Assembly (NCBI GenBank): GCA_020832495.1
Contig: JAFIEP010000058.1
Coordinates: 1 to 36,654, forward strand
Length of the DNA: 36,654 nt
Source of the DNA: Acidimicrobiia bacterium
GTDB taxonomy: Bacteria > Actinomycetota > Acidimicrobiia > Acidimicrobiales > Acidimicrobilacustridaceae
Reading direction: 5' to 3'
Positions 1 through 36,654 of the stretch are shown here, in pieces (position 1 is the stretch's first letter; each line of letters opens with the position of its first letter). The translations under genes and the position numbers were made by a program. A model generated the notes under the pieces. The model saw only the letters and a list, made by a program, of their open reading frames with translations, had not been told where the DNA came from and searched no databases.

Positions 1-1
1 G

Positions 2-550
2 GGCGGGGGGGCGCGCACCGCAAATGGGGGCGCCACGGGGTGGTTCCCGGGCGGGGGGGGCGGGGGAATGTCGAGGGGGGCCTGGGCCACCGAACGACGG
101 TTGGTCGAGGCCGGGCGGCTGGCCTACGTGCTCGATGGCGACAACCTCCGGCACGGGCTCAACGGCGATCTCGGCTTCACCGCCGCCGACCGATCGGAGA
201 ACGTGCGACGGGTCGGCGAAGTGGCCCGGCTGTTCGCCGACGCCGGCGTGGTGGCCCTCGTACCGCTCATCTCCCCCTACCGTGCCGACCGGGAACGGGC
301 TCGGGCGGCGCACGCGGCCGCTGGGGTGCCGTTCTTCGAGGTCTTCGTCGACACGCCACTCGAGGTGTGCGAGCAGCGCGACCCCAAGGGGTTGTACGTG
401 AAGGCTCGGGCTGGGGAGATCACCGGGTTCACCGGCATCGACGACCCCTACGAGGCGCCCGAGCACCCCGAACTGGTGCTGCGGCCCACCGACGGCGACG
501 CCGAGGCCTTGGCAGAGCGGGTGGTGGGCCTGCTCGACGACGGACCGTGA
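2..550 (+). CDS. cysC: Adenylyl-sulfate kinase (APS kinase), 5' partial
   Basis: APS kinase phosphorylates adenosine 5'-phosphosulfate to PAPS in cytosolic sulfate activation. The frame is open from base 2. The clear family blocks are [24 protein letters not shown], then [39 protein letters not shown], and the C-terminal [32 protein letters not shown]. The ATG at 68 is not the real start: the in-frame stretch before it reads [17 protein letters not shown], which lines up residue for residue with the family's GATVWFTGLSGSGKSTIA. The Walker A lysine and several other P-loop residues are therefore replaced by glycine, methionine or arginine codons within G-rich bases at the very edge. The best explanation is base-call error at a contig end, not a dead enzyme. 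It could be a stand-alone CysC or the C-terminus of a CysNC fusion; the upstream part is missing. It ends facing the SLH gene. Confidence 0.82.
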
Positions 551-554
551 TCCC

Positions 555-602
555 GAGGCATCGGGGTGCCGATCCCGCTGGGTCCGACAGTCCCGATGCC
601 TC
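555..602. terminator. Inverted repeat between convergent genes, probable bidirectional terminator
   Basis: GAGGCATCGGG at 555-565 is perfectly repeated in inverted orientation as CCCGATGCCTC at 592-602, with a 26-base spacer that can itself fold. It starts five bases after the cysC stop and lies before the end of the oppositely oriented SLH gene. There is no T-run, so it would be an intrinsic terminator of the GC-rich actinobacterial kind. Confidence 0.5.
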
Positions 603-629
603 AGGCCTCACATGTGTTCCGTCTTTCGC

Positions 630-1343
630 TCAGGGCGCGGCGGTGAGCTCCACCTGGGTTGTCATGACGGCGTGCTGCACGTTCCAGCTCGGTGGTGAGT
701 AGCCGGGCCCGAACGTGGTGTTGAACCTGGTGACCTGGGGAACGATGGTGTAGATGCCGGGCGACAGCACCTCCGAGTAGCGCACCACCCCGACGCTCCG
801 CCACGAGCCGGGTCCGTCGTTGCCACTGTTGGACGAATCGACGTAGTAGTCGTTGTCGATGCCGTTCATCGGGGCGCCGTCGAGCGTGACGCGCAGCATG
901 CACGCCGGTCGGAAGGTGATCGGCGGGTCGATCCCGAGGACGCCGTTGCTTCCGCCATGGCAGTTGGACCGCATCGACAGGTTCACGTGCACCCGTCCGG
1001 TCGTGCCCTCGGGGATGACGATCGGGTTGCTGACCCCAGGAATGTTGGTCCATCCGCCACCGGCGCCGGTGCTCAAGCTGGTGACGTTGAACGTGGCTTG
1101 GGTCTGTTGGGAGGTGTTGCCGTTCCCGACGTTCAGGTCGTACAGCCGCTGCATGAAAGCGCTCATGGCTTGGCGGCTGACGGGTTCGGCGGGCCGGTAG
1201 GTGCCGTCGGGAAACCCGGTGGAGATGCCGGTGTCGGCCATCCACTCGATCTCGTCGAAGAAGGGATTGGTGTCGGGGACGTCGCTGAACGTCTGGGTGG
1301 CGTAGGCCGTCATCCCGCTGGTGAGCAGCGCGGTGGCGGCCAC
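630..1343 (-). CDS. Secreted protein with one S-layer homology (SLH) domain; start uncertain
   Basis: Predicted extracytoplasmic protein. Near the N-terminus (about residues 18-68) it has one SLH-type repeat: TFSDVPDTNPFFDEIEWM, then GISTGFPDGTYRPAEPVSRQ and AMSAFMQRLY, the signature used for anchoring to cell-wall polymers. The remaining ~165 residues are Gly/Asn/Ser-rich beta-type sequence with no domain I recognise. The GTG at 1343 is the first usable start in frame but gives only half a signal peptide (AATALLTSGMTAYA). The open frame continues upstream as RWRHIIGIVAATALLTSG, a full signal peptide with a basic n-region, yet contains no ATG, GTG or TTG. A well-placed Shine-Dalgarno and ATG at 1441 lie one base out of frame, so an indel or an unusual start is likely. 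A substrate or partner cannot be named. Confidence 0.7.
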   Translation of the reverse strand: MAATALLTSGMTAYATQTFSDVPDTNPFFDEIEWMADTGISTGFPDGTYRPAEPVSRQAMSAFMQRLYDLNVGNGNTSQQTQATFNVTSLSTGAGGGWTNIPGVSNPIVIPEGTTGRVHVNLSMRSNCHGGSNGVLGIDPPITFRPACMLRVTLDGAPMNGIDNDYYVDSSNSGNDGPGSWRSVGVVRYSEVLSPGIYTIVPQVTRFNTTFGPGYSPPSWNVQHAVMTTQVELTAAP

Positions 1344-1438
1344 GATGCCGATGATGTGGCGCCATCGGGGACCGTTGCTCGAGGCGGTGACCTCGGTTGG
1401 GTGATCAGTGTCGGAATGGCTTGGCTCTCGCTGGTGAG

Positions 1439-1454
1439 CATGGTGGACCTCTCC
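1439..1454 (-). promoter_or_regulatory. Strong Shine-Dalgarno plus ATG, out of frame with the SLH gene by one base
   Basis: On the minus strand GGAGAGG (1448-1454) is followed six bases later by ATG (1441-1439). Translation from here gives MLTSESQAIPTLIT and then must shift by one base to enter the SLH frame (PTEVTASSNGPRWRHIIG). This looks like the native initiation site of the SLH gene with one base lost or gained around 1370-1420, either in the genome or in the assembly. Confidence 0.4.
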
Positions 1455-1581
1455 GTCGCGGATTGGACCGCTCGGTCCGCCGCAACGGAGGCTCGCCTGC
1501 CTGAACCCGTCACCCTCGTGGTCACGGCCGATGGTACGACCGCGGAGCGAGCGTAGCCCGCTGAGGGCGTGTCGTGTCGTG

Positions 1582-1599
1582 GCTCAGCTCCGGCTGAGC
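1582..1599. terminator. Short GC hairpin at the ettA stop codon
   Basis: GCTCAG (1582-1587) and CTGAGC (1594-1599) form a perfect six-base stem around a six-base loop. The stem overlaps the ettA stop codon on the minus strand. There is no T-run; terminator function is inferred from position only. Confidence 0.3.
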
Positions 1600-3263
1600 G
1601 GCCGGTACTTGATGCGATGTGGTTGCTCGGCGTCGGCACCGAGTTCCTTGCGTCGCATCGCCTCGTACTCGCTGAAGTTGCCCTCGAACCAACGCACCTG
1701 GGAGTCGCCCTCGAAGGCGAGGATGTGCGTGGCCACGCGGTCGAGGAACCAACGATCGTGGCTGATGACCACCGCACATCCGGCGAAGGCCTCGAGCCCT
1801 TCCTCGAGTGCTCGGAGGGTATCGACGTCGAGGTCGTTGGTCGGTTCATCGAGTAGGAGCAGGTTGCCGCCGCGCTTGAGGACCTTGGCCAGGTGGACCC
1901 GGTTCCGCTCGCCGCCCGACAACACACCCACTGACTTCTGCTGATCCGAACCGGTGAAGTTGAACGCCGCCACGTACGCCCGAGCGTTCATCTCGCGGGG
2001 GCCGAGGCGGATGATGTCGTTGCCGTCGGTGATCTCCTCGAACACCGTGCGCTCGGAGTCGAGCACGTCCCTGGCCTGGTCGACATAGGCCATCTCGACG
2101 GTGGGCCCGACGCGCAACGAGCCGTCGTCGGGCTGCTCCTCGCTGGTGAGCATGCGGAAAAGCGTGGTCTTGCCGGCACCGTTGGGGCCGACCACGCCGA
2201 CGATGCCGGCTCGGGGCAACGAGAAGGTGAGGTCCTCGATGAGCAGCCGGTCGCCGAAGCCCTTGCGGAGGTGCTCGGCCTCGACGACGAGGTCGCCAAG
2301 TCGGTTGCCCGAGGGAATGAAGATCTCGAGGCGATCGCTGCCGGCGTCGTCGGCGTTCGCTTCGGCGAGCAGCTTCTCGTAGGCGCCGAGGCGGGCCTTG
2401 CTCTTTGCCTGACGAGCCTTGGGCGCCATGCGCACCCACTCCAACTCGCGCTCGAGGGTGCGTTGACGCTTGGCATCGGAGCGTTCCGACTGCCGCAAGC
2501 GCTCCTGCTTCTGTTCCAGCCAGCCGGAGTAGTTGCCCTCGAAGGGGATGCCTCGGCCGTGGTCGAGTTCCAGGATCCAGCCGGCGACGTTGTCGAGGAA
2601 GTAACGGTCGTGAGTGATGGCCACCACCGTTCCCTCGTAGTCGCGCAGGAAGCGCTCCAACCAGGCCACGCTCTCGGCGTCGAGATGGTTGGTGGGCTCG
2701 TCGAGGAGCAGCAGGTCGGGACGTGACAAGAGCAAGCGGCACAGCGCCACACGACGGCGCTCACCGCCGCTGAGCGTGTCGACCGAGGCATCCGGGGGAG
2801 GGAGCCGCAAGGCGTCCATGGCGATGTCGATGGTCCGTTTCAGGTCCCACGCGCCACTGGCCTCGATCTGCTTCTCGAGTTCAGCCTGCTCCTCACCCAG
2901 CTTCTCGTAGTCGGCGTCGGGGTCGCTCCAGCCGGCGAGCACGGCGTCGTAGCGCTCGAGGAGCGTGGCGGTCTCTCCGACACCGTCCATGACGTTGCCC
3001 AGGACGTCCTTGGACTCGTCGAGCCGGGGCTCCTGTTCGAGCATGCCCACGGTGAAGCCCGCGGTCAGACGAGCCTCGCCGGTGTAGCCGTCGTCCTCTC
3101 CGGCCATGATGCGCAAGAGCGAGGACTTGCCGGCGCCGTTGGCACCGAGCACACCGATCTTCGCTCCGGGGTAGAACGAGAGGCTGACGTCGCGCAGTAC
3201 CTCGCGGTCCGGTGGGTAGAACCGGGAGACCTTGTGCATGGTGAAGATGTACTGCGCGCTCAT
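1584..3263 (-). CDS. ettA: Energy-dependent translational throttle protein EttA (ABC-F ATPase)
   Basis: A soluble ABC-F protein with two nucleotide-binding domains that binds the ribosomal E site and gates the first elongation steps according to ATP/ADP level. At 559 residues it has the usual EttA length. Visible motifs: N-terminal [29 protein letters not shown], typical of EttA; Walker A GANGAGKS (40-47); signature LSGGE (164-168) with Walker [13 protein letters not shown]; a ~100-residue linker rich in Arg/Lys (about 245-310, P-site tRNA interaction motif); second Walker A GPNGAGKT (359-366); second signature LSGGE and [12 protein letters not shown]. No membrane segments, so it is not a transporter. 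Start ATG 3263 is supported by a leaderless-type -10 (TAGGGT) six bases upstream. It is monocistronic as far as can be seen. Confidence 0.96.
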
Positions 3264-3269
3264 GGGGCG

Positions 3270-3275
3270 ACCCTA
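3270..3275 (-). promoter_or_regulatory. -10 element of ettA, leaderless type
   Basis: Minus-strand TAGGGT, six bases before the ATG at 3263, with no Shine-Dalgarno between. TTGCGT lies 19 bases further upstream as a possible -35. Transcription should start at or next to the start codon. Confidence 0.6.
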
Positions 3276-3342
3276 CCCATTGCGAGGGCACTGGACGCAA
3301 GGAGGCTCGACCGGACGGTGCCGGTGTGTCCTGGCCCGCACG

Positions 3343-3376
3343 CGACACGACCCGCCGCGAGCGGCGGGTCGTGTCG
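3343..3376. terminator. Perfect 16-bp GC-rich hairpin downstream of the NYN-domain gene
   Basis: CGACACGACCCGCCGC (3343-3358) and its exact reverse complement (3361-3376) are separated by only GA. It lies ~40 bases past the stop of the NYN gene and ~70 bases before the ettA promoter, both on the minus strand, so it probably insulates the two units. There is no T-run on either side. Confidence 0.6.
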
Positions 3377-3414
3377 GATGAACCCTGGCTCGGGTTCCTC
3401 GCTCGTGGGGAGGC

Positions 3415-4689
3415 TCAGCGTCGGCTCTTCTTGGCCGGCGCCTTCTTGGTGGTCTTCTTGGTGGCGGCCTTCTTGGCGGGTGCCTTCTTGGTCGCCTTCT
3501 TTGCCGGTGCCTTCTTGGCGGTGGCCTTCTTGGTGGTCTTCTTGGCGGCCTTCTTGGTCGCCTTCTTCGCTGGTGTCACCGGCGCCTCCTCCGAAGCTGT
3601 CTGTGCTCCGTACGTTGTACCAGTGTCGTCAAGGTCGGTGGTGTCATTCGGCTCGGTGCCCTCAGCGCCAGTGCTCACCGTCGGCCGATCAGTAGCCGGC
3701 TGTGAATGACCTGCGGGTCGGTCGGCGTCGCCGAGGTAGCGAAGGTCGATGCCGCGCCTCGGTGCGTCGATGGTGTCCACGGCGAAGCGGTAGAACTCTC
3801 CGACCTTCACCACGTCGCGAGCGCGACGTGGAGCCGGCTCACCGAGTGACTTCAATGGCACGTAGCAGCGAGCGTCGTCCACGTGCACGTAGACACCGTG
3901 AGATGCGTAGGACGACACCTCGCCGACCACTTCGGTGTCGACCGGGTGGGCGGCGACGAACTCGAGGAAAGGGAGGGGCTCGTTGACGAAGTCGGTGTTC
4001 TTCGTCGGGGTCCTGCTCCGACTCTTCTTCTTCGCTGCGGACGCGGGCTCCTCCGATGGTGCGGGACGACGAGCCGAGTCGTTGTCGCCTCGCCGTCCCT
4101 TGCCCGAGCGGCTCCGACCCTCGTCGGCGGTCTTGGGTGTATCGCTCTTCTTGGCCTTCGAGCGCGTCCTCGACTTGGAGCGGTTCTCGCTCCGCCCTCC
4201 GTCCTTCGGCTTCACCGACGACGAGTCCTTGGGCTTGCGCGCCTCGCGTACCGAGCGGCGACTCACCGGGCCACGCACGGGTGAGCGGTGCAGGAAGACC
4301 CAGCCGACGCCGGGCACGGGCTTGCCCCCGATGAGCCGCCCCTCGTCGAACAGCCACTCGTGGGTGCCGTGGAACTCCTGGAACGAGTCGTTCGAGAGGA
4401 TGGTGGCACCGGCACGCTCAGCGACCTCGATGACGAAGGCGTCCCCTCGGCCGATGGCTCCTGCAGGCGGGGTGATGATCTCGGCGTTGGCGATGGCCTC
4501 GTCGAACTCGTTGCGTTCGGCGGAGTCGATGCGATGCCCGAAGGTGGCGTCGACGATCACGGTGACCTGGCCCACTTCGTGCTCTGCGAGAAGCGCTCTC
4601 ACCGCCTCGTCGAGTTGACGCAGGCTGGGGAGCGAGCGAGCTTCTGTTGCGATGTTGGATCCGTCGACGACGACGTGTGCGAACTCCAT
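3415..4689 (-). CDS. NYN/Zc3h12a-like ribonuclease domain + S1-like domain + lysine-repeat tail
   Basis: Putative RNA-cleaving, nucleic-acid-binding protein of 424 residues. Residues ~4-135 look like a PIN-fold NYN/Zc3h12a-type nuclease: HVVVDGSNIA (Asp9), VTVIVDATFGHRI (Asp47), GRGDAFVIEVA (Asp83) and ILSNDSFQEF (Asp101) would form the acidic metal site. Residues ~140-235 are a basic, low-complexity linker (Ser/Arg/Lys). Residues ~250-320 (EVVGEVSSYASHGVYVHVDDARCYVPLKSL..RRGIDLRYLG) resemble an S1-type OB-fold. The last ~55 residues are histone H1-like AKKATKK/APAKK repeats. The ATG at 4689 was chosen because the 35 residues of possible upstream extension look non-coding and the VVVDGSN strand starts right after it. 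No partner gene is evident. The individual domains are known; I infer a role in RNA decay or processing. Confidence 0.72.
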   Translation of the reverse strand: MEFAHVVVDGSNIATEARSLPSLRQLDEAVRALLAEHEVGQVTVIVDATFGHRIDSAERNEFDEAIANAEIITPPAGAIGRGDAFVIEVAERAGATILSNDSFQEFHGTHEWLFDEGRLIGGKPVPGVGWVFLHRSPVRGPVSRRSVREARKPKDSSSVKPKDGGRSENRSKSRTRSKAKKSDTPKTADEGRSRSGKGRRGDNDSARRPAPSEEPASAAKKKSRSRTPTKNTDFVNEPLPFLEFVAAHPVDTEVVGEVSSYASHGVYVHVDDARCYVPLKSLGEPAPRRARDVVKVGEFYRFAVDTIDAPRRGIDLRYLGDADRPAGHSQPATDRPTVSTGAEGTEPNDTTDLDDTGTTYGAQTASEEAPVTPAKKATKKAAKKTTKKATAKKAPAKKATKKAPAKKAATKKTTKKAPAKKSRR

Positions 4690-4875
4690 TGGTTCCTGTT
4701 CGATAGGGCGGACGTACAGCGGGCTCCTGGACGCACCACCTCCCATTGTGGGCAGGTGGTCGACGCGCAGCTCCTGCAACGCTCCGCAACTCATGCGGCT
4801 TGCGTGGCCAGCCTAGGCGGTGAGTGCGCTGGGGCACGACATGCAGCGATGGCGGGGCTCGTGTCGCTGGAGCGC

Positions 4876-4881
4876 TACCCT
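4876..4881 (+). promoter_or_regulatory. -10 element of the HAD gene, leaderless type
   Basis: TACCCT, eight bases before GTG 4890, with no Shine-Dalgarno. It supports GTG 4890 over the upstream ATG at 4824. Confidence 0.5.
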
Positions 4882-4889
4882 CCCGCGTC

Positions 4890-5561
4890 GTGATCACAGC
4901 CGTGCTCTTCGACTTCGGTGGGGTCATCCTCACGTCCCCGTTCGATGCGTTCGCGAACTACGAACGAGCGAACGACCTGCCGTCGGGTTTCCTGCGCCAG
5001 GTGAACGCCACCAACCCCGATACCAACGCCTGGGCGCTCCTCGAACGAAGTGAGGTGACGCTCGAGGAATTCGCCGAGCGCTTCGAGGCCGAAGCAGCCG
5101 CCCTGGGTCACCAGGTGGATGCCTTCGCCGTGCTCGGGTTGCTCGCCGGCGAGCTGCGCCCGGCCATGGTGGCAGCACTCCGACGGCTGCGTGGCAGCGG
5201 CCGGTTCCAGCTCGGCTTGCTCACCAACAACTTCGTCACGGGTGACGGCGCGGTGGGCGGTGATCGCCACGAGCAGATCGCCGAGGTGCTCGCACTGTTC
5301 GACGAGATCGTCGAGTCGTCGAAGGTGGGGGTGCGCAAGCCCGATCCGCGCTTCTACGAGATGGCCTGCGAACTCCTGGGCATCAGTCCTGTCGAAGCGG
5401 TCTTCCTCGACGACCTCGGGGTCAACCTGAAGCCGGCCCGGGCCATGGGCATGACCACCATCAAGGTCGTCGACCCAGACGTCGCCCTCCGAGAGCTGAG
5501 CGAGGTCGTCGGTCTCGACCTGCTCGACGAGGTCGACGGTCAGTCGTCGCCGGCCGGGTAG
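4890..5561 (+). CDS. HAD-superfamily hydrolase (subfamily IA, epoxide-hydrolase N-domain/ACAD10-like)
   Basis: Predicted cytosolic phosphatase-type hydrolase of 223 residues. All four HAD motifs are visible: motif I VLFDFGGVI near residue 6 (nucleophile and acid/base Asp), motif II LGLLTNNF, motif III lysine in SSKVGVRKPDPRFY, and motif IV VFLDDLGVNLKPAR. GVNLKPARAMGMTTIKV is typical of the group related to the N-domain of soluble epoxide hydrolase and ACAD10. The substrate is unknown. GTG 4890 is chosen because the conserved strand (ITAVLFDFGG) begins at once and a -10 element lies just upstream. The last 22 bases overlap the 3' end of the oppositely oriented kgd gene. Confidence 0.88.
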   Translation: MITAVLFDFGGVILTSPFDAFANYERANDLPSGFLRQVNATNPDTNAWALLERSEVTLEEFAERFEAEAAALGHQVDAFAVLGLLAGELRPAMVAALRRLRGSGRFQLGLLTNNFVTGDGAVGGDRHEQIAEVLALFDEIVESSKVGVRKPDPRFYEMACELLGISPVEAVFLDDLGVNLKPARAMGMTTIKVVDPDVALRELSEVVGLDLLDEVDGQSSPAG

Positions 5562-8500
5562 GGGTCGGCGAAGGCACGGTCCATCAACTCTTCCTGCTCT
5601 TGGACGTGGATGGCCTGTGAGCCGGTCGCCGGGCTGCCCGACTCGCTGCGGCTGACCCTCCTGATCTCGTGGGTGTCCTCGAACGACTCGTAGAGGCGCC
5701 CCTTCACCCCGTTCCACGGGCCCATGTTTTCCGGTTCCTCCTGCAGCCACACCACTTGGCGGGCGGAGGGGTAGCGGTCGAGTACCTCAGCCACCTGTTC
5801 GTAGGGCCACGGGTAGAGCTGCTCGACACGTACCACCGCCACCGGAGCCCCGCGGGCATCGCGGGCGGCAGCGGCCTCGACGGCAACCTTGCCCGAGGCC
5901 AGGATCACCCGGCGCACGGCCGACGGATCCTCGACGTCGGGATCGTCCATGACTTCCCGGAACGAGCCGGTGGTGAAGTCCTCGATCGGTGACCGGGCCG
6001 CCTTGGCCCGCAACAGGGACTTCGGTGTGAACACCACGAGGGGCTTGCGTACCTCGCGGTGCATCTGGCGGCGCAGGAGGTGGAAGTACTGCGCGGCGGT
6101 GGTGGCGTTGCACACCTGGATGTTGTCCTCCGCCGCAGCGGACAGGAAGCGCTCGATGCGCGCCGACGAGTGTTCGGGGCCCTGCCCCTCGTAGCCGTGG
6201 GGCAGCAGCAGGACGAGCCCGGAGTGCTGGTGCCACTTGTCCTCGGCGGCCACGATGAACTGGTCGATGATGATCTGGGCGCCGTTCACGAAGTCGCCGA
6301 ACTGGGCCTCCCACATGACGAGCACATCGGGGTTGGCCACCGAGTAGCCGTACTCGAACCCCAGGGCGGCGAACTCGCTGAGCAGCGAGTCGTAGAGCCA
6401 GAAGCGGGCGCCGTTGCGGGCCACGGCATCGAGCGGTGTGTGCTCCGCCTCGGTTCCGAAGTCGGTGAGGACACCGTGGCGCTGCGAGAACGTCCCGCGG
6501 CGGCTGTCCTGGCCGGCGAGGCGCACCGAGGTACCTTCGTGGAGCAGCGTGCCGATGGCCAACGACTCGCCGAGCGCCCAGTCGACCTGACCTTCGTCGT
6601 GGAACATGCGGTCGCGCGCATCGAACTGCCGGGCCAGCTTCGGGTGGACGCTGAACCCCTCCGGCGGGGTCGACAGCGCGGCGTACACCTCGTCGATGAC
6701 CGAGCGGTCGACCCCGGTGGGGGCTGGTGGCAGGACACCGACCGGTGGCGGCGACGGGCGGGCCCGCGTCCCCTCCGGCGGCGCTGCTTGGCGGGTCTCC
6801 TCGAGCGCCGTCTGCAGCCGCTCGGAGAAGTTGGCCAGCGCAGCCTCGGCGTCGTCGAGGGAGATGTCACCGCGCTTGACCAGCGCCTCGGTGTAGATCT
6901 TGCGGATGCTGCGGCGCTGTTCGATCTTGTTGTACATGGCCGGCTGGGTGTACGAGGGGTCGTCGCCCTCGTTGTGCCCGTGGCGGCGGTAGCACACCAT
7001 GTCGATGACGACGTCTTTGTGGAAGCGTTGCCGGTAGGCGAACGCCAACTCGGCCACCCGTACGCAGGCCTCGGGGTCGTCGCCGTTCACGTGGAAGATG
7101 GGGGCCTGCACCATCTTGGCCACGTCGGTGCAGTACTCCGATGAGCGCGCCGACTGCGGCGGTGTGGTGAAGCCGAGCTGGTTGTTGATGATGAGGTGGA
7201 CGGTGCCACCCACCCGGTAGCCCTTGATGAGCGAGAGGTTGAGCGTCTCGGCTACCACGCCCTGTCCGGCGAAGGCGGCGTCGCCGTGGATGAGGATGGG
7301 CAGCACGGGGTACTGCCCGGGCGGCTCGATCTGGTCCATTCGGGCTCGCGTCATGCCGACCACCACGGGGTCGACCGCCTCGAGGTGGGACGGGTTGGCG
7401 GCCAGTTCGACCTCGATGGTGTTGCCCGCCCGCGAGGTGAACTTGCCGGATTGCCCCAGGTGGTACTTCACGTCGCCCGATCCCTGGGTGGAGGCCGGGT
7501 CGATGTTGCCCTCGAACTCCTTGAACATCTGCTCGTAGGTCTTGCCCACGATGTTCACCAACACGTTCAGACGCCCGCGGTGGGCCATGCCCATCACCGC
7601 GGCGGACATGTCGGCATCCGCGGCGCGCGAGAGCACGGCATCGAGCAGCGGGATGGCGCTCTCGGCGCCGTCGATCCCGAAGCGCTTCTGCCCGACGTAC
7701 TTCGTGGCCAGGAACTTCTCGATGGCCTCCGCCGCGTTGAGCCGGTCCAGGATGTGCAGCTGTTCGTCGCCGCTGAGCTCGAGGTCGACGCCCTCCACCT
7801 GCTCTTGGATCCATGCCTTCTCGGCCGGTTCGCTGATGTGCATGTACTCGATGCCCACCGTGCGGCAGTAGGCGTCGCGCAAGACATGGAGAAGGTCGCC
7901 CAGGCGCATGCGTTCGGCACCGGCGATGCCGCTGGCCAGGAACGTGCGGTCGAGATCCCAGATGGTGAGCCCGTAGGTGGCCGGGTCCAACTCTGGGTGC
8001 ATGTGGGGTTCTTCGCTCGACAGCGGATCGAGGTCGGCAATGAGATGACCGCGCACCCGGTGCATGTTCACCAGGCGGTCTACCTTGACCTGCTTGGCCA
8101 CCGCCGCGTCCACGCTGTCGAGGGGGTTGACGTCCTGGCGCCACTGCACGGCCTCGTAGGGCACGCCCACCGAGCGGAACACGTCGTCGTAGAACCCGTC
8201 AGCGCCGAGCAGCAGCTGGTGCACCCGCTTGAGGAACATGCCCGACTCGGCGCCCTGGATGATGCGGTGGTCGTAGGTCGACGAGACGGTGATGACCTTC
8301 GACACGCCCATGCCGGCCAGCGCGGCGGGATCGGCGCCCTGGTACTGCGCCGGGAAGTCGATGCTGCCCACCCCGACGATGAGACCCTGGCCGGGCATGA
8401 GCCGGGGCACCGACGCCACGGTACCGATCGTGCCGGGGTTCGTGAGGGTCACGGTCACGCCGGCGAAGTCGTCGGGCGTGAGCTTGCCGGTGCGGACCTT

Positions 8501-9169
8501 GCGGATCTGCTCCTCATAGGCCGCCCAGAACCCTTCGAAGTCGAGTGTGTCGGCGTCGCGGATGCAGGGCACGATGAGCGAGCGGGAGCCGTCGGACTTC
8601 TCCACGTCGACGGCGAGGCCCAACCCGACGTGCTCGTGGCGCACGACGGTGGGCTTGCCGTCGGCATCGGCGTGGAACGCAGCGTTCATCACCGGGGTGG
8701 TGTCGGCGATGGCTCGGACGACGGCGTAGCCGATGAGGTGCGTGAAGCTGACCTTGCCGCCGCGGGTGCGACCCAGGTAGCCGTTCACCACCCGGCGGTT
8801 CACCTCGAGCAGCTTGGCTGGCACCTCCCGGTAGGAGGTGGCGGTGGGCACGCCGAGGCTGGCCTCCATGTTCTCGACGATGCGGGCGCCCACACCGCGG
8901 ATCGGGGTGGCGCCCTCGGGCAGCGCCGGAGCGGCGGCCTTCTCCGGGGTCGTCGTGGTGGCGGGTGGCGCCTCCTTGGTGGCGGGGCTGTCTGCGCCGT
9001 CGGAACCTGGTGGGGATGGGCGGGTCGGCGCCGCCGGGCGGTAGTCCGCGAAGAACTCCCGCCAGCTCGGGCTCACCGACGCCGGGTCGGCCAGGTACTG
9101 CTCGTACATCTCGTCGACCAACCATGCGTTCGGTCCGACGAGCGGGGTTGCGCTCGGTTTGCCAGCCAC
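5540..9169 (-). CDS. kgd: Multifunctional 2-oxoglutarate decarboxylase/dehydrogenase E1o fused to E2o-type domain (Kgd/OdhA)
   Basis: Thiamine-diphosphate enzyme of the TCA cycle, giving succinyl-CoA (with E2/E3 partners) or succinate semialdehyde from 2-oxoglutarate. Its 1209 residues fit the actinobacterial fusion. An N-terminal helix that begins the E1 family (PNAWLVDEMYEQYLADPASVSPSWREFF) is followed by a Pro/Thr/Ala linker (~45-85). Residues ~88-330 form an acyltransferase domain ending in STYDHRIIQGAESG (300-306), without a lipoyl domain. The E1o body starts near 345: HRGRLNVLVNI (~530), GDAAFAGQGVV (629-639) and INNQLGFTT (661-669) form the ThDP/Mg region, and the C-terminus contains the transketolase-type pyrimidine and C-domains. 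The DHRIIQG form of the E2 motif is also known from mycobacterial Kgd. GTG 9169 has a -10 element six bases upstream. Monocistronic. Confidence 0.97.
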   Translation of the reverse strand: MAGKPSATPLVGPNAWLVDEMYEQYLADPASVSPSWREFFADYRPAAPTRPSPPGSDGADSPATKEAPPATTTTPEKAAAPALPEGATPIRGVGARIVENMEASLGVPTATSYREVPAKLLEVNRRVVNGYLGRTRGGKVSFTHLIGYAVVRAIADTTPVMNAAFHADADGKPTVVRHEHVGLGLAVDVEKSDGSRSLIVPCIRDADTLDFEGFWAAYEEQIRKVRTGKLTPDDFAGVTVTLTNPGTIGTVASVPRLMPGQGLIVGVGSIDFPAQYQGADPAALAGMGVSKVITVSSTYDHRIIQGAESGMFLKRVHQLLLGADGFYDDVFRSVGVPYEAVQWRQDVNPLDSVDAAVAKQVKVDRLVNMHRVRGHLIADLDPLSSEEPHMHPELDPATYGLTIWDLDRTFLASGIAGAERMRLGDLLHVLRDAYCRTVGIEYMHISEPAEKAWIQEQVEGVDLELSGDEQLHILDRLNAAEAIEKFLATKYVGQKRFGIDGAESAIPLLDAVLSRAADADMSAAVMGMAHRGRLNVLVNIVGKTYEQMFKEFEGNIDPASTQGSGDVKYHLGQSGKFTSRAGNTIEVELAANPSHLEAVDPVVVGMTRARMDQIEPPGQYPVLPILIHGDAAFAGQGVVAETLNLSLIKGYRVGGTVHLIINNQLGFTTPPQSARSSEYCTDVAKMVQAPIFHVNGDDPEACVRVAELAFAYRQRFHKDVVIDMVCYRRHGHNEGDDPSYTQPAMYNKIEQRRSIRKIYTEALVKRGDISLDDAEAALANFSERLQTALEETRQAAPPEGTRARPSPPPVGVLPPAPTGVDRSVIDEVYAALSTPPEGFSVHPKLARQFDARDRMFHDEGQVDWALGESLAIGTLLHEGTSVRLAGQDSRRGTFSQRHGVLTDFGTEAEHTPLDAVARNGARFWLYDSLLSEFAALGFEYGYSVANPDVLVMWEAQFGDFVNGAQIIIDQFIVAAEDKWHQHSGLVLLLPHGYEGQGPEHSSARIERFLSAAAEDNIQVCNATTAAQYFHLLRRQMHREVRKPLVVFTPKSLLRAKAARSPIEDFTTGSFREVMDDPDVEDPSAVRRVILASGKVAVEAAAARDARGAPVAVVRVEQLYPWPYEQVAEVLDRYPSARQVVWLQEEPENMGPWNGVKGRLYESFEDTHEIRRVSRSESGSPATGSQAIHVQEQEELMDRAFADPYPAGDD

Positions 9170-9175
9170 GGCCCG

Positions 9176-9181
9176 ATCCTA
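9176..9181 (-). promoter_or_regulatory. -10 element of kgd, leaderless type
   Basis: Minus-strand TAGGAT ends six bases before GTG 9169; no Shine-Dalgarno is present. No convincing -35. Confidence 0.55.
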
Positions 9182-9279
9182 CCGGTCGCCGGGGGACGTG
9201 CTGACGGCTCGGACGACACCCGCCGCACGCCGGCGAGGCCGAGGCGTGGGCCCTGGCTCCGTGCGCCGTGAGCGGGAGA

Positions 9280-11763
9280 TCAGGCCGCTGCCGGCCCGGC
9301 CCGCAGCCAGCCCTTGCGGTCGGCGAAGATGAGCAGCGGCGGCTGCACGATCAGCGCCGAGAGCAGGGCGACGGCGATGTTCAGCGTCACGATGGCACCG
9401 AAGTCGCGCAGCAGCGGCAGGGCCGAGAAGATGAGCACGCCGAACCCGCCGATGGTGGTCAACGCCGAGGTGACGAAGGCCTTGCCGGTGCGGGCACCGG
9501 CGGTGGTGGAGGCCGCCTCGGGGGAGAGGCCGCGTTCTCGTTCCTCGAGGTAGCGGGCCAAGATGAGCGAGGAGAACTCGGTGCAGGTGGCGATGACCAG
9601 CGGGCCGCTGATGGTGGTCAGCGGGCTGAGCTGGAAGTTCGCCGCCGCGATCACCAGCGACGAGGTGCCCACGGCCATGGCGACGGGCACAAGTGCCACC
9701 GACGTCCTCGTGAGGCTCCGGTAGCGGATGAGCAGCCACAGGGCCACCGCCGCCAGGGCGGCGTAGGTCAACACCGCCCGGTTCGCTTCCACGTTCTGGA
9801 GCAGCCCGGCCCCGACGACGGCGAGACCGGACGGGGTGGCACGCGCCCCGGCCGGGACGGCGATGGTGCCGTCGGCCAGTTGTTCCTCGAGTTCGATGAT
9901 CAGCTCGTTGCGGTCGGCGAGCGTGCCCTCCCCGACCCGGAAGATGAGGTTGGCTGCGGTCCCGTCACGGGCCACCACGCTCTTGCGAACGTCCTCAGGG
10001 GCCGCCTCGAAGGCGAGTTGTACGTCCTCACCGGTGGGTGGCAGCGGTGAGGCCCCGGGGATGTCCATGAGCAGGAAGACGGTGGTGTAGATGCTCGACG
10101 CTGTGATGAGCTGGTCGGGATGTTCGGCGAGCTGGCCCATGGCCAACGTGGTGCCCAGTTCGGCCATCTCGTCAGTGAGGACACCGTCCGCGGACTCGAG
10201 GTAGATGCCGAGTTCTCCGGCGGAGCCGGTCTTTGCCCGAAGCTCACTGATGTCGGCGATGACCTGCGTGTCCTGGTCGACCCACTTCTCGGGGTCGCTC
10301 TCGATCTCGAAGGCATCCTCGGCCAGGACGCCGAAGGCGAAGAGCCCGGTGGCCAAGATGGCCAGCGGAATGGCGGCAGCAGCGGGGAGTGCGCCGAGCC
10401 GAACGACGATCCGCTCCATGGGACCCCGGCGGAGCGCAGCATCGGTCGACGGTGACCGCCGTTCGCGACTTCCCAGGGCGGCAAGGGGGACGAGCACCCC
10501 GACGGCCACGAGCATGACCATCCCAATGGCCAGCATGACGCCGAAGTCCCGAACCATCGGGACCATCGACAGCTGCATGCACAGGAACGACACGACCGCC
10601 GCGATGGCAGCTACCACGAGCGGCCATCCCAGCCATCGGAGTGTGGCGGCGAAAGGATTCGGTGCTTCGCCGGTGGCCAACTCCTCCTCGACGCGCGAGT
10701 GGATCTGGATGGCGAAGTCGATGCCCATCCCGATGAGGATGGGGAGGCCCGAGATGGTGACCAGCGACAGGTCCAACCCGACATAGCCCAGCATCCCGAA
10801 CGTCCACACGATGCCGATGAGCGTGGTGGCCAGCGGGAGGAGCCGGGTGCGGACGCGGAAGGCCAGAGTGAGGATGACCAGCATGACCACGACAGCGATG
10901 CCGCCGAGGGTCAGCATGCCGCCCCGCAGGTAGTCGTTGATGTCCTTCAGCAGCACCGGTGCACCGGTGGTGATCACCGAGAAGTTCTCGAAGCTGTGGG
11001 CGTCGCTGGCGGCGACCACGGCGTCCGCCGTCTCGCCCTCCACTTCGATCGAGGCGTTGCCCACCACGCGGGTGACCATCTGGGCGTTGGCGGCGTTCTC
11101 GACCGTCGGTTCCACGCCGGGCGGAAACGGGAAGAAGGGGCGGAGCGCGGCGCGGATATCGCCCTGGTTGTCGACGAGGAGGAACTCGACCCAGTCGGGG
11201 TTGTCGAAGGTGCGTTCGTCCTCGGGCACGTCGAGCAGGCGAGCGGCGGTGGCGAGGGTGTCGTCGGAGCGTGCCTCGGCGGCGGCGGCGTTGCCGGCCT
11301 CGAGTTCGCGTTCGCTGGCTCGCAGCAGGATCTGCGCAGCCGGCGAGGTGGTGATGTCACCCTCCACCTCAGGGGTCACGAGGGTCTGGGTGAACTCGAG
11401 GGCGGTGAGCGGGCTGACGACGTTCTGCACACCGTCGAGGGAGCGCAACTCCTCCTCGAGGGAACGCATCTCGGCGACGTTCTCCGGGGTGAAGAGGTCG
11501 AGCACCGTGCTGCCGTCATCGGCGGCGAACAGCGTCACCATCGCCTGGCCCCCGAACAGGTCCTGGTAGACGACGTTGTCGTCGTAGACCTGGGTGCCTT
11601 CGTTGAGGTAGCTCTCCTGGCCGGTGGCGAAGTCCAACCGCAGCAGTCCGGTGGCCAACAGCAACGTCACGGCGGCGACCACGCCGAGGGTCGTGCCGCT
11701 GCGGCGGGCGAGGGTGGCGCCGATCCGTTCCCAGGTCGTCATGTCGTCATCTGCGCTGCTCAC
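9280..11763 (-). CDS. RND-superfamily exporter, MMPL / HAE3-like, two sterol-sensing-type halves
   Basis: Proton-driven inner-membrane exporter of hydrophobic or lipidic substrates, 827 residues from GTG 11763. The architecture is duplicated: TM1 (TTLGVVAAVTLLLATGLL), a ~200-residue extracytoplasmic loop (FATGQESYLNEGTQVYDDN...), then TM2-6 with the RND/SSD pattern (LTLGGIAVVVMLVILTLAF, GLPILIGMGIDFAIQIHSRVEEEL, FGVMLAIGMVMLVAVGVLVPLA). A second TM1 (IPLAILATGLFAFGVLA) is followed by another loop and a second TM block (LSPLTTISGPLVIATCTEFSSLILARYLEER, TIGGFGVLIFSALPLLRDFGAIVTLNIAVALL). There is no adjacent periplasmic adaptor, as is usual for MMPL or HAE3 proteins. The substrate (lipid, hopanoid or wall glycolipid) cannot be told from sequence. 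An ATG at 11742 is an alternative start, but the -10 spacing fits GTG 11763. Confidence 0.88.
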   Translation of the reverse strand: MSSADDDMTTWERIGATLARRSGTTLGVVAAVTLLLATGLLRLDFATGQESYLNEGTQVYDDNVVYQDLFGGQAMVTLFAADDGSTVLDLFTPENVAEMRSLEEELRSLDGVQNVVSPLTALEFTQTLVTPEVEGDITTSPAAQILLRASERELEAGNAAAAEARSDDTLATAARLLDVPEDERTFDNPDWVEFLLVDNQGDIRAALRPFFPFPPGVEPTVENAANAQMVTRVVGNASIEVEGETADAVVAASDAHSFENFSVITTGAPVLLKDINDYLRGGMLTLGGIAVVVMLVILTLAFRVRTRLLPLATTLIGIVWTFGMLGYVGLDLSLVTISGLPILIGMGIDFAIQIHSRVEEELATGEAPNPFAATLRWLGWPLVVAAIAAVVSFLCMQLSMVPMVRDFGVMLAIGMVMLVAVGVLVPLAALGSRERRSPSTDAALRRGPMERIVVRLGALPAAAAIPLAILATGLFAFGVLAEDAFEIESDPEKWVDQDTQVIADISELRAKTGSAGELGIYLESADGVLTDEMAELGTTLAMGQLAEHPDQLITASSIYTTVFLLMDIPGASPLPPTGEDVQLAFEAAPEDVRKSVVARDGTAANLIFRVGEGTLADRNELIIELEEQLADGTIAVPAGARATPSGLAVVGAGLLQNVEANRAVLTYAALAAVALWLLIRYRSLTRTSVALVPVAMAVGTSSLVIAAANFQLSPLTTISGPLVIATCTEFSSLILARYLEERERGLSPEAASTTAGARTGKAFVTSALTTIGGFGVLIFSALPLLRDFGAIVTLNIAVALLSALIVQPPLLIFADRKGWLRAGPAAA

Positions 11764-11770
11764 GGCGCTG

Positions 11771-11776
11771 ACCCTA
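11771..11776 (-). promoter_or_regulatory. -10 element of the MMPL gene, leaderless type
   Basis: Minus-strand TAGGGT ends seven bases before GTG 11763, with no Shine-Dalgarno. It is back to back with the xthA promoter. Confidence 0.55.
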
Positions 11777-11841
11777 CCGGCCCGCCGCACCCTCCGTGCC
11801 ATCCGTCACGTCTCGCTGGCCGCTGGTCGGCGGCGCCCCGG

Positions 11842-11847
11842 TAGTGT
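11842..11847 (+). promoter_or_regulatory. -10 element of xthA, leaderless type
   Basis: TAGTGT ends eight bases before ATG 11856 with no Shine-Dalgarno. It fixes the start at MRLVTWNVNS instead of the longer in-frame ATG at 11796. Confidence 0.55.
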
Positions 11848-11855
11848 CGGGGCCG

Positions 11856-12647
11856 ATGCGCTTGGTGACCTGGAACGTGAACTCCTTGAAGGCCCGTCTG
11901 GAGCGGGTGACGGCGTGGCTGGAGATGGCTCGTCCCGACGTCGTCTGCCTCCAGGAAACGAAGATGGCCGATGCGGCGTTCCCACACCTGGCCTTCGAAT
12001 CGATGGGCTATGAATCCGCTCACCACGGTGAGGGTCGATGGAACGGGGTGGCCATCCTGTCGCGGGTCGGCCTCGACGACGTCCATCCCGGTTTCGAGGA
12101 CGACGACGCTCCCGACACCGACGCTCGCCTGCTGTGGGCCACCTGCGCGGGCGTGCGTGTGGCCAGTGCCTATGTTCCCAACGGGCGGGCACTCGACGAC
12201 GACCACTACCGCTACAAGCTCGAGTGGCTGGCCCGACTGCAGCGCAACCTCGAGCAGCACTACTCGCCCGAGCAGCACCTCGCCGTGTGCGGCGACTTCA
12301 ACATTGCCCCCGACGATCGCGACGTGTGGAGCACGACGGCGCTCGAGGGGTCGACCCACGTGAGCCAGCCCGAGCGCGACGCGCTGGCGGCGCTCGAGGC
12401 CTGGGGTCTGGTCGACGTGTTCCGCCGTCACTACGACGCCGATGGTCTCTACTCGTGGTGGGACTACCGCGGCGGCGCGTTCCACCAGGGACGCGGTATG
12501 CGGATCGACCTGCTCATGGTGACCGAGGTGGTGGCCGCAGCCACCGCTGCGGTGCTCATCGACCGAAATGCCCGCAAGGGCAAGCCGACGCCGAGTGATC
12601 ATGCGCCGGTCATCGCCGACATCACACAGGGGGCAGACGATGGGTGA
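11856..12647 (+). CDS. xthA: Exodeoxyribonuclease III / AP endonuclease (XthA family)
   Basis: Base-excision-repair enzyme that cleaves at abasic sites and removes 3' blocking groups; 263 residues, normal for the family. Endonuclease/exonuclease/phosphatase motifs are all present: MRLVTWNVNSLKAR (Asn7), VVCLQETK (metal-binding Glu34), GVAILSR, ASAYVPNGR, CGDFNIAPDDRDV (Asp/Asn), WWDYRGGAF with RIDLLMV, and the terminal SDHAPVIADI (Asp-His). The start at residue MRLVTW matches the family N-terminus exactly. The stop overlaps the next gene by eight bases (its ATG lies inside the final codons), so the thioesterase is probably translationally coupled. Confidence 0.96.
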   Translation: MRLVTWNVNSLKARLERVTAWLEMARPDVVCLQETKMADAAFPHLAFESMGYESAHHGEGRWNGVAILSRVGLDDVHPGFEDDDAPDTDARLLWATCAGVRVASAYVPNGRALDDDHYRYKLEWLARLQRNLEQHYSPEQHLAVCGDFNIAPDDRDVWSTTALEGSTHVSQPERDALAALEAWGLVDVFRRHYDADGLYSWWDYRGGAFHQGRGMRIDLLMVTEVVAAATAAVLIDRNARKGKPTPSDHAPVIADITQGADDG

Positions 12648-13431
12648 CGAGCAGGGCACGACGTCCGGCACGGCCGACGCCGATCCGGTCACGGACGGGC
12701 CAAGGCCCGTCGAACCGTTGTCAGGGCAGGAGCTCGTGCAGTCGGCGTTGTTCGGTCGGTGGCAGGAGCCGCCGGTGAGTCGCCTCACGGTGCGACAGGT
12801 GGAGATGCGGCGACTCTCCGACAGCATGCGCATCATCATGGAGCGCCTGGTGGCCACTGCCGCGCCGACCGAGGTGATCATCGAGGCGGCCGATGCCCTT
12901 GCTCGGGTGGCGTTGTCCTTCGATGAGGAACGCCACGGCACGCTGTACGAGGGCTTCGCCGAGGCGGCCAACGCCGGCGGTGACGTCGAGGCCTCGTTCG
13001 AGCACAGCCCGTTCATCGGCCGGGCCAATCCGCTGTCCCCGCCGATCGCGCTCCAAGAGCTCGACGGCAAGGTGCACGCCCGTTGCGTGTTCGGCTCCGC
13101 CTACGAGGGGCCGCCGGGGTGTGTGCACGGTGGCTACGTGGCCGGGGCTTTCGACGAACTGCTCGGGGCCACCCAGTCGCTGTCGGGCGCGCCGGGCATG
13201 ACGGGCACGCTGACCGTCAAGTACCGCAGCCCCACGCCGCTGCACACCGAGCTGCGCTTCGTGGGGGAACTGGTGGGCGTCGAGCGACGGAAGATTTTCA
13301 CCAAGGGTGAGCTGTATGCCGGTGATCGGCTCTGCGCCGAGGCCGAGGGCATCTTCATCTCCATCGATCTCGACCGGTGGCGCACGCTCATGGAGGAGCG
13401 CAACCGCCAGGAGCAGGAACGGCTGTCCTGA
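12640..13431 (+). CDS. PaaI-like hotdog-fold thioesterase with ~100-residue N-terminal extension
   Basis: Predicted acyl-CoA thioesterase, 263 residues, about twice a minimal hotdog domain. The C-terminal half holds the fold: PPGCVHGGYVAGAFDELLGATQSLSG is the long hotdog helix with the GCVHGG turn, followed by MTGTLTVKYRSPTPLHTELRFVGELVG and RKIFTKGELYAGDRLCAEAEGIFISI. Residues 1-~105 (VEMRRLSDSMRIIMERLVATAAPTEVI...) are helical and resemble the extension seen in some actinobacterial PaaI-like proteins; no function is known to me. ATG 12640 lies eight bases inside the end of xthA. It ends 12 bases from the convergent J-domain gene. Confidence 0.85.
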   Translation: MGDEQGTTSGTADADPVTDGPRPVEPLSGQELVQSALFGRWQEPPVSRLTVRQVEMRRLSDSMRIIMERLVATAAPTEVIIEAADALARVALSFDEERHGTLYEGFAEAANAGGDVEASFEHSPFIGRANPLSPPIALQELDGKVHARCVFGSAYEGPPGCVHGGYVAGAFDELLGATQSLSGAPGMTGTLTVKYRSPTPLHTELRFVGELVGVERRKIFTKGELYAGDRLCAEAEGIFISIDLDRWRTLMEERNRQEQERLS

Positions 13432-13443
13432 ACGGCCTCGGCC

Positions 13444-14166
13444 TCATCGGGGCATCCGTCGGACCCTCGCCCACTGGGCTGCCCGTTCGGTGCGTCGGAC
13501 GTGCCGGGCGGACAGCAGGGCGTGTGACCCCGTGACGGCAATCGGGAGGTAGACGGGAAGGAAGGCGGTCAGGCCCGGTCGGCGGAATCTGCCCGTGATG
13601 AGCAGCTCCCAGCCGGACCCCTCAGCGGCCCAGGAGTCGATCCAGCCGCTGACGGCGAGCCCGACGATCAGGGCCAGCGCACCACCGAGCCAGAACGGGG
13701 TGCGGAATGCCAGGGTGTCGAGCCGGTCGAGCAGCCCGGGCCGGCCTCCGCGCCTCCGTCGCCCGGTGCGCCAGTCGTGGGTGAGCACCAGGTGTGACGC
13801 CAGGGCGTCGGCGGCGGTGAACCGCTCGTCGCACAGCGGGCACGAGGCCGGTGGACGCGTGTCGGGAGCCGGCTCGTCGGTGCTCGGCACGTCGTTGATC
13901 GGGTTGCCGAACCAGTCGTTGGCGTCATCGGGTGTCTCACCATCCCACCAGTGGGGGCTCGGGGCGGTGGACGCCGTGCCGGACCGCACGGCCTCGATGG
14001 CCTCGTTGAGCTCTGCCATCCGCGCCGCGGCAGCGGTCTGCGCCGCCGGGTCGCGGGCCGCCCGGTCCGGGTGGTGCTGCTTGGCCAGCCGGCGGTAGGC
14101 CCGTTCGGCCTGTGCGGGCGACGACGACGTGGGGAGGCCGAGCACGGCCCACGGGTTGCGCTGCAC
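13444..14166 (-). CDS. Membrane J-domain protein with C2H2-type zinc finger
   Basis: Putative Hsp70 (DnaK) co-chaperone anchored in the membrane, 240 residues. Residues 1-62 are a J domain: NPWAVLGLPTSSSPAQAERAYRRLAKQHHPDRAARDP, with the essential HPD at 32-34. A ~45-residue acidic/Pro linker leads to CPLCDERFTAADALASHLVLTH (109-130), a textbook Cys-x2-Cys-x12-His-x4-His finger. Two hydrophobic segments follow (~157-178 PFWLGGALALIVGLAVSGWI and ~199-220 LTAFLPVYLPIAVTGSHALL), then a basic tail. No Gly/Phe region or DnaJ-type CxxCxGxG repeats, so it is not canonical DnaJ. GTG 14166 is used because the J domain begins immediately. It has no obvious operon partner. Client and zinc ligand role are unknown. 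Confidence 0.8.
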   Translation of the reverse strand: MQRNPWAVLGLPTSSSPAQAERAYRRLAKQHHPDRAARDPAAQTAAAARMAELNEAIEAVRSGTASTAPSPHWWDGETPDDANDWFGNPINDVPSTDEPAPDTRPPASCPLCDERFTAADALASHLVLTHDWRTGRRRRGGRPGLLDRLDTLAFRTPFWLGGALALIVGLAVSGWIDSWAAEGSGWELLITGRFRRPGLTAFLPVYLPIAVTGSHALLSARHVRRTERAAQWARVRRMPR

Positions 14167-14254
14167 CGCCGCATGTTCGCACGGCCGCCACGGTCCTGCT
14201 CGGAACGTGCTCGGGCGTCCGGACGGGAGGTGCCGGTGGTGCCCGCTTCGTCGA

Positions 14255-15769
14255 TCAGGCGGGTTCCTCGGCCCGGATGAACTCCGCCGCCCGTTCGCCG
14301 ACCATCATCACGGTGATGGCCGGGTTGACGCTGGTGATCTCGGGGAACACCGAGGCGTCCACCACGCGGAGGCCGTCGACACCCCGCACCCGCAGTTCGG
14401 GGTCGACCACCGCCATGGGGTCGTCGGTGTCGCCCATGGCGCAGGTGCCGCACGGGTGGTAGACGGTGTTGGCCGTGGAACGGGCGTAGGCCGACACCGC
14501 CTCACGACTGGTGACGTCGGCGCCGGGCGCCAGCTCGCTGCCCACCCAGGGTTCGAGTGCCGGCTGTCGGGCGATGTCCCGGGCCAGTTCCACCCCGGCG
14601 ACCATGATGGCCTCGTCGTAGCTCTCCGGGTCGGTGAAGTAGGCGAAGTCGATGGCCGGCACGTCCCCGGGATGGGCGGTGCGGACCCGCACGGTGCCGC
14701 GGCTGCGGGCCCGGCAAACGTTGGGGGTGAGGCAGAAGGCGTGGCGCGCCGATGGGTAGCCGAGCGGCGCCGTGTTGAGATCGAACGCCGTGAGCCCCCC
14801 GTGGAACATGAGGTCCGGCTCTCCGCTCCCCTCGATGTCGGCGAAGATCCCCACCTCCCAGTACTGGTGGATGGGCTCGGGGATCGCTCGGGTGGACGAC
14901 CACATGACGATCCCCTCGGGATGGTCCTGGAGGTTGGCGCCAACGCCGGGCAGGTCGACCCGGGGCTCGATCCCCACCGACCGCAGGTACTCCGCCGGTC
15001 CGATGCCGGCGAGTTGGAGCAGTCGGGGCGACTCGAACGCGCCGGCGGCCAGGACGATGCCGTGGCGGGCCCACAGCGTGCCCGTCGAGGTGCGGATGCC
15101 CGTGGCGCGCTCCCCGTCGAAGAGCAGTTCCCACACCCGGGTGTCGCACCGCAGGGACAGGTTGTCGGGGAGACGGTCGAGCGGATGGAGGTAGGCCACC
15201 GAGGCCGACTGGCGGATGCCGTGCAGGACGTTCAGCTCGAGCAGCCCGGCGCCGGGCGTCCAGCGTCGCTCGCCGAAGTGCAGCCGACCCAGGCCGGTCG
15301 ACGCCGCCGCCTCGATGAGGGCCTCGTTGAGGGGGTTGACCGGCCCGTGCGGCTCGGCCACGTGGACCTGGTCGAGCACCCGCTGGTAGTGGGGCGCGCA
15401 CTCGTCGGGTCCCCAGCCGCGGGCGCCGGCTGCTTCCCAGCGACGGAGGTCGGCGTCGGGGGCCACGAAGGCGATACACGAGTTGTGGCTCGAGCAGCCG
15501 CCGAGCACCCGGGCCCGACTGTGGCGGATGGTGGAGTTCCCACGAGGCTGCGGCTCGATGGTGTAGTCCCAGTCCAGGTCGCCGCCGAGCAGGTCCATCC
15601 AGTCGCGCACCCGCAGGACACGCTCGAGGCCCTCGTCGGCCGGGCCGGCCTCCACGAGCGCCACCTGGCGGCCGGTGTCCTCTGCCAGGCGAGCGGCCAG
15701 CACCGAGCCCGCCGTGCCTCCTCCCACGATCACGTGGTCGTAGGTTGCGTCGTCGGGCCCGTTCGCCAT
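14255..15769 (-). CDS. betA: GMC-family flavin oxidoreductase, probable choline dehydrogenase
   Basis: FAD-dependent alcohol oxidoreductase of the glucose-methanol-choline family, 504 residues. N-terminal Rossmann motif YDHVIVGGGTAGSVLAARL (~10-28), then the GMC signature RARVLGGCSSHNSCIAFV, FAD-contact GIVLAAGAFESPRLLQLAGIGP, GVGANLQDHP, and the C-terminal active-site segment VYHPCGTCAMG (His) with VDASVFPEITSVNPAITVMMVGERAA (Asn-Pro pair). The divergent betaine-aldehyde-dehydrogenase-like gene 56 bases away supports oxidation of choline to betaine aldehyde. Other GMC alcohol dehydrogenases share these motifs, so the substrate is inferred from context. ATG 15769 is fixed by a -10 element six bases upstream. 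Confidence 0.78.
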   Translation of the reverse strand: MANGPDDATYDHVIVGGGTAGSVLAARLAEDTGRQVALVEAGPADEGLERVLRVRDWMDLLGGDLDWDYTIEPQPRGNSTIRHSRARVLGGCSSHNSCIAFVAPDADLRRWEAAGARGWGPDECAPHYQRVLDQVHVAEPHGPVNPLNEALIEAAASTGLGRLHFGERRWTPGAGLLELNVLHGIRQSASVAYLHPLDRLPDNLSLRCDTRVWELLFDGERATGIRTSTGTLWARHGIVLAAGAFESPRLLQLAGIGPAEYLRSVGIEPRVDLPGVGANLQDHPEGIVMWSSTRAIPEPIHQYWEVGIFADIEGSGEPDLMFHGGLTAFDLNTAPLGYPSARHAFCLTPNVCRARSRGTVRVRTAHPGDVPAIDFAYFTDPESYDEAIMVAGVELARDIARQPALEPWVGSELAPGADVTSREAVSAYARSTANTVYHPCGTCAMGDTDDPMAVVDPELRVRGVDGLRVVDASVFPEITSVNPAITVMMVGERAAEFIRAEEPA

Positions 15770-15775
15770 GGGCCA

Positions 15776-15781
15776 ACACTA
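15776..15781 (-). promoter_or_regulatory. -10 element of betA, leaderless type
   Basis: Minus-strand TAGTGT ends six bases before ATG 15769. It is divergent from the betB promoter 32 bases away, so both promoters could share one operator. Confidence 0.55.
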
Positions 15782-15813
15782 GGACGCGAGGTGCTCGGTG
15801 CCGGCCGTGGTGG

Positions 15814-15819
15814 CAGAGT
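15814..15819 (+). promoter_or_regulatory. Weak -10-like element of betB
   Basis: CAGAGT ends six bases before ATG 15826. It has the spacing of the other leaderless promoters but C instead of T in the first position. No Shine-Dalgarno lies in between. Confidence 0.35.
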
Positions 15820-15825
15820 GGGGCC

Positions 15826-17304
15826 ATGACCACGGCGGCCGTGCAGCGTCCCTTCATCAACGGCGACTTCGTCGACCTCGCCCCCGTCGCCACGTTCCCC
15901 ACCCACAATCCGGCCACCGGCGAGGTGCTCGCCGACGTGCAGTACTGCGACGAGGCGGTGGTGGACCGCGCCGTGGCGGCCGCCGCTCAGGCCCAGCCCA
16001 CCTGGGCACAGCTGTCGGGCACCGAGCGAGCTCGGCGCCTGCGGCGCGTGGCCGACGAACTCTTCGCACGCAACGACGAGTTGGCCCGTGTCGAATCACT
16101 CGACACCGGGCGGCCCATTGCCGAGACCCGCCTGGTCGACGTGGCCTCGGGCGCCGAGTGCTTCGAGTACTTCGCCTCGGTGGCGGCCACGCTGGTGGGC
16201 GAGGCCGTGCCCCTTCCGGGCATGTTGGCCTACACCGAGCGACGGCCGTTGGGCGTGTGCGCCGGCATCGGTGCGTGGAACTACCCGTTGCAGATCGCCT
16301 GCTGGAAGGCAGCGCCGGCGCTGGCCTGTGGGAACACGGTGGTGTTCAAACCGGCGGAACTGACGCCGCTGACCGCCTCGGTGCTGGCCGAGATCATCAT
16401 CGATGCCGGTCTGCCACCGGGGGTGTTCAACGTCGTCCACGGCGATGCCGAGTGCGGCCAGGCGTTGGTGGCGCATCCCGACGTGGCCAAGGTCTCACTC
16501 ACCGGCGAGGTGGGCACGGGTCGGGCGGTGATGGCCGCAGCGGCCCCGACGCTCAAGCACGTCACCCTCGAGTTGGGTGGGAAGTCGCCGCTCGTCGTGT
16601 TCGACGATGCTGCGCTGGACGACGCCGTCACCGGCGCCATGCTGGGGAACTTCTACTCCCAGGGCGAGATCTGCTCCAACGGCACCCGGGTGTTCGTGCA
16701 CCGCTCCGTCCACGACCGGTTCGTGGAGCAGTTGGTGGCCCGCACGGCCAAGCTCCGCCTGGGTGATCCGCTCGATCCGGCCACCCACGTGGGCCCGCTG
16801 ATCAGCACCGCCCACGCCGCGGGGGTTCGTGCCGCCATCGACGCAGCGGTCGCCGAGGGTGCGACCCCGGCCGCCGGCGGTGCCGCCGTGCCCGCGGTGG
16901 CACCGCCCTTGCAGGCCGAGGCCTATGTGCAGCCCACCGTGTTCGTCGACTGCGTCGATCACAGCCGGCTGGTGCGCGAGGAGATCTTCGGGCCGGTCAT
17001 GGCGGTGCTCGCCTTCGACGACGAGGACGAGGTGGTCGCCCGGGCCAACGCCACGCCCTACGGCCTGGCCGCTGGGGTGTTCACCCGCGACGTGTCGCGG
17101 GCCCATCGGGTGGCCGGACGGCTGGACGCCGGGGTGTGCTGGATCAACACCTACAACGTGACGCCCATCGAGGTGCCCTTCGGTGGGGTGAAACAGTCGG
17201 GGATCGGCCGTGAGAACGGCCCGGCGGCAATCGAGCACTACACCGAACGCAAGACGGTGCTGGCCGACCTGGGATCGCTCGAGGACCCCTGGGCCGACGA
17301 CTGA
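15826..17304 (+). CDS. betB: Betaine-aldehyde dehydrogenase (NAD(P)-dependent aldehyde dehydrogenase)
   Basis: Oxidises betaine aldehyde to glycine betaine, an osmoprotectant; 492 residues, normal for the ALDH family. Visible motifs: PLGVCAGIGAWNYPLQIACWKAAPALACGNTVVFKP (cofactor site with Asn152 and Lys175), VSLTGEVGTG, LELGGKSP with general-base Glu249, and FYSQGEICSNGTRVFV with nucleophile Cys283. The CSNGTRVFV context is typical of betaine-aldehyde dehydrogenases. REEIFGPVMAVLAF and the C-terminal PFGGVKQSGIGRENG are also intact. ATG 15826 matches the family N-terminus (RPFINGDFV). The divergent GMC oxidoreductase makes a two-step choline-to-betaine pathway likely; there is no BetI-type regulator in the window. 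Confidence 0.88.
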   Translation: MTTAAVQRPFINGDFVDLAPVATFPTHNPATGEVLADVQYCDEAVVDRAVAAAAQAQPTWAQLSGTERARRLRRVADELFARNDELARVESLDTGRPIAETRLVDVASGAECFEYFASVAATLVGEAVPLPGMLAYTERRPLGVCAGIGAWNYPLQIACWKAAPALACGNTVVFKPAELTPLTASVLAEIIIDAGLPPGVFNVVHGDAECGQALVAHPDVAKVSLTGEVGTGRAVMAAAAPTLKHVTLELGGKSPLVVFDDAALDDAVTGAMLGNFYSQGEICSNGTRVFVHRSVHDRFVEQLVARTAKLRLGDPLDPATHVGPLISTAHAAGVRAAIDAAVAEGATPAAGGAAVPAVAPPLQAEAYVQPTVFVDCVDHSRLVREEIFGPVMAVLAFDDEDEVVARANATPYGLAAGVFTRDVSRAHRVAGRLDAGVCWINTYNVTPIEVPFGGVKQSGIGRENGPAAIEHYTERKTVLADLGSLEDPWADD

Positions 17305-17375
17305 CGCTGCTCGTTGCCGATGTGTGCCGCTATGGGCCGAGGTGGCGGCTACCACTCGGGGTCGGAGCGGTCCGA

Positions 17376-17885
17376 TCAGCTGTCGAGCGCGGCGCTGGCG
17401 GCGGCGGCCTCGGCGGCCAGGTGCTCACGCAAGCCGTCCACGATGGCGCGTTCCACCCGGCTCCCGACCAGTGGCACCTTGACCCGCAGGGTGCCGTCGA
17501 CGGTGCGCATGGTCGCCGGACGTGCGTCGGCGGGACGGTTGCCGGCTGAGGTGAAGGTCACCGTGGCGCTGGCTTCGAGCAACTGGGGGTAGTTGTCGGC
17601 GGCGAGTGTCGAGGTTGCCCGCGCCGCGGCGCGTTGCACGGTGGTGGTCTCCACCCAGGTCAGCTTGTCGGCCTGCACGAAGCGTGACGCGGCCGAGGGG
17701 AGGTCACCGACGAAGCGGTAGCGAAGCGCCATGACCACGACGTCGCCGTCCTCTCGATGGTCGACCAGTTGAGGGGTGGCGATGCGCTCGCTCGGGTCGA
17801 GCGATGTGAAGAAGGACGGGGTGCAGTAGAGGTCGACCACCTCGTCGACGGGGGCGGCGATGGGTTGGCTGATCTGGAAGCGCAC
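17376..17885 (-). CDS. DUF2505-family protein (START/SRPBCC-like)
   Basis: Protein of 169 residues with the typical actinobacterial DUF2505 pattern: MRFQISQPIAAPVDEVVDLYCTPSFFTSL, then VMALRYRFVGDLPSAASRF, LTWVETTTV, and a C-terminal VDGTLRVKVPLVGSRVERAIVDGLREHLAAEA. The final helix and the alternating strands suit a helix-grip lipid- or ligand-binding fold; the function is unknown. GTG 17885 was preferred over an in-frame upstream extension because the family N-terminus begins there and a weak -10-like CAGGCT lies six bases before it. It is the next minus-strand gene after the UvrD2-like helicase, 77 bases downstream. Confidence 0.75.
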   Translation of the reverse strand: MRFQISQPIAAPVDEVVDLYCTPSFFTSLDPSERIATPQLVDHREDGDVVVMALRYRFVGDLPSAASRFVQADKLTWVETTTVQRAAARATSTLAADNYPQLLEASATVTFTSAGNRPADARPATMRTVDGTLRVKVPLVGSRVERAIVDGLREHLAAEAAAASAALDS

Positions 17886-17962
17886 GCCGCCAGCCTGCCA
17901 GCCGGTGGCCCCTCGTGCTCGGACCGGGCCGCTGCCCCGGCGCGTCCTTGCCTCGGCCTGGT

Positions 17963-19978
17963 TCAGCCCTGCTCTGCGTGGTCGGCGATGAGCGCTAGCA
18001 GATCGTCGCCGAAACGGGCGGCCTTGACCGGGCCGATGCCGCGCACCGTGAGAAGTTCCGCTCGGGTGGTGGGCCGTCGGCTGGTCAGGTCGTCGAGCGT
18101 CTCGTCGTTGAACACGGTGTACGCCGGTGCCCGCGACGCCCGGGCGCGCTCGGATCGCCACCGCCGCAGTTCCTCACGGAGCCCGGGCGGTCCGGGCGTC
18201 GGTGGCACCTGAGCCTTGCCGGTCACGCCGCGCCGCGGCCGGGGGGTCGGCACGGGTTCGTCGCCGGCGGCATCGATCTCGTCGAGGTACGGCGAGCGCC
18301 GCCGGCTCACGGTCCGCGCCCCGAACGTGCGCTCCTCCGACCAGGTGCAGTGCAGTTCGTCCTGGGCCCGGGTCAACGCCACGTAGAAGAGGCGTCGCTC
18401 CTCGTCCTGTTCGGGTCGGGACTTGGCATGGCCGATGGGCACGAGACCGTCCTCGAGCCCGGCCAGGTGCACCACCGACCACTCGAGTCCCTTGGCGGCG
18501 TGGAAGGTGGCGATCTCGACGGCGTCAACCGCGATCCCCTCCGCGTCGGTGCGGGCGGCGTGGGACAACCACGTGACGAAGGCGCCGCCGTTGGCGTTGG
18601 GCATGAGGGTCCGGTAGTCGCGGGCCAGGCGGAGCAGCGCCTCGAGGTTGGCGGCCCGGTCGTCGCTGCCGGTGGGGGCTTCGACGTCCTCGGGCGACGC
18701 CTCGCCGGGATCCGAACTGCGCTGGCGCAGGTCGCGCACGGCCAGGTCCAGGTCAGCGATCACCTCGTCGAGCGAGGGATCGCGTCGGCGGACGTCGTCG
18801 AGGACACGGCGGACCTCGGGCTGGTCAGCCAGACCCGAGCCGCCGCGCACCCGAACCGGCACCGACGCCCGGCGCAGCGCCTGTTCGATGAGTGCGGTCT
18901 GGGCGTTCGTGCGCACCAGCACGGCCTGACGCGACCAGGAAGCGCCGGGGCGGTGACGTCGCCGCACGGCCCGCGCAATGGCGGTCGCCTCCGCCTGGTC
19001 GTTGGGGTGGGGGGTGATGGCCACCGGCGGGCCGTCGGGGCGGTGGGCGCGCAGGCGGACGCTCGCCACCCGCAGTTGGGCGTGGCTGAGCACGGCGGCC
19101 GCCGCGTCGAGCACCTGAGGGGTGGAGCGGTAGTTGTCCACCAACTCGACGCTGGCACCGCCGGGCCAGTAGCGGTCGAAGTCCACCAGGAAGCGAGCAT
19201 CGGCGCCGTTCCAGGCGTAGATGGCCTGACGTGGGTCGCCCACCACACACAGGTCGGGTCGGTCGCCGGCGATCGCTTCGAGCAGCGCCTGCTGCAGGGG
19301 GTTCACGTCCTGGAACTCGTCGACGAACAGGTGGCTGAACCGCCAGCGCTGCGCCGCCGCGAAGGCGTCATCCTCGAGGAGCGCCTTGCGCCAGCCGCGC
19401 AGCAGGTCGTCGAAGTCGACCAGCCGCCGCTTCCGCTTGGCCACCTCGTAGCGCTCGAAGACCTCGGCCACCACCTCGGGGGCCACCTGGGTGCGGCGAC
19501 CGCTGCGGCGGGCCGCGCTCACGTAGCGGCTGGGGGTGATGCGGCGGGCGGCGGCCCACTCGATCTCGCCCACCACGTCGAGCACGGCGGTACCGCCGCG
19601 AGCCGACGCCGGCAGCAGCGGGGCCACCAACGGCACCTTGCGGTCGACGAGCTGCCATGGCTCGACCCCTCGGTCTGCCCAGCGCATGCGGATCTGGGCG
19701 TAGGCCACGCCGTGGAAGGTGCCCGCCGCGATCTCGTCGCGCAGGCCGAGCGTTCGGATCCGAGCTCGCAGCTCACCGGCGGCCTTGCGGGTGAAGGTGA
19801 GCGCCAGCACCTTGCGGGGGTCGGCATCGTCGTTCGCTACTCGCCACGCGATCCGCCGGGTGAGCACCCGCGTCTTGCCGCTGCCGGCGCCGGCCAGGAT
19901 GCGGAGGGGATTCGCCGGTGTGGTCACGGCGCGGCGTTGCAGGTCGTCGAGATCGTCGAGCAGCGCGTCGGGGTTCAC
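17963..19978 (-). CDS. UvrD/Rep-family DNA helicase with C-terminal HRDC domain (UvrD2-like)
   Basis: SF1 3'-5' DNA helicase for repair or replication restart; 671 residues. Motifs in order: Q-motif LDDLQRRAV, Walker A LAGAGSGKT (28-36), ALTFTRKAAGELRAR (Ia), GTFHGVAYAQIR, FVDEFQDVNPLQ (II), VGDPRQAIYAWNGAD (III), LVDNYRSTPQVLDAAA (IV), ATFHAAKGLEWSVVHLAGLEDGLVP (V) and FYVALTRAQDELHCTW (VI). The end (~600-668) is an HRDC fold: LREELRRWRSERARASRAPAYTVFNDETLDDL then LLTVRGIGPVKAARFGDDLLALI. That arrangement is found in mycobacterial UvrD2, although I do not see the four-cysteine motif of that protein. GTG 19978 is fixed by a -10 element seven bases upstream. No RecB-type nuclease domain. Confidence 0.92.
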   Translation of the reverse strand: MNPDALLDDLDDLQRRAVTTPANPLRILAGAGSGKTRVLTRRIAWRVANDDADPRKVLALTFTRKAAGELRARIRTLGLRDEIAAGTFHGVAYAQIRMRWADRGVEPWQLVDRKVPLVAPLLPASARGGTAVLDVVGEIEWAAARRITPSRYVSAARRSGRRTQVAPEVVAEVFERYEVAKRKRRLVDFDDLLRGWRKALLEDDAFAAAQRWRFSHLFVDEFQDVNPLQQALLEAIAGDRPDLCVVGDPRQAIYAWNGADARFLVDFDRYWPGGASVELVDNYRSTPQVLDAAAAVLSHAQLRVASVRLRAHRPDGPPVAITPHPNDQAEATAIARAVRRRHRPGASWSRQAVLVRTNAQTALIEQALRRASVPVRVRGGSGLADQPEVRRVLDDVRRRDPSLDEVIADLDLAVRDLRQRSSDPGEASPEDVEAPTGSDDRAANLEALLRLARDYRTLMPNANGGAFVTWLSHAARTDAEGIAVDAVEIATFHAAKGLEWSVVHLAGLEDGLVPIGHAKSRPEQDEERRLFYVALTRAQDELHCTWSEERTFGARTVSRRRSPYLDEIDAAGDEPVPTPRPRRGVTGKAQVPPTPGPPGLREELRRWRSERARASRAPAYTVFNDETLDDLTSRRPTTRAELLTVRGIGPVKAARFGDDLLALIADHAEQG

Positions 19979-19985
19979 CGTTCGG

Positions 19986-19991
19986 ACCCTA
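19986..19991 (-). promoter_or_regulatory. -10 element of the helicase gene, leaderless type
   Basis: Minus-strand TAGGGT ends seven bases before GTG 19978, with no Shine-Dalgarno. The hexamer is identical to that of ettA and the MMPL gene. Confidence 0.55.
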
Positions 19992-20101
19992 CCGAGCGGG
20001 CACAGGGAGCGGCGCGCCGCGCCGCCCTCCGTCGCCCTCAGCTTCCCGTGACCGGTGGCGGGGTGCTGAGATGGGGCGGTGCAGCCCAGGACGACCGCGC
20101 C

Positions 20102-20458
20102 GTGATCGACGTCGACCCCGAGCGTTTCGACGAACTGGTCGGCGACGCCCTCGACCTCATTCCCGCAGAGTTGGCCCGCCACATGGACAACGTGGCCGTG
20201 TTCGTCGAGGCCGGGTCGCGTCGCGGCGGGCTGCTGGGTCTCTACGAGGGGGTGCCCCTCACCGAGCGTGACCACGGTTACGGCGGCCACGGTCATCTCC
20301 CGTTACCCGACCGGATCACCATCTACCGCGAGCCCATCCTGGCCATCTGCGAGTCGGAGGACGATGTGGTCCATCAGGTGACGGTCACCGTGGTGCACGA
20401 GGTGGCCCATCACTTCGGCATCAGCGACGAGCGCCTCGACGAGCTGGGCTGGGCCTAA
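20102..20458 (+). CDS. Small zincin-like metallopeptidase-family protein (DUF1025 type)
   Basis: Protein of ~118 residues belonging to the minimal zincin family. DPERFDELVGDALDLIPAEL starts the domain, MDNVAVFVEA follows, LLGLYEGVPLTER and PDRITIYREPIL are typical, and the end is VTVTVVHEVAHHFGISDERLDELGWA, with a zinc-binding HEVAH motif and a downstream Asp/Glu ligand candidate. Proteolytic activity has not been generally shown for the family, so the function is open. GTG 20102 is chosen as the closest start to the conserved block; GTG 20063 or 20048 would add 13 or 18 residues. It is divergent from the helicase. The coding frame continues open far upstream only because of GC bias. Confidence 0.8.
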   Translation: MIDVDPERFDELVGDALDLIPAELARHMDNVAVFVEAGSRRGGLLGLYEGVPLTERDHGYGGHGHLPLPDRITIYREPILAICESEDDVVHQVTVTVVHEVAHHFGISDERLDELGWA

Positions 20459-20530
20459 TGGGCCCGAACGCCGCCCCGCACCGTGGCGCGGCGCCGGCGC
20501 GGGAACCGTTCAAGCGCAGGGGAGCGGGAC

Positions 20531-20536
20531 TACGCT
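20531..20536 (+). promoter_or_regulatory. -10 element of the PH-domain gene, leaderless type
   Basis: TACGCT ends six bases before GTG 20543 and there is no suitably placed Shine-Dalgarno. It favours GTG 20543 over the upstream ATG at 20483. Confidence 0.5.
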
Positions 20537-20542
20537 CTCGAC

Positions 20543-21184
20543 GTGGCTTACCCGACCGAGAACCTGCACCCGAACGAGCACCTGGTGTTGGATCTGCACC
20601 CGCACTGGTGGAACTTCACACCAGCGTTGGCCTCGCTGGTCGGGTCGATCATCCTCGGTGTGATCGTGCTCACGAGCGTGGAGGCCGACTGGCTGCGCTA
20701 CCCAGTGGCGCTGCTGATCCTGGGGTGCCTGGTGTGGTTCGCCACCCGCTACGTGCAGTGGGTCACCACCGACCTGGTGCTCACCTCCGATCGGCTCATC
20801 TACCGCAGCGGTGTGATCGCCAAGAGCGGCATCGAGATCCCCCTCGAGCGCATCAACACCATCTTCTTCAACCAGAAGATCTGGGAGCGACTTATCGGCG
20901 TGGGCGACCTGCGAGTGGAGTCGGCCTCGGCCACCGGCTCGCAGACGTTCGACAACATGAAGCAGCCGGGACGGATCCAGAACGAGATCTACGTGCAGAT
21001 GGAGAACGCCGCGGAGCGGCGCTACCAGCGGATGTCGGCAGGGGCCGGTGGATCTGCCGAGGAGCCTGTCGCGCCGCCGTCGGTGACCGATCAGATCGAG
21101 CGGCTGGCCGAGCTGCGGGACCGCGGCACCATCAGCGAGGAAGAGTTCCAGGCCAAGAAGACGGATCTGCTCGGCCGCATGTGA
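20543..21184 (+). CDS. Bacterial PH-domain (YdbS-like) membrane protein with SHOCT tail
   Basis: Inner-membrane protein of 213 residues from GTG 20543. It begins YPTENLHPNEHLVLDLHPHWWNF, the usual lead-in for bPH2 proteins, followed by two adjacent membrane helices (FTPALASLVGSIILGVIVL and LRYPVALLILGCLVWFATRYV). A cytoplasmic pleckstrin-homology-like domain follows (VLTSDRLIYRSGVIAKSGIEIPLERINTIFFNQKIWERLIGVGDLRVESA). The C-terminal VTDQIERLAELRDRGTISEEEFQAKKTDLLGRM is a SHOCT oligomerisation motif. The exact role is unknown. It follows the zincin gene by 84 bases but has its own -10 element, and is convergent with galK. Confidence 0.87.
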   Translation: MAYPTENLHPNEHLVLDLHPHWWNFTPALASLVGSIILGVIVLTSVEADWLRYPVALLILGCLVWFATRYVQWVTTDLVLTSDRLIYRSGVIAKSGIEIPLERINTIFFNQKIWERLIGVGDLRVESASATGSQTFDNMKQPGRIQNEIYVQMENAAERRYQRMSAGAGGSAEEPVAPPSVTDQIERLAELRDRGTISEEEFQAKKTDLLGRM

Positions 21185-21236
21185 GCTGAATCGCCTGTGA
21201 GCTGAGGGTCCGTCCACCGTGCTGCCGGTCACCAGC

Positions 21237-22313
21237 TCAGCGGTCGTCGAGCACCTCGAGCGTGGCACCCTCCGATGGTCGGACGTGCCAGCCGATGTCG
21301 GCCAGTGCATCGGGCTCGGTCAGTGCCACCACGCACCCGCCGAAGCCGGCACCGGTGAGTCGTGCCCCGTGGACGCCAGCGTGCCGGCGGAGCCCCTCGA
21401 CGAGGTCGTCGAGCGTCGGGGTGGACACCTCGAAGTCGTTCCGCAGGCTGGTGTGGCTCTCGTTCATGACGGCGCCGGCGGCGCGGAGGTCGCCGGCGGT
21501 CATCGCAGCGACGAAGGCGTCCACCCGCTCGTTCTCGGTCACCACATGGCGGGCCCGTGCTCGGATCCGCGGATCCGCCAGCGCGGTGAGCTCGTTCGGA
21601 TGGACGGTGCGCAACGGCCCGAGCACCTCGGCCGCCTGCTCGCACTCCGCTCGTCGGGTGGCGTAGCCGCTGTCGGCCAGCCGCCGGGGCTGGCCGGAGT
21701 CGACCACCACGATGGCTGCCTCCTCGGGCACATCGACGGGGAGGACCGAACCGTCGGTGAAGTCCATCCGCAGCGCGTGGCCGGCCAGGCCACACGCCAC
21801 CGCCGTCTGGTCCATCAGCCCGCACGGAACCCCCGACGCCAACTGCTCGGCGTGCTGCCCGGCGAGGGCCAGCTCCCGCCGCGTGCCCTCGAAGCCGGCG
21901 GCCAGGGCCACGGCCAGCTCGAGCGAGGCACTCGAGGACAGCCCCGCGCCCACCGGGAGGGTGGTGGTGACCGTGCCCTGCAACCCGAGCGGGGCGTCAA
22001 GGGTGGCCAGCACTCCGGCGACGTAGCGGGCCCACACCGGCTCGGCTCGCTCCGGGCGCTCGACCGGGAGCTTGATCCGGGCGGGCATGGGCTCCGCAGT
22101 GGAGCCCAAATCGACGGTGCCGTGGCCTGCACGTCGCCCTCGACGGCCTTCGATGGTCGTGCCGAGGTGCACCGCCATGGGCAGCGCAAGGCCGCCGGTG
22201 TAGTCGGTGTGCTCCCCGATGAGGTTCACCCGACCCGGCGCGAACGCTCGAACTCGCAGCGCTGGCCGGCGGTCACCGACGGTTCTGACGGAGGGATCGA
22301 GGGCGCTGCTCAC
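21237..22313 (-). CDS. galK: Galactokinase
   Basis: GHMP kinase that phosphorylates alpha-D-galactose to galactose 1-phosphate in the Leloir pathway; 358 residues. All three GHMP motifs are visible: FAPGRVNLIGEHTDYTGGLALP (~24-45, galactose-binding signature), LPVGAGLSSSASLELAVAL (~119-137, phosphate loop) and HGARLTGAGFGGCVVAL near the C-terminus. CGLMDQTAVACG holds the catalytic Asp region. GTG 22313 overlaps the galT stop as GTGA, so translation is coupled to galT; the longer frame upstream is galT antisense-frame sequence and is not used. No galE or galactose transporter lies in the window. Confidence 0.95.
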   Translation of the reverse strand: MSSALDPSVRTVGDRRPALRVRAFAPGRVNLIGEHTDYTGGLALPMAVHLGTTIEGRRGRRAGHGTVDLGSTAEPMPARIKLPVERPERAEPVWARYVAGVLATLDAPLGLQGTVTTTLPVGAGLSSSASLELAVALAAGFEGTRRELALAGQHAEQLASGVPCGLMDQTAVACGLAGHALRMDFTDGSVLPVDVPEEAAIVVVDSGQPRRLADSGYATRRAECEQAAEVLGPLRTVHPNELTALADPRIRARARHVVTENERVDAFVAAMTAGDLRAAGAVMNESHTSLRNDFEVSTPTLDDLVEGLRRHAGVHGARLTGAGFGGCVVALTEPDALADIGWHVRPSEGATLEVLDDR

Positions 22314-23314
22314 GGGGCGAGCGCTCCTGCAGTCGGATCGACGGCGCGCAGCGCCGCGGCGGCGTCGACGGGGTCGATCGGGTTGAAGTACACCGCGCCG
22401 CCGAGTTCGGCAGCGGCCACGTAGCGGGCCACCCCGGCGCTGCGCCAGATGGGCACGATGTGCAGGTGCACGCGGGCCTCGGGCCAGTGGCCGCCGTCGA
22501 AGGGGCGTTGGTGGAACCACATCATGTAGGGCATCGGCCGGTCGAACAAGCCGTCCAGCCGGGCCAGCACGTCGACGAGCAACGCCGCCAAGGCGGTGCG
22601 AGCGTCGTCGTCCAGCGACGGCAGATCGGGGACGGCGTCAGATGGAGCCAACAGGAGCTCGTAGGGCCACGTCGCTGCACGAGGCACCCAGGCACGCCAG
22701 CCGTCGCGCCGGGCGACCAACCGTTCCTCGTCGGGTCCAGCCGCCTGGTCGTCGAACGCGCTGGGATCGGCTCGTCGCAGTTCGTCGAGCGGGCGGGGTG
22801 GGACGACGTCGTAGGCATAGATCTGCCCGTGGGGGTGGGCGATGGTGGCGCCCACCTCGGGTCCGCGGTTCTCGAACACCAGCACGTAGCGCACGTCGTC
22901 GCGGGCGCCGAGTTCTGCGGACCGCTCGGCCCACAGGTCCACCACCTTGCGGGCCCCGGTCGTGCCCAACGAGGCGAAGGTGGCGTCGTGGTCGGAGGTG
23001 TAGAGCACCACCTCGGCCCGCCCATCGGGTAGCGCCGGCCAGCGGTTGGTGAACCAGCGGACGTCGTAGGGCTCCGGTGCCTCGAGACCACCGACGCAGA
23101 ACGGACACCCGCTGTCGGGCAGGTTGGGCCGCCCCTGGCGCTTGGGCACCACGAAGGTCACGTCACCGGTCAAGGGGTCCCGGCGGAAGGGCGGGTCGGC
23201 CATTGCCGGCTCGCCCGTTGCCGGCGCGGCTGCTGCCGGTCCGTCCGTCGCGTCGAGGTCGGGATGGCCACCGTGGTCGGCGCGGTGTGGGGGAGCGGCG
23301 TCCTCGGTGGCCAT
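22310..23314 (-). CDS. galT: Galactose-1-phosphate uridylyltransferase
   Basis: Exchanges UMP between UDP-glucose and galactose 1-phosphate; 334 residues, HIT superfamily. The active site GATIAHPHGQIYAYD carries His160-Pro-His162 (the uridylylated His162). CPFCVGG (Cys70, Cys73) and the following His provide the structural zinc site. VRWFTNRWPAL, YVLVFENRGPEVG, and the C-terminal MMWFHQRPFDGGHWPEARVHLHIVPIWRS are family blocks. The first ~38 residues are Ala/Pro-rich and extra; an internal ATG at residue 38 could be the start, but a -10 element six bases before ATG 23314 supports the long form. First gene of the galTK unit. Confidence 0.94.
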   Translation of the reverse strand: MATEDAAPPHRADHGGHPDLDATDGPAAAAPATGEPAMADPPFRRDPLTGDVTFVVPKRQGRPNLPDSGCPFCVGGLEAPEPYDVRWFTNRWPALPDGRAEVVLYTSDHDATFASLGTTGARKVVDLWAERSAELGARDDVRYVLVFENRGPEVGATIAHPHGQIYAYDVVPPRPLDELRRADPSAFDDQAAGPDEERLVARRDGWRAWVPRAATWPYELLLAPSDAVPDLPSLDDDARTALAALLVDVLARLDGLFDRPMPYMMWFHQRPFDGGHWPEARVHLHIVPIWRSAGVARYVAAAELGGAVYFNPIDPVDAAAALRAVDPTAGALAP

Positions 23315-23320
23315 GGCCGA

Positions 23321-23326
23321 ACGCTA
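23321..23326 (-). promoter_or_regulatory. -10 element of galTK, leaderless type
   Basis: Minus-strand TAGCGT ends six bases before ATG 23314, with no Shine-Dalgarno. Confidence 0.55.
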
Positions 23327-23419
23327 CTGCGCGTCGGCCGCCAGCCTGTTCGCCGTTCACCCCCCGGGGCGAGGCAGGCGGGCCGCACGGTTGGCCGCCG
23401 CAGGACGGCGATGCACCGC

Positions 23420-23441
23420 TACTTGACCGGGCAGTCAAGTA
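23420..23441. promoter_or_regulatory. Perfect 22-bp palindrome, probable TetR-type operator
   Basis: TACTTGAC (23420-23427) and GTCAAGTA (23434-23441) are exact inverted repeats around a CGGGCA spacer. The symmetric TTGAC..GTCAA core is typical of TetR-family operators controlling lipid and CoA-ester genes in actinobacteria. It lies 16 bases upstream of the hydrolase ATG and would overlap its promoter. No tetR gene is in the window. Confidence 0.6.
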
Positions 23442-23457
23442 CAGCGAGGATGGCGCC

Positions 23458-24372
23458 ATGACCGCTCATCCCACGGCTGCCTCCGACGTCGTCACCGTCG
23501 AGACGACCGGTGTCGACCTGTGCTTCGAGAGCTTCGGCGACCCCGGCGACCCCACGCTGCTCATGGTCATGGGTCTCGGCGCGCAGATGATCGGCTGGCC
23601 CGAGGAGTTCATCGCCGGGTTCGTCGACCGAGGCTTCCGTGTGATCCGCTTCGACAACCGCGACGTGGGTCTGTCGAGCAAGTTCGACGACGACTCGGAC
23701 CCTGTCGAGTTGCTGCTCAGCCTGATGAGCGGCGACCAGCGGGTGGCGCCGCCCTACCAGCTCGAGGACATGGCCGCCGACGCCGTGGGGCTGCTCGACG
23801 CCCTCGACGTGTCCCAGGCGCACGTGCTGGGGGCCTCGATGGGCGGGATGATCGCCCAGTGCCTGGCCATCCACCATCGGGACCGGGTGACGTCGCTCAC
23901 GTCGATCATGTCCACCACCGGCGACCCCGAGGTCGGCCAACCCGAACCGTCTGTGCTCGGCGAACTGCTCACGCCGGCTCCGACTGAGCGGGACGCCTTC
24001 ATCGAGTACTCGGTCCGCCAGGCGCACGTCATCGGCAGTCCTGACCTGGTCGATGAAGCAATGGTGCGTGTACGAGCCGCCCGCCTGTGGGACCGGGGTG
24101 TGCATCCCCAGGGCGTCGTCCGTCAACTGTTGGCCATCATCGGGTCGCCGCCACGTTCGGACGGCCTCCGCAGCATCGAGTTGCCGGCACTGGTCGTGCA
24201 CGGCGACGCCGATCCGCTCGTCACCCCCAGCGGAGGGCAGCGGACCCACGAGTGCCTGGCTGACTCGGAACTCCTGGTGATTCCCGGCATGGGCCACGAC
24301 CTGCCCGCGGCGCACTGGCCGCAGATCATCGAATCGGTGACCGGGCTCGCTGCCCGCACCGCCAGCCGCTGA
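23458..24372 (+). CDS. Alpha/beta-hydrolase
   Basis: Predicted esterase/lipase-type hydrolase of 304 residues. Features: TLLMVMGLGAQMIGW (oxyanion strand), FRVIRFDNRDVGLSSKFD, nucleophile elbow VLGASMGGMIAQCLA (Ser in GxSxG), catalytic Asp in LVVHGDADPLVTP and His in VIPGMGHDLP. The RDVGLSSKFD block places it near the aclacinomycin methylesterase/proline-iminopeptidase-like group, but the substrate is unknown. ATG 23458 has GAGGA seven bases upstream. It is the first gene of a two-gene unit with the acyl-CoA racemase (10-base gap) under the palindromic operator, so a role in branched-acyl or isoprenoid-CoA metabolism is inferred. Confidence 0.85.
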   Translation: MTAHPTAASDVVTVETTGVDLCFESFGDPGDPTLLMVMGLGAQMIGWPEEFIAGFVDRGFRVIRFDNRDVGLSSKFDDDSDPVELLLSLMSGDQRVAPPYQLEDMAADAVGLLDALDVSQAHVLGASMGGMIAQCLAIHHRDRVTSLTSIMSTTGDPEVGQPEPSVLGELLTPAPTERDAFIEYSVRQAHVIGSPDLVDEAMVRVRAARLWDRGVHPQGVVRQLLAIIGSPPRSDGLRSIELPALVVHGDADPLVTPSGGQRTHECLADSELLVIPGMGHDLPAAHWPQIIESVTGLAARTASR

Positions 24373-24382
24373 GGAGCGTGAC

Positions 24383-25534
24383 ATGGGACCGCTGACAGGT
24401 ACGCGCATCATCGAGATTGCCGGCATCGGCCCGGGGCCGTTCGCTGCCATGATGCTGGCCGACATGGGCGCCGAGGTGCTGCGCATCGACCGGGCCGACC
24501 GGGTGGCCAAGCTGGGGACGCCCGACCCGGACAACCCACCGGCAGATCTGCTCAACCGAGGGCGGCGGTCGGTGGCGCTGAACCTGAAGTCCCCCGACGG
24601 GGTGGCGCTGCTGTTGGATCTCGTCGAGCAGGCGGACGCCTTGGTGGAAGGGTTCCGCCCAGGAGTAGCCGAGCGGTTGGGCTTCGGTCCCGACGTCTGC
24701 CTCGAGCGCAACTCGCGCCTGGTGTTCGGTCGGATGACCGGCTGGGGCCAGGACGGTCCGTACGCAGACATGGCCGGGCACGACATCAACTACATCGCCC
24801 TCGCCGGGGTGCTCGATCACCTCGGCCGGGCCGACGGCCCCCCGACGCCACCGATCAACCTCGTCGGCGACTTCGGCGGCGGGGGCATGCTCATGGCCTT
24901 CGGGATCGTGTGCGGACTGCTCGAGGCCTCCCGCTCCGGTGAGGGGCAAGTGGTGGACGCGGCGATGGTCGACGGCTCGGCGCTGCTCATGACCATGATG
25001 CACAGCTTCGTGGCCATGGGCATGTGGGAACTCGAGCGCGGCACCAACATGCTCGACACGGGCGCTCACTTCTACGACACCTACGAGACGTCCGACGGCC
25101 GCTACGTGTCCATTGGGTCGATCGAGCCGCAGTTCTACGCCGAGTTGTTGCGCCTGTGCGGCCTCGAGGGCGAGGAACTCCCGCACCAGCACGACCGGGC
25201 TGCGTGGGGAGCGCTCAAGCAGCGCCTGGCCGACGTGTTCCGTTCGAAGACCCGCGACGAGTGGTGCGAGATCATGGAGGGCACCGACGTGTGTTTCGCC
25301 CCGGTGCTGTCGATGGCCGAGGCGCCCATGCATCCGCACAATCGCGAGCGGGGAACCTTCGTCGAGGTGGCAGGCATCACCCAGCCGGCGCCGGCGCCTC
25401 GGTTCAGTCGCACGCCCGGGGCGGTGGTCAGCCCACCACCGCACGCTGGCCAACACACCGACGAGGCGCTGACCGAATGGGGCGTTGCCGCGGAGCGGAT
25501 CTCGGGGTTACGGGCAGCCGGCACGGTTGCCTGA
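24383..25534 (+). CDS. Alpha-methylacyl-CoA racemase (class III CoA-transferase fold)
   Basis: Epimerises 2-methylacyl-CoA thioesters so that branched fatty acids and sterol side chains can enter beta-oxidation; 383 residues. MGPLTGTRIIEIAGIGPGPFAAMMLADMGAEVLRID is the family N-terminus, and LNRGRRSVALNLKSPDG and LVEGFRPGVAERLGFGP follow. Candidate catalytic residues are His133 (AGHDINYIALAG), Asp163 (VGDFGGGG) and Glu248 (GSIEPQFY), matching the spacing of His126/Asp156/Glu241 in the M. tuberculosis enzyme; this distinguishes it from CoA-transferases of the same fold, which use a single Asp. Shine-Dalgarno GAGGAG (24371-24376) overlaps the stop of the preceding hydrolase, six bases before ATG, so the two are co-transcribed. 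Confidence 0.9.
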   Translation: MGPLTGTRIIEIAGIGPGPFAAMMLADMGAEVLRIDRADRVAKLGTPDPDNPPADLLNRGRRSVALNLKSPDGVALLLDLVEQADALVEGFRPGVAERLGFGPDVCLERNSRLVFGRMTGWGQDGPYADMAGHDINYIALAGVLDHLGRADGPPTPPINLVGDFGGGGMLMAFGIVCGLLEASRSGEGQVVDAAMVDGSALLMTMMHSFVAMGMWELERGTNMLDTGAHFYDTYETSDGRYVSIGSIEPQFYAELLRLCGLEGEELPHQHDRAAWGALKQRLADVFRSKTRDEWCEIMEGTDVCFAPVLSMAEAPMHPHNRERGTFVEVAGITQPAPAPRFSRTPGAVVSPPPHAGQHTDEALTEWGVAAERISGLRAAGTVA

Positions 25535-25543
25535 GGGCGCCGC

Positions 25544-25549
25544 TAGCGT
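25544..25549 (+). promoter_or_regulatory. -10 element of the lmbE-like gene, leaderless type
   Basis: TAGCGT ends six bases before GTG 25556. No Shine-Dalgarno. Confidence 0.55.
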
Positions 25550-25555
25550 AACGGC

Positions 25556-26365
25556 GTGGCCACACTCGTCTGCTTCCACGCCCACCCCGACGACGAGGCG
25601 ATCGCCACCGGCGGCACCATGGCTGCCGCAGCGGCGGCCGGGCACCGCGTCGTGCTGGTGGTGGCCACACGCGGTGAGCAGGGGGAGCCGGTCCCCGGCG
25701 TCCTCGGCGACGGCGAACTGCTCGGTCGCCGGCGGGAGGCGGAGACCCATCGCTCCGCCGAGATCCTCGGGGCGCAACGTGTTGTCTTCTTGGACTACGA
25801 GGACTCCGGCATGATGGGCGAGCCGACCAACGACAACCCCCGCTGTTTCTGGCGCGCCGGACTCGACGAGGCATCCGATCGGCTCGCCACGCTGCTCGAC
25901 GAGGAGCGCTGCGACGTCCTCACCATCTACGACGCCAACGGAGGGTACGGTCATCCCGACCACATCCAGGTGCACCGGGTGGGGGCAGCTGCCGCCCGCT
26001 CGGTGGGAGTGGATCGCGTGTACCAGGCCACCATGAACCGCACCCACATCCAACGGCTGATGGCCTCCATGCCTGCTGACGGAACCGCTGCTCCCGACGA
26101 GGAGCGACGGGAGCGGGCGGCCTCGGACACGTTCGGGATGATCGAGGACGACCTGACCCACGCCGTCGACGTGCGAGCGCACCTCCATCACAAGCGGGCG
26201 TCGATGATGGCTCACGCCAGTCAGATTTCCGAAGAGTCCTTCTTCTTGGCCATGCCCCCGGAGGCATTCGACGCCGCCTTCGGGGTGGAGTGGTACGCCC
26301 GACTCGGAACGAGTCGCGCCCTCGGCGGCTCGTTCGAGACCAGTCTCTTCACCGACCTGTCGTGA
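25556..26365 (+). CDS. PIG-L/LmbE-family N-acetylglucosaminyl deacetylase
   Basis: Zinc-dependent deacetylase or amidase family, which includes MshB and Mca of mycothiol metabolism; 269 residues. The zinc site is visible: CFHAHPDDEAIATGG (His10, Asp13) and GYGHPDHIQVHRVG (His of HPDH). VVLVVATRGEQGE and RRREAETHRSAEILGAQRVVFLDYEDSGMMG are family blocks, as is the C-terminal HASQISEESFF. The pattern is closer to MshB/Mca-like proteins than to eukaryotic PIG-L, but which substrate is used (GlcNAc-Ins or mycothiol S-conjugates) cannot be decided here. The stop overlaps the next gene's start as GTGA. Confidence 0.87.
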   Translation: MATLVCFHAHPDDEAIATGGTMAAAAAAGHRVVLVVATRGEQGEPVPGVLGDGELLGRRREAETHRSAEILGAQRVVFLDYEDSGMMGEPTNDNPRCFWRAGLDEASDRLATLLDEERCDVLTIYDANGGYGHPDHIQVHRVGAAAARSVGVDRVYQATMNRTHIQRLMASMPADGTAAPDEERRERAASDTFGMIEDDLTHAVDVRAHLHHKRASMMAHASQISEESFFLAMPPEAFDAAFGVEWYARLGTSRALGGSFETSLFTDLS

Positions 26366-27882
26366 GCGAGACCGACGAGCGCCGCGTCTCGTCGATCGGT
26401 CGATGGGCCGGACCGATCGCTGCGGTCGTCGTGTGGTTCATCGTGCCGGAGTCGGCCACCGCCGCCGATGGCACCGAGGTGGTTCTCGGCAGCGCCGGCC
26501 GGGCCACGGCGTCCATTGCCGTTCTCATGGCCGTGTGGTGGATGACCGAAGCCATCTCGATCCCCGCCACCGCCCTCATCCCCATCGTGGCCTTCCCACT
26601 GCTCGGCGTGGCCACCATCGAAGAGGCCGCTGCTCCGTACGCCAACCCGCTCATCTATCTCTTCCTGGGTGGTTTCGCCATGGCGTTGGCCATGCAGCGT
26701 TGGGGGCTCGAGCGGCGCATCGCCCTGGTGGCGTTGCGCGCCGTGGGGACACGTCCGACCCGCCTCATCGGCGGATTCATGGTGGTCACCGCGTTGCTCA
26801 GCATGTGGGTGTCGAACACCGCCACCGCCGCAATGATGCTGCCGGTGGCGCTCAGCGTGGTCGACGCCGCCACCGGTGGGGCGGTGCGCGACGGCGAATC
26901 ACTCACCGACCACGAGGGGACCGGCGCCCGGTTCGCCACCGGGCTGCTCCTGGCCATTGCGGTCAGCGCCTCGATCGGCGGGGTGGGCACACTCATCGGT
27001 TCGCCCCCGAACCTGTTCCTGGCCTCGTTCAGCTCCGACGAACTCGGTGTCGAGATCAGTTTCGCCCAGTGGCTCCTGTTGGGGTTGCCGTTCGTGGTCA
27101 TCCTGTTGCCGATCGCCTGGTGGCTCATCGCCAAGGTCATGTACCAGCCCGACGTGGGAAGCGGCCGTATCGACGAGGCCCTGGCTCGCTGGCGGGAGAA
27201 CCTGGGCAAGATGAGCCGGGCCGAGATCACCGTGGCCATCGTCTTCGCCACCGCCGTGGTGGCCTGGATCACCCGGCCCCTCCTCGAAGAGGTGGAGTTC
27301 GGAGGGGCGACGCCGTTCTCGGGGCTCAGCGACGGAGGTATCGCCCTGGCTGCGGCGGTGGCGCTGTTCGTGCTGCCCTCGGGCAAGGGTCATCGGCGGG
27401 TGTTGGTCTGGGAGGACACCCGCCGCCTGCCTTGGGGCACGCTGGTGCTCTTCGGCGGCGGGTTGAGCCTGGCCGCCGCGGTCGATTCCACGGGGGTGGC
27501 GGCGCTCATCGGCGTCGGGTCCTCGGCGCTGGGTGACCTCCCGCCGGTGTTGGTGGTGGCGGCCATCGTCGCCGTGGTGGTGTTCCTCACCGAGCTGACG
27601 TCGAACACGGCCACCGTGGCCGCCCTGTTGCCCATCCTCGCAGCCGCCGCCCCGGGTATCGGGCTCGATCCGTTGTTGTTGGCCATCCCCGCGGCGCTGG
27701 CCGGCAGCTTGGCCTTCATGTTGCCGGTGGCCACCCCGCCGAACGCCATCGTGTTCGGGTCGGGCCACGTGGCGTTGCCCGACATGGCCCGCCTCGGCCT
27801 GCGCCTCAACGTGGTGTCGATCATCGTGGTCACCACGTTGACCTTTGCCATCGCCGTGCCGCTCTTCGGCATCGGCGACTGA
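26362..27882 (+). CDS. SLC13/DASS-family sodium:dicarboxylate-type symporter
   Basis: Polytopic inner-membrane transporter of 506 residues with at least ten hydrophobic segments. The two repeat hairpins of the DASS family are clear: MWVSNTATAAMMLPVALS in the first half and ELTSNTATVAALLPILAAAA in the second (SNT motifs that bind substrate and Na+). WMTEAISIPATALIPIVAFPLLG, GFAMALAMQRWGLERRIAL and SIGGVGTLIGSPPNLFL are also typical, as is LPVATPPNAIVFGSGHV near the end. Likely substrates are C4-dicarboxylates, citrate or sulfate; the sequence alone does not decide. GTG 26362 overlaps the deacetylase stop (GTGA), so they are translationally coupled. The reason for the pairing is unclear. Confidence 0.92.
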   Translation: MSETDERRVSSIGRWAGPIAAVVVWFIVPESATAADGTEVVLGSAGRATASIAVLMAVWWMTEAISIPATALIPIVAFPLLGVATIEEAAAPYANPLIYLFLGGFAMALAMQRWGLERRIALVALRAVGTRPTRLIGGFMVVTALLSMWVSNTATAAMMLPVALSVVDAATGGAVRDGESLTDHEGTGARFATGLLLAIAVSASIGGVGTLIGSPPNLFLASFSSDELGVEISFAQWLLLGLPFVVILLPIAWWLIAKVMYQPDVGSGRIDEALARWRENLGKMSRAEITVAIVFATAVVAWITRPLLEEVEFGGATPFSGLSDGGIALAAAVALFVLPSGKGHRRVLVWEDTRRLPWGTLVLFGGGLSLAAAVDSTGVAALIGVGSSALGDLPPVLVVAAIVAVVVFLTELTSNTATVAALLPILAAAAPGIGLDPLLLAIPAALAGSLAFMLPVATPPNAIVFGSGHVALPDMARLGLRLNVVSIIVVTTLTFAIAVPLFGIGD

Positions 27883-27884
27883 CG

Positions 27885-27962
27885 GCGGTCGCGGTCGGGC
27901 TGCTCCGTTCTGTGCGCGTTTGCGACCGCGGGCTGTCCTTGAACGCCCACGGAAGCCCGTGG
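27885..27962. terminator. Two nested hairpins between convergent SLC13 and map genes
   Basis: GCGGTCGC (27885-27892) pairs with GCGACCGC (27922-27929). A second compact hairpin CCACGG-AAGC-CCGTGG follows at 27947-27962. They fill the 99-base gap between convergent genes and probably end both transcripts. No T-runs. Confidence 0.5.
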
Positions 27963-27981
27963 AGAGCCGAGGAGCGTGTCC

Positions 27982-29007
27982 CTAGCGCAGGCTGGGTGAC
28001 GGAGCTGCGGAGCGCTCGTTGCCTAGCGCCTGCTCGAGGGCGACGTCGGCTGCCGTCGGGCCCTCGGTCGGCACGGTGAGGATGTCAGCCCCGTCGTCGG
28101 TCACCACGAGGGTGTGTTCGAACTGCGCCACTCGGCTGTGATCGGGGGTGACGGCCGTCCAGCCGTCGTCCCAGATCTGGTGCTGCCAGCTCCCCAACGA
28201 GATCATGGGCTCGATGGTGAACGTCATGCCCGGCTCCATGATCGTGGTGGCGCGCGGCTCGAAATAGTGGGGGACGGCCAGATCGGTGTGGAACTGCTCG
28301 CCGATGCCGTGGCCGATGAAGGCACGGATGACGGCGCAGCCGTTGGCGTCGGCGTGGTCTGCGATGGCCCGGCCGATCACGTTGATCGGTAGTCCGGGTC
28401 GGACGGCGTCGATGCCGCGATCCATGCACTCGCGGGTGACGGTCACGAGCCGTCGGGATTCGGGATCGACGGTGCCCACGCAGAAGGTGGCGTTGGTGTC
28501 GCCGTGCACTCCTTCGCGCCACAGGGTCACGTCGAGGTTGACGATGTCGCCGTCGCAGAGGGCACGGTCGTCAGGGATGCCGTGACAGATGACCTCGTTC
28601 ACCGAGGTGCACAGGCTCTTGGGGAACCAGCGGTAGTTCAGCGGGCTGGGGTAGCCACCGAGGCGGATGCACTCCTCGTGGGCGAGGGCGTCGAGTTCGT
28701 CGGTGGTGACGCCCGGTGCGACGGCGGCGCCGACCGTGCGGAGGATCTCCGCTGCAGCGGCACCGGTGCGTCGCATCCGGTCGAGCACCTCCGGAGACTT
28801 GACCAGTGGTTCGTCCCAGCGGACCGGTTCCCCCGACTCGGCGTACGGGGGATGCTCGATGTGGTCGGGTACCGAGCGGCGTGGCCCGAGGCGTCCGGCT
28901 CGCACCCGCTCAGCGGTCGGTCGGTGGCAACGCTTGAACTTCTTGCCGCTTCCGCACCAACACGGATCGTTGGGCTTGCACACCGGCGGCGCGGTCGGAG
29001 AAGGCAT
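27982..29007 (-). CDS. map: Type I methionine aminopeptidase with N-terminal SEC-C zinc motif
   Basis: Removes the initiator methionine from nascent proteins; 341 residues, ~85 more than minimal MAP. N-terminal CWCGSGKKFKRCH (Cys16-x-Cys18-x8-Cys27-His28) is a SEC-C zinc motif as at the SecA C-terminus, probably for ribosome or protein docking. The pita-bread catalytic domain follows: NYRWFPKSLCTSVNEVICHGIPDD with His142, and the five metal ligands Asp159 (VNLDVT), Asp170 (HGDTNATF), His233 (FIGHGIGEQFH), Glu266 (FTIEPM) and Glu297 (QFEHTLVV). ATG 29007 carries the SEC-C motif and has a -10 element six bases upstream, so the long form is real. It follows the RibD-like gene on the same strand but with its own promoter. 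Confidence 0.95.
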   Translation of the reverse strand: MPSPTAPPVCKPNDPCWCGSGKKFKRCHRPTAERVRAGRLGPRRSVPDHIEHPPYAESGEPVRWDEPLVKSPEVLDRMRRTGAAAAEILRTVGAAVAPGVTTDELDALAHEECIRLGGYPSPLNYRWFPKSLCTSVNEVICHGIPDDRALCDGDIVNLDVTLWREGVHGDTNATFCVGTVDPESRRLVTVTRECMDRGIDAVRPGLPINVIGRAIADHADANGCAVIRAFIGHGIGEQFHTDLAVPHYFEPRATTIMEPGMTFTIEPMISLGSWQHQIWDDGWTAVTPDHSRVAQFEHTLVVTDDGADILTVPTEGPTAADVALEQALGNERSAAPSPSLR

Positions 29008-29013
29008 GCCCCG

Positions 29014-29019
29014 AGTCTA
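29014..29019 (-). promoter_or_regulatory. -10 element of map, leaderless type
   Basis: Minus-strand TAGACT ends six bases before ATG 29007, with no Shine-Dalgarno. Confidence 0.55.
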
Positions 29020-29125
29020 CGGGGACGCCGCCGAGCAGCGCCGAGGCGAGCGCCCGCTGCGCTGCTCGGATCCCGGGGGCAGCGGTGCGACATGGCTGGA
29101 GTGGAGCAGGTCGACGATGTGGTGG

Positions 29126-29875
29126 TCAGCGGTCGAACAGGTAGCGGAGCGCCAGGAGGCCGTCGGCCACGAAGCCGCGGGCCAACGTGGCCGAGCGCAG
29201 CGCTTCCGGTGCGCCCTCGACGATGCGCGACGCGTCGCCACCGACGAGCAGCGGGGCGACGCTGACACACAGCTCGTCGACCAGCCCGTCGGCGACGAGC
29301 TGACCGTTGAGGCTGGGCCCGCCCTCGCACAAGATCGTCTCGAGCCCGAGGTCGCCGAGCTCTGCCAGTGCCCGGGCGAGGTCCACGGTGTCCTCGCCCA
29401 CGGCGACGAGGTCGGTTCGGTCGCCGAGGATCCGACGAACGGTCGCAGCTCCCGAGGTCGTGGTCACCACCAGCGGTGTCGGCTCGTTGCCGCCGAACAA
29501 GGGGAGTTCGGGGTCGAGGTCCCCGCTGCCGCTCACCACCACCACGCGGGGCAGGGCCAGCTGTCCCTCGGTGAGCCGGATCTCCTCGAGATCGCCGTTC
29601 AACACCACGGGTCCGTAGCGCTCGGCCCGCACGGTCCCGGCTCCGACGAGCACGGCATCGGCCATGGCTCGCAGGGCGCGGAACACGGCCTTGTCGGCCG
29701 GATGGCCGAGGCCACCGGAGCGGCCGTCGAGCGCGGCGGCCCCGTCGACGCTGGTGATCATGTTGAGCGTCACCCATGGGCGATCGCCCGTGGACCGTCG
29801 TTCTTCGGCTCGCACGACGGCGGCGACCTCGTCGAGACCATCGGGCAGCATGACCATCGGCGTGGGCGAGCTCAT
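29126..29875 (-). CDS. RibD C-terminal-domain (pyrimidine reductase) family protein
   Basis: NADPH-dependent reductase fold as in RibD/DHFR-like enzymes, 249 residues, stand-alone without the deaminase domain. Characteristic: RPWVTLNMITSVDGAAALDGRSGGLGHPADKAVFRALRAMADAVLVGAGTVRAERYGP, then RVVVVSGSGDLDPELPLF, LETILCEGGPSLNGQLVADGLVDELCVSVAPLLVGG. The CEGGPSLNGQL and DELCVSVAPLL blocks are those of the RibD C-domain. Actinobacteria often carry several such paralogues, so a riboflavin role is possible but not shown; no other rib genes are near. ATG 29875 is preferred to a longer in-frame start at 30004 because of a -10 element six bases upstream. Confidence 0.88.
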   Translation of the reverse strand: MSSPTPMVMLPDGLDEVAAVVRAEERRSTGDRPWVTLNMITSVDGAAALDGRSGGLGHPADKAVFRALRAMADAVLVGAGTVRAERYGPVVLNGDLEEIRLTEGQLALPRVVVVSGSGDLDPELPLFGGNEPTPLVVTTTSGAATVRRILGDRTDLVAVGEDTVDLARALAELGDLGLETILCEGGPSLNGQLVADGLVDELCVSVAPLLVGGDASRIVEGAPEALRSATLARGFVADGLLALRYLFDR

Positions 29876-29881
29876 GGGCGA

Positions 29882-29887
29882 ACGGTA
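29882..29887 (-). promoter_or_regulatory. -10 element of the RibD-like gene, leaderless type
   Basis: Minus-strand TACCGT ends six bases before ATG 29875; no Shine-Dalgarno. It decides the start against the longer frame. Confidence 0.5.
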
Positions 29888-30155
29888 CGCCGGGTTGAGC
29901 TGGGATGCACCTGCGGGAACCCGACTCCGCCGACCCGGCTGCTCCGGGTCGAGACGAGTGGCGTCGAGCAAGGTGCCGGGGCGCCGCTCACCGCGGAACG
30001 ACATTGCGGATCAATGACGACACGGCGTTCCAGTCGCAGTCGGGTTGCGTTCTGGTGACGGTCGCTCACCTGTCCGCGCCTTTACGCCGTTCGTGAGCTA
30101 GCACGGAGAGTGGAGCCGAGGCCCACGAGGCGGTCGGCACGCGAGGAGTAGCGAC

Positions 30156-31052
30156 ATGCAGTTCGTTTCTCGGATGGCAGACCCGGTGCAGCGGGTGGCG
30201 GTGGCAGTGCGGCGCCCGGCCACCTACGCCGGCCACGCGCGTGAGGTGGTCTCCACCGCGCTGACCGTGGGGGCCTGGCCGTTCGGCCTGGTCGATCCGG
30301 GTCTCGACTCGCTCGTGGACCGGGACGAGGAGTCGCCGGTGCCGACGCCGGTCCTGCTCGTGCACGGCTACGGCGCCAACCGCTCGAACTGGGGTTTCCT
30401 GTCACGACACCTCCGCCAAGCCGGGTTCGGTCGGGTGCACGCGCTGAACTACAACCCGCTGCGCGCCGATGTACCCCACCTCGCCGAACTGTGCGCGGCC
30501 CGGGCCACGGCGGTGATGGAGCACTTCGACAGTGACCGTGTCCACATCGTGGGCCACTCTCTCGGCGGGTTGATCGCCCGTTATGCCGTGCAGGTGCTCG
30601 GGCTGAGGGGTGTGGACACGTGCGCCACGGTGGCGTCGCCCCACGGGGGTGTGCGCCTGGCTCGCTACGGCACGGCGTTGTCGGAGTTGAGTCCCCTCGA
30701 CACCAGCCGTCAGTTGCGGCCCGATTCGCCGGTCATCGAGCTGTTGCGCTCGAGTGCGCGGCCGCTCCCGACCCGCTTCGTGGCCTACTACTCGAACCTC
30801 GACCTCATCGTGCCCGCCCGGCGGGCGATGATCCTCGAGGCGGAACTCGAGGCGACGAACCTCCTGGTGAAGGACCACGGACACCTGTCGATCATGTGGA
30901 GTCGGCAGTTGGCGTCGTCGATCGTCGACCAGTTGGGTGCGGCCGAGGGCCTGCCCGGGTACGGGGCACCGGTCGCACCGTTGCGGTCCCGCGCCGCATC
31001 GGCGTCGGGCGGGCCCCACTCGCAGCCGGCGCGAGCCACCGGGTCAGCCTGA
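30156..31052 (+). CDS. Alpha/beta-hydrolase lipase (triacylglycerol-lipase/LipA-like)
   Basis: Predicted carboxylic-ester hydrolase of 298 residues. PVLLVHGYGANRSNWGFLSRHLRQAGF supplies the oxyanion region, DRVHIVGHSLGGLIARYAVQ holds the nucleophile Ser135, TVASPHGGVRLARY and the C-terminal acidic and His residues (YYSNLDLIVPARRA with the Asp; DHGHLSIMWS with the His) complete a lipase-type triad. No clear signal peptide: the N-terminus (RVAVAVRRPATYAGHAREVVSTALTVGAWPFGL) is only moderately hydrophobic, so it may be cytosolic or membrane-associated. Shine-Dalgarno GAGGAG (30143-30148) lies seven bases before ATG 30156. The 280-base divergent region before it shows no other clear signal. The Ser/Ala-rich tail is low complexity. 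Confidence 0.85.
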   Translation: MQFVSRMADPVQRVAVAVRRPATYAGHAREVVSTALTVGAWPFGLVDPGLDSLVDRDEESPVPTPVLLVHGYGANRSNWGFLSRHLRQAGFGRVHALNYNPLRADVPHLAELCAARATAVMEHFDSDRVHIVGHSLGGLIARYAVQVLGLRGVDTCATVASPHGGVRLARYGTALSELSPLDTSRQLRPDSPVIELLRSSARPLPTRFVAYYSNLDLIVPARRAMILEAELEATNLLVKDHGHLSIMWSRQLASSIVDQLGAAEGLPGYGAPVAPLRSRAASASGGPHSQPARATGSA

Positions 31053-31069
31053 ACCGGCGTCGAACACAC

Positions 31070-31139
31070 AGCCTGTGGATGACCGGGGGCTGAATCCACC
31101 GTGAATTCACAGGGTTGTTCCTCTTGAGGTCCACAGGCT
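31070..31139. repeat. 10-bp inverted repeat enclosing smaller palindromes after the lipase gene
   Basis: AGCCTGTGGA (31070-31079) and TCCACAGGCT (31130-31139) are perfect inverted repeats. Between them GTGGAT (31075-31080) pairs with ATCCAC (31094-31099), and GTGAATTCAC (31101-31110) is a perfect palindrome. It could be the lipase terminator or a protein-binding cluster. Confidence 0.5.
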
Positions 31140-31177
31140 CGACTACGTACCGTCACGGGTGGCAACGGGCCGTGACG
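31124..31177 (+). promoter_or_regulatory. Possible promoter followed by an 8-bp hairpin
   Basis: TTGAGG (31124-31129), 18-base spacer and TACCGT (31148-31153) resemble a promoter. CGTCACGG (31151-31158) and CCGTGACG (31170-31177) form a perfect hairpin near the expected transcription start. Could start a long nrdJ leader or a small RNA; not proven. Confidence 0.3.
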
Positions 31178-31253
31178 CGGGCTGCGGATGGTGGCTGGCG
31201 TCTCTTTGCTGCAGGGCGACTCCTTGGGGTCGACGGCATCGGCACACGAGAGT

Positions 31254-31280
31254 CCAACGGGTCCAGAGCCCAACGGGTCC
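31254..31280. repeat. Direct repeat CCAACGGGTCC x2
   Basis: CCAACGGGTCC at 31254-31264 and again at 31270-31280, with a 16-base period. It may be a tandem binding site for an unknown regulator of nrdJ. Confidence 0.45.
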
Positions 31281-31342
31281 TCGGGTCGGTGGCGGCGCTC
31301 CTGACCTGCGGGTTCGCGTCACGGTCCGACGCCACTGATGAA

Positions 31343-31398
31343 CAACGGCGAAACTCCGGATCGGCCGTTGACATGGGTGGAATTACAGTGGTGTAATG
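31343..31398 (+). promoter_or_regulatory. nrdJ promoter with flanking inverted repeats
   Basis: TTGACA (31368-31373) and TGTAAT (31393-31398), 19 bases apart, form the best sigma-70-type promoter of the region. An inverted repeat CAACGGC/GCCGTTG (31343-31349, 31364-31370) overlaps the -35. ATTACA-GTGG-TGTAAT (31383-31398) is a perfect palindrome covering the -10. Both palindromes could be operators. Confidence 0.5.
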
Positions 31399-31401
31399 AC
31401 A

Positions 31402-31458
31402 GGGCACATCTTGTGGCCTGCAGGGGGTTGGGGGCACCGCGACCACTACATATTGTGG
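31402..31458. promoter_or_regulatory. NrdR box (31443-31458) with a weaker second box (31402-31417)
   Basis: CCACTACATATTGTGG at 31443-31458 matches the NrdR consensus core (CWATATATWG) at all but one position and sits inside GACCAC..GTGGTC dyad symmetry. A degenerate copy with core GCACATCTTG lies 41 bases upstream. The boxes are just downstream of the predicted promoter, where NrdR would repress ribonucleotide reductase synthesis. Confidence 0.6.
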
Positions 31459-31736
31459 TCAGCAACGCCGCCACCTCCCACATCCACGGTCACGGCCGGC
31501 AACGGTGCCGAGTCGTCGTCAGTTGCAACCACCTGCTGTGCGGAGGGAAGGACGCTCGGTGTCGAACGGTACCGAGCGGCGTTGGTGGTGACCCCGCCAC
31601 CGCAGGTGTTCCTCCCACGGAGCCGTCCACCGACGACGTCAGCACCACCGCACACCGGACCCAGCGCCTCCGCCACTCCGCCTCACCGACAGTTCACTAC
31701 CCCGACATTCACCTGAGCGACAGAAGGACATCCCCA

Positions 31737-34544
31737 ATGGCTCTCGCACCCGAGCGTGCCGGCATCGGCATCCGCCGCCACTTCACCACCGCTGGTGTCC
31801 ATCCCTACGACATGGTGGAGTGGGAACGCCGTGATGCGCGCATCACGAACTACCGCGACGGCTCGGTGGCGTTCGAACAGCTCGGGGTCGAGTTCCCCGT
31901 CGGGTGGTCGCTGAACGCCACCAACATCGTCGCCCAGAAGTACTTCAGGGGGACGATCGGCACGCCGGAGCGGGAGTGGTCGCTCAAGCAGGTGGCCGAC
32001 CGGGTGGTCGACACCATCACTGAGTGGGGTCGCCGCGACGGCTACTTCGTCGACGACGAGGAGGCGGACGCCTTCAGCGACGAGCTGAAGTACCTGATCG
32101 TCACCCAGCGGGTGGCTTTCAACTCGCCGGTGTGGTTCAACATCGGCGTCAACGGCGTGCCCCAGCAGGCATCGGCCTGCTTCATCTTGTCGGTCGACGA
32201 CAAGATGGATTCCATCCTCAACTGGTACGTCGAGGAGGGCACCATCTTCAAGGGCGGCTCGGGCGCCGGCATCAACCTGTCGCGCATCCGATCGTCGGTG
32301 GAGCTGCTCAAGGGAGGCGGCACGGCCTCGGGTCCGGTGTCGTTCATGCGGGGCGCTGACGCCTCGGCAGGCACCATCAAGTCGGGTGGCAAAACCCGCC
32401 GGGCCGCCAAGATGGTCATCCTCGACGTCGCTCACCCCGACATCGAGGAGTTCATCTGGTGCAAGGCCAACGAGGAGCGCAAGGCTCGTGCCCTCGAGGC
32501 AGCCGGGTTCGACATGAGCCTCGACGGCTCCGACATCACCTCCATCCAGTACCAGAACGCCAACAACTCGGTGCGGGTCACCGACGACTTCATGCAGGCC
32601 GTGGTGGATGACACCGACTGGGAACTGCGGGCCGTCACCACTGGTGAGGTGGTGCGCTCCGTGCGGGCCCGCGACCTCATGCGCCAGTTCGCCCAGGCCA
32701 CCTGGGAGTGCGCCGATCCGGGCATGCAGTACGACACCACCATCAACCGTTGGCACACCGCTGCCAATACCGGCCGCATCAACGGATCCAACCCGTGCAG
32801 TGAGTACATGCACCTCGACAACTCGGCGTGCAACCTGGCCAGCCTGAACCTGCTGAAGTTCCTCAACGACGACGAGGACGTCTTCGACGTCGACGGCTTC
32901 CGGGCCGCGGTGGAGGTCACCTTCACCGGCCAGGAGATTCTGGTGGGCAACGCCGACTACCCGACCGAGTCGATCGCGGAGACTTCCCGTCGCTTCCGTC
33001 AGTTGGGCCTCGGCTACGCCAACCTCGGCGCCATGCTCATGGCGTTGGGCCTGCCCTACGACTCCGACGGCGGTCGGGCCTGGGCCGGTGCCATCACGGC
33101 GCTCATGACCGGCCACGCCTACGCCACCAGCGCTCGTACCGCAGCACGCATGGGGCCCTTCGCCGGCTTCAGTGAGAACGAGGAGCACATGCTCCGGGTG
33201 CTCGACATGCACCGTGAGGAGGCCGCCGGCATCGACGAGGAACTGGTGCCCGCCGACCTGCTGGGCGCCGCCCAGGAAGCGTGGGACGACGCCTGCGAGA
33301 CGGCCAGCACCTACGGGGTCCGCAACTCGCAGGCCTCGGTGCTCGCCCCAACCGGCACCATCGGGCTGATGATGGACTGCGACACCACCGGCATCGAGCC
33401 CGACCTGGGGCTGTGCAAGATGAAGAAGTTGGTGGGTGGTGGCACCATGACCATCGTCAACCAGACGGTGCCCCGGGCGCTGCGCCGGCTCGGCTACGAC
33501 CCGACGCAGGTCGGCGAGATCGTGGCCTACATCGACGAGAACAAGTCGATCCTCGGCGCCCCGCACCTCGACCCCGACCACGTGGCCGTGTTCGCCTGCT
33601 CGATGGGGGACAACCCCATCCACTACCTGGGTCACGTCCGCATGATGGCGGCGGTGCAGCCGTTCATCTCCGGCGCCATCTCGAAGACGGTGAACATGCC
33701 CGAGGAGGCGTCCGTCGAGGACGTCGAGCAGTTGCACATCGACGCCTGGCAGATGGGCCTCAAGGCCGTTGCCGTCTACCGCGACAACTGCAAGGTGGCC
33801 CAGCCCCTTGCCATGGCGAAGAAGGAAGGGTCCACCGACGACGCTCCGGCGGCGGCCACCCAGGTGGTGGAGAAGATCGTCGAGCGGGTCATCAACGAAC
33901 CCATCCGCGAGAAGCTGCCCCGGTCGCGTACCTCGCGCACCTTCGAGTTCCGGGTGGCCGACTGCAAGGGCTTCGTCACCGTCGGTGAGTACGAGGACGG
34001 GCGTCCCGGCGAGATCTTCCTGCGGGTCTCCAAGCAGGGTTCCACCCTCTCGGGGATCATGGATGCGTTCGCCATCTCGGTCAGCCACGGCCTGCAGTAC
34101 GGCGTGCCGCTGCGCAGCTTCGTGGAGGCGTTCACCGGCATGCGCTTCGAGCCTGCAGGCATGACCGACGACCCCGACATCCGCATCGCCAATTCGCTGA
34201 TGGACTATCTGTTCCGCAAGATGGCCATCATGTACCTGACCCCCGAGGAGCGGGCCGAGCTCAACATCTTCACCACCGCCGAGCGCACCCAGCCCACGCT
34301 CCCGGGTGTGGAGGAGACGGTCACCGAGACCCACATGGGCTCCGAGGTACAGGCCGATCCGCCGAGCATCGAGTCGGCCAGCTCGCTGGCTACCCGCATG
34401 GAACGTTCCGGTGGCGGCCGCCGGGTGGAGCCCACGGTCAAGGGCGCGGATGCCCCCATGTGCATGCAGTGCGGCGTACAGATGGTGCGGGCAGGCTCCT
34501 GCCACGCCTGCCCCAGCTGCGGCAGCACCAGCGGCTGCAGCTGA
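31737..34544 (+). CDS. nrdJ: Vitamin B12-dependent (class II) ribonucleoside-diphosphate reductase
   Basis: Adenosylcobalamin-dependent reductase that makes deoxynucleotides with or without oxygen; 935 residues from ATG 31737, the usual length for the long actinobacterial form. Key residues: QASACFIL with redox Cys148, SGAGINLSRIRSS (~175-187), SNPCSEYM with Asn352, radical Cys354 and Glu356, and DNSACNLASL with second redox Cys365. LAPTGTIGLMMDCDTTGIEPDLGL is also typical. The end is a Cys-rich zinc ribbon (CMQCG...CHACPSCGS, Cys909-Cys928) plus a terminal Cys934 that could shuttle electrons. Shine-Dalgarno AGAAGGA (31722-31728) lies eight bases before ATG. Regulation by NrdR is likely from the upstream box. 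No nrdR gene is adjacent. Confidence 0.96.
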   Translation: MALAPERAGIGIRRHFTTAGVHPYDMVEWERRDARITNYRDGSVAFEQLGVEFPVGWSLNATNIVAQKYFRGTIGTPEREWSLKQVADRVVDTITEWGRRDGYFVDDEEADAFSDELKYLIVTQRVAFNSPVWFNIGVNGVPQQASACFILSVDDKMDSILNWYVEEGTIFKGGSGAGINLSRIRSSVELLKGGGTASGPVSFMRGADASAGTIKSGGKTRRAAKMVILDVAHPDIEEFIWCKANEERKARALEAAGFDMSLDGSDITSIQYQNANNSVRVTDDFMQAVVDDTDWELRAVTTGEVVRSVRARDLMRQFAQATWECADPGMQYDTTINRWHTAANTGRINGSNPCSEYMHLDNSACNLASLNLLKFLNDDEDVFDVDGFRAAVEVTFTGQEILVGNADYPTESIAETSRRFRQLGLGYANLGAMLMALGLPYDSDGGRAWAGAITALMTGHAYATSARTAARMGPFAGFSENEEHMLRVLDMHREEAAGIDEELVPADLLGAAQEAWDDACETASTYGVRNSQASVLAPTGTIGLMMDCDTTGIEPDLGLCKMKKLVGGGTMTIVNQTVPRALRRLGYDPTQVGEIVAYIDENKSILGAPHLDPDHVAVFACSMGDNPIHYLGHVRMMAAVQPFISGAISKTVNMPEEASVEDVEQLHIDAWQMGLKAVAVYRDNCKVAQPLAMAKKEGSTDDAPAAATQVVEKIVERVINEPIREKLPRSRTSRTFEFRVADCKGFVTVGEYEDGRPGEIFLRVSKQGSTLSGIMDAFAISVSHGLQYGVPLRSFVEAFTGMRFEPAGMTDDPDIRIANSLMDYLFRKMAIMYLTPEERAELNIFTTAERTQPTLPGVEETVTETHMGSEVQADPPSIESASSLATRMERSGGGRRVEPTVKGADAPMCMQCGVQMVRAGSCHACPSCGSTSGCS

Positions 34545-34573
34545 CGCAGATGGGCAGGTGCTGTCTCCGACGA

Positions 34574-34604
34574 CTGACGGGGATGCGATCTGAGTGGCTA
34601 GACT
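34574..34604 (+). promoter_or_regulatory. Probable promoter of the reverse transcriptase gene
   Basis: CTGACG (34574-34579) and TAGACT (34599-34604), 19 bases apart, lie in the 83-base gap after nrdJ. The start of transcription would be near 34611, giving a very short leader, so the RT gene need not depend on nrdJ read-through. Confidence 0.4.
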
Positions 34605-34617
34605 CGCTTGCCGCTCA
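34591..34617 (+). repeat. Hairpin directly before the RT Shine-Dalgarno
   Basis: TGAGTGGC (34591-34598) and GCCGCTCA (34610-34617) can form an eight-pair RNA stem (one G-U) with loop TAGACTCGCTT. The loop holds the proposed -10 and the stem ends five bases before AGGAGG. It may be the nrdJ terminator, an operator or part of a small structured RNA tied to the RT. Confidence 0.45.
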
Positions 34618-34622
34618 CAAGT

Positions 34623-34630
34623 AGGAGGTG
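34623..34630 (+). promoter_or_regulatory. Perfect Shine-Dalgarno overlapping the only in-frame GTG of the RT gene
   Basis: AGGAGGTG is fully complementary to the 16S rRNA 3' end. The GTG at 34628 lies inside it and an in-frame TAG (34622-34624) blocks any earlier start, so initiation should occur about 34634-34638, where no standard in-frame start codon exists. Confidence 0.5.
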
Positions 34631-36148
34631 TTTCAATCGAACAGAGTTCTTACCCCTCGTGACCTGAAGGGTGGCCACCTCCCGGGGCGCCGTGAACTTG
34701 AACTCGCGGCGAACGCAAGTCGGGACTGGGCACAGTCGCGCGACATTCCGGACCCCCTGGGATTCGCCGACCTTGCCCACGACGCTGAACTCCTACGGGA
34801 CGTCGTGAAGCAGCGTGCAATTGGCGGCCGGTTTCCCCGCCGGGTCGTCCGTTGTCCACTCCCCAAGCGGGGTGGCCTCCGCGTCATCAGCTGCCTGGAC
34901 CCAATCGATGAAATCGCGCTTCGCGTCCTGGTCGGTCGGTGCGTTCCCGCCATCTCGCAGAAGCTGATCGGGGGCGCGGTACTCAGCCACCCACTTACGA
35001 GCACCGATCAGGGCTGGCAGTACGTCGACCATCGGGAGGCCGCCCGCCGTCGTCGAGAGCAGGGCTTGGTCCTGCTACGCGATACGCAATGTGCAGGGCT
35101 CGGCACCTTCGACGTAACGAACTACTACGGGTCAGTTGACCTTGGTCGGTTAGGAGGCGCATTGGGAGGCGCCCCACCTGGAGCTGTCGATGCACTCATC
35201 GAGATCCTTAGGGCGCTGCCCGGAGCCGGAGGGTGCTCCGGACTCCCAGTCGGCTTTGAAGGTTCGGGTTGCCTCGGTGGCGTGTACCTGTTGCCAGCCG
35301 ATCAAGTGTTGGCGAGCCGGCGGCTGGGCCTGATCCGCTGGACAGATGACAGCTGGCTGTTCCTGCGGCGGAGGGTTGACTGGCACGACGCGTTGAACGA
35401 GTACGAGGATCGCCTCGAGGCTCTTGGACTCCAACTGAATCGAGACAAGTCAGCGTTCCACTCGAAGCTCTTCCACGACCCAGAGTCGATCATCTCCAAT
35501 GGCACTATTGATTCGATCGTGGTGGAGGGCGAGCCGGTGGATGTCGATGCCGGCCGTCGACTGTTGCTCGAGGAACTCGACCGACCCGACAGTGACGTCG
35601 ACTTCACGGTACTCCGCTTCGCTCTCAAGTCACTTGAGCGGGAGCTGCCGCCCGACACGGCAGCGATCGTGGTCGACAACCCACGCTTGTGGTCGCTCGT
35701 CCCGAAGGAGTGCGGCGACCTGCTGGGGCAGCTCGCTCGCGTCCGGTCAGGACGCCGACAGATCGACGAGGGTTGGCTCATCGAGCGGATCACATCTCCG
35801 TGTGAGGTTCCGGCCGAGGTCGCAGGAAAGGTGCACGCCGCTCGTGTCGCAACCAAGCTCAGACTTGGAGCGGCGGCAGGTGAGGAGCTACACGGGGTGG
35901 CCACGTCCGCTGAGCCTGGCCACTACCCAGTCCGGCCAATGGCAGCGCTCGCGTGGACCAAGTCCGATCACTGGAAGCCGAGTCGTGCCGTGGAGGGGGC
36001 ACTCGACGCGGGCCATTTGACCCTCCAGCGCTCCTTCATCGCCGGCTTCAAGAAGCGGTCCGACTACAAGGCGAGGCAGAAGGATTGGAAGCGGCTCCGG
36101 GCAGAGGAGCCCGATCTGGCGCCGACCCTTGCGTGGGCCGCCGCTTGA
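34628..36148 (+). CDS. Stand-alone reverse transcriptase, candidate Abi/Unknown-Group-type defence RT
   Basis: RNA-directed DNA polymerase of ~506 residues. Fingers/palm blocks: RVVRCPLPKRGGLRVISCLDPIDEIALRVLV (~72-102), motif A GTFDVTNYYGSV with catalytic Asp162, motif B SGLPVGFEGSGCLGGVYLLPAD (204-225), motif C LIRWTDDSWLF with Asp240-Asp241 (Trp in place of the usual Tyr of YxDD), and motif D LQLNRDKSAF (269-277). After the palm there are ~225 further residues, mostly helical (FTVLRFALKSLERELPP, DLLGQLARVRSGRRQIDEGWLIERI, a basic RSFIAGFKKRSDYKARQKDWKRL end), instead of a maturase X/HNH domain; this resembles Abi and 'Unknown Group' RTs with helical C-terminal repeats. No retron NAxxH/VTG blocks, no intron RNA, no diversity-generating variable repeat. 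Codon use is visibly richer in A/T-ending codons than neighbours, and an IS3 element follows, so transfer is likely. Function in phage defence is inference. Confidence 0.8.
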   Translation: MFQSNRVLTPRDLKGGHLPGRRELELAANASRDWAQSRDIPDPLGFADLAHDAELLRDVVKQRAIGGRFPRRVVRCPLPKRGGLRVISCLDPIDEIALRVLVGRCVPAISQKLIGGAVLSHPLTSTDQGWQYVDHREAARRRREQGLVLLRDTQCAGLGTFDVTNYYGSVDLGRLGGALGGAPPGAVDALIEILRALPGAGGCSGLPVGFEGSGCLGGVYLLPADQVLASRRLGLIRWTDDSWLFLRRRVDWHDALNEYEDRLEALGLQLNRDKSAFHSKLFHDPESIISNGTIDSIVVEGEPVDVDAGRRLLLEELDRPDSDVDFTVLRFALKSLERELPPDTAAIVVDNPRLWSLVPKECGDLLGQLARVRSGRRQIDEGWLIERITSPCEVPAEVAGKVHAARVATKLRLGAAAGEELHGVATSAEPGHYPVRPMAALAWTKSDHWKPSRAVEGALDAGHLTLQRSFIAGFKKRSDYKARQKDWKRLRAEEPDLAPTLAWAAA

Positions 36149-36392
36149 GAGTTGCCGACGGGGCGGTCAGGCCGAAGGGCCGGGGCCCGCGTTGGCTCCT
36201 GAGACATCCGCGGCGGCCGTCTCCTCTGCAATCCCTGATTGAGGCGCAACTGCTTTCCCGGCTCCGCGTCGCCCCCACGGTGTCGAGGTCGCATGGGTCG
36301 CCACAGCGTTCGATCGCTCGCGTGTCCTCGAGTACCACTGAGCCAGGGGCTGGACGGATCACGGAAGGGTGAGGCTCGCCTCGACCGGTACG
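36149..36392. other. Non-coding stretch between RT gene and IS3 end
   Basis: No supported gene. GGCC-GAAG-GGCC (36170-36181) followed by GGGCC-GG-GGCCC (36178-36189) are overlapping hairpins 20-40 bases after the RT stop and may terminate it. GAGAC and GTCTC (36201-36222) form a further weak stem. The rest shows nothing recognisable, but it could hold a small RNA linked to the RT. Confidence 0.4.
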
Positions 36393-36413
36393 TGTCAAGG
36401 GGGATGAGACAAC
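36393..36413. repeat. IS3-family terminal inverted repeat
   Basis: TGTCAAGGGGG followed by ATGAGACAAC reads inward from the element's outer edge toward the transposase. The TG-initiated end and closeness to the transposase stop are typical of IS3-family right ends. Confidence 0.6.
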
Positions 36414-36416
36414 TTC

Positions 36417-36654
36417 TTACGCGGATTGGATGAGTGCTTCTCGGTTGGGTTCGTTGATCCACGCGACCTCCGGGAGTTTCGGTGGCGTGGGTGGTTGGTG
36501 GCGGAATCGGGCTGGGTTCGCGTTGTAGGCGGCGGTGAGCGTCTCGGCTCGAGCAGCTCGGATCTCGGTGGCGGTGCCGTAGTGCACCGACGCTGGGGTG
36601 TGAAGCCCGATGCCGGCGTGCCGGTGAACGTGGTTGTAGTGGTCGAAGAACGTC
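36417..36654 (-). CDS. IS3-family transposase (OrfB, integrase catalytic domain), C-terminal part
   Basis: Partial; begins beyond the window end. The visible 79 residues read TFFDHYNHVHRHAGIGLHTPASVHYG, then TATEIRAARAETLTAAYNANPARF and RHQPPTPPKLPEVAWINEP, ending at TAA (36419-36417). The YN..RxHxGIGxxTP..VHYG block is the standard end of DDE IS3/IS150-type OrfB, just after the catalytic Glu. This part appears intact; whether the element is complete is unknown. Confidence 0.85.
   Translation of the reverse strand, partial: TFFDHYNHVHRHAGIGLHTPASVHYGTATEIRAARAETLTAAYNANPARFRHQPPTPPKLPEVAWINEPNREALIQSA

Follow-up and report, generated by a model that had tools for sequence, protein, structure and literature searches.

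An intact reverse transcriptase of an uncatalogued Acidimicrobiales lineage, probably a defence gene built like class 1 DRT/Abi polymerases

A reverse transcriptase (RT) gene near the end of a contig from an Acidimicrobiia bacterium raises the question of which kind of RT it encodes and whether it serves in defence against phages. An initial annotation, made from the sequence alone, had likened this stand-alone RT to the UG/Abi (DRT) enzymes and put it forward as a candidate for a new system. In this study, the gene, its predicted fold, its relatives and their neighbourhoods were analysed. The window, that is, the whole stretch of DNA analysed, is one entire contig (C86, 36,654 bp) of a 4.46-Mb draft genome, and its right-hand part holds the following features:

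31743..34544 (+), nrdJ, class II (B12-dependent) ribonucleotide reductase, ending 83 bp upstream of the RT gene (locus comparison)
34623..34628 (+), AGGAGG, possible ribosome-binding site (best candidate), overlapping the GTG (sequence)
34628..36148 (+), reverse transcriptase gene, 506 aa, GTG start (ORF translation, Pfam and PADLOC matches)
36417..36653 (-), C-terminus of an IS3-like transposase, cut by the contig end (homology)

The RT open reading frame is intact (34628-36148, forward strand, 506 aa, stop included). Its GTG start lies closely behind an in-frame TAG at 34622, and the exact start is slightly uncertain because the AGGAGG overlaps the GTG. The identity of the product is well beyond chance: Pfam RVT_1 matched at E 3.6e-5 with 24 bits (below the gathering cut-off of 29.6), and the PADLOC UG RT models matched at E down to 9e-21. 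The gene had been thought to possess its own promoter, which was not borne out by a scan of positions 34450-36654 limited to sigma-70-like sites (0 found, 0.2 expected); a TAGACT is located approximately 25 bp upstream of the start. The foreign-looking codon use was confirmed, with a GC3 of 0.72 in the RT gene against 0.92 in the adjoining nrdJ. The GC3 of the RT relatives is likewise low (0.59-0.74), thereby indicating that low GC3 goes with the RT gene. Homologues of the transposase are 60-73% identical, and one of them is annotated as a DDE transposase. A second copy of the insertion sequence, 99% identical, ends contig C147 (window 36400-36654 versus G000:C147:75474-75728), and both contigs stop at the same base of the copy in the same orientation; the assembly therefore broke at a repeat. 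The adjacent IS3 element of the initial annotation thus exists as a partial transposase, but its link to the RT is mere adjacency at a broken contig end.

The following parts of the RT were delimited:

34688..34822 (+), N-terminal helices, residues 21-65 approximately, with the family signature D-x-P-D-x5-D (D39, P41, D42, D48) (alignment, model)
35111..35134 (+), motif A, DVTNYYGS, with catalytic D162 (sequence, alignment)
35240..35278 (+), motif B, GLPVGFEGSGCLG, residues 205-217 (sequence, alignment)
35339..35350 (+), motif C, W238-T-D240-D241, catalytic pair (sequence, alignment)
35423..35449 (+), motif D, LGLQLNRDK, with K274 (sequence, alignment)
35543..36142 (+), C-terminal HEAT/ARM-like helical repeat domain, residues 306-505 (predicted models, fold comparison)

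Motifs A-D, the three catalytic aspartates (D162, D240 and D241), K274 and a palm fold place the protein in the RT superfamily. As initially annotated, all palm motifs are present, and D162, GLPVGFEGSG, D240-D241 and K274 are invariant or nearly so in ten relatives. Tyr167 of motif A occupies the usual steric-gate position, where every relative has Tyr or Phe; an aromatic residue at this position fits the use of dNTPs. The Trp of motif C had been regarded as unusual, and this view was abandoned: WxDD is the form in 4 of the 10 members of the family, and many further RTs related to them share it. The corresponding site of AbiK, which Trp238 occupies in the window RT, is Tyr245, a residue that stacks on the product DNA (PMC9508834). 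Elsewhere, a second unassigned clade of 13 RTs was observed (L003-L010, L012, L013, L016, L020 and L028; families f21 and f58), in which nearly all members carry RWVDD in motif C and are often just 230-310 aa long; the two members scanned reach at most 71-100 bits on the Drt8 model.

The fold was predicted with AlphaFold2 from a 10-sequence alignment, and the full-chain model reached a pLDDT of 81 and a pTM of 0.84. Residues 306-505 are predicted to be helices throughout (pLDDT about 80-96), and residues 300-506 modelled alone (pLDDT 89) match alphaRep and armadillo-like solenoids at Z 13-14.6, values that indicate the kind of fold rather than kinship. The helical C-terminus noticed at the outset is thus predicted to be an alpha-repeat domain. 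The model was compared with solved structures using VIA-align and, additionally, Foldseek. Whole-chain matches were confined to class 1 UG/Abi polymerases, namely, DRT6 (Z 19.0, 439 residues, rmsd 4.5), AbiA (Z 18.9, 393 residues, rmsd 4.0), DRT4 (Z 17.2, 419 residues, rmsd 4.3), UG15 (Z 15.6, 424 residues, rmsd 4.3), AbiK (Z 14.4, 424 residues, rmsd 4.5) and Abi-P2 (Z 14.4, 395 residues, rmsd 5.0). The group II intron RT, the DGR RT, DRT9 and DRT2 gave similar Z values, yet only 231-294 residues were aligned, which is essentially the palm (DRT9 Z 16.5, DRT2 Z 14.9), and the matches to the two class 2 DRTs end near residue 300-330. By sequence, the solved structures gave no match to a single-sequence search and matched a profile over the palm alone. 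The nearest known systems in build are DRT4 (UG15) and DRT6, the latter presumably UG12, which share with the window RT a single gene of approximately 500 aa, the whole-chain fold and the helical C-terminus; they have no RNA partner, and none was seen in the flanks of the window RT and its relatives. They differ in that identity is 11-13% and the profile match is confined to the palm. In AbiK, AbiA and Abi-P2 (11-12% identity), a helical domain likewise comes after the palm and fingers. Class 1 DRTs are described by an alpha-repeat C-terminal architecture (PMC13174585), and a C-terminal alpha-helical HEAT-like repeat domain is found in the predicted model of the window RT.

The lineage was then placed against catalogued RT groups. 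The window RT scored 72 bits on UG23, 64 on UG22, 62 on Drt8 (which we take to be UG7), 55 on UG21, 47 on UG20, 42 on UG33 and 32 on UG32, and its relatives scored 50-112 bits on UG23. Ten other RTs were used to calibrate the PADLOC models. Matched to the model of their own group, true members aligned over most of the model and scored 235-560 bits (UG19 560; UG22 482, 312 and 235; Drt8 457; UG21 444; UG33 425 bits). Members of other groups still reached 99-162 bits on UG23. The window RT and its relatives are thus at or below the background of this model, and the UG23 label is not warranted; scores of 32-64 bits likewise speak against membership in UG22, Drt8, UG21, UG20, UG32 or UG33, although UG23, UG22, Drt8 and UG21 are the best sequence profiles. 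Judged by profile scores, the lineage fits no group of PADLOC, a catalogue dated 2023 after which further groups may have been described. A group II intron RT was rejected (24 bits against a maturase model cut-off of 300, and no Rfam match in the window). For a retron, there was no Rfam match, in a database from which many retron RNAs are absent, and no retron model among the best 25. The earlier views that the RT has no place in the known retron, intron or DGR families and that it is a stand-alone UG/Abi (DRT)-type RT are in agreement with these profile matches and with the whole-chain fold. The suggestion of a new system went too far: the lineage is absent from PADLOC, but fold and gene organisation point to the class 1 DRT/Abi mode, hence to a new lineage of a known kind of system.

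Relatives were sought in 396 genomes across the phylum, in 198 and 397 genomes across the order and in one scan of 84,980 species, and approximately 10 family members were obtained, all from Acidimicrobiales. Besides the window RT, these are L067, L068 and L069 (G479), L070 (G431), L071 (G420), L077 (G611), L078 (G599), L080 (G585) and the more distant L072 (G263). The relatives are 25-36% identical to the window RT at the protein level. A single-sequence scan of genome contigs revealed no relative, and an alignment-based scan revealed four. The family forms one clade (SH-aLRT 98) in a palm tree of 61 RTs, all of them from Actinomycetota. Close pairs have a dN/dS of 0.24-0.38 by a simple counting method, and the lineage is under purifying selection. 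No close relatives were found in collections of viral contigs, phages and plasmids, in which the plasmid matches to one RT relative were intron RT palms only. G479 has three RT copies in three different settings (L067:506-2029, L068:8939-10447 and L069:2407-3570), and the third is truncated after motif D. In G231:C292 (L073), a UG-type RT with a best score of 188 bits on UG32 is divided between two ORFs and is probably frameshifted, and G187 contains three RT copies of equal score (C34, C38 and C40), possibly introns.

The neighbourhoods of these relatives bear on a role in defence. PDC-S11 is located 15 bp upstream of the RT in L067, with Wadjet JetB and JetC downstream, and DndB is located 25 bp upstream in L068, with Shango SngABC downstream. 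L078 has the same DndB as L068 and is not independent of it, since both belong to the same genus. A helicase and a DUF2290 protein lie upstream in L077, and RmrA, which by its name we take to be RosmerTA, lies upstream in L069. No PADLOC match was obtained among the neighbour genes scanned in L070 and L080. The window RT itself has no visible defence neighbour; the genes on its visible side are housekeeping, and whatever lay to its right is cut off where the contig ends. In total, defence neighbours were found in 4 independent settings among approximately 8 readable loci, compared with 1 of 27 control genes, a comparison of small numbers in which the control is one gene per locus and each RT contributes several neighbours. 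The controls were the genes downstream of nrdJ in other Acidimicrobiales, taken from automatic gene calls and scanned with PADLOC. The expectation that relatives would reside in defence islands was therefore upheld by the survey. At L113, AbiEi/AbiEii adjoin an RT fragment with a weak match.

The RT is best explained, by analogy with characterised enzymes, as a single-gene anti-phage polymerase of the class 1 UG/Abi (DRT) type that probably acts in abortive infection through untemplated, probably protein-primed DNA. This explanation is based on the catalytic site, the fold, purifying selection, defence neighbours and flanks in which no conserved RNA was found. Class 1 enzymes are template-free and protein-primed (PMC9508834, PMC13174585, PMC13213688); the analogy is drawn with AbiK (PMC9508834) and DRT4/DRT6 (PMC13213688, PMC13314766). 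By this analogy, the RT would assemble into an oligomer through its helical domain, as AbiK and DRT4/DRT6 do, would polymerise dNTPs without a nucleic-acid template and would start DNA synthesis from a side chain of its own protein. On infection, the DNA would accumulate or be stabilised, and it would stop the phage from replicating, either through damage to the infected cell or through the capture of DNA-binding factors; the gene would travel as mobile one-gene cargo. A predicted fold like that of DNA-making enzymes is no proof that synthesis is template-independent, and class 3 DRTs too are template-free. Primers differ among DRTs (Ser402 in DRT1, Tyr666 in DRT3b). The priming residues Tyr44 of AbiK and Tyr61 of Abi-P2, which lie in the N-terminal loop, are without counterpart in the window RT, in which no N-terminal Tyr of this type was found and the first Tyr is at position 132. 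In a further difference from DRT4 and DRT6, the family, counted with the window RT, shares no Tyr outside the palm. A search for conserved Tyr/Ser/Thr primers gave weak candidates only, positions 446 and 500, which are S/T in most members.

Alternatively, the RT might copy an RNA template like the class 2 enzymes DRT2, DRT9 and DRT10, from an ncRNA that has diverged, is distant or lies within the coding region. The likeness of the palm to those of DRT9 and DRT2 and the downstream gaps of roughly 230-430 bp in several RT loci are consistent with such a plan. DRT9 and DRT2 need an ncRNA in cis, and none was found at the window RT. No conserved non-coding RNA emerged near the homologues: both flanks of the relatives were aligned without any conservation, Rfam gave no match in the window, and the 3' flank of the window folds no better than shuffled sequences (z 0.81). 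Upstream gaps are just 15 bp in L067 and 25 bp in L068, thereby leaving no room for an RNA upstream in these loci. The missing flanking RNA would argue against the class 2 plan, with the limit that a fast-changing or distant RNA could escape these tests, and the C-terminal alpha-solenoid of the model is of the class 1 type; we consider RNA templating unlikely. The same solenoid speaks against a derived intron, retron, DGR or CRISPR RT, an origin to which the general likeness of RT palms (Z 13-19) might point. With UG/DRT groups as the best models, the intron score far below its cut-off, no Rfam family, intron RNAs included, matched in the window and no retron or DGR partner noticed near the relatives, such a derivation is scarcely credible. 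The foreign GC3, the adjoining transposase, the patchy distribution, the truncated L069 relative and a window without visible defence gene would suit mobile cargo without present function here, or a housekeeping RT that serves something other than defence. Against this reading, which we regard as very improbable, stand the intact ORF and catalytic residues, the dN/dS of the relatives well under 1 and the defence genes beside them in four independent settings.

The position behind nrdJ introduces a further alternative, in which the RT works together with the ribonucleotide reductase (RNR): it would consume or sense the dNTPs that NrdJ supplies or be driven by them, and in some of the lineage the two genes would make up a single module. 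In 2 of 10 loci, the RT comes immediately after nrdJ in the same orientation, with a gap of 83 bp in the window and about 157 bp in G431, which belongs to another family of Acidimicrobiales, and the downstream genes vary at the other nrdJ loci read. Two of ten RT copies behind the same gene would rarely be expected by chance. The nrdJ 3' end was rejected as a defence hotspot, given that the downstream genes were varied and 1 of 27 matched a defence model. Phage escape mutations against DRT9 fall in viral RNR genes, tying that defence to the dNTP pool (PMC12483538), which makes the nrdJ link worth testing. The partnership is nonetheless unlikely: the other relatives are not near nrdJ, and nrdJ is present in nearly all Acidimicrobiales and works without the RT. 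Furthermore, the two nrdJ-linked RTs are not clearly one clade; they are sisters on the palm tree (SH-aLRT 91), but the full-length tree separates them, and a common clade is neither supported nor rejected (AU p 0.147). The adjacency may reflect no more than an old insertion that both loci share. A coupled module in which dNTPs from NrdJ feed the polymerase or are sensed by it, phage rewiring of the nucleotide pool is the trigger and the primer residue is novel would be a long shot. The nrdJ of G431 (L070:10607-17350) is an open frame of more than 2,200 aa whose conserved parts are widely separated, a layout expected from inteins, and several other Acidimicrobiales nrdJ genes look alike.

Overall, the RT is real and intact, is probably a functional defence RT of an uncatalogued lineage and, by analogy, most likely works like the class 1 DRT/Abi polymerases after which it is built. 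With this finding, the class-1-like defence RTs gain a lineage that was encountered here in Acidimicrobiales alone; the DNA products of these RTs vary by family, from random DNA in DRT4 to alternating repeats in DRT3b. The PADLOC models miss this lineage, and defence surveys are therefore likely to overlook or misname similar genes. How such enzymes start and choose nucleotides can usefully be tested on a lineage that lacks the known primer Tyr, and the linkage with nrdJ offers a testable hint about dNTP supply.
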